From: Leucocoprinus leucothites
Lineage: Eukaryota > Basidiomycota > Agaricomycetes > Agaricales > Agaricaceae
Direction: 5' to 3'
Assembly: GCA_013368445.1 (NCBI GenBank)
Contig: JAACJO010000001.1
Location: 2,976,001-3,040,000, forward strand
DNA length: 64,000 nucleotides
The notes under the pieces are model-generated. The model saw only the letters and a list, made by a program, of their open reading frames with translations, did no database searches and was not told where the DNA came from. This document shows, one piece after another, positions 1-64,000 of the stretch (position 1 is the stretch's first letter; every line of letters begins with the position of its first letter). A program made the position numbers and the translations under genes.

Positions 1-255
1 TTCCAGGGTCGCTATGGGATTCTGGAAGTGTGAGATCCGTAGCAACGTCCATGGCAGTGGGGTGGTGGTTGTAGAGTGTAATGAGCGTCAATGTTCACAA
101 CGTTCACAACTGATGACGGACATTGAATGTTATTGTTGGTGCAAACAAACAGCATCTACTTTGTCCTTGATCCAGCGTCTGTCCTCCAGACGGTCACTTA
201 TCCACCCCCCTTCTTGGTTATATAGGCTATCTTTTTCAACTAGTAGGCACAAAGA

Positions 256-2049
<1,794 letters not shown>

Positions 2050-2518
2050 AATTGTTGGTATATTTGAGCTTCCGATCAGGGGCTGAACATTGACGTATGG
2101 GCGTTACTGTTTATCCTACATTGTCATCTCTTACTCATTTGAACATGTGAGGCTGTTATCGTAATTGGGGTTTTGAACTGATTTTGTAGGATGTGATAAC
2201 CTTAGAAATCACCAGCAAGGAACTTCAACCCAAAACTAGGCGCTATACACTCAGTTTCCCGTGATAACATAGATGGCGGGACGGTAAATAGGCTGAAGAA
2301 GCTTTCAATGATCCTTTAACATATTTGTCCCTATGGGCGCTACAGATGAAACGTCCGGAACGGCACAGATATCCCCTTCCCTCGGGTCGGATCCGCCAAG
2401 GGAGTGAGATTTCCCTGGTGAGACGCCAGGTCATCTGTTATTACGCCACTGTCATTCCGTCGTCCACTCAAGCTTTCTGTGCCTTTTTCCCTAAACCCAA
2501 CCTCTCGCTTTAACCACC

Positions 2519-5500
2519 ATGTCTAGGCTACTCCCTCAGGACCGGGGGAAGGGCAAAGAGCCAGTGCGCGATATCATATTCCAGGTGCCACGTAGCCCGG
2601 AACCGTTGAAAGCTTCGAACGGCGTACAGCTGGGGCCTTTGCGAAGAGAGCTCTCCGACGAATCTATGTCTTCGGACCAGCTTCAATCCACAGCCATCCT
2701 ACCTGCTCTATCGTACTCAAAACCAACACATAAAAAACAAGTATCAAGCCTTGCGTTGGAGGTTGGGACCGAATACAAGCCACCGGCCAGAGAGAAGTAC
2801 CTTGCAGTACCCGGATCAGGTGGAAGTAATCGCGTGCGGGGACAATACCTCTCGTTGGAAGACGCCATTGCCGACGACTCGCAACCCGATTTCCGCCCGG
2901 AACGTTTATATGCACATGGAGGGAACAACTCAAGCTCCACATTGAATGACCCAACTCCGGATCGCAGCAGTAAACTCAGTCCCGACTCAAACGGAGGACG
3001 ATACCCTCCTGGCTACAGTCCATATCCTGCCACTCCCGACTACGAACTCAAAACTGGTGAAACCGACTTCCTCAAAACACCCTCCCCATCCTTGTTTCCT
3101 TATGGTTTACCTAAACCTCCCAAGCGACATCCGTTTTCCCAGTGGTTCGAGGCGCCAAAATGGAAAACGTTGGCTATTCACACAATGTTGTGTCTGGCTA
3201 CTTATCCCTTCCTACTCATTTTCGTGGTTATTGCGAAAGATAAGACATTGTTCTGGACGCGAGTGGCTGTTGGTATTGGGTGTGGGATTGCCGGTTTGTC
3301 ATTGGGTATAAGTCTGGTTAGACTTGCGAGGAGTCACCTGGAGGCAGCAGGTATGTAGGTTTTGCCCTGGGCGTCACGTAATTCATTGACGCCCTAATTC
3401 TCTATCAGCTTGGGCCACTGTGATCCATCAGTCGAAATATCATGACCATCCTGGTGTTATGCTCAAGGATATTGCCCCTTTAGCCGAGGACCCAGTGAGC
3501 GCGTATAATGGGCTTGAACTACTATGGAACCGCCATATGTATCCTGGTACTGCGCGCAAAAACCGAATGCATTACGAGTGAGCGTCCAGCATGACCCCTT
3601 CTACGTTCGACTTCACTAACGGTACCATTGCAAGCTCTCGCTTTTGGTCAATACACATCATATTTTTTCTCATCCTCGTTGCTATCTCGGGCCTCCTTCC
3701 GTTCATATTTGCGCGTTTGGTTGATATTCAGACTGAAGTGCACGTGAGGCGCTCGTTTACTTCTCATTGGCGCCTATCTGACCATCTTCACATTTGTGGT
3801 AGAGTCAACGAGAGAACTACCACGAAATCGCTATGAAAGGGGATATCTCCGATGCAGATTTAGAAGGAGCATCTAATCTTGGCGTAGCATTCAATGTGCG
3901 TCCATTGATTAACTTTCCGATCCGAGATGTAGTGTTCATTAACCCCTTCCTGATAGGACACCCGCATAACCTGGACACTTGCACCATATTCCAACCATGG
4001 GGGTCTGCCACCTGTGGTAGATTTTCAATGGGATGCTTCGGGGAACGGTAGTCAAGTTGATACAGTGTATTTCTCAGAGACGACGAAATCACAATTACAG
4101 CCCAGTGGAAGTGGTTTCGGGACTTTCCAAACTGATGCGCCTCCATCCCTCGAGAACAATTCATCGGATACGTTGTCCACATTACGGGCCGGTTTTTCAC
4201 CTGGCAATATTGTCCGGTAAGTGCGCATTTGTTTAGAGTTTAACTTGCCCTTAATCAGAAACGGGCTAGACAACCACGATGGGGCATCAGAATCAAATGT
4301 GAAAAAATCCCAGACGCGCAGAATAACATGTAAGTCGAGTCATTATCAGACAATGTGGACTGCTGATATTCACGCCGCGAAATAGTCTCCCTATAAGCAC
4401 CAACCTTTCCCTGACCTATGTTTTTATTCCTAAGGATACGATTGGAACACTTTTGGATTACTTCGGGAAGCCATTTCCAACCAACTTAAAACCTGCAACG
4501 CTACTGGCTGGTGATCAGGCATGGCCGGCCAACGTAAATCAATCCGCCACTTATCGAGCGGGTGCGTGTTTTTCTGAATAAATTAAAGTGCCAAAACATA
4601 AGATGCTCGTTCAGCTGCCTTCTGGAACAATGGCGTCAACCATAATTACTTCAGTACTCCACTGTACAACATGGGTAAGAATTTTGCATTGTACATGAAT
4701 GCATGCAAATCTGATCCGTTACTCAACCCACCAGGCGACGATGACACTGGTTTTGTCTCCTTGGAGCTAGTCCTGATCAGACTCAACTCCACTTTCGCTG
4801 CCCAAGGCGAATTCCCCGTTCAAGGCCAGACTCTTCCAGACATCAATGGAACTACGACATACATCGGATATGACGCTGCTGTCTGCATAGAGATGTTCGA
4901 ACCATGGATAGTCGAAGTGTACAACAACACTGCGGGTAATCCAACTACTCTGAAAATTGTCGAAAAGAGAAACATTGTGATGGACTACAACACGGGAAAC
5001 ACAGTAGAAAAGCGACAGGGAGGAGAAATCAGCAACCCGAATGTAAGGCGGGAATTAACTTCGAAACGAATCAAGCCCGTATATCTGGCTGCGCATCAAA
5101 ATAGTGTCAATCAGATGGTGAAAGACAACGGCAGAGATTCGTTTTATGTTCCTTCCACGCTTGTAGGTTCTTTACCTGTTGACTAGCAAATCAGAAGTAG
5201 CTGACAACGGGACAGGGTATCTCTTACACCACAGGAAATGGACCATATGGATACACGTCTTTATCAACTTCACTATACGCAAAGGCCAAGGCGGTAGCGG
5301 ATGCCAATAACATGCTACCATACTTCGCAGGAACTGGAGACCTGGTCGCAAGAGCATATCCTGACCGGGTCGTGGCTTTCGCCTCCATCCAACCGGTATA
5401 CATGGTCGTGACACTTATTGCCTTGCTCATACTCGGAACCGTCGCAGCGCTTTCCGTGCCAAGACTTCCGATGAACGCACCCAGGAGAGGGTTTGAGCTA

Positions 5501-5683
5501 TACTCGTGGGTTGCGGCGTTTTATGCTGACGAGCTGGTTGGTTGTGGCAAGGGTGAGCCTGCCATGCCAGGTGAACAAGTACAAGCAGGACTAGGTCAGG
5601 TCGGTCTGCCTATTGGGAGAAGAATGGAGATTGAAGAGATTCAACAACATATTGGGGACGTTAGGTTCCGTTATGTATCTTAA
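2519..5683 (+). CDS. Multi-exon membrane protein, unrecognised (basidiomycete hypothetical)
   Basis: I do not recognise a named domain. The gene starts at 2519 in a good context (ACC-ATG) after a C/T-rich leader. The first exon encodes a Ser/Pro-rich, probably cytosolic N-terminus of about 215 residues, then two hydrophobic segments (HTMLCLATYPFLLIFVVIA and a Gly-rich one). A third follows after 3630 (IIFFLILVAISGLLPFIF) and a fourth near the C-terminus (VYMVVTLIALLILGTVAAL). Between segments 3 and 4 lies a long, Asn-glycosylation-rich part, probably extracellular or lumenal. Introns inferred by frame include about 3351-3408, 3578-3632 (which removes an in-frame TGA at 3579), 3747-3800 and one ending before 3960 that restores the frame into PPVVDFQWDASG. 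The frame runs to TAA at 5683. The topology suggests a surface protein; function unknown. Exon limits are approximate. Confidence 0.7.
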
Positions 5684-5965
5684 AAGTCGAATGCTTCGTA
5701 AACTGGGATGGACAGTATTGTACTCGGAACTAGTTTGAAATCATCTTTCATCGTTTTCATCTGAAGGCTTGTATGTAATAAGTGGTCAATAATGTGGACT
5801 GTGGACATTCCAGCGGTACCGTGGGGTTGGAGGCACTGTTGTTGTGAAAGTGAATCAGAACGTGCAAAAACAGGATACAACTGAGGCGGCGAGAAATATG
5901 TAACAGGATATATACATGTAAAATGCGAGGGATTATACGACAGATGATTAACGACCAAAGGAGCT

Positions 5966-8119
5966 CAATCCGACTTTTTCTTCTTTTTCTTCGGTGAGTC
6001 GCTTGATGCAGCAGCGGCTGCTTTTTCTGCTGCTTTCTTAGCCTTCTTAGCCTCCTTTCGTGCCTTACGCTCCTCCTCAGTCTCCTCCTAAAGTCAAGAA
6101 AGGTCAGTGATAGGTCCTGTGGGAGACTAGGTACACTTACCTTCTCAGGCGACTCAGTTACAACAGGCATCTCGCTCTCTCTCCGCTTCCGTTTCTTCTC
6201 CTTCTTCTTTTCAGAGTCTTTCTCTCCCTCCTCCCCGTCGACATCCATCTTGTCAGTATCGTCCTCCTTCTGCGCCTTCTTCTTTGCTCTTTTCTCCTCT
6301 TTTGCTTTCTTCTTGTCCTCCTTCACCTTGAGCACGGCCTCAACAGCAGCCTCCATGGGGTCGTCACGTTGCGTTGAGACAAAATCCACAGCATCCGCTT
6401 TGGTGTTATACGTCTTGGTCTCGCCGCCCATTGAGAATCGTGACTGCTTCTTGTCGCCGTTTTGAGCGTAACGGTTGACACCACCGAGCTCGGATTGGTG
6501 CTCAAGAGCTCTAAGACGAGACTCGAGCTTCGTGCGGTTCTCGATTCCAATGGTGGCTGAGGTTTCCTCGGATTTGCCTTCAGCATCAGTGAGGGCATCT
6601 ACACGTATTGACAAGGCAGCTTTTGTTGCGACCATACGCGCCATCTATTCGGGAACAACGAGACTAGTTATTAATTGGGGAAATGTAGGGCACAAGTGAT
6701 TAAACGTCACCTTTCCCTTCAGTTTTGGTGGTGCTTGACCAATTAGTGACGCCTGAGGGACTTGTTTTAGCCACTATCAACGAACTCCTCGAACTAGACT
6801 CACATGATAAATAAGACCATATTTGGGCGTATCATGCTTAGTTTTGAGGGCACGGAATAGAGCCTTCTCAGCACCGAGAATCTGAACCGTACTAGCTGGG
6901 TGTTTTGCAAGGCTTAATAGACTGCCAGCATGGCTGATCAGCCGTGCACCAACAAGTTCGCCCACGAGGGCAGTTAAATTAGGAGCGATGGCGCTCATGC
7001 GATTTCGGAGGTATTCAGCGAGCTGAGTGCGGTAGGTGGAGATCGAGATGACTTGATCACATAGGGAGTTGATGTGGGCAATATCAGAGTCTGAGATTTC
7101 TGTACCCATTGAAATTTCGGCAGCCGCCTTGAGAACAGCTTCGAGGTCTTCGGGGAGGATGCTTGAGAAGTCTGTCGAAGCTGCATTGGAGCGGAAGCCT
7201 GGGTAGTGTTGGTTAGGAGAGCTCAGGGATGGGTGAAGCTACACTTACCCATATGCCGGATGGTTTTAGCATAGGCAATATTATCGGAGATAATTTTGGC
7301 CATCTCAGGGAAATGCCAGCCATACCATTCCTAAATGTTTCGGGATGAGCTACAGGTCTTAATGGGACAAATGTTACTGACCTTGACACGCATAGCGTAG
7401 ATGTTGATTTCTTTGTCGAGATCGTCAAGCAGAGCAATTGCTTGTACAACCATAGTGTCGACCTTGTCAGGGGAGAATTTAAGCTTGAACCTATAGCAAT
7501 GTTGGTGACAAGTTCGGACAAAGGGATATTTAGCACGACTAACCGTGATAGTGAATGGGAAAGACCGAGACTCATGGTGGCAAGATCTTTAGGGTCAAGG
7601 CCATCGAGCAGCGCTGTAAGTTGACTTCGAATGCCACGCCAGAGTTCATTGGAGCCTTCCGATTGCACGGAGACATTGATGCTTAGTTTTTTCGAGATTG
7701 AGCGTCCTGTCGGAGAAAAACTCAGACGGGCCGTAAACACGCGGTAGGAACGGAACACCCACCTAGACTCTGGTCTACAACTACAAGTGACTCCTTTCCT
7801 TTCCCCTTATTCACAACTTCGTCCGTCAAAAACTGTTTCAGACCCTTCCCTAGCTTCCCTCCTTGAAGAGCAGTGATGTCTTCTACGGCTGTCGCGGTGG
7901 ATGTAAATCGATGTAGTGCTTTCAATTTGAGACTGATTTCAAGAAGATCGTGCAAGGTTAGACGCTACGAGTACCTCATTCCACAAGAATCAAAACGTAC
8001 AGTTTGTTGGCCTTCTCTGGGTTCTCAAATTCCTTCCATAGGTCTGCGCTCTCGAGTTTGGCGCTATCCGATACTTTGAAGAGGCAGTATCCCAGTGCTG
8101 TTTCGTATAGCACGAGCAT
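5966..8119 (-). CDS. NOP56: NOP56 box C/D snoRNP core protein
   Basis: NOP56 is a core protein of box C/D snoRNPs, which guide 2'-O-methylation of rRNA. Read on the minus strand from ATG at 8117-8119 ([22 protein letters not shown]), the protein has the NOP5NT region, a NOSIC-like part ([22 protein letters not shown]), then the Nop domain ([51 protein letters not shown]). [12 protein letters not shown] and a long Lys/Glu (KKE/D) tail ending in KKKKSD follow, with stop at 5966-5968. The GVNRYAQNG...ETKTYN segment before the acidic/basic tail favours NOP56 over NOP58. It is divergently arranged with the carboxypeptidase gene (296 bp between starts). Several 50-60 nt introns interrupt it. Confidence in the identity is high; individual splice sites were only partly checked. 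Confidence 0.95.
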
Positions 8120-8415
8120 TTTGATACGTCAGACTTTCTGTCTGATACTGGGATTAGATAGGAAGGGATAAAGCGTCCCAAAATCGAGGCCGATAGTGAG
8201 GACGACTTTTCGGTGTGGAAAAGAATTTTCAGAACTTTCCCATCAGCATTACTGACCGTGCGATGCTACTTCCTTTTCAGATAAGGTTCGATCAACGCTC
8301 CTATTTTGGAAGGTAGGAATGAACTTATGATTTATCCCAGCCGCCTTCTGCCATTTGGTCGGAATCCGAACATCAAGTTGAGTGGGAAATACGCGGCTGG
8401 TCTCGCATTCTCACT

Positions 8416-10565
8416 ATGTTGCTGTCCCAGATACTCCTCGCTTCACTTCTACCTCTTGGCTATGGGCGTTCGTTCGGACTCTATGATGCCTCGATGCAGT
8501 CGCAGCTCAGAATTCAACCACAGAGCACCCAAGACTATCTCTTGACCGACTCCGGACTAGCACTTCTGCACCTATCATCACTTCCCTCTGATCAATATAC
8601 TGCATTGAGTCATCCTCGTTTTCCGAACCACAAAGTGCGCGTCAAGCAAACTCAGTTCTGCGACCCAACCGTCAAGTAAGTGTAACTTACCACTGCCTTC
8701 GTCGCTCGGGCTCGCTCATATCCTCATAGTGTTTATACGGGTTATCTAGACGTAGATGAAGGCGCTAAACATATGTTCTTCTATTTCTTCGAAAGTCGTC
8801 GCAACCCAGATCAAGGCAAGCACTGGTCGGAGTGTTATATTTGTTGCCTGTCTTTGAACGTACATCTCCAGACGACGTCATGATGTGGATCAATGGAGGT
8901 ACCAACTTACTGTGAATTGATATAACTTTTGGATAGTTGATTAATATGACCCAAGGCCCCGGTTGTTCCTCTGCAACAGGTCTTCTGATGGAGTTAGGTA
9001 TGCGTCCGTTCGTCAATCCGTAGCAATTAGCAACTCAGAAAGCCCGATCATTCTTCAGGTCCATGCAGCATTGATATGTCCTCCAAATCCTCCAATGGAA
9101 CACTGTGGAACCCTTATTCCTGGAACAAGGAGGCGAACGTATTCTTCCTTGACCAGCCGTAAGTATTAATTGGGTTTGTTAGCTCACCAAGTCTGAAAGC
9201 TTACTTTCGGTTTCTAGCGTCGGCGTGGGTTTCTCCTACGCGGACTACGGGGAGACAATTGAAACTACTGAAACTGCTGCAAAGAATGTTCACGCATTCA
9301 TCAGTATTTTCTTCGAAACATTTCCGCAGTTTTCCGGTCGTCGCCTTCACTTGGCAGGAGAGTCATATGGCGTATGTGATCACTGCTACCATCCTTTGAT
9401 GTGACGATGGGCTCACTCTCTGAATATAGGGGCGTTACTTACCTGTCTTTGCGAGCGAGATATACGATCAAAATCAGATCGCCGAAAAAGAGGAAAGGCC
9501 TATTCTAAACCTCCAAAGTGTTCTCATCGGTAACGGCAATACGGACATTTCGACGTGAGGCAGTTAAATCCTATGACTTGGTCCAGCCCCGCTCATCCCA
9601 TGTCAGACTATACCTGGGTCGATATGAAGTCGAATGTGGTCGAGCCTCCTTTGATATCCCCTTTCAGTCCATTTCAGCATGTGTGAGGATAAAAACCTCT
9701 GTAAGTCCTGGGATCACCTAATATCCAGGTGCATAGCAAACAACCTACTCTTGGACATTTAGCTTCCACGCTGCCAAAAGCGACTTCATGATTCCTGCAT
9801 CAATCGCTTCGATGCTATTGACTGTCGTGCCGCAGTGAGTTTCTGTGATAGTGAGCTATCTACTGCAATGTGGGCCACTGGTGAGCATGCAGAGACCTCC
9901 AAGACTAAATAGACGGTCAATAACATTTTTTTCCTGCAGGCAGGAACGTTTACGATATGTCGAAGGTATTCACGAGAACGAAAGGCGACACTGCAGCTCA
10001 ACTAACTTTTTGTTCTCTACAGATGTGCGAAGGGGCAAACCTCTGTTACAAGGAAGAGGATGTCATCGCCGAGTACCTCAATCTACCCGCAACTCGAGAG
10101 TTGCTAGGCGTAGAAATTGCTGGAAATTTTTCTTCCTGCTCTGCCGATGTCTCTGCTGGTTTCAACTCAAATTTGGACAAGTGGAGAGTTCACACTCAAG
10201 ACTACGTTGCAAACCTTCTGGATCGTGGCATTCGTTTCCTCATCTACGCCGGTACTTATGACTGGCAGTGCAACTGGGTGGCAAACAAGCTGTGGGTTGA
10301 CAAGTTAACCTGGAGCCAGAGTGATGTCTATCAGCAGGAGACTTGGAGGGAGTGGACCGTTAATGGAAAAGCCGCCGGTGAGGTTAAGGGGACTGATCTG
10401 TTGACGTTCGTCACTATCTGGGGAGCCGGACATATGATGAGTAGCTTTTTCTCCGTCAAAGTATTCATGTGTGCTGATATCTGCTTTCCTATTTACGTCC
10501 CGCATGATAAGCCCGCGGAAGCCCTTGCTATGGTGTCACGGTGGCTTTCTAGGGAAAAGATGTAA
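8416..10565 (+). CDS. Secreted serine carboxypeptidase (peptidase family S10)
   Basis: S10 serine carboxypeptidases remove C-terminal residues from peptides in the vacuole or outside the cell. The product starts with a signal peptide (MLLSQILLASLLPLGYG). It then shows NGGPGCSS around 8895-8970, DQPVGVGFSYAD, the nucleophile motif GESYG near 9358 (split by an intron after YG), the catalytic Asp in YAGTYDWQCNW near 10260 and the catalytic His in GAGHM near 10431. Typical Cys-containing segments (MCEGANLCY, NFSSCSADV) fall between. The exons read include 8416-8675, about 8727-8815, 8872-8898 and 8956-8991. Two introns look non-canonical: GC-AG at 8816-8871 and a probable AT-AC at 10437-10496. 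Without removing the latter, 20 extra residues separate the catalytic His from the conserved VPHDKP. All catalytic residues are present, so the gene is probably functional. A vacuolar CPY-like role is possible too. Confidence 0.92.
8816..8871 (+). other. GC-AG intron in the carboxypeptidase gene
   Basis: The frame NPDQ-DDVMMWINGG can only be kept by splicing from GATCAAG at 8815 to ACGACG at 8872. That makes the donor GCAAGC and the acceptor CCAG. GT sites inside the segment either create a stop or shift the frame. GC-AG introns are a known minor class with a strong donor consensus (AG-GCAAGT), which this site nearly matches. Confidence 0.7.
10437..10496 (+). other. Probable AT-AC intron (60 nt) in the carboxypeptidase gene
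   Basis: This segment begins ATGAGTAGC and ends TATTTAC, with CTGAT 18-22 nt before the end. Removing exactly these 60 nt joins GAGHM to VPHDKPAEA, as in the S10 family. The segment is a multiple of three without a stop, so retention would add 20 hydrophobic residues next to the catalytic His. No GT-AG pair gives the family sequence. The donor looks U2-type (ATGAGT resembling GTGAGT), not the U12 consensus ATATCC. Confidence 0.6.
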
Positions 10566-11933
10566 CTTTACGCCTATGTTGATGACAGATCGCATCCATC
10601 AATTAAATACTTAGTGAAACTTGATTCATAGTCTTGCTAGGTTTGCCGGCGAGCCGGGATACCACCCCTATTGTACCATGAGCAAACACACCCAAGCCAA
10701 TTGAGGCCGAAGGTCAACAGCTGATACCACAGAGCATAGACAGCAAACACGTCAAGGTCTTAAAGGGGCAAGCTGGTTTCGAGTTTCGAAATATAAGGAT
10801 CATGCGGTGCAGGTGTGATACGGCATCATACTGCAATCTTGAGGCCATTACAACGCCTCGAAAGTTTCAAGGGCTTGATTTCACCGTTGGGAGTGATCTC
10901 ATTGGCATAAAACAACTGAAAATGAAACTGTACCTGCTGAAAACAGCTTGAAAGTTCCCAAAATCATTTGCGAGTCTGCAGTATAAATCTAGTGATTGGC
11001 GAAAGCAATGGATGTGAGAGTACAGCATCGTGGTAAAGTTACTGTCCGGAAGAAACATACATGCTACCGACAAGATTTATTCAACGGTTCAGGCCCCAGG
11101 GCTGAGGGAGTCTATGCGATTGAGCAGCAAGGGGTGACGGAGGTTTGTGCTGTGACTGCATAAGCCATCACACTAATCATCTTCATCACCACATCACCAT
11201 CAGATGGCAACGGCCCTTTTGGAATTGATTTAACGCCTTGCTCTCCACTTTCAGTCACACAGCTGCCGATTGGTTTTGGCTTCTCGATACGAAAACGAAA
11301 TGTCATCATCCCGGTCGCTTTGACCAAGGACATCAACAGCACCCAATACTCACGGTGACGACTGCTATGTTTATAGGCTAATAGCTCTCAGGAAGATGGA
11401 AGCCTAGAATCCCTATTTTTTGTGAACAAAAGACAGCTCAAGTCGACTTTCCTAAGCTGCAACTCCCCCAAAGCCCCCGTTCATAGGCAAAATCCGAGCG
11501 TCTAAAAATGCATCACCATAGCAATAATGTCAAAACCGGGCTCGCCGAGACCAATCAAAGAAATGTCCAGTCGAGGAGATGGCCCAATAGCTCGGGTTGT
11601 TCCCATGCACTCGCAGATATACAAATACTTGATGGTCGCCTGACAATCAAATCCCCACCTTCTTCGCGGTTTCCTTTCGTTCCTCCCCTTTTGTGCCCTA
11701 GTGAGTCACCTTGTTCCTCTCGTCGTCGTCCACTACTAACAGAGCCTGTTCTGCCCTTCGTGCTTGGTCACTCCCTACTCAGCCGTTCTTTTTGGGCTTG
11801 CCCGGTCGCTTGTCCCCTGGTCCCCACTTCGATTTCGTTCTTCTTCTTCAACATTTTCGTACCTTCCACATTCCTTTGAGCAGGCTTCAATTCCTTCCAA
11901 CACTCCGGCAGCACTTCTTGTTCTTCGTCCAGC
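10566..11933. other. Intergenic, no supported gene
   Basis: No recognisable protein was found on either strand. The right part (about 11640-11930) is C/T-rich, which fits the promoter and leader of the downstream ferritin-like gene. A 76-codon minus-strand open frame at 11112-11342 has no recognisable content. Confidence 0.5.
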
Positions 11934-13351
11934 ATGATGCAACTCTCGTCTTTCGTTTCTCTGGCCCTCGCTACCTCTCCCTTCCTGGTTTCTGCGGCTC
12001 CTGCTCGTATCTATGGAAAGCGTGCAGCTGCGGACATTACGGTACTCAGTAAGTTTACCTCTCCTAGATTTTGGTTTATCCCTAGCTAAGTGGGTATCAT
12101 CTGCTTTCAGAGTTTGCCGATGTCTTGGAACAGCTTGAAAGTAGTTTTTATTCGCAAGCTCTCCAGAAATTCCAAGAATCGGACTTCACCTCCGCTGGTT
12201 TCTCTTCAAGTGACATCCCCATCCAACAGTTCAAACTCATTCAGGGTGATGAAGCCACGCACTCGACCGTCTTACAGAGTGCCCTGCAGACCTTTGGAGA
12301 GACTCCCGTTACTAGCTGCAAGTTCAATTTCGACTCGGCGCTTACCGACGTTGCGACTATGGCTGCCACAGCTCGTGTCGTTGAGAACGTCGGTGTTATG
12401 GCATACTTGGGTGGAGCGACCCTCATCACAGACCCAGTTCTCCTCGTTGCTGCTGGTTCTATTTTAACCGTTGAGGCTCGCCACCAGACGATACTGAACA
12501 TTATGTCTGGAGGTGGTACTGCCATCCCCGCCGCTTTCGATATGGCCCTCACACCGAGCGAGGTCCTTGCCCTCGCTGCGCCATTCTTTGACGGTCCTTG
12601 TGACCTTGGTGTCCCTGCCAACCCGACATTGGCCATCACCAACACTGGTTCTGTTGGCCCCGGAACTCTCCTAACATTCTCATCTTCTGCCCTTAACGAC
12701 ACCAGTTCTCAGGATGTGAGTTTCCCACCTCTTGGCTTTTTTTGATACCGAGTCTGATTATTGAATGGTGGCGATGCACAGGGAATGTTCTGCCAAATGA
12801 TGATCGGTGGTGCACAGATGTCTATCTCCCTTCCGATGGGCCAGTGTATCGTTCCGGAGGGCATTAACGGACCCGTAGCCATTTGGATCACCTCTGACAA
12901 CCAACCCCTCCTCAACAACGTTCGCGATCGTGCTTCGACTCAATTGGTTGCCGGACCTACTGTCGCTTTCATAGACACCCAGCCCCAGTCCCTCAGTCAA
13001 CTCACTCGCAATGGTGGTGCTGTATCTTCCGGCTCTTCCGGTAGCTCTGGTAGCACCGATGGTAGCACTGGCTCCAGCGGTAGCAGTGGTACCGACACTG
13101 CGTCAGCCAGCACCTCGACCAGCACCGCCACGATCTCCCCCGACGAGGCCTCATCTATCATTGCTAGCATTTCAGCGTCTGCCACCGGTTCAGCCTCCCC
13201 TTCGGGCACCGACAGTGCTGCCGCCGCCTCTCCGACCGTTAACAACCCTGCTGCCAACCAGACCCCTGGCAAAGCTAACATGTTCACTGGCACATCTCCA
13301 GATGGCCATACCAATGTCATCGGCTGGACCAACCTCCCCTCTCAATCTTAG
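11934..13351 (+). CDS. Secreted ferritin-like domain protein (Rds1-like)
   Basis: Exons are 11934-12048, 12111-12715 and 12782-13351, with clean GT-AG introns. The product has a signal peptide (MMQLSSFVSLALATSPFLVSAAP) and a Lys-Arg site about ten residues later that suits a Kex2-type protease. The first ferritin-like helix (FADVLEQLESSFYSQALQKF), a second (GDEATHSTVLQSAL) and a later E-A-R-H-Q-T helix give the Glu/His pattern of the ferritin-like family that includes fission yeast Rds1. A Ser/Thr/Ala-rich tail of over 100 residues follows, probably O-glycosylated. I see no clear GPI signal; the C-terminus is polar. In fungi such proteins are linked to stress or sexual development, but the biochemical role is unknown. 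The second of the two adjacent ATGs (11937) is an equally possible start. Family assignment is good, function is inferred. Confidence 0.85.
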
Positions 13352-13919
13352 TAAAAATGATAGACGTGGTGGGCAGTGTAGTTTAGATGGTCTAGTTTGT
13401 CGTTGGACGATCGAGGAAAAATCGTATTGTGGTAACGAGTTTATGATACCCAGTTAGATATTGTACATCTTGGAAACATCCTGGACACTGTGACCAAGCA
13501 CAGGGCCTGCTTCTGCGACTGTTGGTAATTTCCCTGCTCTGTAATATCTTTTTTTTGTTATTTTCATTTCATACGGTTTGGCACCTTCCAGGGGAGGTGT
13601 TGTTTTATTGCTATTATTCCCAATTTTTATATAGCAATACAACGACCATCGGAACAATTGGATCCAATGATCGACTAGATGAGATTGAGTGAGGTTAGTG
13701 TTGTCAACGCAAGTTGAAGGCAACACCCCTACGAGTACAAAGGCATAGATTTCAGGTGGTGTTCAGGCCCAGCTTCGTGGCTCTTCAGGGCCCATGGGTT
13801 ATGTAATCTCCGGCTGCTAGGGGTAAAGCAGAGTCCACAGTTTCCGGTGATTGGGCCAGCGTCCAGCTTGTTCATAACCACCGACACCGCATTTCGCTCT
13901 ACTCCCTTCCTTGTTAGCC

Positions 13920-15553
13920 ATGGCGAGTACGAGCACATCCTGGATGCCAGCTCAAGGCAAATACCCTGTCAAAATTGGATCCTCCTTGAATCGTGCTCTC
14001 AAGGCACGCAAGCAGGGCGGAACACCGCCTGCGACGAACCCAAGGCGGAATCTTCCCGATAGAGACTTTTATTCCTTCCGTTGTGAGTATCGCTAAGCCT
14101 ATATTCTACTCTAGAATTTCTGAACACTTGGTATATTATTTACCAGATAATTTCAAGCCGCCTGCCATCGACTCGACAAAGACAGGAACAATAGAAGTCA
14201 AGAGAGGCAAGGAGAAGACCCAGGTGGCTGTAGAACACTCAAGCTCGCAGGTTCTTATCATGTCACTTCTCGAATTTGACCTCATGCTAATGACATTAAT
14301 GACAGGCGGGCGAAGCGTATGTTTTCGCAGGTACCGAAACCCAGGCTAAAGAATGGGATGTCGTGTTGATTTACGACGACGAGAGTGGCGTGAGTTTCGT
14401 ATCTGTCCAAAATCGTCCGGTTCTTATCCTTGTACTAGGAGTATACCCTGGAGAAATTGGACTCTTTTGTGAACCTGACTTGGGAACGGAAACGGACGTC
14501 AGCAGCACCAGCCCCATCTCGTATGCTACCGGTTCTGTGTCTTGGGCTCTACATTGATTGTTCTTTTTTCCCATAGCCGTTGCTCCATCCCCAAGTGATA
14601 TGGATGCAGAAGGCGATAACGACGAAGAGCTCGAAAAGGAATTACTGGGTCTAGCAGAAGATATCCCCCTGGCCAAGACAATAAAGCAAAGACCTTCGCA
14701 ACCCCCGCCACGCGCACCTCCACCAAGGAAGGAAGAGGAAGAAGAGGAAGAAATATTTATACCCCCAGTTCAGGAACCAGCACCCCAACCGCCTCCCAAG
14801 CAACAACAGTCGTCCAAGAAGTCCACTTCTCGTGCTACCAAACCTATACCCAAGGCACGCCCTTCCGCTGCTGCTGCAACTGAACCGACTGCATCTCCAA
14901 TGGCCAACGCCCCGCAGCCCGCTGCAGCTCCTACCCAGAAGGCCGCTCAGAAGGCAAAGAAGAGAAAGGAACAAGAGCCATCTGGCCGCCAGAGCGACCC
15001 GGAGGTCGAAGACTTGACTTTCGGCAAACCAGCAAAGCGTGCAAAAGTTCCCGCAGCTACTGCCGCTGCCATTCCACCTCAACCTACCCCTGCTCCTTCA
15101 GCAGGTTTCGCTCTTCCAGGTTCTTCAAGTTCCGGATTTTTCCAACCGCCACCTCCTCCAGTACCAGTATCTAAACCCCAAAAGGGAGGCCAGCATTCTG
15201 CGATGCCTGAAGTGGCTGATGAAGACTCTGAAGAGGATTGGGAGGAAATTGCAAATGTCGATCCCCCACCTCGTGCTCTTAGTTATCACAGTGATGAAGG
15301 TGAAGAAGTTGGAGACGGGCTCTTTGGCGACGAAGATGGCGAAGCGGATCTTGAGGACGAGTTGGCGAATCAGTTAGACGCAGAACTTGGAGGAGACTTT
15401 TTGGAAGAAGCTTTAAGCGAACCGCAAGCACCATCGGCCAAAGTTCCATTATCTTGGGGTCAACTAGCTGCTGCTACTGGTGGTCCAGATGGTGTTATGG
15501 AAGACGACTCGGATGAAGATTTCTCGTCAAGCGATGATAGCGATGATTATTGA
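13920..15553 (+). CDS. EAF: ELL-associated factor (EAF) family transcription elongation factor
   Basis: EAF proteins partner ELL to stimulate RNA polymerase II elongation in the nucleus. The N-terminal domain is recognisable across four exons: YPVKIGSSLNRALKARK, then FYSFRYNFKPPAIDSTKTGTIEV, then YVFAGTETQAKEWDVVLIYD, then EYTLEKLDSFVNLTWERKR. Introns remove about 14085-14144, one ending before GCGGGCGAAGC near 14307, one starting at GTGAGTTTCG near 14391, and one from about 14519 to 14575. The rest is a low-complexity, Pro/Ala/Lys-rich region and a strongly acidic C-terminus (DEDSEEDWEE, then EDDSDEDFSSSDDSDDY), as expected of the transactivation half of the family. The start at 13920 (GCC-ATG-G) is the first good ATG. 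It is read toward an opposite-strand open frame ending at 15880. Confidence 0.88.
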
Positions 15554-15879
15554 GGCATTGAGAGGCCTGTGTTACTATCGCTTTTGTATTGGAGTAGCCT
15601 CTGTATGTCCTTTGTTTAATATGTATATCATGAAAGTATATGGTATTGAAGCCTGGAAGGATAAGCACAGAATTCTCGACGAGAGGAAATGTTACAGGAG
15701 ACTTTGGCTCCTGGCTATTACGATGGAAATTCAAGTCTGTGAATCGAGACAAAGCCTCGTCTGTAGGTATAGACATTGCGCTTCAAATGGCAATCGAGCT
15801 TTATGACTTGGCCATCTTCATTCCAGCACCTCTAATTCGACTCAGCATCCGGCCGCGTCAGGATAGCAATAGTCTCAGC

Positions 15880-16269
15880 TTATTTAGCCTGACGAGCAAG
15901 TGCCATGTAACCTTGCAATTGATCATCGAATTCACGTTTCCTGAGTGACCACCCGTGCCTCTGGTCGAGACTTGAGCATATGTTCCGCTCGACATCATAC
16001 AAAGAGAACGAGCCGGGAGGCGACCAATTCAATCTCCAGATACAACAATGGTTGAGGCCAGGTTGGTCGTAGGTCGCAAGAGCATCGATCGTCCTGGGTA
16101 CAGGACTATCACCCAGCCGGGGGGGATCATCGGCAGGCAGAATAAAGCGGACACTCTCGAGGAACGTACAAGAGACCGTGCTTCCGGGACAAGGGGTCGT
16201 AGGTGAAGAACTGCCTTGAAGGTTGTCGATACGACGTCCCCCGCGATGATTTGTATTCCCTAGCCATTT
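15880..16269 (-). other. 129-codon open frame without a usable ATG (possible terminal exon or gene relic)
   Basis: On the minus strand a frame is open from 16269 to a TAA at 15880-15882. Its content is protein-like (LPADDPPRLGDSPVPRT, then CCIWRLNWSPPGSFSLYD, then HGWSLRKREFDDQLQGY) and its third codon positions look biased, but the only ATG in frame lies near the end. An overlapping second frame starts MAREYKSSRG near 16250 and reads YDPLSRKHGLLYVP before a stop. That suggests either a real gene with a misplaced intron or frameshift, or a fragment. I do not recognise a family. It lies between EAF and DUF6534 copy 1, leaving only 120 bp for upstream exons. Confidence 0.3.
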
Positions 16270-16388
16270 CTAGGTTCGACCTGCCATTTCAATTGCCATT
16301 ATACTACCTCGCCATGGTGACAGATAGAAGAAGGGAACCAAGAGTAATTGATTATTTAGAGGACGTATCATATTGGCTAAGAGAGGGT

Positions 16389-17766
16389 CTATGTCCCTGT
16401 AGTAACACTCGGCTCATAAAATGAAATACCAGCTGTGTGGCTTGCATATCTCCCCTTATCGATGAGGATGCGATTATTTAATACAGCCAACATTGAGTTG
16501 CTATACACTTTGCTCAGTAAAAGGCCAGGAACCATGTACAAGGTGAGGTCAGTGATAAATGAGAACATCATATAGGTCATGGCGACAAGGACCAAAATGG
16601 ATGGACATCGTCAGTATTTTCAACGACCCCCACAACTTCCGGAACTCGTGTACGAACTGACCTGTCAATAACCCAGTCTCTAACACGAGTCGCTTAATTT
16701 CGACGAGAGATCTATTTGTCATTTTCGATGTTCTCTTTGTCTGTTTTGAAATCTGGCCCACCAAGCCGCGGTCAAGGGTCTTTACTAAATGATATGCGAG
16801 GTAGAGACGTACATAAACGAACATAGACGTTGCAATCACAAAATCGCAGAGGGCTCCGATTAAACCCCAAGACTTTAAGAGTATCAGCTATCGGCAGCCT
16901 CCAATATTTCAAGGCCATCATTTTGGGAACTCACGATTGAGTTTACCAGAAGCCTTTCAAGGCCATCTAACTCCAGAAAGTCAGACGATAGGTCCAGTGG
17001 TTTCAAAGCATATGCATATATCGCAGCAAAGATACCGCAGCCCAATTGGGTCAAAGCCAGCTGCACGCCTCGTCTTTCTGCTTAGATAGCTGACGGTAGG
17101 CTAGTCCGACCACTCACAATGACCACGAGGACAGCAACGCTCCTAGTAGAGTATAAGATTATCCAGATACGCTGGGCATAAAACAGTTGAACAGTGACAG
17201 CGACTAAGAAGGATGAGGGACAATTCAAACACACTAAGCCGTAGTGGTACGTACCAAGAGCGCTGCTGACAGGTATCGTGAGCCACATGAAACCAAACTT
17301 ATGCAGGCCAGGCAGATCCTCTAGTTGTACAAGTCCTCCAGGGACTCCGCAGAATAGTTCGTAAAAATCTCGCAAGGCAAAGGCTGTCTGGATTGACCCA
17401 ATAGCATAAACGAGATAGACGCTCCCCTTAGTGACTTTTTTGTCATTAGGAAAAGCCAGGTAGTAGAGGTCTGCCCGCAGACGTCAGCAATGATATCGTA
17501 AAATGTTGTCTGAAAGCTGTTTGAGGCTGCTTACAGACTTGGACGGTCAGGAATCCATACAGAAGAACGTCAAAACAGTAGCCAAAGATCTACACAGCGT
17601 CATCATTTGAGATAATCGAGTTTGACTAGGAGCTCACAGCTGGCCTTATACTTTTCAAATAGGCAGCCCGGAGCTCGAGTGTGTCTATCTTGCACTTGGG
17701 CATTAGGTCAAGATTTTTGGATACATAATCACTGTCACTCACTGATCTTTCCAAGATCTCTACCAT
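16389..17766 (-). CDS. DUF6534-type multi-pass membrane protein, copy 1
   Basis: A multi-exon minus-strand gene of the Agaricomycete family of predicted seven-helix membrane proteins carrying a C-terminal DUF6534-like block. Segments in order: a short N-terminal exon from ATG 17764-17766; IFGYCFDVLLYGFLTVQVY (17535-17589); YYLAFPNDKKVTKGSVYLVYAIGSIQTAFALRDFYELF; FMWLTIPVSSALG; a VQLFYAQRIWI helix; TQLGCGIFAAIYAYAL; a helix followed by the basic loop KQTKRTSKMTNRSLVEIKRL; then VPGLLLSKVYSNSMLAVLNNR and the stop at 16389-16391. The last block is the family hallmark. Function of the family is unknown; a receptor-like role has only been suggested from topology. It is closely related to copies 2 and 3. 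The first exon and start are inferred by analogy with copies 2 and 3. Confidence 0.78.
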
Positions 17767-18873
17767 CAGCGGAGGTAGAGGGCCCAGGGTGTGCGGGATG
17801 GTCTTGAATGATAGTGGCCTGAAGCGACGCCTTATCCAGTCAATGCTTATTAGGGCAGACTTGTGTGAGCTTTTAAGGTTGTACGATCATAGCCTTACTA
17901 CTAGCAAAGCACTTTTCTCCGGGAATGAACTTGAAAATGTGAAAATGATGGAATTTATGATTTGAAACACGCCAGACTTTACTCCGAGATGGGTCTCTGA
18001 CCCATCAGAGGATATGACAGCGAAGCTGATGAACTGTACAGTCCCTAACTAGTCTATACACAGGCATTCACACCCTTTGTCACCCATCGCGTCTGCTCCC
18101 TCCCTCATCTCCCTTGTCGTGCTCCGCCCTCCCACGTCGAAAGTAAACTTATTTTTGTCCCGCCCACCACACCCAGTAGTGTTTTGGGAGCTTCGGCCCT
18201 CCCAAACGCTCAGGTCTTGTCAGGGTTTGTGCCCTCTGGCTGGAAGACTCTCAGTGCACTACCCACCCTGTGCCCATGCCTTTTCTAGCATCTGCTTGGC
18301 TCAGCCCTGACGGGCCTCCGCACATTACGCTATCACCTTATCCTCTTAGTGATAGTATTTCTCTATTCTATACCACAGTCTATTTCCATTATACTGTTCA
18401 GGCGTAGCAACGTCATATTGATCCAAGTATGGCCGCAATTGCTGTTTCGTTCACAATTGTCATTCCTAGTGTTTCATCTATTTCGTGTAGTAGGATTTTA
18501 TTTATGCTGACTAGAATATCGTTTTAACTTTCATGTCCATGCAGAGGTTACTCCACCCTTGAGCACTGTGAGAATCTTGATCACAAGACTGCTATCAGAG
18601 GGTGGCCAGTCACGCGTACAAGCGCGTACGCCGTACATCCACATAGTGCACCCAAAGACCTTTTTCGACAGCTTGCCAGCCACGGCTTCCGTTACAGATA
18701 CATCGTCTGAGTTCACTTCTTACGTTAAGCTCGTCAAAATTCCACGTGTTTATCACTGGGAGTGAGTCGAAGTTTCAACTCGAATATTTGATCGTCCCCA
18801 TCGTACCAGTGAGCATTTCATAAACCATTCCATCTCCGAGTCTTTACTCAAGGAAAAGCTTCAGGCTGATACG
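17767..18873. other. Intergenic, no supported gene
   Basis: No recognisable coding content. The stretch 18060-18300 is C/T-rich and contains short open frames without family resemblance. It may hold promoters for the F-box gene downstream. Confidence 0.4.
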
Positions 18874-20568
18874 ATGTTTTCAACACCGGAAGAGGTAGAA
18901 CGACTCAGGACAATAAACGAGGGACTCGAAGCCGAGATTCATAAAACTAGGACTAAGCAAGTGACTGTCCTACTCAGACTCAATGAGCTCAGCTCAGCGA
19001 CTCGAAATATCCCTTCCGAGATCCTTGCGAACATATTTTCCGATGTTTGCCGGGATCCTTCTTACAAGATGCTGAGAATTGGGCATCCAATCATTCAAGT
19101 CATAAGTTCGGTCTGCTCTCGTTGGTATCGCGTCGCAAAGAATACACCATCACTATGGACGCACATTGAAATTAACCTGCCTCCGCGGAAACGGGCAACC
19201 ACTTGCTCTCTTGACCTCCTTCGACTCTACATTGCCAACTCTGGCCCATTACCTATAGCCATTACATTCAGCAGTAGTCTGGGTTACTTCCGCCCTCCGT
19301 ACCCTCACCCAGCTCGCTGGCCTCACAAGAGCGGGAACCATCATGTCATTTATACCGATCTGTTCCGCCTCATCCTCATAGAGTTCCCCAACAAACTAGG
19401 GTCACTTACCCTCGGAGAGAACTCAGGCTCAGCGAGACTTTGGCTGGGTACCATCGCATCATATGCCGCGTCTGCCCACACCAGTGTGACTTACCCAAAC
19501 CTGGTCAAACTGGACATCCAAGCTTCATCTGAGGATCCCCGTTTTTCCAACTGGCTAGGAGCGGCCCAACTTCCCATCCGACTCTTCCAAAACACGCTCC
19601 AGGTCCCTAACCTGTCTCGTCTCGTCCTACATTACAGTGTCACTTCGGTCAGGGTTCCCCTGCAAAACTTGACCTCACTTACTCTAGCACATTCCAAGCC
19701 AAAGGAATGTATTGACGCTCTTGCACAATTTCCCCGGCTGGTTGAGTTCCGTGCTCTGCGATTATGTCCACCCGTTGAACCTGCCCGAGCACCTGCTTCT
19801 CTCAAGGGAGAGGTCTTATCTCTCACAAACCTTCAGTTACTCTCTTGGGATTTCAGCTACCGCGAATGGGGCCTGATCCTCATGGAAAACTTTCACTTTC
19901 CAAACCTCACTTCCCTTTACGCTGACGAGCATCGGGATGGGACATCTCCTGGCCCCGATGCCAGCCCCCTCCTAGGAGCCTTTTTTGCTTCATGGGCTCG
20001 CTTTTTATGCTCATTACCAAAACTGAGTACCTTGGGCTGTGTGCTTGGAACAGGCCACCCCGACAATAATCCTACACGATTTTGCGACGCAATCTCAAAA
20101 TTTACCACGCTCAGAGTTCTTCACCTATGGGCACGCCCATACAACGAAGATTGGATTATCCTCCGAGGGTCATTTCTCCGCATCTTTGCGCCCAGAAAGC
20201 AATCAACCACACGTGGTCGTCCAAAATCTCAATCTCACGGATTGCCTATGATCAGCTCGCTCTATCTTCACAATAATCTTGGAGACTTTTGTGTCGAAGA
20301 TAGGAACATATTTCTCAATGCGCTGGAATCTCGGTGGAGAACACCTGAGCAACAGACTCAGGGGTCCAGCGTAACTCGCTTGGAGTCATGCACGATCTAT
20401 ACTTCCCCGGTTATTGACCCAGGGGATTTGCCAAATGAACAAGAGCGTTGGCTGGAGAACTCGACAATGAAACAATTCTCCCGTATCACGAAACTTCAAG
20501 AAGAGGGATTTAAGTTCAGCGTGGTGGAACAGGAATTTCATCAATACTTGATAGCAGAGGGCGAATGA
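18874..20568 (+). CDS. F-box protein, single exon, 564 residues
   Basis: F-box proteins recruit substrates to SCF ubiquitin ligases through Skp1. This protein opens with a short coiled-coil-like stretch (about residues 5-40, EEVERLRTINEGLEAEI), followed by an F-box at about residues 46-90: NIPSEILANIFSDVC, VCSRWYRVAKNTPSLWTHIEI. The remainder has irregular leucine-rich segments (LTLAHSKPKECIDALAQFPRLVEFRALRL and similar) that resemble the degenerate LRR region of Agaricomycete F-box proteins. No intron is needed. Such genes are expanded and fast-evolving in mushrooms, so the substrate cannot be guessed. No neighbouring gene suggests a partner. Confidence 0.85.
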   Translation: MFSTPEEVERLRTINEGLEAEIHKTRTKQVTVLLRLNELSSATRNIPSEILANIFSDVCRDPSYKMLRIGHPIIQVISSVCSRWYRVAKNTPSLWTHIEINLPPRKRATTCSLDLLRLYIANSGPLPIAITFSSSLGYFRPPYPHPARWPHKSGNHHVIYTDLFRLILIEFPNKLGSLTLGENSGSARLWLGTIASYAASAHTSVTYPNLVKLDIQASSEDPRFSNWLGAAQLPIRLFQNTLQVPNLSRLVLHYSVTSVRVPLQNLTSLTLAHSKPKECIDALAQFPRLVEFRALRLCPPVEPARAPASLKGEVLSLTNLQLLSWDFSYREWGLILMENFHFPNLTSLYADEHRDGTSPGPDASPLLGAFFASWARFLCSLPKLSTLGCVLGTGHPDNNPTRFCDAISKFTTLRVLHLWARPYNEDWIILRGSFLRIFAPRKQSTTRGRPKSQSHGLPMISSLYLHNNLGDFCVEDRNIFLNALESRWRTPEQQTQGSSVTRLESCTIYTSPVIDPGDLPNEQERWLENSTMKQFSRITKLQEEGFKFSVVEQEFHQYLIAEGE

Positions 20569-22880
20569 CTCCTCGAAGATCAAGTCGGAATATAAACTCG
20601 AGGGACGATTCGAACTTTGAGCTTTTGTAAGGGTGAGTGTTCTCGCTCAACGGTTACCGAACAGTTGACCGTGGACTTAAACTTACATCTCTTAGGGTAT
20701 GTAGAAGAAGCATTCTTTTGCGAAGCGGCTGGAACTTGGGGGAGATAAGGCGGACCTCCCCGTTGGGCTCATGTAGAGGGTGTGGAGGACTGAAACCGAC
20801 CGGAGCTCGGTATTTCATTGATCGACGTAACTTTATCTATGATACATAATGAGCGTCAACTCGATCAACAGAGTTCTAGATCGATCTCATGGCTCAGGAA
20901 GTAAACTCTATCATAAAGACATACCCAATACTACCAAGAGGACAGGAGACTCGATAAAGTAATCACCGAGCATGATGGACCAAGGTACATACTCGCATTT
21001 TTCCAAAATAACACCATTTTCGACGAGCTGCCCCTCATGAAGCGGCCCAGACTCAACGGTGGCACAGCCAACCACCTCAACAAAAGCTTAGAACCCGAGC
21101 CCAGAACCCCAATCATCCACCAGTATAACCCTCGTGATATAAAAAGGTCCAATTAGTGGTGTCCTTGGCTAGCGCTAAAGCCAAAGCCATCGTACACATG
21201 GCATATAGCTGAACAAAACTAGACTATGATAGTCAACTTCAAAGAATCCGCAACGCCTCTCTGTCAAAAGGTAAATCCCAAGCCAACGTCAAACAGGCTA
21301 CATAACACGTATACACACCGAGGAAACTTTAACGCCTCTGATTAAGGACTAATTAAGGCATTAAGGGGTGGCTACTAGCTAGTGAAGTGGCAGTGACAGT
21401 GGCAGTGGGGAAGGGGGGGAAGCAAACATGTAGTAAGTACGTGTGAATTGCTGGGCGTGGGGGGAATTCAATCGCAAGCAGCGAGGAAGCGGTGGAATTG
21501 GTACTGAACGGAGGGAGAAAGGAAAAACCACGTTCCACATACTTACCGTCGGTACGCTCGGAAGAGCGAAGGAAAAGAAACAACTAAGCAACTTCGAACC
21601 GATCGATCATGGGGTTCAAACAAAGTAAGCACGTATGGGCTGGTATCGGAATGAAGCCAATAAACTATTCATTGATGATCCAGCACAAGTTTAATAAAAC
21701 AAAACCCCTAGCCAAAAAGGTCTGTATGTATGTATGTAAGTTTGTATAAGTATGAATGCGCAAATGAAGGGAAAGTCCATGTTTACACTTCTTCAGAAAA
21801 AAAAAACCTTCTAAAGTACTTAGGGCAAGTAAAACTAAGTTACAGAAGAAAAAACCAACAGAAATCGCAAATCGCAAGCCAGATTCTAACTAGAGTATCC
21901 GACGACAAAGCTCTTCCCCCAAACCTCGAAAAAGTTCCGCATCTGACGCACACAAATGTGGCATAAACCCATGCGTGTGTACGGCTACGACAAATAAGGA
22001 CCAAGGACAACCAATCGCAAGTCCTCGATATGCGGGCCACTCGTTCACGGATAGCATGGAGGCTTATGCTCTAGTTTGGTCTGGTGACTGATCGTCCACT
22101 GATCGATACGATGATAGATGGAACTGATCAACGAAAAAAAAGGGGACGGGGACTCGGAGTGGGAAGTCAACAACGCAACACCGAGGAGTAAGGAAGTTGT
22201 GAGTCCTGTGTGTATGACCGTGCAGTACAGCGCGGAGGAGTGGGGAGTTTGAGTGAATGGAGGTGAAGGCCCAAGGGAAGGGAAAATCTCCATCCTATTT
22301 CGGCGATCTCATATCCCGTGCTTGCCCCAGTCCATCCTTCAGCTTCTATATTGGAGCGCATTTAGAGAGCCGCACAAAATGAAGGGAAGCGAATAATGGG
22401 CGATGTCACTGTGGAGCGGTGTTTAAAGTGCGGGTTCTGCGAGAAGCGGGATGACATATCCCTTACACATGAGTACATGTTGCGACATATGAGACAGGCA
22501 GAGAATGGAAAGACAAGTGACATCAGACGGGGGTTGCGGGTGGGGAGAGAAAGCGGAGAGTGGATGATTCAACTTCCTGATGGATGACTTGTCGTTGTTG
22601 CTGTGGAACAAGTTGACAAGACAAGCGGGGAACTCCAAAAGAACTGCGCAACGGATACCGATGACCACCAATGATAGGACACCTAATCATCGAATCCACA
22701 CGTTCATTCGCCGAGAGCTCATCAACACAAAAAGATTTGTTATGGGCAAAGTAGTGGTGGGGGAGGCGATGAGACACGGAAGCATGTGTTTGAAGTGATT
22801 GATGCTCAAATCGATGGGAAGAAAAGATGCATGTATGGAATAAGGAATGATGGAAATCATTGAGCGATAGATGGGATGAA
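20569..22880. other. Long intergenic stretch, no supported gene
   Basis: About 2.3 kb without recognisable protein. It contains simple-sequence tracts, including a TGTA run at 21721-21738, an A-rich stretch near 21798 and purine-rich runs at 21400-21570. Many short open frames exist but none resembles a family. Part may be a long 3' untranslated region of the minus-strand gene ending at 22881. Confidence 0.4.
21721..21738. repeat. Short TGTA microsatellite
   Basis: Four to five imperfect TGTA units in a row, in a gene-free region. Confidence 0.7.
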
Positions 22881-23577
22881 TCAATATGCCGTGGATGCAA
22901 AGATAGAATGCGAGGTGTCTATGGTAAGTGGGTGGTGGTGATTCTCGCGATGCTGTGTCTGGGCCTGGCGGGCGAAGAACGGCGAGCTCTGACCTAGCCG
23001 TCCGTTCTGAGCAAAAAATGAGGCAGAGGCCATCTGCTGTTGTTGCTGTTGCTGCTGCATCGCTGCAAGATAAAAGGGATCCGTTGATGCGAATACAGAC
23101 GCTGACGATGATGATGATGGTTCAGATGATACGGGGAAGTAGGACGATACATGAGCTTGGGAATGAGCGGGTGACACAGGTTGTTGAGAGGCGCTAGAAT
23201 ATTGATGAGCGCCTTGACCAAAAGGCTGTGGCGCTGAGACAGGAGAAGAGGGCATGAGGAGTTCCTCTACCATGCGTTCGTCCTCGTCCATCGCCATGTC
23301 ATCCATTGAGCGGCCAGGCATATGCGAGAAAGAAAAGCTGGAAGAAGGTGTGCGTGCGATGGGGGTATTACATGTATGGGTATTACGGCTTGGAATTTGT
23401 CTGGCATTGGAAGTGAAGAGCGTCTGTGCGAGTTGTGCCTATGTGTGGCAGACTGAGCAGCGAGCGGGAGTGTGCAGCGATAAAGATACTCACATGAAGA
23501 GCAGCAAGGTCTATGGCTTCCTGGCCAATATGAGAGGAGGAGAAGGAAGAAACGAGATCGTCGACGGAGAGACTCAT
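22881..23577 (-). CDS. Gln/Ser-rich small protein, unrecognised
   Basis: Two exons on the minus strand. Exon 1 starts at 23577 with MSLSVDDLVSSFSSSHIGQEAIDLAALH. A GT-AG intron ending CACATAG then leads into AQLAQTLFTSNARQIP, and the frame passes through MDDMAMDEDERMVEELLMP to a stop at 22881. A run of eight glutamines (codons around 23033-23060) lies in a Ser/Pro/Gln-rich, probably disordered half. Total about 200 residues. The conserved-looking parts are the first 45 residues and the acidic MDDMAMDEDERMVEELL motif. No catalytic domain is visible. A regulatory or scaffold role would be a guess. The first-exon continuation and the matching splice frame support a real gene. Confidence 0.6.
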
Positions 23578-23626
23578 GTTGTAGTTGGAGATGTCAGAGA
23601 GTGTGGGGGCGAGGCCGAGGCAGGGC

Positions 23627-23636
23627 GTATATAAAC
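23627..23636 (-). promoter_or_regulatory. TATA-like box for the Gln/Ser-rich gene
   Basis: The minus strand reads GTTTATATAC 50-59 nt upstream of the ATG at 23577, a plausible core promoter position if the leader is short. Confidence 0.4.
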
Positions 23637-25124
23637 CTCATAACTTAATACCCCGGAATCCTACAACCCTCATTAGGCAACTAGCAGACTCCGGTCCGGC
23701 TTCTTCCCCATCCGTCAGATCTCAAGCACTGGATCTCAGATCTCTACGTATTCTCTCTCCCTCCTGGCTTCTCTTTGGAGTAGGCACGCTCTAAGCTCAT
23801 TACCTCCTCTCAACAGCACCTCTCACCTTCACGGCCGCCACCACCTGATTTACCGGTCTGAACTCACCTCGCCTTCTCATATAAATCAATGAATGCTGAT
23901 TACCTCAACATACTGCCATCTGACAGACGTATCAATTCAACACATAAACGCTTTGAACCCTCTGTATTCTCTTTCCTGTGGGAAAGAAATGGAAAGATCT
24001 ATTCATGGGTCAGGGATGGATTTGAGTTAATCCCTGCCATGTGTCTGGGCATCATGTCATCGCGTGGCCAGTGGCCTCGAGCTCCTCGCCTTTGAGGGTC
24101 CTAGGCTGAACGTTCTGACGCGGCATCGATCGAGGCTTGAAGGTGTTGCACTGCACACTGGCCTAGATACGGCTCCGAGTGCCTTGTTGTGCCGCAGTGC
24201 AATCTATGATGTAGATGCTCATAGAGCAGTGTAGGTGCTATTGATATGGAGCATTTGTATTTATGACCTCAAACAACCACAGCCCCAACTACATCATCAT
24301 GATACACACACCGTCCCGTTTCCCCCTCACCTGATTCACTTACATCTCCGTTAACAACAATAACGAAAATCACGATGGTCGATCTTTTCCTCACAAAACT
24401 ATCAGGCTGTTGAACGCTTGAGCAGTTGAATCATCGAATTTCATTTTTAATTAATCCGCCCGACATGACCGACTAACCAGGACACGACACGACAACTAAA
24501 TTACACATTCTCTTCACGCCTGCAATATCCTCGGAAGACAGATCACTCAAACGAGTGTATGCGCGTCTATGTCTGCACGCTCACTCGAGGATTCACCGCA
24601 TCCCACCTAAACGATGCCGTTACGCTTACGATCTCATGCCGTACACTCCGCGTAAGGTCCTGGCGCCGTGCCTCAATGCATTGCACGTGCAGTGTGTAAA
24701 TTACTTTCATTAACATCTCCTCATTCTCTCTATTCTACACGTGCAACATATTCATTTAATTAGAACAACTCTTGCCTGAGTTCGCTCAGGTTCGCTGTCA
24801 ATAATCACGCACGCAGTGTAATCTTCCAAAAGGATCATCGACTAAACCCATCCATGATCCACGTACATAATCACGGATACTCCAATTTATCGACGTCACC
24901 CGACCGCAACAAACGACCCCGAACAGAATTATCTCGGAACCAAAAAACTCGCGTTCCGGGAGAAAAATAGATCACCTCGGAGGATGTGGCGGTGCGCCAC
25001 TCAGTTGGTCATTGTAACTGGTGACTACAAGTTACTTTTGCGTGATGCTCGGTATCTGTGGGACCTTGAATCTGAGACTGAGAAGGAACGTTCGTCTTGG
25101 CTTGGAATAAAATGTGCCCCAAAA

Positions 25125-25780
25125 TGTGTTGGTTGAGCAGCAAATGGAATAACGTTCGGAATCCATATGGGTTCGGAAGCTCACTTCCGAAATACCCCGC
25201 TCGACTAGACCCGCCTGGGCCCTGAGCATCTTCCGTCTATCCACTCACTCACTTGATATCAACCATTGCCAAAGATACCACTCACCCACTCAACTCTACC
25301 ATCACCCATTTATCACCGCCCTCACGTTCGTATCACACCATGCCACACTGATAACCATCCCGTTTATTTAAGTACAAGAAATCACAGTTCGCAGCGGACA
25401 CAATTAAATTCTCCGAAGGGTGCAAAGCCCATGAAGCAATGCAGCATCCGCACATACCATGATCTAGGCTTAGAATTATTGTTCCTGCAGGGAGAGATGT
25501 CCCTTCACTTTCACTGTCAACTCATCATCCTCACTGTAGCATTACTTGGATCACTATCGCTATGCTTTTACTATCGGCCCGCTTTCCCCACATCGGCTAG
25601 GTTTATCGAGGATTTTCCACCCACAAGCGAAGATAGTCAACTCGACCAGTGTGCTAGTCTATGTACTTGTCCCATTTCGATATGACAAGTCTAGTCACAG
25701 TGGATTCGCCGAACATTTACCTGGTGAACGTTTTAGCTCGATGAGGCTTGTGTTCTGTGCCTTAGTCGTTGATTGTCTCA
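25125..25780. other. Segment present only in duplication unit 1
   Basis: Unit 1 and unit 2 match up to TTGGCTTGGAATAA (25095, 33911) and again from GGCCTGCCCAGCCAAT / GGCCTACCCAGCCAAT (25788, 33948). About 650 bp between is missing from unit 2. It has open frames but no family I recognise. It could be an insertion in unit 1 or a deletion in unit 2. Confidence 0.55.
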
Positions 25781-27714
25781 TGAGGCGGGCCTGCCCAGCC
25801 AATCGAACACTCCTTGATCTTGCCACCACGCTCAGGTCGAGCTACATATTTCTCCAGGTTCTCCGCTGCTGCCATATCCTGAATATAGTCTGCCAGAGGC
25901 CCCGTCAAAAACTACAAATTTCTCAGGTCTGGGCCGAGCTCAGAGTTACACCCCATGTTCGCCGTAGAAGAAGCGTTCCACTTAGAACACAAGCCCACGC
26001 GAGAGCGAGAGTCATTCTTTTTCCATCACTCGCCAAATCGGACGTTATCTTCGTGTGTATTGAATTGAAGAACTCACGAATCCGGCTTCTCTCGACTTCT
26101 CTCTCTCCGAACTATGTATTCGAACTTCCACTGCTGCTGTGACTCGCTCCGGCTTCATTGGGACTCTGAGGGTTCTAGTTTCCGTGAGATCCGAGTCTCC
26201 GGTCGAATAGCCGTTTACCGTTTGGAGCGTCAGCTCAAAGTACATAGCGGCTGTCGGCTGGCGGTATCTTCTGTGCCGGGATTGCTGAGCGCTTGTCTTC
26301 AAACATCTTTCTCAGACATTTTTAGTTCAGATTGGAAGTCCAGGATCCGTTCGCTTTGTGATTCGAATGATAGAAGTGAGTGCGGTGCCACTCATTTTGT
26401 TCTATTCAGAAAACAACATACTTGGACTAATCATCGCTGTGGAGAGGAGAGGCGCTGCAAGAACTTTGGGTTCCCCTTTTATCTCGACTCGCACTTGAGC
26501 CACCCCCGCAATCATCGCCAAACATATCTAGTGAAAATCGACTGTTAGTCAGCTTAAGGAAGTAACAGGGGAGATGTTGACTCTGTTTGTAGCCGCCGGA
26601 GGTTGTTACCGAGGATCATCGATCATTGGGTTTTCTGTTGACATGTTCTCGGCGATTGCCAGACCTCCTATGTTGGCTTCTTCTTGCCAATGGCCATACA
26701 AGTCTTCAAGGTCTAAACGAGGAACGCTGTTATCAATGCCCTTGAAGTCTTATCGTTATCTTCCTCCACAAGTCGTGTGTGTGTGTGGCTCATTCCACCG
26801 TTTACTTGTCATCGCGATACCTCTCGTCCGGTATTACACCGAGATTTGAGGCTCTTGAACAGGCAAGTTTCAATTTCCACGGTTGTCCAGTACGACTACG
26901 ACGACCTCGATGACATGAACTCCACCCGCCGAACAAGGACTCATGATCTCAGTCCGACGAAACGGTATCTCTGAGCGTTTTACTTAGTTCACATCACCTC
27001 CGTTTCGGAGACCCCTTTTGCATTTGTCTATATACATATGCTTCACTATAGCTATGTTTAGATAGACGTATGTATAGGAACCTCGAATAAAGTTTTCAGG
27101 TTTACTTCGTACTTACTATTTAACCCCGCACTCTCTACGACCCTGATGGGATAATTGGAGTCCATTTTCACTTTCAGGTCGTGTGAGTCTCGCTCGAAAC
27201 CTAGTTCAAGAGTCGACCTGACCGAGAGAGTCTGAGTTGGAGGAAAACCTGCATTGGTATCTGGCCTTGGTCAACGATTTCGAGTCTTATTAAATTGATA
27301 CCGTTGAACGATAGTCGAGGGAGAATTCAGGTTACTACTTGGTGGTGGCATGAACTAGCCCTTCACCCCCCACAGGCTTGACATCCCCGCCCACGCGGGT
27401 CACAAGGACTCGCAACGCCACAGACACATTTGATCCCACGTTATGTAGTACTTCTATAAGCAACAAGCTAAACTTGGCCGTTTATGTCGATGTTATCTGC
27501 TTCTACAGTGTTCTGTTTTCGTTCCTCACATATCCCTGCGCTTGTACTTGTGCACGGAGTTGCGTCTGCTATGCCACAACTGCACATTGTGGCAGTGCTG
27601 ACGGAGTGGTCGTTGCAGGTGCGAATACATCGCTAAAGGTCCTCGGAACTTGTGTCAGTATCTTTGCCTACCCGGTGTACTATTGCATGAGTCCGCTGTC
27701 GAACCGTGTCGAGT

Positions 27715-29636
27715 TGCCTTGGATTATATTGGCTAATTGGCTGAGTGTGTACGGGACACCTTGGATATCTCTATTCCGTCCCGGGTCTGCTGGTATGCCC
27801 TGACTACGTCATATTCTGTCAGAGAAAGATGAGCATAGAGTCGGTCATCTTCAGTGCCAATTTGGCTGGGTGAGCGAAAGACCGTCTCCTTTCAGTTGAT
27901 CGTTGAAGCCATTTATCATCCTGACTGTCCGACTGAGGTAGATAAAGACTGCCTGTCATGGTGACAGATACAAAGAAAAAAAGTCCGGTGGTATTTGGTT
28001 GTTTACTAGAAGGCGTATCAAATTATTTAAGAGAGAGTCTATGTCCCTGTAGCAACACTCGGCTCATAAAATGTAATCTCAGCTGTATGACCTGCATATC
28101 GCCCCTTATCAATAAGGACGCGATTGTTTAGTACGGCCAGCATGGAGTTGCTATACAACTTGCTCAGTAAAAGGCCAGGAACCATAAACAAGGTGGAGTC
28201 GCCCGTAGACAAAACCGAGAGCGGGATATAGGACATGGCTGCAAAGGCTGAAAATGTATGTATATTGTCAGTAATTTCACCCGTTACTGCAACACCCAGG
28301 GATCGGGATTCCACGCACTAACTGACCTGTCAATAGCCCAGTCTCTAACAAAAGTCGCTTGATTCTGATTAGAGATTTTTGTGTTGTCTTTGATGTTCCT
28401 TTTGTTTGTTTTGAGATCTGGTTCAACCAAGTTTATGGTCAAGAGTCTTTCAAGAAACTTGACCTGGTGTGTGCACGTACATGAACAAACATGAATACTG
28501 CAATCACAAGATCGCAAAGAGCTCCGACCAAACCCCAGAGCTTTGAGAATATCAATGGTGACCTCCAAAATTTCAAGGTTGATATGGCCAGCACTCACAA
28601 CTGCATTGAAAATTGTTCCAGCAGCTGCTCTTCCAATAAATGCTCTTGTCACGGCTACGGAACTATCACGATACGCTGATAGTACGCCATATATAACTAT
28701 GGCAGAAAATATACCACAGCCTAATTGGGCCAAGGCGAGCTATGTGGGCCGTGTCAAAGCTGCTCAGATCATTGACGACACTGTACTCACAAAACCCACA
28801 GCTAGAGTAATGCTCTTTGAGTGTGATACCATCCAGATGCGTTGTGCATAAAACAGCTGGACGGTCACAGCAGCTGAGAAGGATGACGGTGTAAACCTAA
28901 TTCCTTGAAGTTATGTCCCGAGGCCACTTACCGAGAGCACTGCTGACAGGTATTGTAAGCCACATGAAACCGAAGGTATGCATGTCGTCCGGCGCTGTCT
29001 GTACAAGTCCTCCGGGAAAGCAAAACATCTCAGAAAAATCTCGCAAAGCAAAGGCTGTTTGGATTGACCCGATAGTGTAGACCAGGTATACAGCCGCCTT
29101 CGTCAACTTTTTGTCATTCGGGAAAGCCAGATGATAGAGGTCTAGTGGATATTGACATTGAGTTACTCAAAATGTGGCTTAAAGGTCACTTTAAGTAACT
29201 CACAGACTTGGACAGTTAGACAACCGTACAGTAGAATATCAAAGCAATAGCCGAAAAACTATGTAATGTCATCAACAGGAATATCAGTACGTGGTACTGA
29301 ACTCACAGCTGGCTGTCTAATTTTCAAGGACTCATTCAAGTCTAATTGAACCTATCTCGCTCTCGGGAATCAAGTCAGAACTCTTCAATAATTGCTGTGC
29401 AACTCACCACCAGTGTTTTCGCGGTTTCTCTGATTGGAAAATTAGAAGGTGGGATTTCAGACATGGGAAGTGAAATACAGTCAGTTTCTAATCGGGGTGT
29501 GAAAATGACTCTTCAATGTCCAACCTGGGTGGGTCATAGTATTTAGGGTTGCACAAGTATAGCCTTGCTGATGACAAAGAACCTGATTGTGATGAGGTCG
29601 AAAATAAAGGAAATTCTAGACGTCGCTATTTCTGTG
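27715..29636. repeat. Invertible block, unit 1 orientation
   Basis: This block matches 35790-37685 in reverse complement, whereas DNA on both sides matches unit 2 in direct orientation. The left edge carries GGCTAATTGGCTGAGTG and GGTCTGCTGGTATGCCCTGA; the right edge carries CTAGACGTCGCTATTT. Both are found reversed at the far ends of the unit-2 block. It contains the DUF6534 gene and its flanks. Confidence 0.75.
28039..29464 (-). CDS. DUF6534-type multi-pass membrane protein, copy 2
   Basis: Minus-strand gene starting at 29462-29464 (MSEIPPSNFPIRETAKTL). A second exon, VQLDLNESLKIRQPA, is followed by FFGYCFDILLYG-CLTVQVY, the YLVYTIGSIQTAFALRDFSEMFCFPGGLVQ exon, FMWLTIPVSSALG, VQLFYAQRIWM, AQLGCGIFSAIVIYGV, a basic loop (KTNKRNIKDNTKISNQN) and the hallmark VPGLLLSKLYSNSMLAVLNNR ending EPSVATGT at 28039. 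It is closest to copy 3, its counterpart in duplication unit 2, and also close to copy 1. No break was seen in the parts I read, so it may be functional. Receptor-like topology; function of the family unknown. Confidence 0.75.
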
Positions 29637-31095
29637 AGACAGACCAAAGATCTAAGTAGCACCACATATCATTTGCTGGTCTCAAGGAAATATCGACCGT
29701 CAATAGCGGTCTCCAAAAAATCGAAGGTGATGAATGAGATCCTGAGGTGTACCCACTCTGGTGCAATTCGTGTGATTCGCAAGGAGCAGCCCTCTGATGC
29801 CGACAAAAAGACCGATCATTTCCCCGTCTCGAAATAAATCGTACACAAATGTCTGCATGCTACAACAGGGGACCTCAAAGTTGTGTCGACGTAAATAGCT
29901 GAAATACCCCATACGTAATGACGCTCACGCTTTGCTGTTTTCTGAGATTAAAACATGATCAATCATCACCTTCTGAACAATGATACAGTTCCCGAACAAC
30001 ATCAGCATTCACTTGTTGCGGATATTATACTGGGCACGCCTTGGAATAGTGTGTATGCTGAGAACAGAGTCGGTATAACATAGTATCGGAGGAAAATACT
30101 CGCACAGGTGTTGTTCAGAGAATTGAGTGGGAGCTAACGACAGCAGGAGATTCAGATATCAGAATCAACAAGCGTAGCCATAGAACCGGATCGTGATGCA
30201 GCAAACTGAAGTTGATGTTCAAACCGAGATCTTTGCATATATTGTTCGCCTTGGTGTTTTCGATGGCCAAATACTGATTTATGCGTGTGACCCTGCCAAC
30301 AAGCACTTGGTGCTAAATCGGGATTCTGGTAACTTTGTGGACAGCTAGATACTTGGTTCTTGCCCAAATCCGTAGACAGTGAACGAAACTGAGGCAGTGG
30401 CAATGTGTGGACGTCACGTTAAGAAGTATATTCGAATTTTTGGCCGAAGGTGGATGTAGGCAGTGGAAATACGCCGGCGGTTCCGACAGACTTGTGATCG
30501 TCTCTTTGGCGGGGGGACTAATCGGATACTAACACGTGTGGACAAAGGTTCTGTTCTGGTATATGAGCAGCGGTGAACCAAGAGAAGCTGAAAGAAGTGG
30601 CAGCACTCGAGATTGGTTCATTATATCATTTATACGCCAGTGTAGACAAAATACGCACTGCTGCTCGTTCTGCGGTTGACCATTCTCAGCCGATTCGAGT
30701 CACCAATAACTTGACGGATATAATTGATAGCCTATTCAGCTGGCCTTAATTGTACTACTACAGTTGCCGCTCTCTCGATTCGTTGTTTGGGCGGAACGTG
30801 GAGGGGGATCTGGAGAGACCCATTCTGGCCCGGGAGGTCCATGGCCTTTCCTCCGTCGACCCGCGCAAATAGATTCTGGAACCGGTATCCGACGCGTTTG
30901 TGATCAGTTTTTACTTCTTCGGGTTTTGAATCATTCATCTCGAGGGTTTATGCATGAAAATTCACAGCGTTCGCTTGCGACCTCATATAAAGATTGTTGA
31001 ATCATCCTGCTGCGAGAAGCTATAGGCGAGTGAGGACACCTGGAGAAGAGATCGGTCGTGGCGAACAAGTTGGAAGGTTCTCTTGAGAGGATAAA

Positions 31096-31712
31096 CAACA
31101 TCAGGAAAAAAATGGATTCGTGGTAAGGGACTATCGACGGTATCGGCTACTGTCATTTCAATATCTGGAGTGTCATTAGCCGGAATCTGATAACCACCCT
31201 TATAACTCCCGATATCGCTGTGTAGCTTTGGCCATTTAGAGTAATTTGGTGTCATGCCGGCGTGGGTTCGGCTTAACTATCACCTCGGTACCCTCCAGTC
31301 ACGTCTAGTAATTCCGTAGTCCTTGTGTATTTCTTTATAGAGGTCTGCATTACGGTTTAAGCTTGGTGACCATAAATCAATATGATCCTGATTCATCTCA
31401 CAGGTACCTGGCTGAGTAGCGTCCACATCATCTTGTAAGCAGGAAGAGAACTCAAATGATTTCACTGGGCTATACCGCTCAAATAGCCCCTGACCAATAT
31501 CAACAAGCATGAACGAGCTTGGTGATTGTAAACCAACACAACCCTGGTTTGTCCCACGGGTAAAGGACTGAAGTACAACCCACACCGTCTGGTAATCAAG
31601 TAAAAGATCTATATTATTTCACCAAGCTGTGTCGCACAAATACCTCCCGACAAATATCCACAATGATGAAGCACCTTGAGCAACAGTGGTTCGAGCCTGG
31701 TGAAGCTGCTTC
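31096..31712. other. 617-bp insertion in unit 1 with a gene-fragment-like frame
   Basis: Unit 2 reads GAGGACAAACAAGCAGTTTCACCAG straight through near 39115-39137, while unit 1 breaks after GAGGATAAACAA at about 31095 and resumes at CAAGCAGCTTCACCAG at about 31713. Between lies DNA with no counterpart. On its minus strand one frame runs from 31585 through a single stop near 31280 to about 30983, with protein-like text (SPSSFMLVDIGQGLFERYSP, then DADLYKEIHKDYGI-like, then DTPDIEMTVADTV). I do not recognise it. It could be a captured exon pair or a short non-autonomous insertion. Confidence 0.5.
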
Positions 31713-31737
31713 AAGCAGCTTCACCAGGCTCGAACCA
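31687..31737. repeat. Perfect 25-bp inverted repeat with a 1-nt centre
   Basis: The arms TGGTTCGAGCCTGGTGAAGC... (31687-31711) and their exact reverse complement (31713-31737) flank one C. The right arm corresponds to normal unit DNA (also at 39131-39155 with small changes). The left arm is the end of the unit-1-only insertion, so it is an inverted copy of the flank. Confidence 0.9.
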
Positions 31738-33365
31738 AACAACATCATTCCCTTCACCCGAACCCAGGCCTGTGCGCTCCACTCTTTTCTCTCCTCTCAA
31801 TTGCGTATTTTTAACATCAGTCGCTCTCCTTCGTTGTTCAGCCCTTTCTTAATCATCAGCAAAGTTACAGGGAACATGCAGCCGCTCCACGACTCGGTGT
31901 CCCACACCCCGAACTCCCATGGCTCCCACCAAAGCTACACCTCGACGCTGAATTCCCCAAATTCCTGGCATAGAGCTCCGTACAGATCAAGTGCACTGTA
32001 TTGGGTTAGTAGACTATTTTGCACTTCATGACCGACTTATTCTGACGAATCGTTTTCCTTCTGGTCGCGATCGTGCAGGCTAAAAAAATAATGACAATTT
32101 CCTGGAACTCCAGTCCACAGCCCGCCAGTAATCCACATCGACATAGACCTATCTTGTCCTATATTCCCGCCGTAGTTAATGGAGGAGGAAGACAGAATTC
32201 AAAATCACTTGGTTCGTGCATGCCCCCTAAACTATCCCGATTTCTGCTCACAGTCGCTGAAATGAATATTACTATCAGCCGTGTCCATTATCTGAGTTTC
32301 TCAAAATAACTGTTCCCCGCTTTTCGAATTTTTACGCCGTCAAGCTCCCAACCGACACAGCTACCACTTATTGGTGCATCCTCCACCAAGGGCTATAAGC
32401 TGTCATTCACTGTGAGCGACTGTGGGCGCGGTTGATTCCATCGCATTCCTTGCCGACCAGATCTAGCCACTGACTCCCGTTCTCTTTGCTGAGCCTGGTC
32501 ATCTCGAAGAGACACAAGGTGATCTTACTTGGAGATCCTGCGCGATGCGCCGGCGCTTGTAGTACACAGGGTCGAACAAAGCATCAGCTGTGTCCTGACT
32601 CCCGTCACCCAGTTGGCCTTGGCTAGTTTTCGTGGTATCCACGGCATGAACATTCAGCTATGTCCTGAACAACAAACATCACTTCCTGGTGTGTATTGCG
32701 ATACTACTCCGAACGTCAAGTGGGGGAATGCCAAAAAATGGCCATTAGTGGGTAACTTGTCATTTTACTATCAGCACCACATCATGGTCGGTCAGAGCGT
32801 TGCGCCGTTGTCGACGTGTATCCCACCGTTTACATGCTCGGAGTATGAGCTGTTGTGCTCAATATCTTAGCGTGAGGGTTATCATCGGCAGACGAGGTGG
32901 TTGGCGACATTGGTGTATGGGGCCGTTGTGGAAAACACTGGAAGAGGCTGAGACTCTTTTACCGCTCTCGGATGCCATTAAAGGTCAGTATCAATGTTTA
33001 TGTTTGCTTCCTATGATGTAGATGCTCATATACATAGAGCAGTGTAAGCATTATTGATATAGAGCAATTGTATTTATGTATGACCTCAAACAACCACAGC
33101 CCCAACTACACCATCATGATATGCACACCGTCCCGCCCTCCTCACCTAATTCACTTACATCTCCGTTAGCAACAATAATGAAAATCACGATGGTCGATCC
33201 TCTCCTCACAGAAGCAGCAGGCTGTTGAGCGCTTGAGTGCTTGAATCCTCGAATTTCATTTTTAATTAATCCGCCCGACATGGCCGACTAACCAGAACAC
33301 GACACGACAACGACACATTTTCTTCACACCTGCATTATGCTCGGAAGTCAGATCACTCAAGCGCG

Positions 33366-33403
33366 TGTCTGTCTGTCTGTCTGTCTATCTGTCTGTCTCT
33401 CTG
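33366..33403. repeat. TGTC microsatellite expanded only in unit 2
   Basis: About nine imperfect TGTC/TATC/TCTC units. The matching place in unit 1 (near 24560) has no such run. Confidence 0.85.
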
Positions 33404-35789
33404 CGCGGTCAGTCGAGGATTCACCGCATCTCGCCTACAACGCCGTTACGTATTATCCCGTGCCGTATATTACGTGCAAGGTCCTGACGCCGTACCTCAA
33501 CACATTGCGCTGTGCAGTGTATAAACCACTTTCATTAACATCTCCTCATTCTCTCTATTCTACACGTGCAGCACCTTCATTTAGGACTAATCGTTGCCCG
33601 AGCTCGCTTGCAGTCAATAATCACGTTTGCAGCATAATTTTCCAAAAGGGTCCTCGACCAAAACCATCCACGTACATAATCCCGGATATTCCAAATTATC
33701 GACGTCACCCGACCACAATGAACGACCCAAACAGAATTATCTCGGAACGCGAGTTTTATGGTTCCGAGAGAGGGGTAGATCACGTCGGAGGATGTGGTGG
33801 TGCGTCACTAAGTTGGTCATTGGAGATTACTGAAATGATGACTTTGGGTTGCTTTGTGTGGTTCTCGGTACCTGTGAAGCCTCAAATCTGAGACTGAGAA
33901 CGTTCGTCTTGGCTTGGAATAAGTGTGCTCCAAAATATGTTTGCGGTAGGCCTACCCAGCCAATTGATCTTACCACCACGCTCAGGTTGAGCTACATATC
34001 TCTCCAGGCTCTCCGTTGTTGCCCAGTCTTGAATATGGCCTGCCAGAGGCCGCATGAAAGACACAATTTTGCTTAATTCTCCACGCTCTGAAGTACATCC
34101 CATGTTTGTAGTGGAAGAAACGTTCCACTGAGAATATAAGCCCACGCGAGAGTGTAAAATTATTTTCCATCGTTCGGCAAATCGGACGTTATCTTCGTGT
34201 GTATTGAGAGAAGAACCCACGAATCCGGCTTCTCTCGACCTCTACTTCTCCGAAATACCCATATATCCTTCTACTGTTGCAAATCGCTTCGGCTTCGCCG
34301 GGACTCTGAGGGCTCTAGTTTCTGCGAGAACAGGGTCTCCAGTAGAATAGCCGTTACCGTTTGGAGCGACAACATAAGTGCATAGTGGCTGTCGGTTGGT
34401 GGTATCTTCTGTGCTGGGACTGCTGAGCGCTTGTCTTCGGACGTCATTCGCAGACGTTTGGTTCAGATTGGAAGCCCAGGATCCGTTTGCTTGGTGCTTC
34501 AATGATAGAACTGTGTTGCGATTCCACTCATCTTCCTATCCAGAACAACCTGACACACTTGTACTAGTCATCGTTGTGGAGAGGAAGGTGCTCAAAGAAC
34601 GCTTGTCCACTTTTATCTCGATTTGCGCTTGAGCTACCCCCGCAATCATCGCCAAATGCATCCAGTGACGTCCCACTGCTCACCAAGTTTAAGGAAATAA
34701 CAGGGGAGATATTGACTCTGTTTGTACCCGCCGGGGATTATTACCGAGGATCATCATTGGATTTCCGGTTGACACGTTCTCGGCGATTGCCAGATCTCTC
34801 ATGTTGACATGCCTAAGTTATACTTGCCAGTGGCCATACAAGCATTCAAAGTTTAAGCGAGGAACACTGTTATCAATACCATTGAAGTCTTATCATTATC
34901 TTCCTTCACAAGTCGTATGTGGCTCTTTCCACTTACTCATCATCGTGACACCTTTCGCCCGGTATCACACCGAGTTCGAGGCTCTCAACAGACAGGTTTC
35001 AATTCCCGCACACTATCCAGTGCGACTGTGATAACCTCGATGACGTGAACTCCACCCGCTGAACAAGGAATGATCTGAGTCCGACGAAACGGTATCTCTG
35101 AGTATTTAGTTCACGTCACCTCTGTTTCGGAGACCCCTCTGTATTTGTCTATATACATACTCTTGACTATAGCTACGTTTAGATGGACGTATGTATAGGA
35201 GCCTCGAATAAAGTTTTCTGTACTTACTATTCGACTCCGCATTTGTTATAACCCTGAAGGAATAAATGGAGTCCGTTTTCATTTTCAGGCCGTGTGAGCC
35301 TCGCTCGACTTGACTGGGAGTCTAAGTGGGAAGAATATCTGCATCATCTGGAATGATTTCGAGTCTTATTAAATTAACGCCGCTGAACAACAGTCAAGGG
35401 AGAACTAATAGCATATATTCGGCACCGTGGCCCCTTCACCACCTTGATGTCCCCACCCACGTGGGTCACAAGAGCTCCGATGTAGCTACCATAGACACGT
35501 TTGATCTCACTGTATGTGATACTTCAACTACTAGTATAAACAACAACCTAAACTCGGCCATTTTCTAAGCTACTCGCTAGGCCGCTTCTGTTGGCTTCGT
35601 CAGTGTTCTGTTTTCGTTCCTTATCCACCCATGCGCTTGGACTTGTACATGAAGCTGCATCGGCTATACTACAGAAGTACATTGTGACAGGGCTGATGGA
35701 ATGGTTGTTGCAGGTGTGAATACTTCGCCAAGGCCCGAACTTGTGTCAGTGTCTTCGCCTGTCCGATGCATTGCGTGAATCCATCTCAA

Positions 35790-37685
35790 AAATAGCGACG
35801 TCTAGAATCCACTTTACTGGGTACAATCAGGTTCTTTGGATCATTGTTATTGGCAAGGCTATCCTTGCTAGACTAAAATACCCTGACTGATTTGACAGCT
35901 CCAGGCTGAACATTGAAGCTTGAAGAATCACTTTCACACCACGATCGAAAACTAACCATCTCTTACCTCCCATGGCTGATATTCTGTCCTCTCGTCTCTC
36001 ACTTGGAGATGTAGAGGAAATAGCAGTAGGTTGCATAATAATCATTGGAGAATTCTAACCAACTATGAGATACTATAGGCACTCTACGTGATGAACTGGT
36101 ACTTGGAAACTAAACGACCGGCTGTGAGTTCCGAGTTAGCGCTACATTCAGATGTCCCTGTTGATGATGGCACCTCGTAGTTTTTCGGCTATTGCTTTGA
36201 TATTCTACTGTATGGTTTTCTGACAGTCCAAGTCTGTGAGTCGCTTAAAGTGATCTTTAAGCCACATTTCAAGTAACTCAACGTCAATATCTATTAGACC
36301 TCTATCATCTAGCTTTTCCGAATAACGGAATTTTGACGAAGATGGCCGTATATCTGGTCTACATTATCGGGTCAATTCAGACAATCTTTGCCTTGCGAGA
36401 TTTTTACGAGCTGTTTTGCTTTCCCGGGAGACTTGTACAGGCAAAGCCTATTCTGCTGTCAGACCTGCATGCCTTTGGCTTCATGTGGCTTACGATACCT
36501 GTCAGCAGTGCTCTCGGTAAGTGGTCTCACATAACTTCAAGGAATTAGGTTTACGCCCCTGTCCTTCTCAGTTGCTGTGACCGTCCAGTTGTTTTACGCC
36601 CAACGTATTTGGATAGTATCACACTCAAAGGGCATTGCTCTAACCGTAGCTTTTGTAAGTACAATGCCGTCAATCATCTGGCCAACTTTGACACTGCCCA
36701 CACAGCTTGCCTTGGCCCAATTAGGCTGTGGTATATTTTCTGCCATAGTTACATATGCCAGTATGCAACCACCACCTCATGGTGGTCTTGAATCCCGGAA
36801 ATCAGGTGTTAATGCACTAGTGAGTGCTTGCCATAGTAACCTAGCAATTTTGGAGGTCACCATTGATATTCTGAAAGGCCTGGAGTTTAGCTGGAGCTCT
36901 TTGCGATCTTATGATTGCAGTATTCATGTTTATCTATGTGCGTGCACGCACCAAATCTCTCGGAAGCCTAGTGACCATAAACACGGAAACCAGATTTCGA
37001 AACAGACAAAGGGAATATCAAAAATAACACAAAAATCTCTCATCAAAATCAAGCGACTTCTATTAGAGACAGGACTATTGACAGGTCAGTTAATGTGTGG
37101 ATTCTGGACCCCTTGTTGTTGCAGTAACGGGTGAAATTACTGACAATATGCATTCATTTTCGGTCATTGCAACTATGTCCTATATGCTACTCTCACTGGT
37201 CTCTCCATTCAACTCCACCCTGTATATGATTCCTGGCCTTTTAATGAGCAAGTTGTATAGCAACTCCATGCTGGCCGTACTAAACAATCGTGTCCTTATT
37301 GATAAGGGGCGATACGCGAGCCATACAGCTGGGATTACATTTTATGAGCCGAGTGTTGCTACGAGGACATAGACTATCTCTTAAATAATTTTGACATCCT
37401 CTAAGCAATCAAATGCTTCGGATTTCTTTCTTCATATCTATCATCATGATGGACAGTCTTTATCTACCTCAGCCGGACAATCAGGATGGCTGATGGCTTA
37501 AACGGTCAATTGCAAGGATAGTCTTTCGCTTGCTCAGCTAAATTAGCACTGAGGACAGCTGATATGCTCAAATTTCCCTCGTAGAATATGATGTAGTCAG
37601 AGCATGCCAGTAGACCCAGAGCGGAATAGCGATACCCAAGCGCTCCCGGACCCACTCAGCTTATATGCTAAGATAATCAAAGCAA
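35790..37685. repeat. Invertible block, unit 2 orientation
   Basis: Reverse-complement counterpart of 27715-29636, bearing DUF6534 copy 3 on the plus strand. Its left edge AAATAGCGACGTCTAG is the reverse of CTAGACGTCGCTATTT at 29617-29632. Its right edge contains the reverse of the TTGGATTAT and CTGAGTG DNA near 27720-27745. Flanks outside match unit 1 directly. Confidence 0.75.
35972..37372 (+). CDS. DUF6534-type multi-pass membrane protein, copy 3
   Basis: Plus-strand gene from ATG 35972 (MADILSSRLSLGDVEEIA). After an intron comes ALYVMNWYLETKRPA, then FFGYCFDILLYGFLTVQVY, then YHLAFPNNGILTKMAVYLVYIIGSIQTIFALRDFYELFCFPG, FMWLTIPVSSALG, VQLFYAQRIWI, AQLGCGIFSAIVTYAS, a basic loop (KQTKGISKITQKSLIKIKRL) and IPGLLMSKLYSNSMLAVLNNR with stop at 37370-37372. 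The order and lengths of exons equal those of copies 1 and 2, and the helices are well preserved, which suggests selection rather than decay. It is the inverted counterpart of copy 2. Function unknown. Confidence 0.78.
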
Positions 37686-40430
37686 CTTGACGCAGTCCGA
37701 CGAGACGGACCAACGATCTAAATGGTACCACATATCACTTGAGCACACTCGACTTCTGATACGGCTCTGGTGCAACTCGTGTGATTCACGAGGAGCAACC
37801 ATCTGGTACTGACAACAAAACCGATCACTTTCCGTCTCGAAATAAATCGTACACAAATGTCTGCATATTACAACAGGGAACATCATAGTTGTATCAATGT
37901 ATATAACAGAAATACCCGATGCATGATGACGCTCACGCTTTGCTGTTCTCCGAGATGAAAGGGATCGGCCGTCCCCTTTCGAACAATGATACAGGCCTTG
38001 AACAATGGCGGCATTCACTTGTTGTAGATATTATACAGGCCGCGCCCTGGACTGGTGTGTATGCTGAGATCAATGGTAGTCGGTACAACATGGTATCGGA
38101 GGAAAATAACTGCACCAGTGTTTTTTAGAGAATCGAGCTTGGTAAGCTGGAGGCTAACGACGACAGGAGATTCAGAATCAACGAACGTAGTCATAGAGCA
38201 AGACATCGTGATGTAATAGACTGAGATCGGTGTTCAAACCGAGATATTTGCATGGGTCGCCTTTCGGTGTACTTGATGGCCAGGTGCTGATCCACATGTG
38301 TGACCCTGCCAATAAGCGCCTGTTGCTAAATCGGGATTCTGGTGACTTTGTGGGTGCAGCTAGATATTTGGTTCTTGCCCGAATTCGCAGACAGTGAACG
38401 ACACTGAAGCAGTGACAATAAGTGGGCGTCACGTTAAGAAGTGTGGTCGAAATTTTGGCCGAAGGCGGATGCAAGCAGTGGAAGTACGCCGGCGGTTTAG
38501 ACTTGTGATTGTCTCTTTGACGGGGGGACGAATCGGATACTAGTGCGTGTGGACAAAAGTTCTGTTCTGGTGTATGGATAGTGATGAACGAGGGAAAGCT
38601 GAAAGAGGTGGCAGCGCTCAAGATGAGCCCGCCGTTATTATTTGCGTGCTGGTATCTGTAGACATAATACGCACTGTTCGCTCTGCGGTTGACGATTCTC
38701 AGCCGTTTTCCGTCTCCAATAACCTGGCGAATATAATTGACCACCTGTTCAGCCGGCCTTGATTGTACTACTGCACCTGCCGCTCGGCTGGTTCGTTGCT
38801 TGGGCAGTCGAAATTGGAGGGGAGTCTGGAGAGTCTCCAGGCCCATTCCAGCCTCAGGCAGCAAGCTCCATGGCCTTTCCTCTGTCGGCCTGGGCGAATA
38901 GATCCTGGAACCAGTATTTAACGCTTTTGACTGGTCAGAACTTACTTCTTCAGGCTTTGAACCATTCTTCTCGAGGATTTTATGCACGGAAAGCCATGGC
39001 ATCCACTTGTGGCCTCGGATAGAGATTGTTGAATTATCCTACTGCAAGAAGCTGTAGTCGAGCGAGAATTTTCTGGAGAAGAGATCGTAGCGGACAAGTT
39101 GGTAGCTTTTTTGGGAGGACAAACAAGCAGTTTCACCAGCTCGAACCAAACAACGTCCCTTTCCATGTTCCTTCCCACCCGAATCTAGGCCTGTGCGCTT
39201 CGCACTCTTAGTTCTCCTCTTTGTCGTGTATTTTTTGCCACAGCCGCTCTCTTTTGTCGCTTATATCTTTCTCGATTTTCGGCAGGGCTACAGGGGGTAT
39301 GCAGCCCCTCCACTCTCGGGACTCAAGGGCTCACGCCCTGACCATCCATGCCTTCCAGCAAAGCTACACTTTGACTTTAAATTCTCCAAATTCCTGGCGT
39401 AAGGTTCTTTAACAATTCAGGTGCACTGTATTGGGTTGGTAGACTATTTTGCTCTTGATGGTCGACTTATTCTGATCAATCGCTTTCCTTCCGGTTACGA
39501 TACAGGCTGGAAAAAGTGAGGTCAATTTCCTGCAACTCCAGTCCACAGCCCGCCAGTAAACTACACCGACATAGCCCTGTCTTGCCCTATATTTCCGCAA
39601 TTTTGATTGGAGGAACGAGACAGAGTTCGAAAACACTCGGTTCGTGCTTGTCCCCCAAACAGTCCAGATTTTCGCTCGCAATAGCTGAAAAGAATATTAC
39701 TATTAGTCGTGGCTACCACTGGCATACTGCAAAATAATTGTTTCCCGCTCTTCGACCCGTTGTGCCGTCAAGCCCCCACCGACACAGCTCTCGTCTACTG
39801 ATGCATCCTCCACTAAGGGCCAAAAGCCGCCGCCCACTGTGGGCGACTGTGGGCGCGGTTGATACCATCATATTCCTTGTCGGCCCGATCTAGCCACGGA
39901 CTCCTATCTTCCTCGCTGAGCCTAGAAACATCCCCAAGAGACAGAGGCTGATCTTACTCAGAGATCCTGAACGACGCGCCGGCGCTTGTAGTAGCCAGGG
40001 CCGGACAAAGCATGGTTGTGTCCCAGCCTACCCAGTTGGCCCTTGGCTAGATTTCGTGGCATCCGGGGCATGAAAACTCAGCTACGTCCTAAACAAGTAT
40101 CCCCGTCTGGTGTGCATGTTGCGATACTACCCTCCACATTAAGTAGGTGAATGGCAAAATGACCATTAGTGGGCAATTTTGCAAATTCACCATTGGCGTC
40201 ACATCATGGTCGGTCAGGGTGTTGCGCCGTCTTCGAAGTATGCCCCACCGTTTCTATGCCAGGAGTCTGAGCTATAGTACTCAATACCTCAGCGTGAGGA
40301 TTATCGTTGGTGGACGAGGTACTCGCCGACATTGGCGCATGCCGCTCGTGGAAACCACTGAAAGAGGCTGGGACGCTTTTACCGCTCCCGGGTCTCATTA
40401 AAGGTTAGTATCCAGATTCTTGTTTGCTTC

Positions 40431-41099
40431 TCACCAACCTGACTACCGTTTCTTCGAGGTAGTGCGGCTGTGCAGCAAACACCATGCTTTATGCGCTAGA
40501 CGACATCCACACAACAATTCACACTCCACGTGCCGATAAAACAAGTACGCATTGTTCTTTTCGGGATAATAGGCTGCCTCATGCTATTTTGCCGACTCCC
40601 GTTCGTCACCACGAATCACCACGACTGGAAGATTGTCCCTGAAGACAAGCGCTTATGCATAAACCGACCTCTATATCTCTTCCCCTCCAATTTCATATGA
40701 TATTTTGTCGACTTTCTAGGTCGTACCACTTTGAGGAACGTTCCTACAAAGTATGAAGGCGAGAGGACGATTATTGCGTCCAGGAGAAGGATTTCAGTGA
40801 TCGCGCCCCACAGCTCCTTTTTGCCTAGACTCCCAGGGTTGTGACACTAGGACAACAGGCTTTCAAGCTCCGCTGCGCGTGTAATGGCGGCCTGTGCACC
40901 TTTTTCCGTGCATAAAAGGCTTGCTTTATCCAGTGGAAGCCTCCATCCGCCTCTTGTCTTCTTCCCTCTCCCTTCCCCTGCTTCCTTCACTTTCGAGCAT
41001 GCCCATGCCCTTGTCTCCTAGACTCTACGTCGCATCTCATCCACTACCATGATGCTGGGCCTGATATTCACTGGAGGCGTCACCTTCAAGGTTCAAGAC
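40431..41099 (+). promoter_or_regulatory. Promoter-like leader with TATA-like box and pyrimidine-rich tract
   Basis: A TATA-like CATAAAAGG sits at 40911, followed by a C/T-rich stretch (about 40940-41010) and an ATG in good context at 41049 (CTACC-ATG-ATG). This is the layout of well-expressed mushroom genes. The frame from 41049 is only about 28 codons long and unrecognised. What follows is the degenerate repeat tract. It may be the 5' end of a decayed gene or of a non-coding transcript. Confidence 0.35.
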
Positions 41100-42680
41100 C
41101 ATATGATATCAAGACTACCTCGAGACTCGTCATGACGCAGTGGATTACGATGTGGCCTATTAGGAGTCATATTTCGCGGCACGGTGGCTTAAGACCTTGG
41201 ATCAATACGCGATGGATCAAGAACCCAGGGCTTCAAAGCGACTCAAGGTTTGGCCGAGACTGTGGACCATTGGGGCACCACGGATCAAATTGCAGGTTAT
41301 CGAGACTATCAACTTGCGATGGACCAGGCCCTTGGGACTCTAGACAAGAGGATTATTGGTGACTCAGGGATCTCGAGACGTACTGAATCAAGGCTATAAG
41401 GCTTCGAAGCGCGAAGGGTCACAGTTCGAGTTTCAAGATGTTTTCTGGAGTAAGGATCAAGATCATGGAACGTCAAGACCCCGTTTTTTCTGGTTGTGAG
41501 CATGGGACGCAAGATCTTGGGGCTGTGAACTTGAAGTCACGATGGATCAAGATTGGGACCTAGGACATCGTCCAGGTGGGCGGGTGGTGGGTCAAGAACC
41601 TGGATTGACAAGTTGTAATGGGTCAAAAGCGGACGTCGAAGACAGGAAGGAGCTATGAACTTCAAGCCGCTATGGATCAAGGCCGGGACCTAGGATGTCT
41701 CCAGGTGGGCGGGTGGCGGGTCAAGAGCCTGGAAAGTGAAGTCGCGATGGATTAAGCACTGGGCTCTGAAGGCACGAAGAACAGAAGGTATCCATTCAAG
41801 TTGCAATGGGTGAGGTCTTGGGCCTAGGACATTGTCCAGGTGGGTGCCGGGTCAGGAACCTGGATGATCAAGTCGCACACCGATGAGCTTGAAGCTGCAA
41901 TCGCTGGGACCTTGGGATACTGTCCAGGTGGGCGGGTGGTGGGTCAAGACCCTGGACTATCAAGTTGCTCTGGATCAAGGTGTTTTTCGTAGGGATCGAA
42001 GACGCGATGGATCAAACTCTAGATTCTCGGAGCTTGATATGCCTTTGAGTCTATTAAGACGCGACGAACCAAATCCCAAAATGCCCCGGGGGTACTCGTA
42101 GGATCTGGATCAAGACCGTCTAGGCGACCTCAAATATGAAGGCACGTGGACTACTCTAGAGCTCCTGGGGGCCTCGAGGCGAGCGGTACGCTGAATCTTG
42201 GGGATATTCGTCAAAGTTGTCAAGGCACATGAAGATTGAAGGGCTCCCTAGGGATTACTGGTCAGGGTTACTGAACCGAGCCTGTCGTGTATCGTCGAAC
42301 ACACTCTCGAGACTTTGGGTCAGACACCATTATGCTTTGTTTGGAACCGATTCCCTCAGTGCTGTTTAGGATGTCGATGCCAACACTGTTATCGTATATG
42401 GATGCTTCAGATCTCCGAGATTTCGAACCTTTGCAACCAAAAATCAAGACAACCTAGCACTTTTTTCATTTTATACTTCACAGGGTTTGTCTACCATGTC
42501 GGACACGGTGTCCAAAGTCTACAAAGCCTAACGTTTGACTGTGATTGAACGAGGACTATGATCAAGATGTGACGGCTCGGTTATGGATCATCGAATACGC
42601 CAAGACCGTAGATCAAGACCCTTGAATACTTGTCTGGATTGGTGCTCGTCAAGACTGTTGATCAAGTCAGACAAGATCAT
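41100..42680. repeat. Degenerate repeat tract rich in GGATCAAG-like words
   Basis: Words such as GATGGATCAAG, GGGTCAAGA, CTTCAAG and GAGACTATCAA recur throughout both strands of this 1.6-kb region. The most regular part (41527-41975) has four diverged units, described separately. No protein family is visible in any frame. The tract lies between duplication unit 2 and the WDR89 gene. Confidence 0.55.
41527..41975 (+). repeat. Four diverged repeat units with hairpin around a G-rich loop
   Basis: Units start near 41527, 41657, 41790 and 41885. The core is CCTAGGACAT-GTCCAGG, then TGGGCGGGTGGTGGG, then TCAAGAACCTGGA. TCCAGG and CCTGGA form an inverted repeat in all four units, enclosing the G-rich segment at 41574-41590, 41703-41719, 41838-41850 and 41926-41942. 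In units 1 and 3 the stem is TCCAGGT/ACCTGGA; in unit 4 it loses the inner pair but gains an outer G-C pair. Confidence 0.7.
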
Positions 42681-43072
42681 CGTTAAGTTCGCTCTAAACC
42701 AAGTTTCTCGTGGCCATCTGATTTACTCTCTGGGTAGTAAAGATCGAGATCGACCGGAACTGCCTAGGTCTTTGGTACTCGAGTCCGTCAAGTTTGTCGT
42801 TGTGTATATCCCCCGACCACTTTGAAATGACTTCGGCTTATGTCTGTCTTTAACATCATGCAACAAGAGCCCAACACGGCGTAGACGAATCATGCACTTC
42901 TGTCTCCCAGCCCTTCAGGCTCTACCTGCTTTCGTAACGTTGCCTTTCTCACTGCTTTTCTCTTTTTCTGATATCTGATATCATAAACGCAGCATCGTTA
43001 ACCCTACAAGAAGAGCTGCTACGGCTGAGGATATTAACAGGACTGCCATAGCCTTATCGTAGCGCGGAGGTG

Positions 43073-43525
43073 TCAGTGAGGAGCCATGTTGATAGCGTTC
43101 TGGCAGAATTGGCAGCCATGGACGAGAGACCGCTGTCCTAATTGCTCAATCGTTGCGATGTTCCGGTGACTGTGAGGAAGAGGCCACCACAGGGTGATCC
43201 ATATGTATGTAGAAGCTATTCTTTCCTTGTGCGATTTTAGGAAGCTGACGCCATTTTTGGTCAATTTGCATGAGATGGGAGTGCGTTCGAGCGCGAGACC
43301 CAAGCAGAGTAATCCTTTAGCAGCGAAACCAAGAGGCTCGAATCGGAGGTGAAGATCAAACAAGGATCTTTGTATTGATGATACGAAATGCGAGTAGCGG
43401 AATCTTTCACTTCTCCTATGAAGAGTATTATCTGCTCTTCCAAAGTCGAGGTCCTCTGGGTTGTAGAATCTCATGTTCTCTCTTGTAGTCGGGTTGAACC
43501 CATTTCTTATGCCTCTATCTGGCAC
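43073..43525 (-). other. 150-codon open frame, unrecognised
   Basis: A minus-strand frame with ATG at 43525 and stop at 43073. The text (FNPTTRENMRFYNPEDLDFGRAD, LALERTPISCKLTKNG) has no family resemblance and could be chance. It lies downstream of the WDR89 stop on the same strand. Confidence 0.2.
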
Positions 43526-43614
43526 ATGGATATCTAAACATGGTACTATGATTATAATTTCACTGATAGCGTGACTTCTTTCCTGTCTGGTATTTCTGTC
43601 AGGAGATCATATCT

Positions 43615-45104
43615 TCAAGACCTAGGATACATCCCTACCAGTATCTCATCGTCATCACGATCTCGTTTTTTGTGTGCTCCGGGAGAAGACGAGTGTACTT
43701 GGGATACCATATCCATATCCATATCTTGGTCAACGTTCATGGAATCGTGGGGACTCATAGCCATATTGTCCTTCCATAGATGAATGTTGCCGTCTTCGCC
43801 ACCAGTGATGATCACCCCGTTCTATGACACAACTAAGACAATGTAGCGATCAGTGGTTTGGGACAAGCTTACCGCGTCATCAGGTAATATCGAGCGGACT
43901 ATACCGACATGGTGGCGTTGCCAAAGTGAGTGCAGCGTCCAATTTCCGATTGAGTTTACAAGGGGATCAGGGCTCGTCAAGGTGGGTGGGGTAATTAATG
44001 CTGCGTCTCCTCTGAATAGTGACATAATGAATATCGACGAGTGCTGGAGAAGATGAAACGAAACGTACTCATTAGAACCGGTGTAAACTCGTAGACCTTC
44101 ATGATGAGAAGGGACGCATGTGATGAGGTAGTCTGTCACCCATGTCCGAGACTGGGTGTGGACTGACGGTGAGCGGATGTCCACTGACAGCCGTTGATCA
44201 AGCTTTGTGGTCTTTTAGAAACAGGACCCGCGGGTTTTGAGGTAGCTCACGAACCTCATCTGACCAAAGGCTAAACGTCTCCATATCACTCGCGGCCCAG
44301 ATTCCGGGCGTCGTGCTGTGGGCATTGGGGAGGTACCAACCAGCTTGGGAAATACTAGCTCCCCAGGAACCGACATGTATCACTGCTTCGTCTTCATCGG
44401 GATCTGTAGCGTTTGAAATGCTGAGAAGACCATCCGAAGAACCGGAGAGGACGAGAGGTGATGGGGCGGAAGGGTGGAATGATACTGTTGTAATATCATC
44501 CGAGTGTGTCGAGGTGTGTGCGTGGAGAGGTGTTGCTGGCTGTCGAGGGTCCCTAAACGAATCCTTAGCTGAGTTTGGTAGGGAAACGAGCGGAGGTGGG
44601 GGGCAGACTTACCAAAACATAACGAAAGCATCATCAGATTGGAGTTCTGTACCGGCCGCTACAAGGTTACCATCTGGAGAGACATCGCAGCACAAAAGAC
44701 CTCTTGAAGAGTTGCCCATTCTTGTCACTAGAATATTCTCGGTTATACAGATGAGTTGTCCCCTCAGCACCAGATCACGTACATTTGATTGCATGAGAAC
44801 CAGACCTATCATCCCAGATCTTGACTGAGCCATCTTTCCCGGTAGAAACTAATGTCCTGGAAGGCATTCCCACTACCTGTTCGACAGCACGAATAGACGT
44901 TGTCGCTACATCGTGTCCAGGAAGGATCTGTTTACAGCGAAGAGACCCTTTGTCTAACAAGTCAATCTTGTTGGAAGGAGAGGAGGCTGAGGCGGCGTAT
45001 GCGGTTGGCAGGTTCGCAAGAGATAAAACATATGCATCACCACGGCCTAAAGTCACAGAAACCTGGGGGCCAGCCGCCTCGTACAGTGACAGAGATTCAT
45101 CCAT
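43615..45104 (-). CDS. WD40-repeat protein, WDR89-like
   Basis: Minus-strand gene from ATG 45102-45104 to TGA at 43615. WD40 blades are visible: RTLVSTGKDGSVKIWDDRSG near 44830, then LLCCDVSPDGNLVAAGTELQSDDAFVMFWD, then THSDDITTVSFHPSAPSPLVLSGSSDGLLSI, then a blade with GASISQAGWYLP, WVTDYLITCVPSHHEGLRVYTG, HHVGIVRSILPDD and ITGGEDGNIHLWKD. The paired D-D-A-F-V-M-F-W and HSDDIT-V-FHP features are typical of WDR89. The C-terminus ends with a basic tail (HKKRDRDDDE), as in the family. WDR89 has no firm biochemical role. Several short introns split it. It shares a 386-bp divergent promoter region with the gene at 45491. Confidence 0.82.
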
Positions 45105-45490
45105 TATTTCTTTTCTCGCGATTTCCTTGATATTTTGGGCATTTGTCGTAATTTGTCACGTGTCAATCAATGACTAATGAAACGGTTGTTGCCAAGCCCC
45201 TTTTTTGGTGTCTGTTTATTCTTGCTTCTTCTTTTACCCTCGACTTTAACCGCCGCTGCCGCTCTTCGTCTTCGTCTTCACCACCGTACAGCCTGCCCTG
45301 CTTGCTGACCCACACTCTTTATCACTTGCTCTCGTTTATCACACCTGACTGTCCTGTATAAAGTCTTCTAGACTTTGTATCACATTACTTTCAGCGTACT
45401 CGGCTTTGTTACTCGTTTTGAAACTTGGTCGTTACCTTGCTCCTAGACGCGACATATCATCTGTTATATATCTTGTACCTGCTGGTTACA

Positions 45491-46250
45491 ATGGCTCGTC
45501 AAGGTATGTCATGCCCAGATCAGCTAAGAACAGCCTGCAACGGCAGCGCTTCTTGCTGATCTTGGTTACACCCATTTCTTACCATTGGTGTGCTGATCGA
45601 ATGAATTTATAGCACCGCGTCTTCACCGCCTTCCTCAACGGTTGGATTACACCCTCGTACCTGCTCCTCTAGGTATGTATCCTTAGCCGTGTTTCGTATA
45701 TAACTCCCGTTGACGACGCATCAATCACATAGACCTTTCTCTTCCCTCCATCACGGAGAAATCACCTCTGCCGGCAATCATCGTAACGCCCTCGTCGCCA
45801 GTTCACACCCATGACTTCTCCATTGCCTTCCTTGCTGCCCCGCCTAAACCGACTTTCCGCGAACGCGTTCTTAAGTCTGTTAACACAATTGCAGACAACT
45901 CTTGGCTCGCACAGTCCCGTTCTTTGCGGACTTTCCTCATCCTCGCCCTCCTCTTCTTCATCATGATCACGACCCATTTGATTGCCCACCGAGTTTCTGT
46001 ATACCCTTATTATCGCTTCGACTCTGATACCACCCACCTCCACCTTTCTAATGGCCCAATCTCTAACGCATTGGCCGTGGAATATCAACCCGCTCCGCCC
46101 GATGGAGACGCTCGAGTCGGTATCTGGCACTGGATCGGGTTTGAATTTAGGAAGGCTTGGAGTGTCACAGGAGGTGTTGCCGTCGAGGACTCCTTTACTA
46201 TTGGAGACACTATTTTAGAACGGGCGGATTCACTTTCAGCTCTCGAGTAG
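45491..46250 (+). CDS. Single-pass membrane protein, about 190 residues, unrecognised
   Basis: Three exons with clean GT-AG introns: MARQ (45491-45503), APRLHRLPQRLDYTLVPAPL (from about 45613) and a long last exon from about 45733. A soluble N-terminal half (SITEKSPLPAIIVTPSSPV, AAPPKPTFRERVLKSV) is followed by one hydrophobic helix (TFLILALLFFIMITTHLIA) near residue 100. A C-terminal domain of about 80 residues has Trp and Gly (GIWHWIGFEFRKAWSVTGG). The presence of short 5' exons with matching frames supports a real gene. Topology and targeting cannot be settled from sequence; no domain is recognised. Confidence 0.65.
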
Positions 46251-47400
46251 TTTTATTTTATTCGCTACTCGTTCGTTGGGTGACTAGACGTGTTGATACT
46301 TGTTAATAGGTACCGGTTGTTGCCCATGATTTGGGTTTTATGTATGTGCTTTCTGCGTACCTGAGGAGTCCCTTGGCTACCATGAGATCCCCTTCAAGCC
46401 CTCACGTGTAGACCATCCGCCGCCACAAACCTTGTTGATCTATATTGGCAGGACCCTGTTTTCGACGAATCGGTTGATGTAACTTTACTCTGCCATGTTG
46501 TTCTTTATAGTGTTGCTCCTACTCGGAAAATGGTCATTCTTTCTCTGCTTCAAAGCTTTCAATTCATCTTCAGGCATCTGTTTGCAGGTGCCATATTCAC
46601 TGCTCCTGACTGTGTAGACGAATGCCCTCTTCCCGTTTTCATGCCGTCAGTGCAATGGCGACCGAACATTGCTTTTTTAAAAGACCTAGAGGTCAACCAA
46701 GGCAGCCTCCTATGATCAGTAATCTCGAATTGTATACGACGCCGAAGGAACGCTAGGACTGTGATATTCTCGAAGAGGAAGCGATTCAAAGGTTTCAAGC
46801 CGTTGTGGAAGAGATAAAGCGTGGCTGCGCGATTCATTGATGCAGATTGTAATGTTTATGTGAATCTATGTGATTGTGAACGACCTTGCAAAAATTGGTG
46901 TTTCAGGAACATGACTATAACGAGAGGGCTGCGCAAGCGCTTTTGGTCTCAAATTTCAAATATTTGGTTCTTTGCGCCTCGCCAATATGTCATTATTGAC
47001 TTGACAATCTACACGTCACAAATTAAACAATTACGCTACCGCCAGAAGCGTGAACATGCCTTACTTACCTCCGATCTGAAACTTGGACGCAGTGACCGGT
47101 TACATTGTCTTATCCAGCGTGGTACAAAAGTGTCTTGTGTGGCTCAAGGAAAGCAATATTGACGAGATTATCGTCGTTCCGTGCGACCCTAGTGACCACC
47201 GGCACCTCAAGTGTTTTCCAGCTAGTGTCCGAATCCTCTGTCCTTTCGCCGACAGTCCAGGAGTTATAAATTTTTATCTATATTCCAGCGCGCGTACGAA
47301 CTACTGTACATACAAAATAATATCATACTCTCTGCCAACGGAAGCGATTTTGCACCAGTAATTACCAAGAAAATCACCGACGGGGTAGTTGCCAAATCAA
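46251..47400. other. Intergenic, no supported gene
   Basis: Plus-strand open frames at 46821-47162 and 47083-47361 have no family resemblance and overlap in different frames. I see no promoter or repeat worth noting. Confidence 0.35.
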
Positions 47401-49117
47401 TCATTGGGTCGAAGCCGGCGGAGTACCAACAAGCCCAGCAAACATAGAATGGTCTTCCATGAGAAGTGCCTTGTAGGCGTTCTGATGAGGGGTAAGCAAT
47501 GTTGAGAGAAAGAGGAGTGTAAGCGACGAACTTGAGATATGTCAGGACAGGCAATGGTGAGCTTGAGCATGATCTCCCGCAGAATATTTTGCAATTCCAT
47601 GTCTGGAGTAGATGGAATTGGTGCCTGGTAGACGAGAGGTGAAAGAATCAATAGGACTTACCCATCCCACTAGAATTGGAGTCAAAAAGCCCGACCCAAC
47701 ATCGGGCTACGCAGTCTAATATTGTGAATTTCCAGCCCTCCATGCGGCATGCTCCAACTTCGATAATCACAAGCATGACTCGACCAGCGCTTTTTTGAAG
47801 GGCGATTATATCGTCAGCGTTTTCAGGCTGGGCCGGTACAGTGGCCCGCATCGCCATGATATGCGCAAGTTGGGGTATGAGTGACTGAAGGATGTCATAT
47901 ATGTTAGCGATACTGTGCTGAATAGAGTGGTAGTTGATTGTACCTTCAGGAAACTGACGGTCCCTATGCCAAGCGCTCTCAATACGTCAGGTAGGGCGTC
48001 TAATGTAGCTTCCATAGCTACGAGATTTTGTTCGGAATATATCCATATCCCCTCAATGATGCCGTTTACAACGAGCGTGCACAGGTGGTCAAAGAACTCG
48101 GAGGTATGGGGCTCATCGACCTTAAGCGTAAGGTTTAGCCATGTTGAGATTATAAGCCGAAGTAGTGTGGGTGTTTCAGGATCTGTTAGATGGGAGAGTC
48201 CAGCTTTAAGTGACTGAGTAAAAGAAGTCAGTTCTGACCTTCGAAGGTAAATCTCAAGAACATACGGTGAAAATAAGCTCGTCAACGCCTGTGCGTCGAA
48301 GCATCTGTTTCGGGATGGTGTATAACATGAAAGAGACAACTCGGACGCCTTCGAGTTTGTGTCTAGACTGAAAGTCATCCAACAGGGTCATTGTCGGTGG
48401 TATGAGCAGGGGCCACAGATCTTCATACGCATCGGGCTAACGCAACACATAAAAGCGCCAGTATCTTGAGAGTTAGTAAATCCTGAGCCATAATACGGAG
48501 CATTGGTATGGCACTTACAGGAGTGTTTTTGATAACCCAAGCAAGGACGCTCCAAATCCCGGGATAGGGTTTCCACGTTTGTTCGTCGTAGTAATCTTGG
48601 GTAGCACCGGGACCACCTGCTGGTCGTGTAAGCTTCCTGCCGGTTGTGGTATTGAGATATGGGTGGGGGTTCGCAGAAAAGATGGGTTTGAGATTTTTGA
48701 GCAGGACTTGACGAAGCAAAGCAATAGTAGGCTGGCTGATTTGGGGGATGGAAAGGATGTCTGGTTACGGAAAACATTATTACGGTTTATGTTTCTTTCA
48801 CATACGGAGAACGCACCGAAAGCAGCGTGTTGCATTGCAGGCGTCGTCCAAGGCGCAAGATCCAACCCATCATTGTCAGATTCGATCGCATATGGCATCA
48901 CGTAGAACACGATATTTGCTAGCGTGCTGTTGCCAAGATGCTCGCCTTCAGCCCGTGAGTGAGCCACCCGGATTTTCAGAACATCTAGCGCGCTGTAGAC
49001 ATTGTTTTTCCAGGTTTCCAGAGACTTCAGGGCTTCTTGGTCGTCATAGAGGTTTTGGAAGCGGTCATACTCGGTTGGAATCTTCAGTGACTTGAAACAA
49101 CTGTCCCATTCAGCCAT
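47401..49117 (-). CDS. TTI2: TELO2-interacting protein 2 (Tti2) family
   Basis: Tti2 is a subunit of the TTT complex, which with Hsp90 stabilises PI3K-like kinases (TOR, ATM, ATR). The minus-strand product starts MAEWDSCFKSLKIP at 49117, has an HEAT-like helical build, and contains the PYAIESDNDGLDLAPWTTPAMQ block, the YYDEQTWKPYPGIWSVLAWVI segment, LRRSELTSFTQSLKAGLSHLTDPETPTLLRL, IPQLAHIMAMRAT and the C-terminal CRMEGWKFTILDCVARCWVGL. These follow the order of the Tti2 domain. The frame ends at TGA 47401-47403 (GTPPASTQ). It is divergent from calcineurin B, 271 bp apart. Confidence is moderate because the family is recognised by pattern rather than by an exact motif, and the splice sites near 47500-47640 and 48380-48430 were not resolved. 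Confidence 0.68.
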
Positions 49118-49388
49118 AACAAATGCGTGGAAGCTTGACAGTCAAGAGGAAAGGATAGCGGACGCGCATTGATTAAATAAAGTGGGAATGTGGTGACATG
49201 GATCTTAGTATTGCTGTAAAGGTCTGAGCACGTGAGAATCTGATAAAACATCATTGGATTGTCACAAACAACAAACCTTTCCTCTCCCCTTCTACGACTT
49301 AATCCACGACCGCGACGTAAGTCATCTATCAAGAATGCCTTGATTTATACTGAGAAAGTGTACAACTTAGCAACAATCTTGAGCAAAA

Positions 49389-50310
49389 ATGGGACAATCT
49401 CGTGCGTTCTTGAGTTAACCCTCTTCGTATATTTCGGTTGAATGGCAATCACTAGCGTCGCAGTTCATGGAAGATATGGAAAAGCGTTCCAACTGTAAGC
49501 TAACGACTGCAACCTTCACGAATACTGCGACGCCAGCAATAAACTCTTCTCATAGTCACACAACCCGAGTTGGAACGGCTGAAGAAGCGCTTTATGAAGC
49601 TCGATAGGTACATACTCTCCTTTTACAATGCTGCTCTTCGACGCTGATCAGCTTTTTGCGCTCTGTAGTGATGGTTCAGGCTCAATCGATCGTGAAGAGT
49701 TTCTTCAAATACCTCAAATTGCCACCAACCCTCTCGCATCACGCATGATTGCCATTTTCGACGAAGAGTGCGCCTCACCTGTGACCACACTAAAATGTAT
49801 ATTTACGAGTCCCTGCTCTCTATAGTGGAGGAGGAACCGTTGACTTCCAGGAGTTTGTTGGGGGTTTAAGTGCCTTCAGCAGTCGCGGCGGGCGGGAAGA
49901 AAAGCTCAAATGTATGTCATATTTTTTTTTACTTGCTGATATCCTCTACAAAATTCCGGATATAGTTGCCTTCAAGGTGTACGACGTGGACAGGGATGGC
50001 TATATCTCTAATGGAGAGCTGTTCTTGGTTCTCAAGATGATGGTGGGAAACAACCTCAAGGTTTGGCCCCTGAATCATTCCCCGAAACGAGTTCTCATGA
50101 ATGTTGAGTAGGATCAGCAGCTGCAACAAATTGTTGACAAGACCATCATGGAGGCCGACCAAGACGGCGATGGAAAGCTCAGCTTCGAGGAGTTCTCCCA
50201 GACGGTGTCGAACACGGTACGTAGCTCCCATCAATCAACTAACGCGAGCTTTAACTGTCCCAAAAATACAGGACATCGTCAAGCAAATGACCTTGGAAGA
50301 TCTATTCTGA
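49389..50310 (+). CDS. CNB1: Calcineurin regulatory subunit B
   Basis: Regulatory, Ca2+-binding subunit of the phosphatase calcineurin, acting in Ca2+ stress signalling. Exons: 49389-49401, 49456-49494, 49556-49607, from 49669 on, and later ones to TGA at 50308-50310. The protein begins MGQS with Gly2 available for N-myristoylation. The four EF-hand loops are [12 protein letters not shown], the [10 protein letters not shown] loop, [12 protein letters not shown] and [12 protein letters not shown], each with Asp/Glu ligands in place. The linker [19 protein letters not shown], the [19 protein letters not shown] segment and the C-terminal [12 protein letters not shown] match the family at its usual length. 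Six or so introns are 55-65 nt. Identity is certain; later exon boundaries are approximate. Confidence 0.97.
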
Positions 50311-50690
50311 TTAGATCATATATCTGCCCTTCTTTTGCCCTCATCTCACTCTAGCGGTATGATAGTCGTCCCTATCACATCCCCGCCGGCACACCTCTAC
50401 TCGTATACACGCAACGACCAGCTTCCATGTTATGATCCGCTCTGTGCTTATAGCATTTCACTTTTACTCTGTTGTCTTCTCGCAGCTTATCGGTTTCTAT
50501 TCGGTCGCTTTCTGTAGGTTCTGTAATCATATCGCAATATACAATATCCTTAAAGCTTTTCAAAACACACGTTCCAAGTTCGCGGAGGAGCTCCAGACTA
50601 AACGTGCTCTGGAAATATAGAGATTACCACTTTTCGAAGCCAAGTTGGGTTGATTGATGCCCCTTCGAGTCTGGGGCAGCGGAAATGCAT

Positions 50691-50699
50691 CCTATAGAC
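50691..50699 (+). repeat. Target-site duplication, left copy (CCTATAGAC)
   Basis: The 9-bp sequence CCTATAGAC precedes the left terminal inverted repeat and is repeated exactly at 58709-58717 after the right one. Confidence 0.9.
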
Positions 50700-50887
50700 C
50701 AGACTCCTTCCCAGTCACGGGACGCTTTCTACAAGCCGGCGTTGATCCGGTTCTCACGAACTCGTCAACTGCTAACGCGTCCCGACGACTGGCACAAACG
50801 CACATTGTTCGTGTTTGGCTACACCTTCCCCTCCTTCGTAAGCGGCGCCTTCCCGCGCCCGTAATTACCAAATTCAGTAGTACCGTC
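50700..50887 (+). repeat. Left terminal inverted repeat (188 bp)
   Basis: Exact reverse complement of 58521-58708 except two positions: G/A in AGCGGCGCC versus AGCAGCGCC, and A/G in GTAATTACC versus GTAGTTACC. It contains about 20 CpG sites, nearly all preserved. Confidence 0.92.
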
Positions 50888-51019
50888 GGGACGGGTCTAG
50901 TTGCTTGTGGATAATTAGATCGAACAATGGTCATACACCATGACCAAAAACACAGGGACAAAAACTGAGTCACTCATAGTCTACTATAACATGCAGTCAG
51001 TCAAGGAGTAACCATATCA

Positions 51020-51704
51020 CCTAATGACCACTTATTCCCCTCTTTCACGAGTTCTTGCTGTTCTCCAAGGTACACAACAACTTGATGTAACCCATTGTAT
51101 GATAAACTCAATGTGAGGTATTTCCAAGCCCTGTACATACTTAAGGTAAGTGATACTATAACTTCACGGGCTTGAGATCTCACCATGCCAGCGGCATCTG
51201 TGCAGATCAGACCCCATATCCGCCCATCGCAAAGCTTCTATTGCCTCGGCTCGGAATTCATCGCTCATTCCTACATGTCACCAGACTATGGTTTCCTTTT
51301 TGCACCTTATCCTCTGGTAAGCCCTTCCAAAGCTGCTGTGTGATTTGCTCGGTATCTGATTGACTCTTGGTGAATACCATGAACTTTGGTGGTTTGACTC
51401 CACTGTCTACTAGTAGAGCCAAAACGCGACGCGGGTCAAGCAAACCCACAGCCGAAAGCCGAATTCTTCATTTCTTCAACCATAAGGTAAATATTTTCAC
51501 GATTGTTTGAACAACAAATTATTGTATTGACCCCCTTCATCTGTAGTTTGGTTTTGCGTATTCTGGCCGGAACTTGGCTCCCCATTGCGATACGCAATGA
51601 TCTTCATCTATCGATGCATTGAACAACTTTTCCCAAAATCTCTTGCTTTGCCAAAGCTTTTGGAATCATTCATCATTAAGGATCTCTCCTGTGCTGATAA
51701 TAGT
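51020..51704 (-). pseudogene. RecQ-type helicase relic, C-terminal part
   Basis: The minus strand continues the helicase interrupted by the LTR element. After the insertion point comes ISTGEILNDE-stop-FQKLW, then SIDEDHCVSQWGAKFRPEY. That is the RecQ motif II/aromatic loop region, with DEDH in place of the usual DEAH. Then follow GLLDPRRVLALLVDSGVKPPKF and MVFTKSQSDTEQITQQLW of the second RecA domain, then EAIEALR with a frameshift into GLICTDAAGM, then a GLEIPHIEFIIQWV segment after an intron. Stops at 51666-51668 and elsewhere break the frame. The stop at 51666 is a TGA where the family has Arg, one CpG transition away from CGA. Confidence 0.75.
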
Positions 51705-52078
51705 TGTTGAATCACATGCACGTTTATATGCTGCTACGTTTGTGTTCACTCTCAATTATGACATATGCATTCTATTATTAGATACCATTATGTTTACGCA
51801 CCGATACTTCGTGCGGACTATACATGTTTTACTATACGTTTTACTTGTACCCTTTACCACCTTGAAACAATGGTGTAATACTCTCTTTATAGTAGAAATT
51901 ATTTGAACTCTTTAGTATAAATACCTTGTATTTTCCTCGATATTCTACAGTCAATTCTACATTCTCAGTCGCAACTACTACCTCAATCTTACTCCCATAA
52001 CAGACTAACTGCCTAGTAAAGTGAGTACTGACCTCGTCGTCTACCTTCACCGCTACGCTCCCCATTGCTGCTTTGACA
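51705..52078 (+). repeat. Left LTR (374 bp)
   Basis: Same length as the right LTR and 363 of 374 positions identical. It contains a TATA box (TATAAATA at 51916-51923), the likely promoter of the element. Confidence 0.97.
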
Positions 52079-52090
52079 GGTTATGGGCCC
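52079..52090 (+). promoter_or_regulatory. Primer-binding site complementary to the initiator tRNA-Met anticodon region
   Basis: GGTTATGGGCCC lies immediately after the left LTR. It is the reverse complement of GGGCCCATAACC, the anticodon stem-loop (CAU) of initiator tRNA-Met with C at position 33. With U33, as in many fungi, one G-U pair would form. It does not match a tRNA 3' end, so priming from a half tRNA, as known for Drosophila copia, is inferred. Confidence 0.7.
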
Positions 52091-52337
52091 CGATCACTAG
52101 CTCGATATTGCACTAGCTGACTAGCTCGCTGTGCTTGATGTTTGAGAAGGACTAGATCGACCTGTTATGGGAAGGCCGCTTCCTAGCGCCACTGCTGTAC
52201 CTTGTGAAGGGCCCAGCATCCCTTCTCATTTCTGTGTCTTACCCTAGCCCTTAGGTGATTTGGGTTCGAAACCTTGCTTGATTAGTGCATCACTGCTGCT
52301 TCTAATGAACAACATTGACTGACGACTTCTTTTTAGA

Positions 52338-55300
52338 ATGTCTTCTATCAACAATGGAGCTTCTCGTGTCCCCGTCCTTCAAGGCCCCCAGAACTACCAG
52401 TTTTGGTCCATGAGGATGCAGGGCTTCCTCTCTATGATCACGACCCCTGGAACCCCTCTTACGGGTTGGACTGTTACAAACGGCATGGTCCCTCCACTCC
52501 CACCTCTTGTCACTCTAGTAATGGACACTGACAATAATGTTACGAATGCCGCAGAAGCCGCTGCTTCTCATGCGCTTCATACAGAGGAAGAACGTCGAAG
52601 GAACTTCTTAGAACAATCTGCAATTGGCATGCTTATCCAAGCTGTCCCAGATTCCATGCTCCACCTGATTGTCCAAGGAGATCCCGCTACTATCTGGGAT
52701 GAACTCCGACGCCTTTACGGCACCCAAGGTCCTGCATCAGTATATGGCGACTTTGTTCGCGCTGTCTCCTGGTCTCTCCCTGGAAACATGGATCTGGCTC
52801 AGTCCATCGCTGAGCTCGAATCTCTATTCACTCGGATCGAAGGCATGACCACGCGACTTCCCAAGGTGATCCGTGCCATGATTCTGCTTCACGCTGTCCT
52901 GCAAGGGATGGAAACCTTAGTGCAGTCTATCCTTGCGAACCAAACGCAAATGTCCCAACTCACATGGGATCTGGTCCATAGCGCCATCCAGGCTGCTTGG
53001 TCCCAGAAGATGACTGCTTCCGCTTCTCGCGCCAGCCGCTCCAACGGCCAATGGCAGCAGAACTGGAACCCCGGCAATCAACAACGCCAGGGGCAAGGAC
53101 AACAACAAGGGCCATTTCAATCACAGCCCCAGCAGCAGCCTCAGCAGCAGCAGCCTCCTAATCAAGGCGCTGGCCAGAAGCCTGGTAACCCCCAATCTGG
53201 CAATCCCGGCGGAGATGGCAAAAAAGGAAAATGAGGTAAGAAAGGAGGCAAAAAAGGCAAGGGCGCTGCTAATGAAGCTGCGACCAATGCCGACACCTCC
53301 AACTCCTCTGGAGTCACCACCGTCACTCCTCAATATGGCGCTTCCAGTGCCATCGGTTTCGCTGCCCCCGCTATTGCTAACCGTCCTCTCCTCGCGAACC
53401 GGATTGCCTCGCTGGCAGAACTGGCTAACGCAAGCCCTTCGTCATCCACATGCCACCTTGTTGCAGAAGCGCGAAAGAATACACCGCGGCTTCAGGAGCG
53501 AATCTCCGAATCTCCTCAGTCCGAGGGATATCGTCGCAGAAGCTCGCAAGCTACCAAGAATAAAGTGCTAAAAATTTGGGATGAAAGGCTCGCCGACCTC
53601 GCGGTCAAAGCCAAAACGACGGGCTCCATCATTGAGGAAATTCCTTATTATGGAGGAGATATGGATGAATGCCCACCGTCGCCGAGGATGACACCTCCGG
53701 CTGATCCGATGCTCGAATCCGACTCCGAGGGGGAGGATTCTGACGGGTGGACTTCTGGGTTGTGGACAACGCAAGTCTTTTCTTCTATCTCTGATTGGAT
53801 TAACACTAATACGGTGATGCCACAGCATGACCGAGAAGGGGCCTGTTGCCCAACTCGAGCCCGCTCCCATGTGAGTGCTCCTGGCCACGCTGAACATTTT
53901 CGCGGACTAGTTACGTCGTCTCCGGCTCCTGTATATACCTCTTTTGTATCGCGCACTATTTCGGTCGCCCCTGTGGGGCTTTTATTAAACTGTGATTTGA
54001 CCTCCGTGCCGCGCTGTGTAAATCTATCTAAGTGTGAGAAAGCTTTATGTTGCCACTGTAAGGGAAAGAAAGCGCCTTCACGGGCTGCTTCTTGGATTCT
54101 TGATTCGGGTGCTTCCGCACATTTCACACCCTATTTAGACGATTTTTCTACAATCGAAATGGGAAAATTTGGTGAAATTCAGACAGCTAACAAGAACGCT
54201 CCCCTATTCATATCGGGTTGAGGCACTGTCTTGATCAAACACGAGATCCATGATAATGGAAAAACGATCACTGCGACGACTTCATTGTCTCCTGTGTTCT
54301 ATGTAAAGGGTATGCACAATCGCCTCATGTCTGCCGGTTAACTCTTGGAATCCAGGTTGCGCAGCAAGGCTGATAAACATGGTACAACTTTTCGGGATGA
54401 GTCAGGCAATGCTGTCTTGTCAGTGGCTCCTCGCTCTGAGTGGCAGCCTACGCTACAAACGGTAAAATGTCGAATTGTACATTCGAATGCTTCGAGCCAC
54501 GTTGCTCAGCATCCTGACTATAATACCTGGCATCAACATTTAGGACATCCGTCTAATTGCGTGTTGAGCAAAACTACCAACTCCATGTTGAATGGACCTC
54601 AGGTTTCAATTCCCGATCATTCGCGCCCCTGTCCAGGCTGCATGAAAGGGAAGATGCACCAGAAACCCTTTAACGATAACCCAATTCAAGCAAAAGAAGC
54701 CTTTGAGCATGTTCACAGTGATCTCTTTGAGCTCCCCATCGTATCTTATCACAAGTATAAATGGGTCATGACCTTATTGGACAATTACTCCTCTTTTGCC
54801 CATGTGGTGCTTCTGCGATCAAAAGCTGAAGCAGCTCCCCGCATGGTTGAGCTTCTAACTTATGTTCAGAACCAATTTGGCAAATTGATTCGTCGATTTA
54901 CATCCGATCGAGGAGGAGAATTCGTAGCAGGTACTCTGCAAGATTATCTTAGGGTAAAAGGGATTGAGTTCACACTGAGTGCGCCCCGCGTCCATCAACA
55001 GAATGGGCGAGCAGAAAGATTGAATCGAACACTGCATGAGAAGGCGCAAGCCATGCGACTTCATGCGTGTCTTCCAGATTCATGGTGGGATTTCGCGATT
55101 AACACTGCAACCCATATCTACAATCGCACATCGATGAACTGCATCCAATGGAAAACTCCGTTTGAGTTAGTACATGGACATAAACCTGACATCAGTCACC
55201 TACGAGTATTCGGTTGTGCTGCATATGTGTTCCTTCTGGACGAAATGTGCCCGAATAAATTATCTGCGAAATCTGAACTGATGATCTTCGTTGGATATGA

Positions 55301-57653
55301 TCGGGAGAAGAATTACATCTTTCTCCGCCATACTCGAGGGAACGCTGAGTTTATCTCACCGACTGTCATCTTTGATGAAAAGATGTTCCCAAAATGTCCA
55401 GATCAAAAACCCGTGGTTTACCCTGAGCCGCCTCACACTGAGATTCCTCCAATCTCGACTATTCCGAATGTTCCAAATATAGACCACCCACCTGCACCTC
55501 GAGGAGGAGAGCCGCCTCGTGCGCCTTCACCTCGTGCTCCTCCACGCCCTAAAACACCTTCACCTCCTAGATCGCCAAGCCCACCTCTTTCTTACGCTGA
55601 TCCGGAAGATCGCGATCTAAAAGAAGAGGAAGAAGAAGTTGAGTTACCTCCTTCTCCGGGACCTTCGTGAAAGGAACCTGGTCCACGTAAACGTGCTCGG
55701 TCTCCATCTCCACCCGAGGTACCGCCACCGCAACCTTTGGTCCAGGATGATCTTGATGCACTAGAACGGCTCGACCGCTGGGTCACCGAACGTGAAAATA
55801 GCCGTCCTAGGCGAAATGTTCAACCTCCGAACAGACCAGGAAATGTGTATGGTGATAGGAGCGACCCTCTTGATGTCATCCGACGATATAGGGAACTCAA
55901 CCCTAACTTACCATGCAATTGTGCCCAATATCGACCTATTCCTGGAGCAATTTCCAATGAGGAAGCTCAGAACAGATTACAAAATTGGAATATCCCTCAC
56001 CCGGATAGTAGTATCGACAATAAACTGTCATCTACCGATTTTGCGAAGTTTGTGAAGGAAGGGGGGGTAAAATTAGTTGATTTCCTTCTCGCACAACGCG
56101 CCAATGGGCCTGTTCCCGAACAGTTTCGAGATATCGCGAATTTAGACCCTGATACTCAAACCAAATGGCAAAAAGCGATGCTTGAGGAATTAGACGCACT
56201 TCATAAGCGAGGTGTATACGAGCTCGTTGATCTCCCAAAAGGAAGGAGAGCTATTAAAAATAGATGGGTTTATAACATCAAGTCCGATAATCGCTATCGC
56301 TCTCACCTCGTTGCGAAAGGATTCTCCCAAATCGAGGGAATTGACTTCGATGAACTCTTTTCTCCAGTTGTCCAATATGAGACCGCGCACCTACTTCTTG
56401 GCATTGCAGCACTTGAGGACTTTGACCTTCACTCTGTTGACATCAAAACAGCCTATTTATATGGCAATCTGGATGAAGAGATCTATATGGAGCAGCCAGA
56501 AGGATTCCGACTTCCTGGCCATGAGAAGAAAGTCTGGAGATTACGCAAAGCGATCTACGGTCTAAAACAAGCTGGCTTATCTTGGTGGAAAGCACTCACT
56601 TCATCGATGCTGAAACTTGGATTCAAGCGCTGTAAATCCGACGCTGGCGTTTATCATTTTACACATCCCAAGACTGGCGAGCGTGTCTTTGCGGTCGTTT
56701 ATGTGGATAATGTCTTCTTTATAGGTAAAAAGAATTCCCTGCTCCTCTCTGAGTTGAAGCAAAAATTCATGACCACTTGGGAATGTCGTGACCAAGGTGA
56801 ACTTTCTGAGTTCCTAGGCATGAACATATCACGCAATCGAAAAGAGAGAAAACTCTATATAGATCAAGTGAAATACCTCGATAAGGTTCTTGAGAAGTTT
56901 GATATCCCTAAAGGTGCGAAATTTACACCGCTGCCATCCAGATTCGTCTTCAAACCCTATGTCGATAAGGTAGATCCTAAGTTTAGGACTCGTTACCAAC
57001 AATTAGTCGGATCGCTGATGTATCTTATGATCGGATCGAGACCTGACATATCATTCGCGGTTGTCAAACTCTCCCAGCAATCTGCTGCCCCTTCTAATGC
57101 ACACTTCCAGGCTGGACTCCATGTGCTGCAATATTTGCAATCAACATGCAATTATCAACTTGTTTTTGATGGAGCTTCTAATCAGGCCGTCATTGCTTGT
57201 TCCGATAGTGATTGGGCGCAAGACGGACAGTCTCGATGATCTGTCACAGGTAATTTTGTCACAATAGCGCGTGGACCTGTAAGCTGGCTTAGCCGCAAGC
57301 AGAAAACTGTTGCTTTGTCATCTACTGAAGCTGAGTATATGGCGCTATCTGATTGCAGCTGCCAGTTGATGTGGATTCGACAACTTCTCGAAGAGATAGG
57401 TTTTAAAATTCCTGCTCCGATTCTCTATGGTGATAATATCGGATCTATCTTCTGGAGCGAGAACCCTGTTCAAGAAAAACGCTCAAAGCATATTGATATA
57501 CAATACCACTATATACAAGATATCGTTGAAGAAGGTTCCGTCGAGTTGGAATTTATCGAGGGCTCAAACAATCCTGCCGATATTCTGACAAAAAACCTCG
57601 GTTCAATTCTCTTCAATAAATTTGTTTATTCTCTGGGTATCGAATTTCTTTAG
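52338..57653 (+). pseudogene. Copia gag-pol, one frame with five stops
   Basis: One frame of 1772 codons runs from 52338 to 57653 with no frameshift. Gag (52338-53234) is Copia-type (NYQFWSMRMQGFLSM) and ends in a Gln/Pro-rich tail; a CCHCKGKK remnant recalls a zinc knuckle. The protease has WILDSGASAHFT near 54100. The integrase has the H-x3-H and C-x2-C knuckle (HQHLGH, CPGC) and its D, D, E catalytic residues (HSDLFE, TSDRGGEF, NGRAERLNR). The reverse transcriptase (about 56170-57000) shows VDIKTAYL and the catalytic box as YVDN instead of YVDD. RNase H has CSDSDWA, TEAEY and YGDNIG. In-frame stops: 53232 TGA, 54219 TGA, 54339 TAA, 55668 TGA, 57237 TGA. The four TGA codons sit where Arg is plausible. 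Confidence 0.95.
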
Positions 57654-57718
57654 CGCTTTTATAGTCGCTTAAAATGAAGCGCTTTCGTAGTCGCTCAATT
57701 ATGCATCTCCCGCCATTT

Positions 57719-57732
57719 CGAGTGAGGAGGAG
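57719..57732 (+). other. Polypurine tract before the right LTR
   Basis: GAGTGAGGAGGAG abuts the right LTR. Just upstream lie two copies of AGCGCTTT-TAGTCGCT (57652-57669 and 57678-57695), a short direct repeat in the 3' untranslated part. Confidence 0.85.
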
Positions 57733-58106
57733 TGTTGAATCACGTGCGCGTTTATATGCTGCTACGTTCGTGTTCACTCTCAATTATGACATATGCATTC
57801 TATTATTAGATACCATTATGTTTACGCACCGATACTTCGTGCAGACTATACATGTTTTACTATACGTTTTACTTGTACCCTTTACCACCTTGAAACAATG
57901 GTGTAATACTCTCTTTATAGTAGAAATTATTCGAACTCTTTAGTATAAATACCTTGTATTTTCCTCGATATTCTACAGTCAATTCTACATTCTCAGTCAC
58001 AACTACTACCTCAATCTTACTCCCATAACAGACTAACTGCCTAGTAAAGTGAGTACTGACCTTGTCGTCTACCTTCACCACTATGCTCCCCGTTGCTGCT
58101 TCGACA
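57733..58106 (+). repeat. Right LTR (374 bp)
   Basis: Differs from the left LTR at 11 positions, all transitions at CpG. It is followed by the ATAGT target duplication at 58107-58111. Confidence 0.97.
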
Positions 58107-58506
58107 ATAGTGACTCAGTAGACACCGTTCTCTATATTCTAATTGTCCTTTAGGTCTATATCCCTCAAATTATGTCATTCTTCAAGATTTTTGAAAACCT
58201 CATCTGTACAGTTTTCCGGAAGCAGGTTGATTGCGTTGAACCCCAAGGGCTCTGACTCTTTCACATTTGGTCCCCAAGGATATTGAGCGCCGTTATGAGA
58301 AAGATAAAGTCATTTTCAATGTACAACAAAGGAATCCAGAATGTTAGAGTTTTGCCGGGCCCAGTGGCAGCAATTGTAAGAACATTTTCTCCTCTGAGCT
58401 GAGCCGGAGCATCGTGTATCTGATATATGCACGGTTTTCTGCCCAACTTCGCGATGACATCGCGACAAATTTGGTCTACAGGCGGTAGAGGATATTTAGA
58501 CGGCAT
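58107..58506 (-). pseudogene. RecQ-type helicase relic, N-terminal part
   Basis: Starts at ATG 58504-58506, only 14 bp inside the right inverted repeat. It reads LPPVDQICRDVIAKLGRKPCIYQI, the Walker A motif AATGPGKTLTFWIPLL and the motif Ia region ITALNILGDQ. A one-base frameshift near 58260 moves into NVKESEPLGFNAINL and PENCTDEVFKNLEE, then a stop. The LTR element follows on the minus strand at 58106. Together with 51020-51704 this is a helicase core of about 400 residues, shorter than cellular RecQ proteins. Confidence 0.78.
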
Positions 58507-58520
58507 TGTAAGGCATTTGG

Positions 58521-58708
58521 GACGGTACTACTGAATTTGGTAACTACGGGCGCGGGAAGGCGCTGCTTACGAAGGAGGGGAAGGTGTAGCCAAACACGAA
58601 CAATGTGCGTTTGTGCCAGTCGTCGGGACGCGTTAGCAGTTGACGAGTTCGTGAGAACCGGATCAACGCCGGCTTGTAGAAAGCGTCCCGTGACTGGGAA
58701 GGAGTCTG
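58521..58708 (-). repeat. Right terminal inverted repeat (188 bp)
   Basis: Reverse complement of 50700-50887 with two differences. The CCTATAGAC target duplication follows at 58709-58717. Confidence 0.92.
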
Positions 58709-58717
58709 CCTATAGAC

Positions 58718-60242
58718 ATGTTATGGACTATATTCGCAACTTATCTTTCATGGCCTGTCTTTCCGAGCATATGCAAGAGCTCTTGTACCTTGCAAATCCT
58801 CCTGCTCCTTCAAGCCAGAACACGTTAATTATCAGATCAATTCCACGACAATCCTTCCACGGCGCTCACTGTTTCATGTTGACTCTTATATCTTATTACA
58901 GTATGTCAACAGCCAGGCCCACAGCCCAAAGGCCAAGGGCATTCTAATGATATAATGATAGGTGGCCTTTTCTATGGTTGCAACGCCAAGAGGTCAAGGA
59001 TCAGTGGACTGGACGCATAGGAAGTCGCGGGAAGTCACAGATCACGACCGGTCCCACCTGGTTGCAGTGATAAAATGGGGCGAATGTTGAATGTTGAGGG
59101 ATGGTGTGCGGTAACCTCGTTGACCAACGGGGTCGATGAACTGTGTGGATTTCAGATTCTATTGACTGGCCGATTGCTCGTCATTCTTGCATAACTCCTC
59201 CCAGCGCTGTTACGGTCGTTTACTGCCCTCCAAAGCATCGACCAACCCACATCCCTGGCCACTGAAGGACATAATCCTATTGAGGGTGACGAGTAGCAGG
59301 TTTCGAGTTGTTTCGAGTTGTCATCGTGAATCAAAGCCGCTCGTTGGTATGTCTTCTTTCTGGCTGAATCAAGGTTTTGGATCGAGCGAGCCACAGAGGG
59401 TCCTTGAAACTTCTCGACGACCTGTCATACATGTATATTGAATTGTCAGATCGTGATGCACCTTCAATGCCTCTTTTCAGCCATCAGTCATCCGCTTGCA
59501 ATGTCATGGCGAGGGTATTAATTAGCGCAGTCCCCTCCTTGATAGTTTCGATAGCATGACCCACTCATGCTAAGGGATTTCTTTCGTCGCCGAGCACTGC
59601 CGATACTGGTCATTGACACTGCCTGGTATGCAGTTTACTCCTGGAAGCCCCAATACATTTTCTGGACATTGAACAACTTTTGATACGCGCGCAGATCAGG
59701 ATCATGAAAATGCAGGTCATTCTATTGATATTCTACTTTATTTCAGCCTCTGATGGCAGATTGAGTCATCGCACGCGGAGCTTATCAAGGCTGTCATCGA
59801 GTTGGCAGCATCGCAGAATTCTCTCTAGAGAACTCGACAATCTTTCGCTTACTCTGAGAATAATAATATTCACAAAAAGAACAAACAATACGGAAGATGA
59901 GGGGGAGTCTGGACTGTCCCCGGCGCCAAATTGGAGTACCTCCTAACAGTGGCTTCTTGCCCCGTTTGGGCTAAGGCTGGGCATGCATATCAGCCCGGCT
60001 TGAACTAATGGGCACCCCCTGGCACCCCGCAGCGCCCCCGAGGTTTATAATTCACGGGTCCCTGAGCTCCTTGGCAGACCCTATTAGGACACATGGAGCA
60101 CAACCTCCATGGATGGTCCCTGAATTCTTGTATATAACACTCGATAAACTGTGACATAAATAACGTTTTCTCCTCTCACACACCTTGTGGCTACTCCTCC
60201 TGCCCTTCCCTTCTGGGTTGCTTATAAGTGCCCGTAGATACG
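58718..60242. other. Intergenic, no supported gene
   Basis: Short open frames only, none with family resemblance. The DNA directly right of the outer element (58718-58940) is open on the plus strand but does not connect to a recognisable frame on the left side of the insertion. Confidence 0.35.
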
Positions 60243-61629
60243 ATGTCATACTGCAAGCTCTGTAAGCCCATTTCTGAGAATGTCGCAAGAGTCTGGGCTA
60301 ATCTAGAAAGGAAGTCCTCGGTTTCTATCCTACGGGTGGTGCTCAAGTGAATCATTTCAGCAGTACTTGTTGATGTCAACTGACGCTTAGCTGTACCAGT
60401 TATTTGGCATTGTCCTTGATTTGCTCCTTCTTGGTATCCTCACCGTACAGATCTGTAGGTTGACAACCATGACTGCCATCCAGAAACCTGCTCACGTCTG
60501 GGACTTCGACGGACTCAGATATTTACTATTTGGCCTTCCCAAGAGACGGATATGTGGTCAAGACTGTAGTGCCATTTATCTATTTGATCGGGGTGGCACA
60601 AACGGGGGTAGCAATAAGGGACCTGTATGATTTTGCTTCTGTGATACGGTGTCCCGGTGTCCGTCCCCATCCATGGCCGAAGAGTCAGGTATGGTTCTCA
60701 ATCACTACATCGAGTGCTATTGGTATGGAAGCAATTCCTTTCTAACCTGAGCTCAGTGAGACTGACAGTACGATCACTACAGTGGCGCTGAACGTTCAAT
60801 GGTTCTATGCCTATAGGCTCTACATACTTTCCAAAAGGCTTTGGATTGGGACTCTAGTCGCACTGGTGGGCGCGTTTTTCTGCTTCGATGTATCGGAATG
60901 ACTCATAAAAATCAGCTTTCATTGGGACAGTTTGCAAGCGGGATCATTGGTGCCCTCTGTGGTAGTGGTTTGAGGACACTTGTGTTGAAACTCCTTGATG
61001 GAGGTGTTTGCCTCAATGGCTTTGACCATGTGAGTTTGAATTCAGTGAGAACACTCAGAGCACATGTTGTAACCCTTGACAAAGGTATGGGGCCCTTTGA
61101 ACGTAACCTGCGATGTTACGATCACCATCTGCATGGCTACTCTTGTGAGTAGTCGCTTCTAGCCCAGATTTCGTCCATACCTAACTAGAAGGTACCAACT
61201 AGCTTTTCAAGCGACGGAGGGAAACAGTCAAAAAAACGACCTACACACGTGTGAACAGAATTATCCAGCTGATCATTGAAATAGGATTGGCTACCAGTAA
61301 GATATCTACACTGGTAAAACCTTCTCTCTGAATTCACTTGTTCTGTAGGTATCACGGTGATCATCTACACCACTGTTTACAACCTAAGTTACGAGTGGTT
61401 TGTGGTGCCTGGTCTGGCAATGGCCAAGGTATATAGCAATTCAATGCTGGCACTGCTCAATAATCGCGCCACCATTACCAACGGGAGAGATGCCCAAGGA
61501 TCTGCTGATGATACTTATGAGTTACGCTTAGGAGCCCTGCAGAGTAGGAGCATAGAGGATTTGCGTAGACGGGCAGGGAGCAGGCCTCAGGCCTCTGCTA
61601 TGGTGAGAGCACATCATCTTTTCCGCTAA
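60243..61629 (+). CDS. DUF6534-type multi-pass membrane protein, copy 4
   Basis: A diverged family member. After an uncertain first exon (ATG at 60243 is proposed), exon 2 encodes LFGIVLDLLLLGILTVQIY. Then come YYLAFPRDGYVVKTVVPFIYLIGVAQTGVAIRDLYDF, WFSITTSSAIGM, VALNVQWFYAYRLYILSKRLWIGTLVALVG and the hallmark VPGLAMAKVYSNSMLALLNNRA, ending in an Arg-rich tail at 61629. The YYLAFP, AIRDLYD and YSNSMLA-LNNR motifs align with copies 1-3 but the rest is much more diverged, so it is an older paralogue. It converges with GH92, 60 bp between stops. Function unknown. Confidence 0.72.
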
Positions 61630-61688
61630 ACAAAATTCACTCCGCAAGTCATTCAGAGCTAAATTCAGTCACATAAACCTAGTCAACA

Positions 61689-64000
61689 CTAATCATAGCC
61701 GCCAGTTGAGATCGATGGTGGAAGTGCATCTGCTCCATTTCCACAAGAAACGTGGATATCATCGCTGAGGGTGAGCTCAACGACTGAGCCAGTCTTGAAA
61801 ACGTCCCAATCTAAGTAGCAGTTGGATTTGTATTGCTTCCCGTTCACTGTAACGCGCTACTCGTCGTTCTATCAGATTCAAATTTGTCAGCGAGACTAGA
61901 TTATCATGCCCACCTGAACAAAGACACGTCCCCCGGTCCCGTCCTCCGGATTACCTTTGAAGTTGTTTGATTTAATCACAGTAGTCGTATTAAAAACTGG
62001 GTTAAAGAAGGAAATCTGCTTGAAGAAGGGAGAAGATAGGAGGTATTGTTCAGTTGCCGGAAGAGGGTAGAGACCCGCAAGATAGAACGCCGCATAGCTC
62101 CCCATGGCGCCTTTTGAGCTTGAAGGTTAATTATTGGGTAACATCCACGGTATCACAAAGTGTTTACCTGAGTCTGTCGGGGAAAATGGATTAACACTAA
62201 AATCGAGAAACACGACCCATTAAAGGGTTTACTAACCGTCATTTCCAGGAAGCCCATTCCTAGACGTATTGAAGAACTCTGCAATGACTTGTCTCGACCT
62301 TTGTGTACTCAAGCCCGGGCGATTAGCGTAGTGGTACATGAAGGGTATCTGCTGTGCCGGTTCATCAGTAGCATCGAAGTAGTCCTGTGCAGGTGTCAGT
62401 CGATGCATACAAGAGGTGCAAGCGGCCGTGTGTTACCTCCTCAAAGATGAAGTCCAACCGCTCAATGAAGCTTTTATTACCTCCCTGCAGCTCAATCAGC
62501 TTGGCGGTGTCTTGTGGTACGTACTGGAAAAATACTCAGAGATACGATCATCACCTTAAACCGTTGACTTACTTGAGAATACTAGTGCAGCCACAGAATG
62601 ATGTCAGTCTTAGTGGTGAGGAAAACCAGTTAATCACCCACAGTAATCGGAGAACCTGGAAAAGTAGGTGAGATAGGGCGCTAGCTGTTGTGTGGGGTAA
62701 AGCGCAAGTACCTTCATAGAAGCCATCCCGATTTGCAGCATTCAAGAAGCACGTTGCCTGGGCTGGGTCATGAATACTGCAGTGGCGGGGATCTGTGAAA
62801 TTGAAAGTCCCGTTTGCAAATCTCAGCTGTAAAGTATCAGCTCCTGTCCTTATTCAGCCAGCGAAAACAGGTACCTGCGCCATGCCCTGAATCTGTGGGC
62901 TTCCAGGCACACTAACTTCTGGGTTCCAAACGTTCGCAAAATTTCCGGCTCTTCCCAAGTACTAGGCAGGCCGTCAGTGAACCCTTAAGTCAAATAAGCG
63001 AATTCAGTGAATGTTCACCTTCTTTTGGTCGTCCGTTTTGCCCAGAATCTTCGCCACTTGAGCAATCGAAAAGTCGTTGAAGGCATGCTATAGCCACCTT
63101 AAATACTGTAATAGTGTGATCCCTGAGCTGGGTACATACTTCTAAGGTTCGAGACACTTGTTTACTATTTGCACCTCCTGGACTGAACGTATCATCTGGG
63201 ATATATCCTGTCAGTCGTGAGGTTAGCGACGTCTGCCATTGCTGCCTATTGCAAGAGCCGTAGTACCGAGTTCCTTCCAGGCGTTGGTTTGTCGGCCTTG
63301 TAGGTTCCAATTTGGAGATTCATTTTCCGCATCCGCCAGCAATGCATTGTAAAGGTCATCAGGGGAAACGTTCAGCGCAGCAGCCTGTTCATGGAACCTA
63401 AGATATGTGAGAAAGAGAAATGTCCTGATTCGATGGCACTGACTTGACGAAGAACTCGCTGACGATGGGGTCTCCATCTATCGCATCGAACGGTCATTGC
63501 GAGGAGCAAAAAACCTCAAGGTAGATAACGTACTGCTGCCACCTTGGATGAAATGCATCGCTGTGGCTCCTCGGCATTCCGGAAGCCAGCCTGAAAGTGA
63601 CTTTCGGCATGCATAGGCTCTGTAATAACGGATTGGCGTACCTTCATTCTTTTGTACGTCAATCATCCCCCTAACTATCCGAGCAAAGGTAGTAGGATCG
63701 TGGAGTGACATGAGAGGGTAGAGAGTACGATATGTATCCCACTACCTTTTTCAGAATTTCATCAATTGAGACAAAAGCTATCGCTCACGTTGCAGTAAAA
63801 TGAGTCAAAGTAAGGTTCGGTGGAGTTCCATTTTGGATTCTCTCCGGTATCTATGGCGGAAAATATAAGCCAAATAGACCTCAAACGCTGCTCAAGAAAG
63901 CTTACAATCAGCAGGGGATATGTGGGTACGGTAGAGCTATCAATTCGTGAGGTTGTGAGAGATACAGAATAATAATAGGACGAACAGATGAATAGAATAG
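61689..64000 (-). CDS. GH92 alpha-mannosidase, 5' end cut by the window
   Basis: GH92 enzymes are exo-acting, Ca2+-dependent alpha-mannosidases that trim N-glycans. The minus-strand frame ends at TAG 61689-61691 (ISTGGYD). Reading upstream from the window edge: FDSFYCN, WDTYRTLYPLMSLHDPTTFARIVRG, LPECRGATAMHFIQGGS, NVSPDDLYNALLADAE, a DTFSPGGANSKQVSRTLE block, NFANVWNPEVSVPGSPQIQG, QYVPQDTAKLIELQGG, a FIEEDYFDATDEPAQQIPFMYHYANRPG segment and the catalytic-region motif GNDDSGAMGSYAAFYLAGLYP. Many short introns cut it. The N-terminal part, including any signal peptide, is missing. Sites near 61770-61920 were read in frame to the stop. Confidence 0.85.

Follow-up and report, generated by a model that had tools for sequence, protein, structure and literature searches.

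A probable non-autonomous AcademH-type DNA transposon with a RecQ-like helicase pseudogene in the mushroom Leucocoprinus leucothites

How a piece of a RecQ-like helicase gene came to lie between long inverted repeats is the question raised by a locus in the genome of the mushroom Leucocoprinus leucothites. The locus occupies positions 50691-58717 of the window, which is the whole stretch of 64,000 nucleotides that was analyzed (contig JAACJO010000001.1, positions 2,976,001 to 3,040,000). A first-pass annotation of the sequence offered two readings, the capture of a helicase gene by a Mutator-like element (MULE) or a family of elements that carry a helicase of their own. The explanation developed here, which as a whole and with its proposed steps we hold to be very likely, places 50700-58708 in the helicase-encoding AcademH lineage of DNA transposons, as a non-autonomous copy with an internal deletion; the filing is made by organization and 9-bp duplication length, from published description. 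The features of the locus are as follows.

50691..50699, no strand: left 9-bp target-site duplication CCTATAGAC, a perfect match to the right copy
50700..50887, plus strand: left terminal inverted repeat (TIR), 188 bp, starting with CAGACTCCTTCCCAG
50711..50792, plus strand: left subterminal inverted repeat, hairpin-capable; its arms span bp 12-26 and 78-93 of the end (folding of the single-stranded DNA, z -4.7)
51074..51699, minus strand: helicase pseudogene, C-terminal part, pieces in different frames (51074-51549 matched by the C38 helicase in tblastn, E 3e-11; 51550-51699 assigned by eye, following the frames)
51700..51704, no strand: ATAGT, first copy of the Copia duplication
51705..58106, plus strand: nested Copia LTR retrotransposon, 6402 bp, within the helicase pseudogene (LTRs at 51705-52078 and 57733-58106)
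58107..58111, no strand: ATAGT, second copy of the Copia duplication
58190..58506, minus strand: RecQ-like helicase pseudogene, N-terminal part (81-aa ORF at 58261-58506, containing motif I and followed by a 1-nt frameshift that the C39 copy also has)
58521..58708, minus strand: right TIR, 188 bp
58616..58697, minus strand: right subterminal inverted repeat
58709..58717, no strand: right 9-bp target-site duplication CCTATAGAC

The outline given by the first-pass annotation is largely confirmed. The two 188-bp repeats are identical at 186 positions (2 differences) and are flanked on both sides by the perfect 9-bp duplication. Subtraction of the Copia element and one ATAGT leaves, by arithmetic only, 1602 bp, in line with the 1.6-kb element that had been proposed, and the coordinates place the helicase ATG 14 bp inside the right repeat, as had been claimed. 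The reported lack of a transposase also holds among the ORFs of at least 80 aa outside the Copia part; the helicase ORF was the single ORF of the window that was compared with Pfam. This ORF (58261-58506, minus strand) matches the DEAD family with an E value of 4e-5 and 23.8 bits, just below the gathering score of 26. The helicase was previously called truncated; its identity and minus-strand orientation stand, but it is more than truncated, being a pseudogene with frameshifts and stops. Similarly, the Copia element was said to be complete and to have its own 5-bp duplication inside the helicase. Its insertion site and the ATAGT at 51700-51704 and 58107-58111 are as described, but it is complete in outline only, since its gag-pol region is broken by stops into several ORFs, from which the element was recognized by eye. 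Its 374-bp LTRs are identical at 363 positions (97%), and it would have entered the helicase pseudogene later than the transposon inserted. The arms of the transposon differ at 2 of 188 positions versus 11 of 374 between the LTRs of the later Copia insertion, which may reflect either small numbers or homogenization of the arms. Each flank of the element matches only itself in the host genome (assembly of 47.0 Mb in 110 contigs), so there is no paralogous empty site.

The same ends occur elsewhere in the genome. A sister copy on contig C39 has repeats that are 99% and 90% identical to the left arm of the window element and a different perfect duplication, GAGGCAAGC; the window element is therefore not a chance arrangement. 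Nine-base-pair duplications flank six of the seven copies for which both ends were seen (five perfect, one 8/9), and a helicase or a piece of one is present in all seven. The search of the host genome with the repeat thus bears out the second reading of the first-pass annotation, that of a helicase-bearing element family. With the 81-aa piece as query, at least 11 helicase matches were found in the host genome (E <= 0.001), and in 11/11 a transposon terminus lies upstream of the helicase in the same orientation, at a distance of about 335 bp or less in ten matches and about 880 bp in the copy on C2. Because the terminus is upstream in every match, the helicase is intrinsic to the transposon; it is the family's own gene and not a captured host gene. 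In the C38 copy, one strand encodes both DEAD and Helicase_C domains, so that the helicase feature of AcademH is present. By sequence the best match of the helicase is to BLM/RecQ, yet it falls far below the NCBIfam cut-offs for RecQ families. In a mushroom genome, RecQ-like helicases present in multiple copies can thus belong to transposons and not to the repair genes of the host.

The fuller relatives show what the window element has lost. The copy on C38 (168690-174812) is 6123 bp long, with repeats of 277 bp (98% identical by self-comparison) and the duplication GATGATAAC. The C3a copy (38979-45810) is 6832 bp long, with repeats of 276 bp (98%, again by self-comparison) and the duplication CCCCCAATG/CCCCCAACG, which matches at 8/9 positions. 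Over 5.8 kb these two copies show 81% identity. A third copy, C3b, covered except for 344 bp of its interior, has the duplication CCATCATCC and both ends, which agree with the C38 ends for about 272 bp. All three carry, in addition to the ends, duplications and helicase, a second gene that faces the helicase on the opposite strand and encodes a DUF6589 domain (PF20231, E 1e-40). The remaining two-ended copies are C2, which is 2059 bp long and flanked by GGAAATTAG, and C21a, an older copy in which both ends are present together with a piece of helicase at 77% and in which no 9-bp duplication is recognizable. The terminus motif is CAGACTCCT[T/A]CCCAG, and a diverged subfamily (C2, C3d) ends in CAGACTCCTACCCAGT. 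One end each was seen for the copies on C34, C18, C15 and C21b, and two abutting ends for C3d. C38-type ends agree with the window end in their outer 15 bp and, at 92%, in an inner block of 26 bp; a search of the host genome revealed no fuller copy with precisely the 188-bp repeat of the window element.

Mutator-like elements have long TIRs and produce 9-11-bp duplications, features that the window element shares and that fit a MULE which captured a fragment of a host RecQ helicase, although they are not specific. Only the length of the repeats and the 9-bp duplication had suggested the label "Mutator-like", and AcademH also makes duplications of 9-10 bp. MULEs are present in the host genome (five PF10551 loci), but none of the five matches the element by blastn or bears its terminus (<=3 edits, 10 kb fetched). 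In addition, no MULE transposase was found in any copy, the full-length copies carry DUF6589 instead, and the helicase adjoins a terminus in every match. Gene capture is not borne out and is very improbable here, and the story is corrected to one of a self-contained helicase transposon.

In the proposed AcademH-type element, long inverted repeats would originally have enclosed the RecQ-like helicase gene and the opposing DUF6589 gene, as in the fuller relatives; the window element would have lost the DUF6589 gene and kept the helicase gene beside its end. The AcademH lineage reportedly goes back to Kojima in 2020. It is described as making 9- or 10-bp duplications, a property linked by Kojima to its helicase (PMC10045372), and as occurring at low copy number in Basidiomycota and in other fungi (PMC10799480). 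The window element resembles AcademH, as portrayed in these two sources, in being a class II element of fungi with TIRs, an encoded helicase and a 9-bp duplication, and differs in that the window copy is without any transposase gene. Putative non-autonomous MULE and Academ elements, told apart there by terminal motif and duplication length, are mentioned for another mushroom, Marasmius oreades (PMC8290104); the likeness of the window element to these Academ elements is one of description and of host.

Kolobok elements duplicate TTAA, and this bears on a second lineage of fungal DNA transposons in which a helicase is found. A RecQ helicase is encoded by KolobokH, which is described as known only from fungi (PMC9587614) and in this resembles the window element. 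The two differ in their target-site duplications: here 6/7 of the two-ended copies have 9-bp duplications of unrelated sequence, so that a KolobokH origin is exceedingly unlikely.

Since the fuller AcademH-type copies carry DUF6589, this domain is the candidate transposase. Pfam lists its function as unknown, and the family occurs in many mushroom-forming fungi. A model of the DUF6589 protein of Gymnopilus dilepis (72-sequence alignment) has a mean pLDDT of 86. When it was compared with the PDB by Foldseek, the top 11 rows were all chains of the Hermes (hAT) and P-element transposases, with probabilities of 0.47-0.92 and E values of 8e-3 to 0.1, and rows 12-50 of the top 50 had probabilities of 0.11 or less. 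No row reached E <= 0.001 (best 8e-3), TM-scores were 0.16-0.22 of the query, and a sequence search of the PDB with the DUF6589 profile gave 0 matches. Three acidic residues are conserved: D302 (94%) in the first long strand, D490 (68/68) at a strand end and E680 (94%) after a helical stretch. The catalytic residues of Hermes follow the order D-D-insertion-E, and D302, D490 and E680 match this arrangement of the hAT/P transposases in order only. The fold resemblance and the residue order suggest that the DUF6589 product is probably a DDE transposase, in which case it would be the catalytic protein and the helicase would assist in transposition. DUF6589 thereby gains a testable role as a transposase.

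The fold match to hAT and P element would also suit a helicase-bearing superfamily of the same organization but distinct from Academ, in which DUF6589 represents a separate group of hAT/P-like transposases. The word DUF6589 was not found in the literature searched, which likewise fits such a superfamily. If DUF6589 is the Academ transposase, relatives in animals are expected. None was among the matches listed (in one search 120 of 241), a negative of little weight, since scoring covered only the candidates sharing most words. In viral contigs one stretch fits a pattern, and none was confirmed as a DUF6589 relative. However, the helicase, the 9-10-bp duplications and the occurrence in fungi already describe AcademH as it is presented in PMC10045372 and PMC10799480, and we regard a separate superfamily as unlikely.

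The linkage of DUF6589 to the helicase in the putative AcademH element extends beyond the fuller copies. The host genome contains 10 PF20231 matches at 5 loci, and all five loci adjoin a helicase copy, whereas 14 control genomes gave 0 matches. Stops interrupt every one of the host matches, so no intact autonomous copy was seen. In seven other fungal species (Gymnopilus dilepis, Dentipellis fragilis, Crepidotus variabilis, Grifola frondosa, Amanita muscaria, Plicaturopsis crispa and Mycena leptocephala), DUF6589 and helicase matches lie on contigs of identical length, as judged by eye among the matches listed; equal length is a mere proxy for linkage, as the searches give no genomic context. 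The locus tags of the pair are one apart in Dentipellis fragilis (EVG20_g7564/g7563), three apart in Gymnopilus dilepis (CVT26_001805/001802) and far apart in number in Plicaturopsis crispa, the three species for which the matches listed give both tags. Among the matches listed, 50 of 57 helicase matches have no DUF6589 partner on a contig of equal length. One DUF6589 protein, from Ganoderma boninense, is named "ATP-dependent RNA helicase CshA" in UniRef, a name possibly carried over from a neighboring or fused helicase.

The sister copies allow the order of events to be proposed. The window and C39 elements both lack DUF6589 and lie at different sites with different perfect duplications, and their helicase regions are 89-96% identical in three blocks. 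Both have the 1-nt deletion that breaks the helicase frame, which is absent from C21a and C38. A shared frame-breaking deletion together with different sites and duplications indicates that at least one of the two copies inserted when its helicase was already dead. The helicase frame would thus have been broken before that insertion, which probably depended on proteins acting in trans and made elsewhere. The C39 copy is itself interrupted by about 2.9 kb (about 2240-5160 of the extracted locus), which includes a fragment of a Tc1-like DDE_3 transposase. Its two arms (5823-6010 versus 1502-1689 of the extracted locus) have 15 differences, of which 14 are CpG to TpG/CpA changes in one arm while the other is nearly unchanged; judged by this pattern of substitutions, the decay is of the methylation type and confined to one arm.

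The ends of these elements have a common internal structure. In three subfamilies an 11-nt tail is followed by an arm from bp 12 and an inverted partner that ends at bp 92-117. The window type has CCAGTCaCGGGACGC/GCGTCCCGacGACTGG as its arms, C38 has CCAGGCGCCGGGATGC/GCATCCCGACGACTGG with two mismatches, and C2 has CCAGTCCCTCGC/GCGAGGGACTGG; the arms stay largely complementary over a foldback of about 80-100 nt despite differing in sequence among the three subfamilies. The single-pair difference between window and C38 could be explained by CpG decay on both sides, and the C2 arms are the stronger case. Folding of five chosen ends of the 19 as single-stranded DNA gave z values of -4.7, -5.6, -4.1, -2.5 and -4.2. 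By ungapped scoring, 8 of the 19 ends outscored every one of 60 simple shuffles; the remaining 11, which include CpG-decayed copies, are weaker. Also among these 11 are the window's own ends, whose arms are broken by a bulge and whose scores were reached by 2 and 5 of the 60 shuffles, and the ends of C21a and C21b, which have no inverted-arm signal at bp 12. P elements carry a pair of inverted transposase sites at their ends, and the plain reading of the subterminal arms, by analogy, is that they would be such a pair. A bolder proposal, and one that we consider unlikely, makes DUF6589 the DDE transposase of a transposon with a RecQ helicase and structured hairpin ends, in which the helicase would open or extrude the ends and the transposase would act on a folded, partly single-stranded substrate. 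To our knowledge no such step has been described for cut-and-paste transposons, and we know of no report of hairpin-capable ends in AcademH. With foldback ends and a helicase on board the same element, why a DDE transposon carries a helicase becomes a directly testable question.

Several smaller observations concern related sequences. Multicopy subtelomeric RecQ helicases, whose role is described as unclear, have been reported in Agaricus bisporus var. burnettii (PMC7473861) and might be the same transposon helicases; as described there, they resemble those found here in having a RecQ helicase core, in being multicopy and in their mushroom host, and differ in being presented as subtelomeric genes. 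Isolated stretches of 50-78 bp resembling the outer part of the 188-bp repeat occur on C6, C8, C24, C35 and C2 (C2:3059213) and are probable relics; no partner end with a duplication was established for any of them. Those on C24 and C35 have flanking sequence in common, and at 3.7 kb from each lies a weak inverted motif (2 edits) with no visible duplication. The idea that the TIR is a captured coding exon was discarded, as a search with its 54-aa frame returned 5 matches, four of them TIR arms and one a relic. Finally, at C3:383314-383352 two termini of the C2/C3d subfamily point away from a single shared 9-mer, GTCCTTGTC, as if two elements stood back to back around one target duplication.
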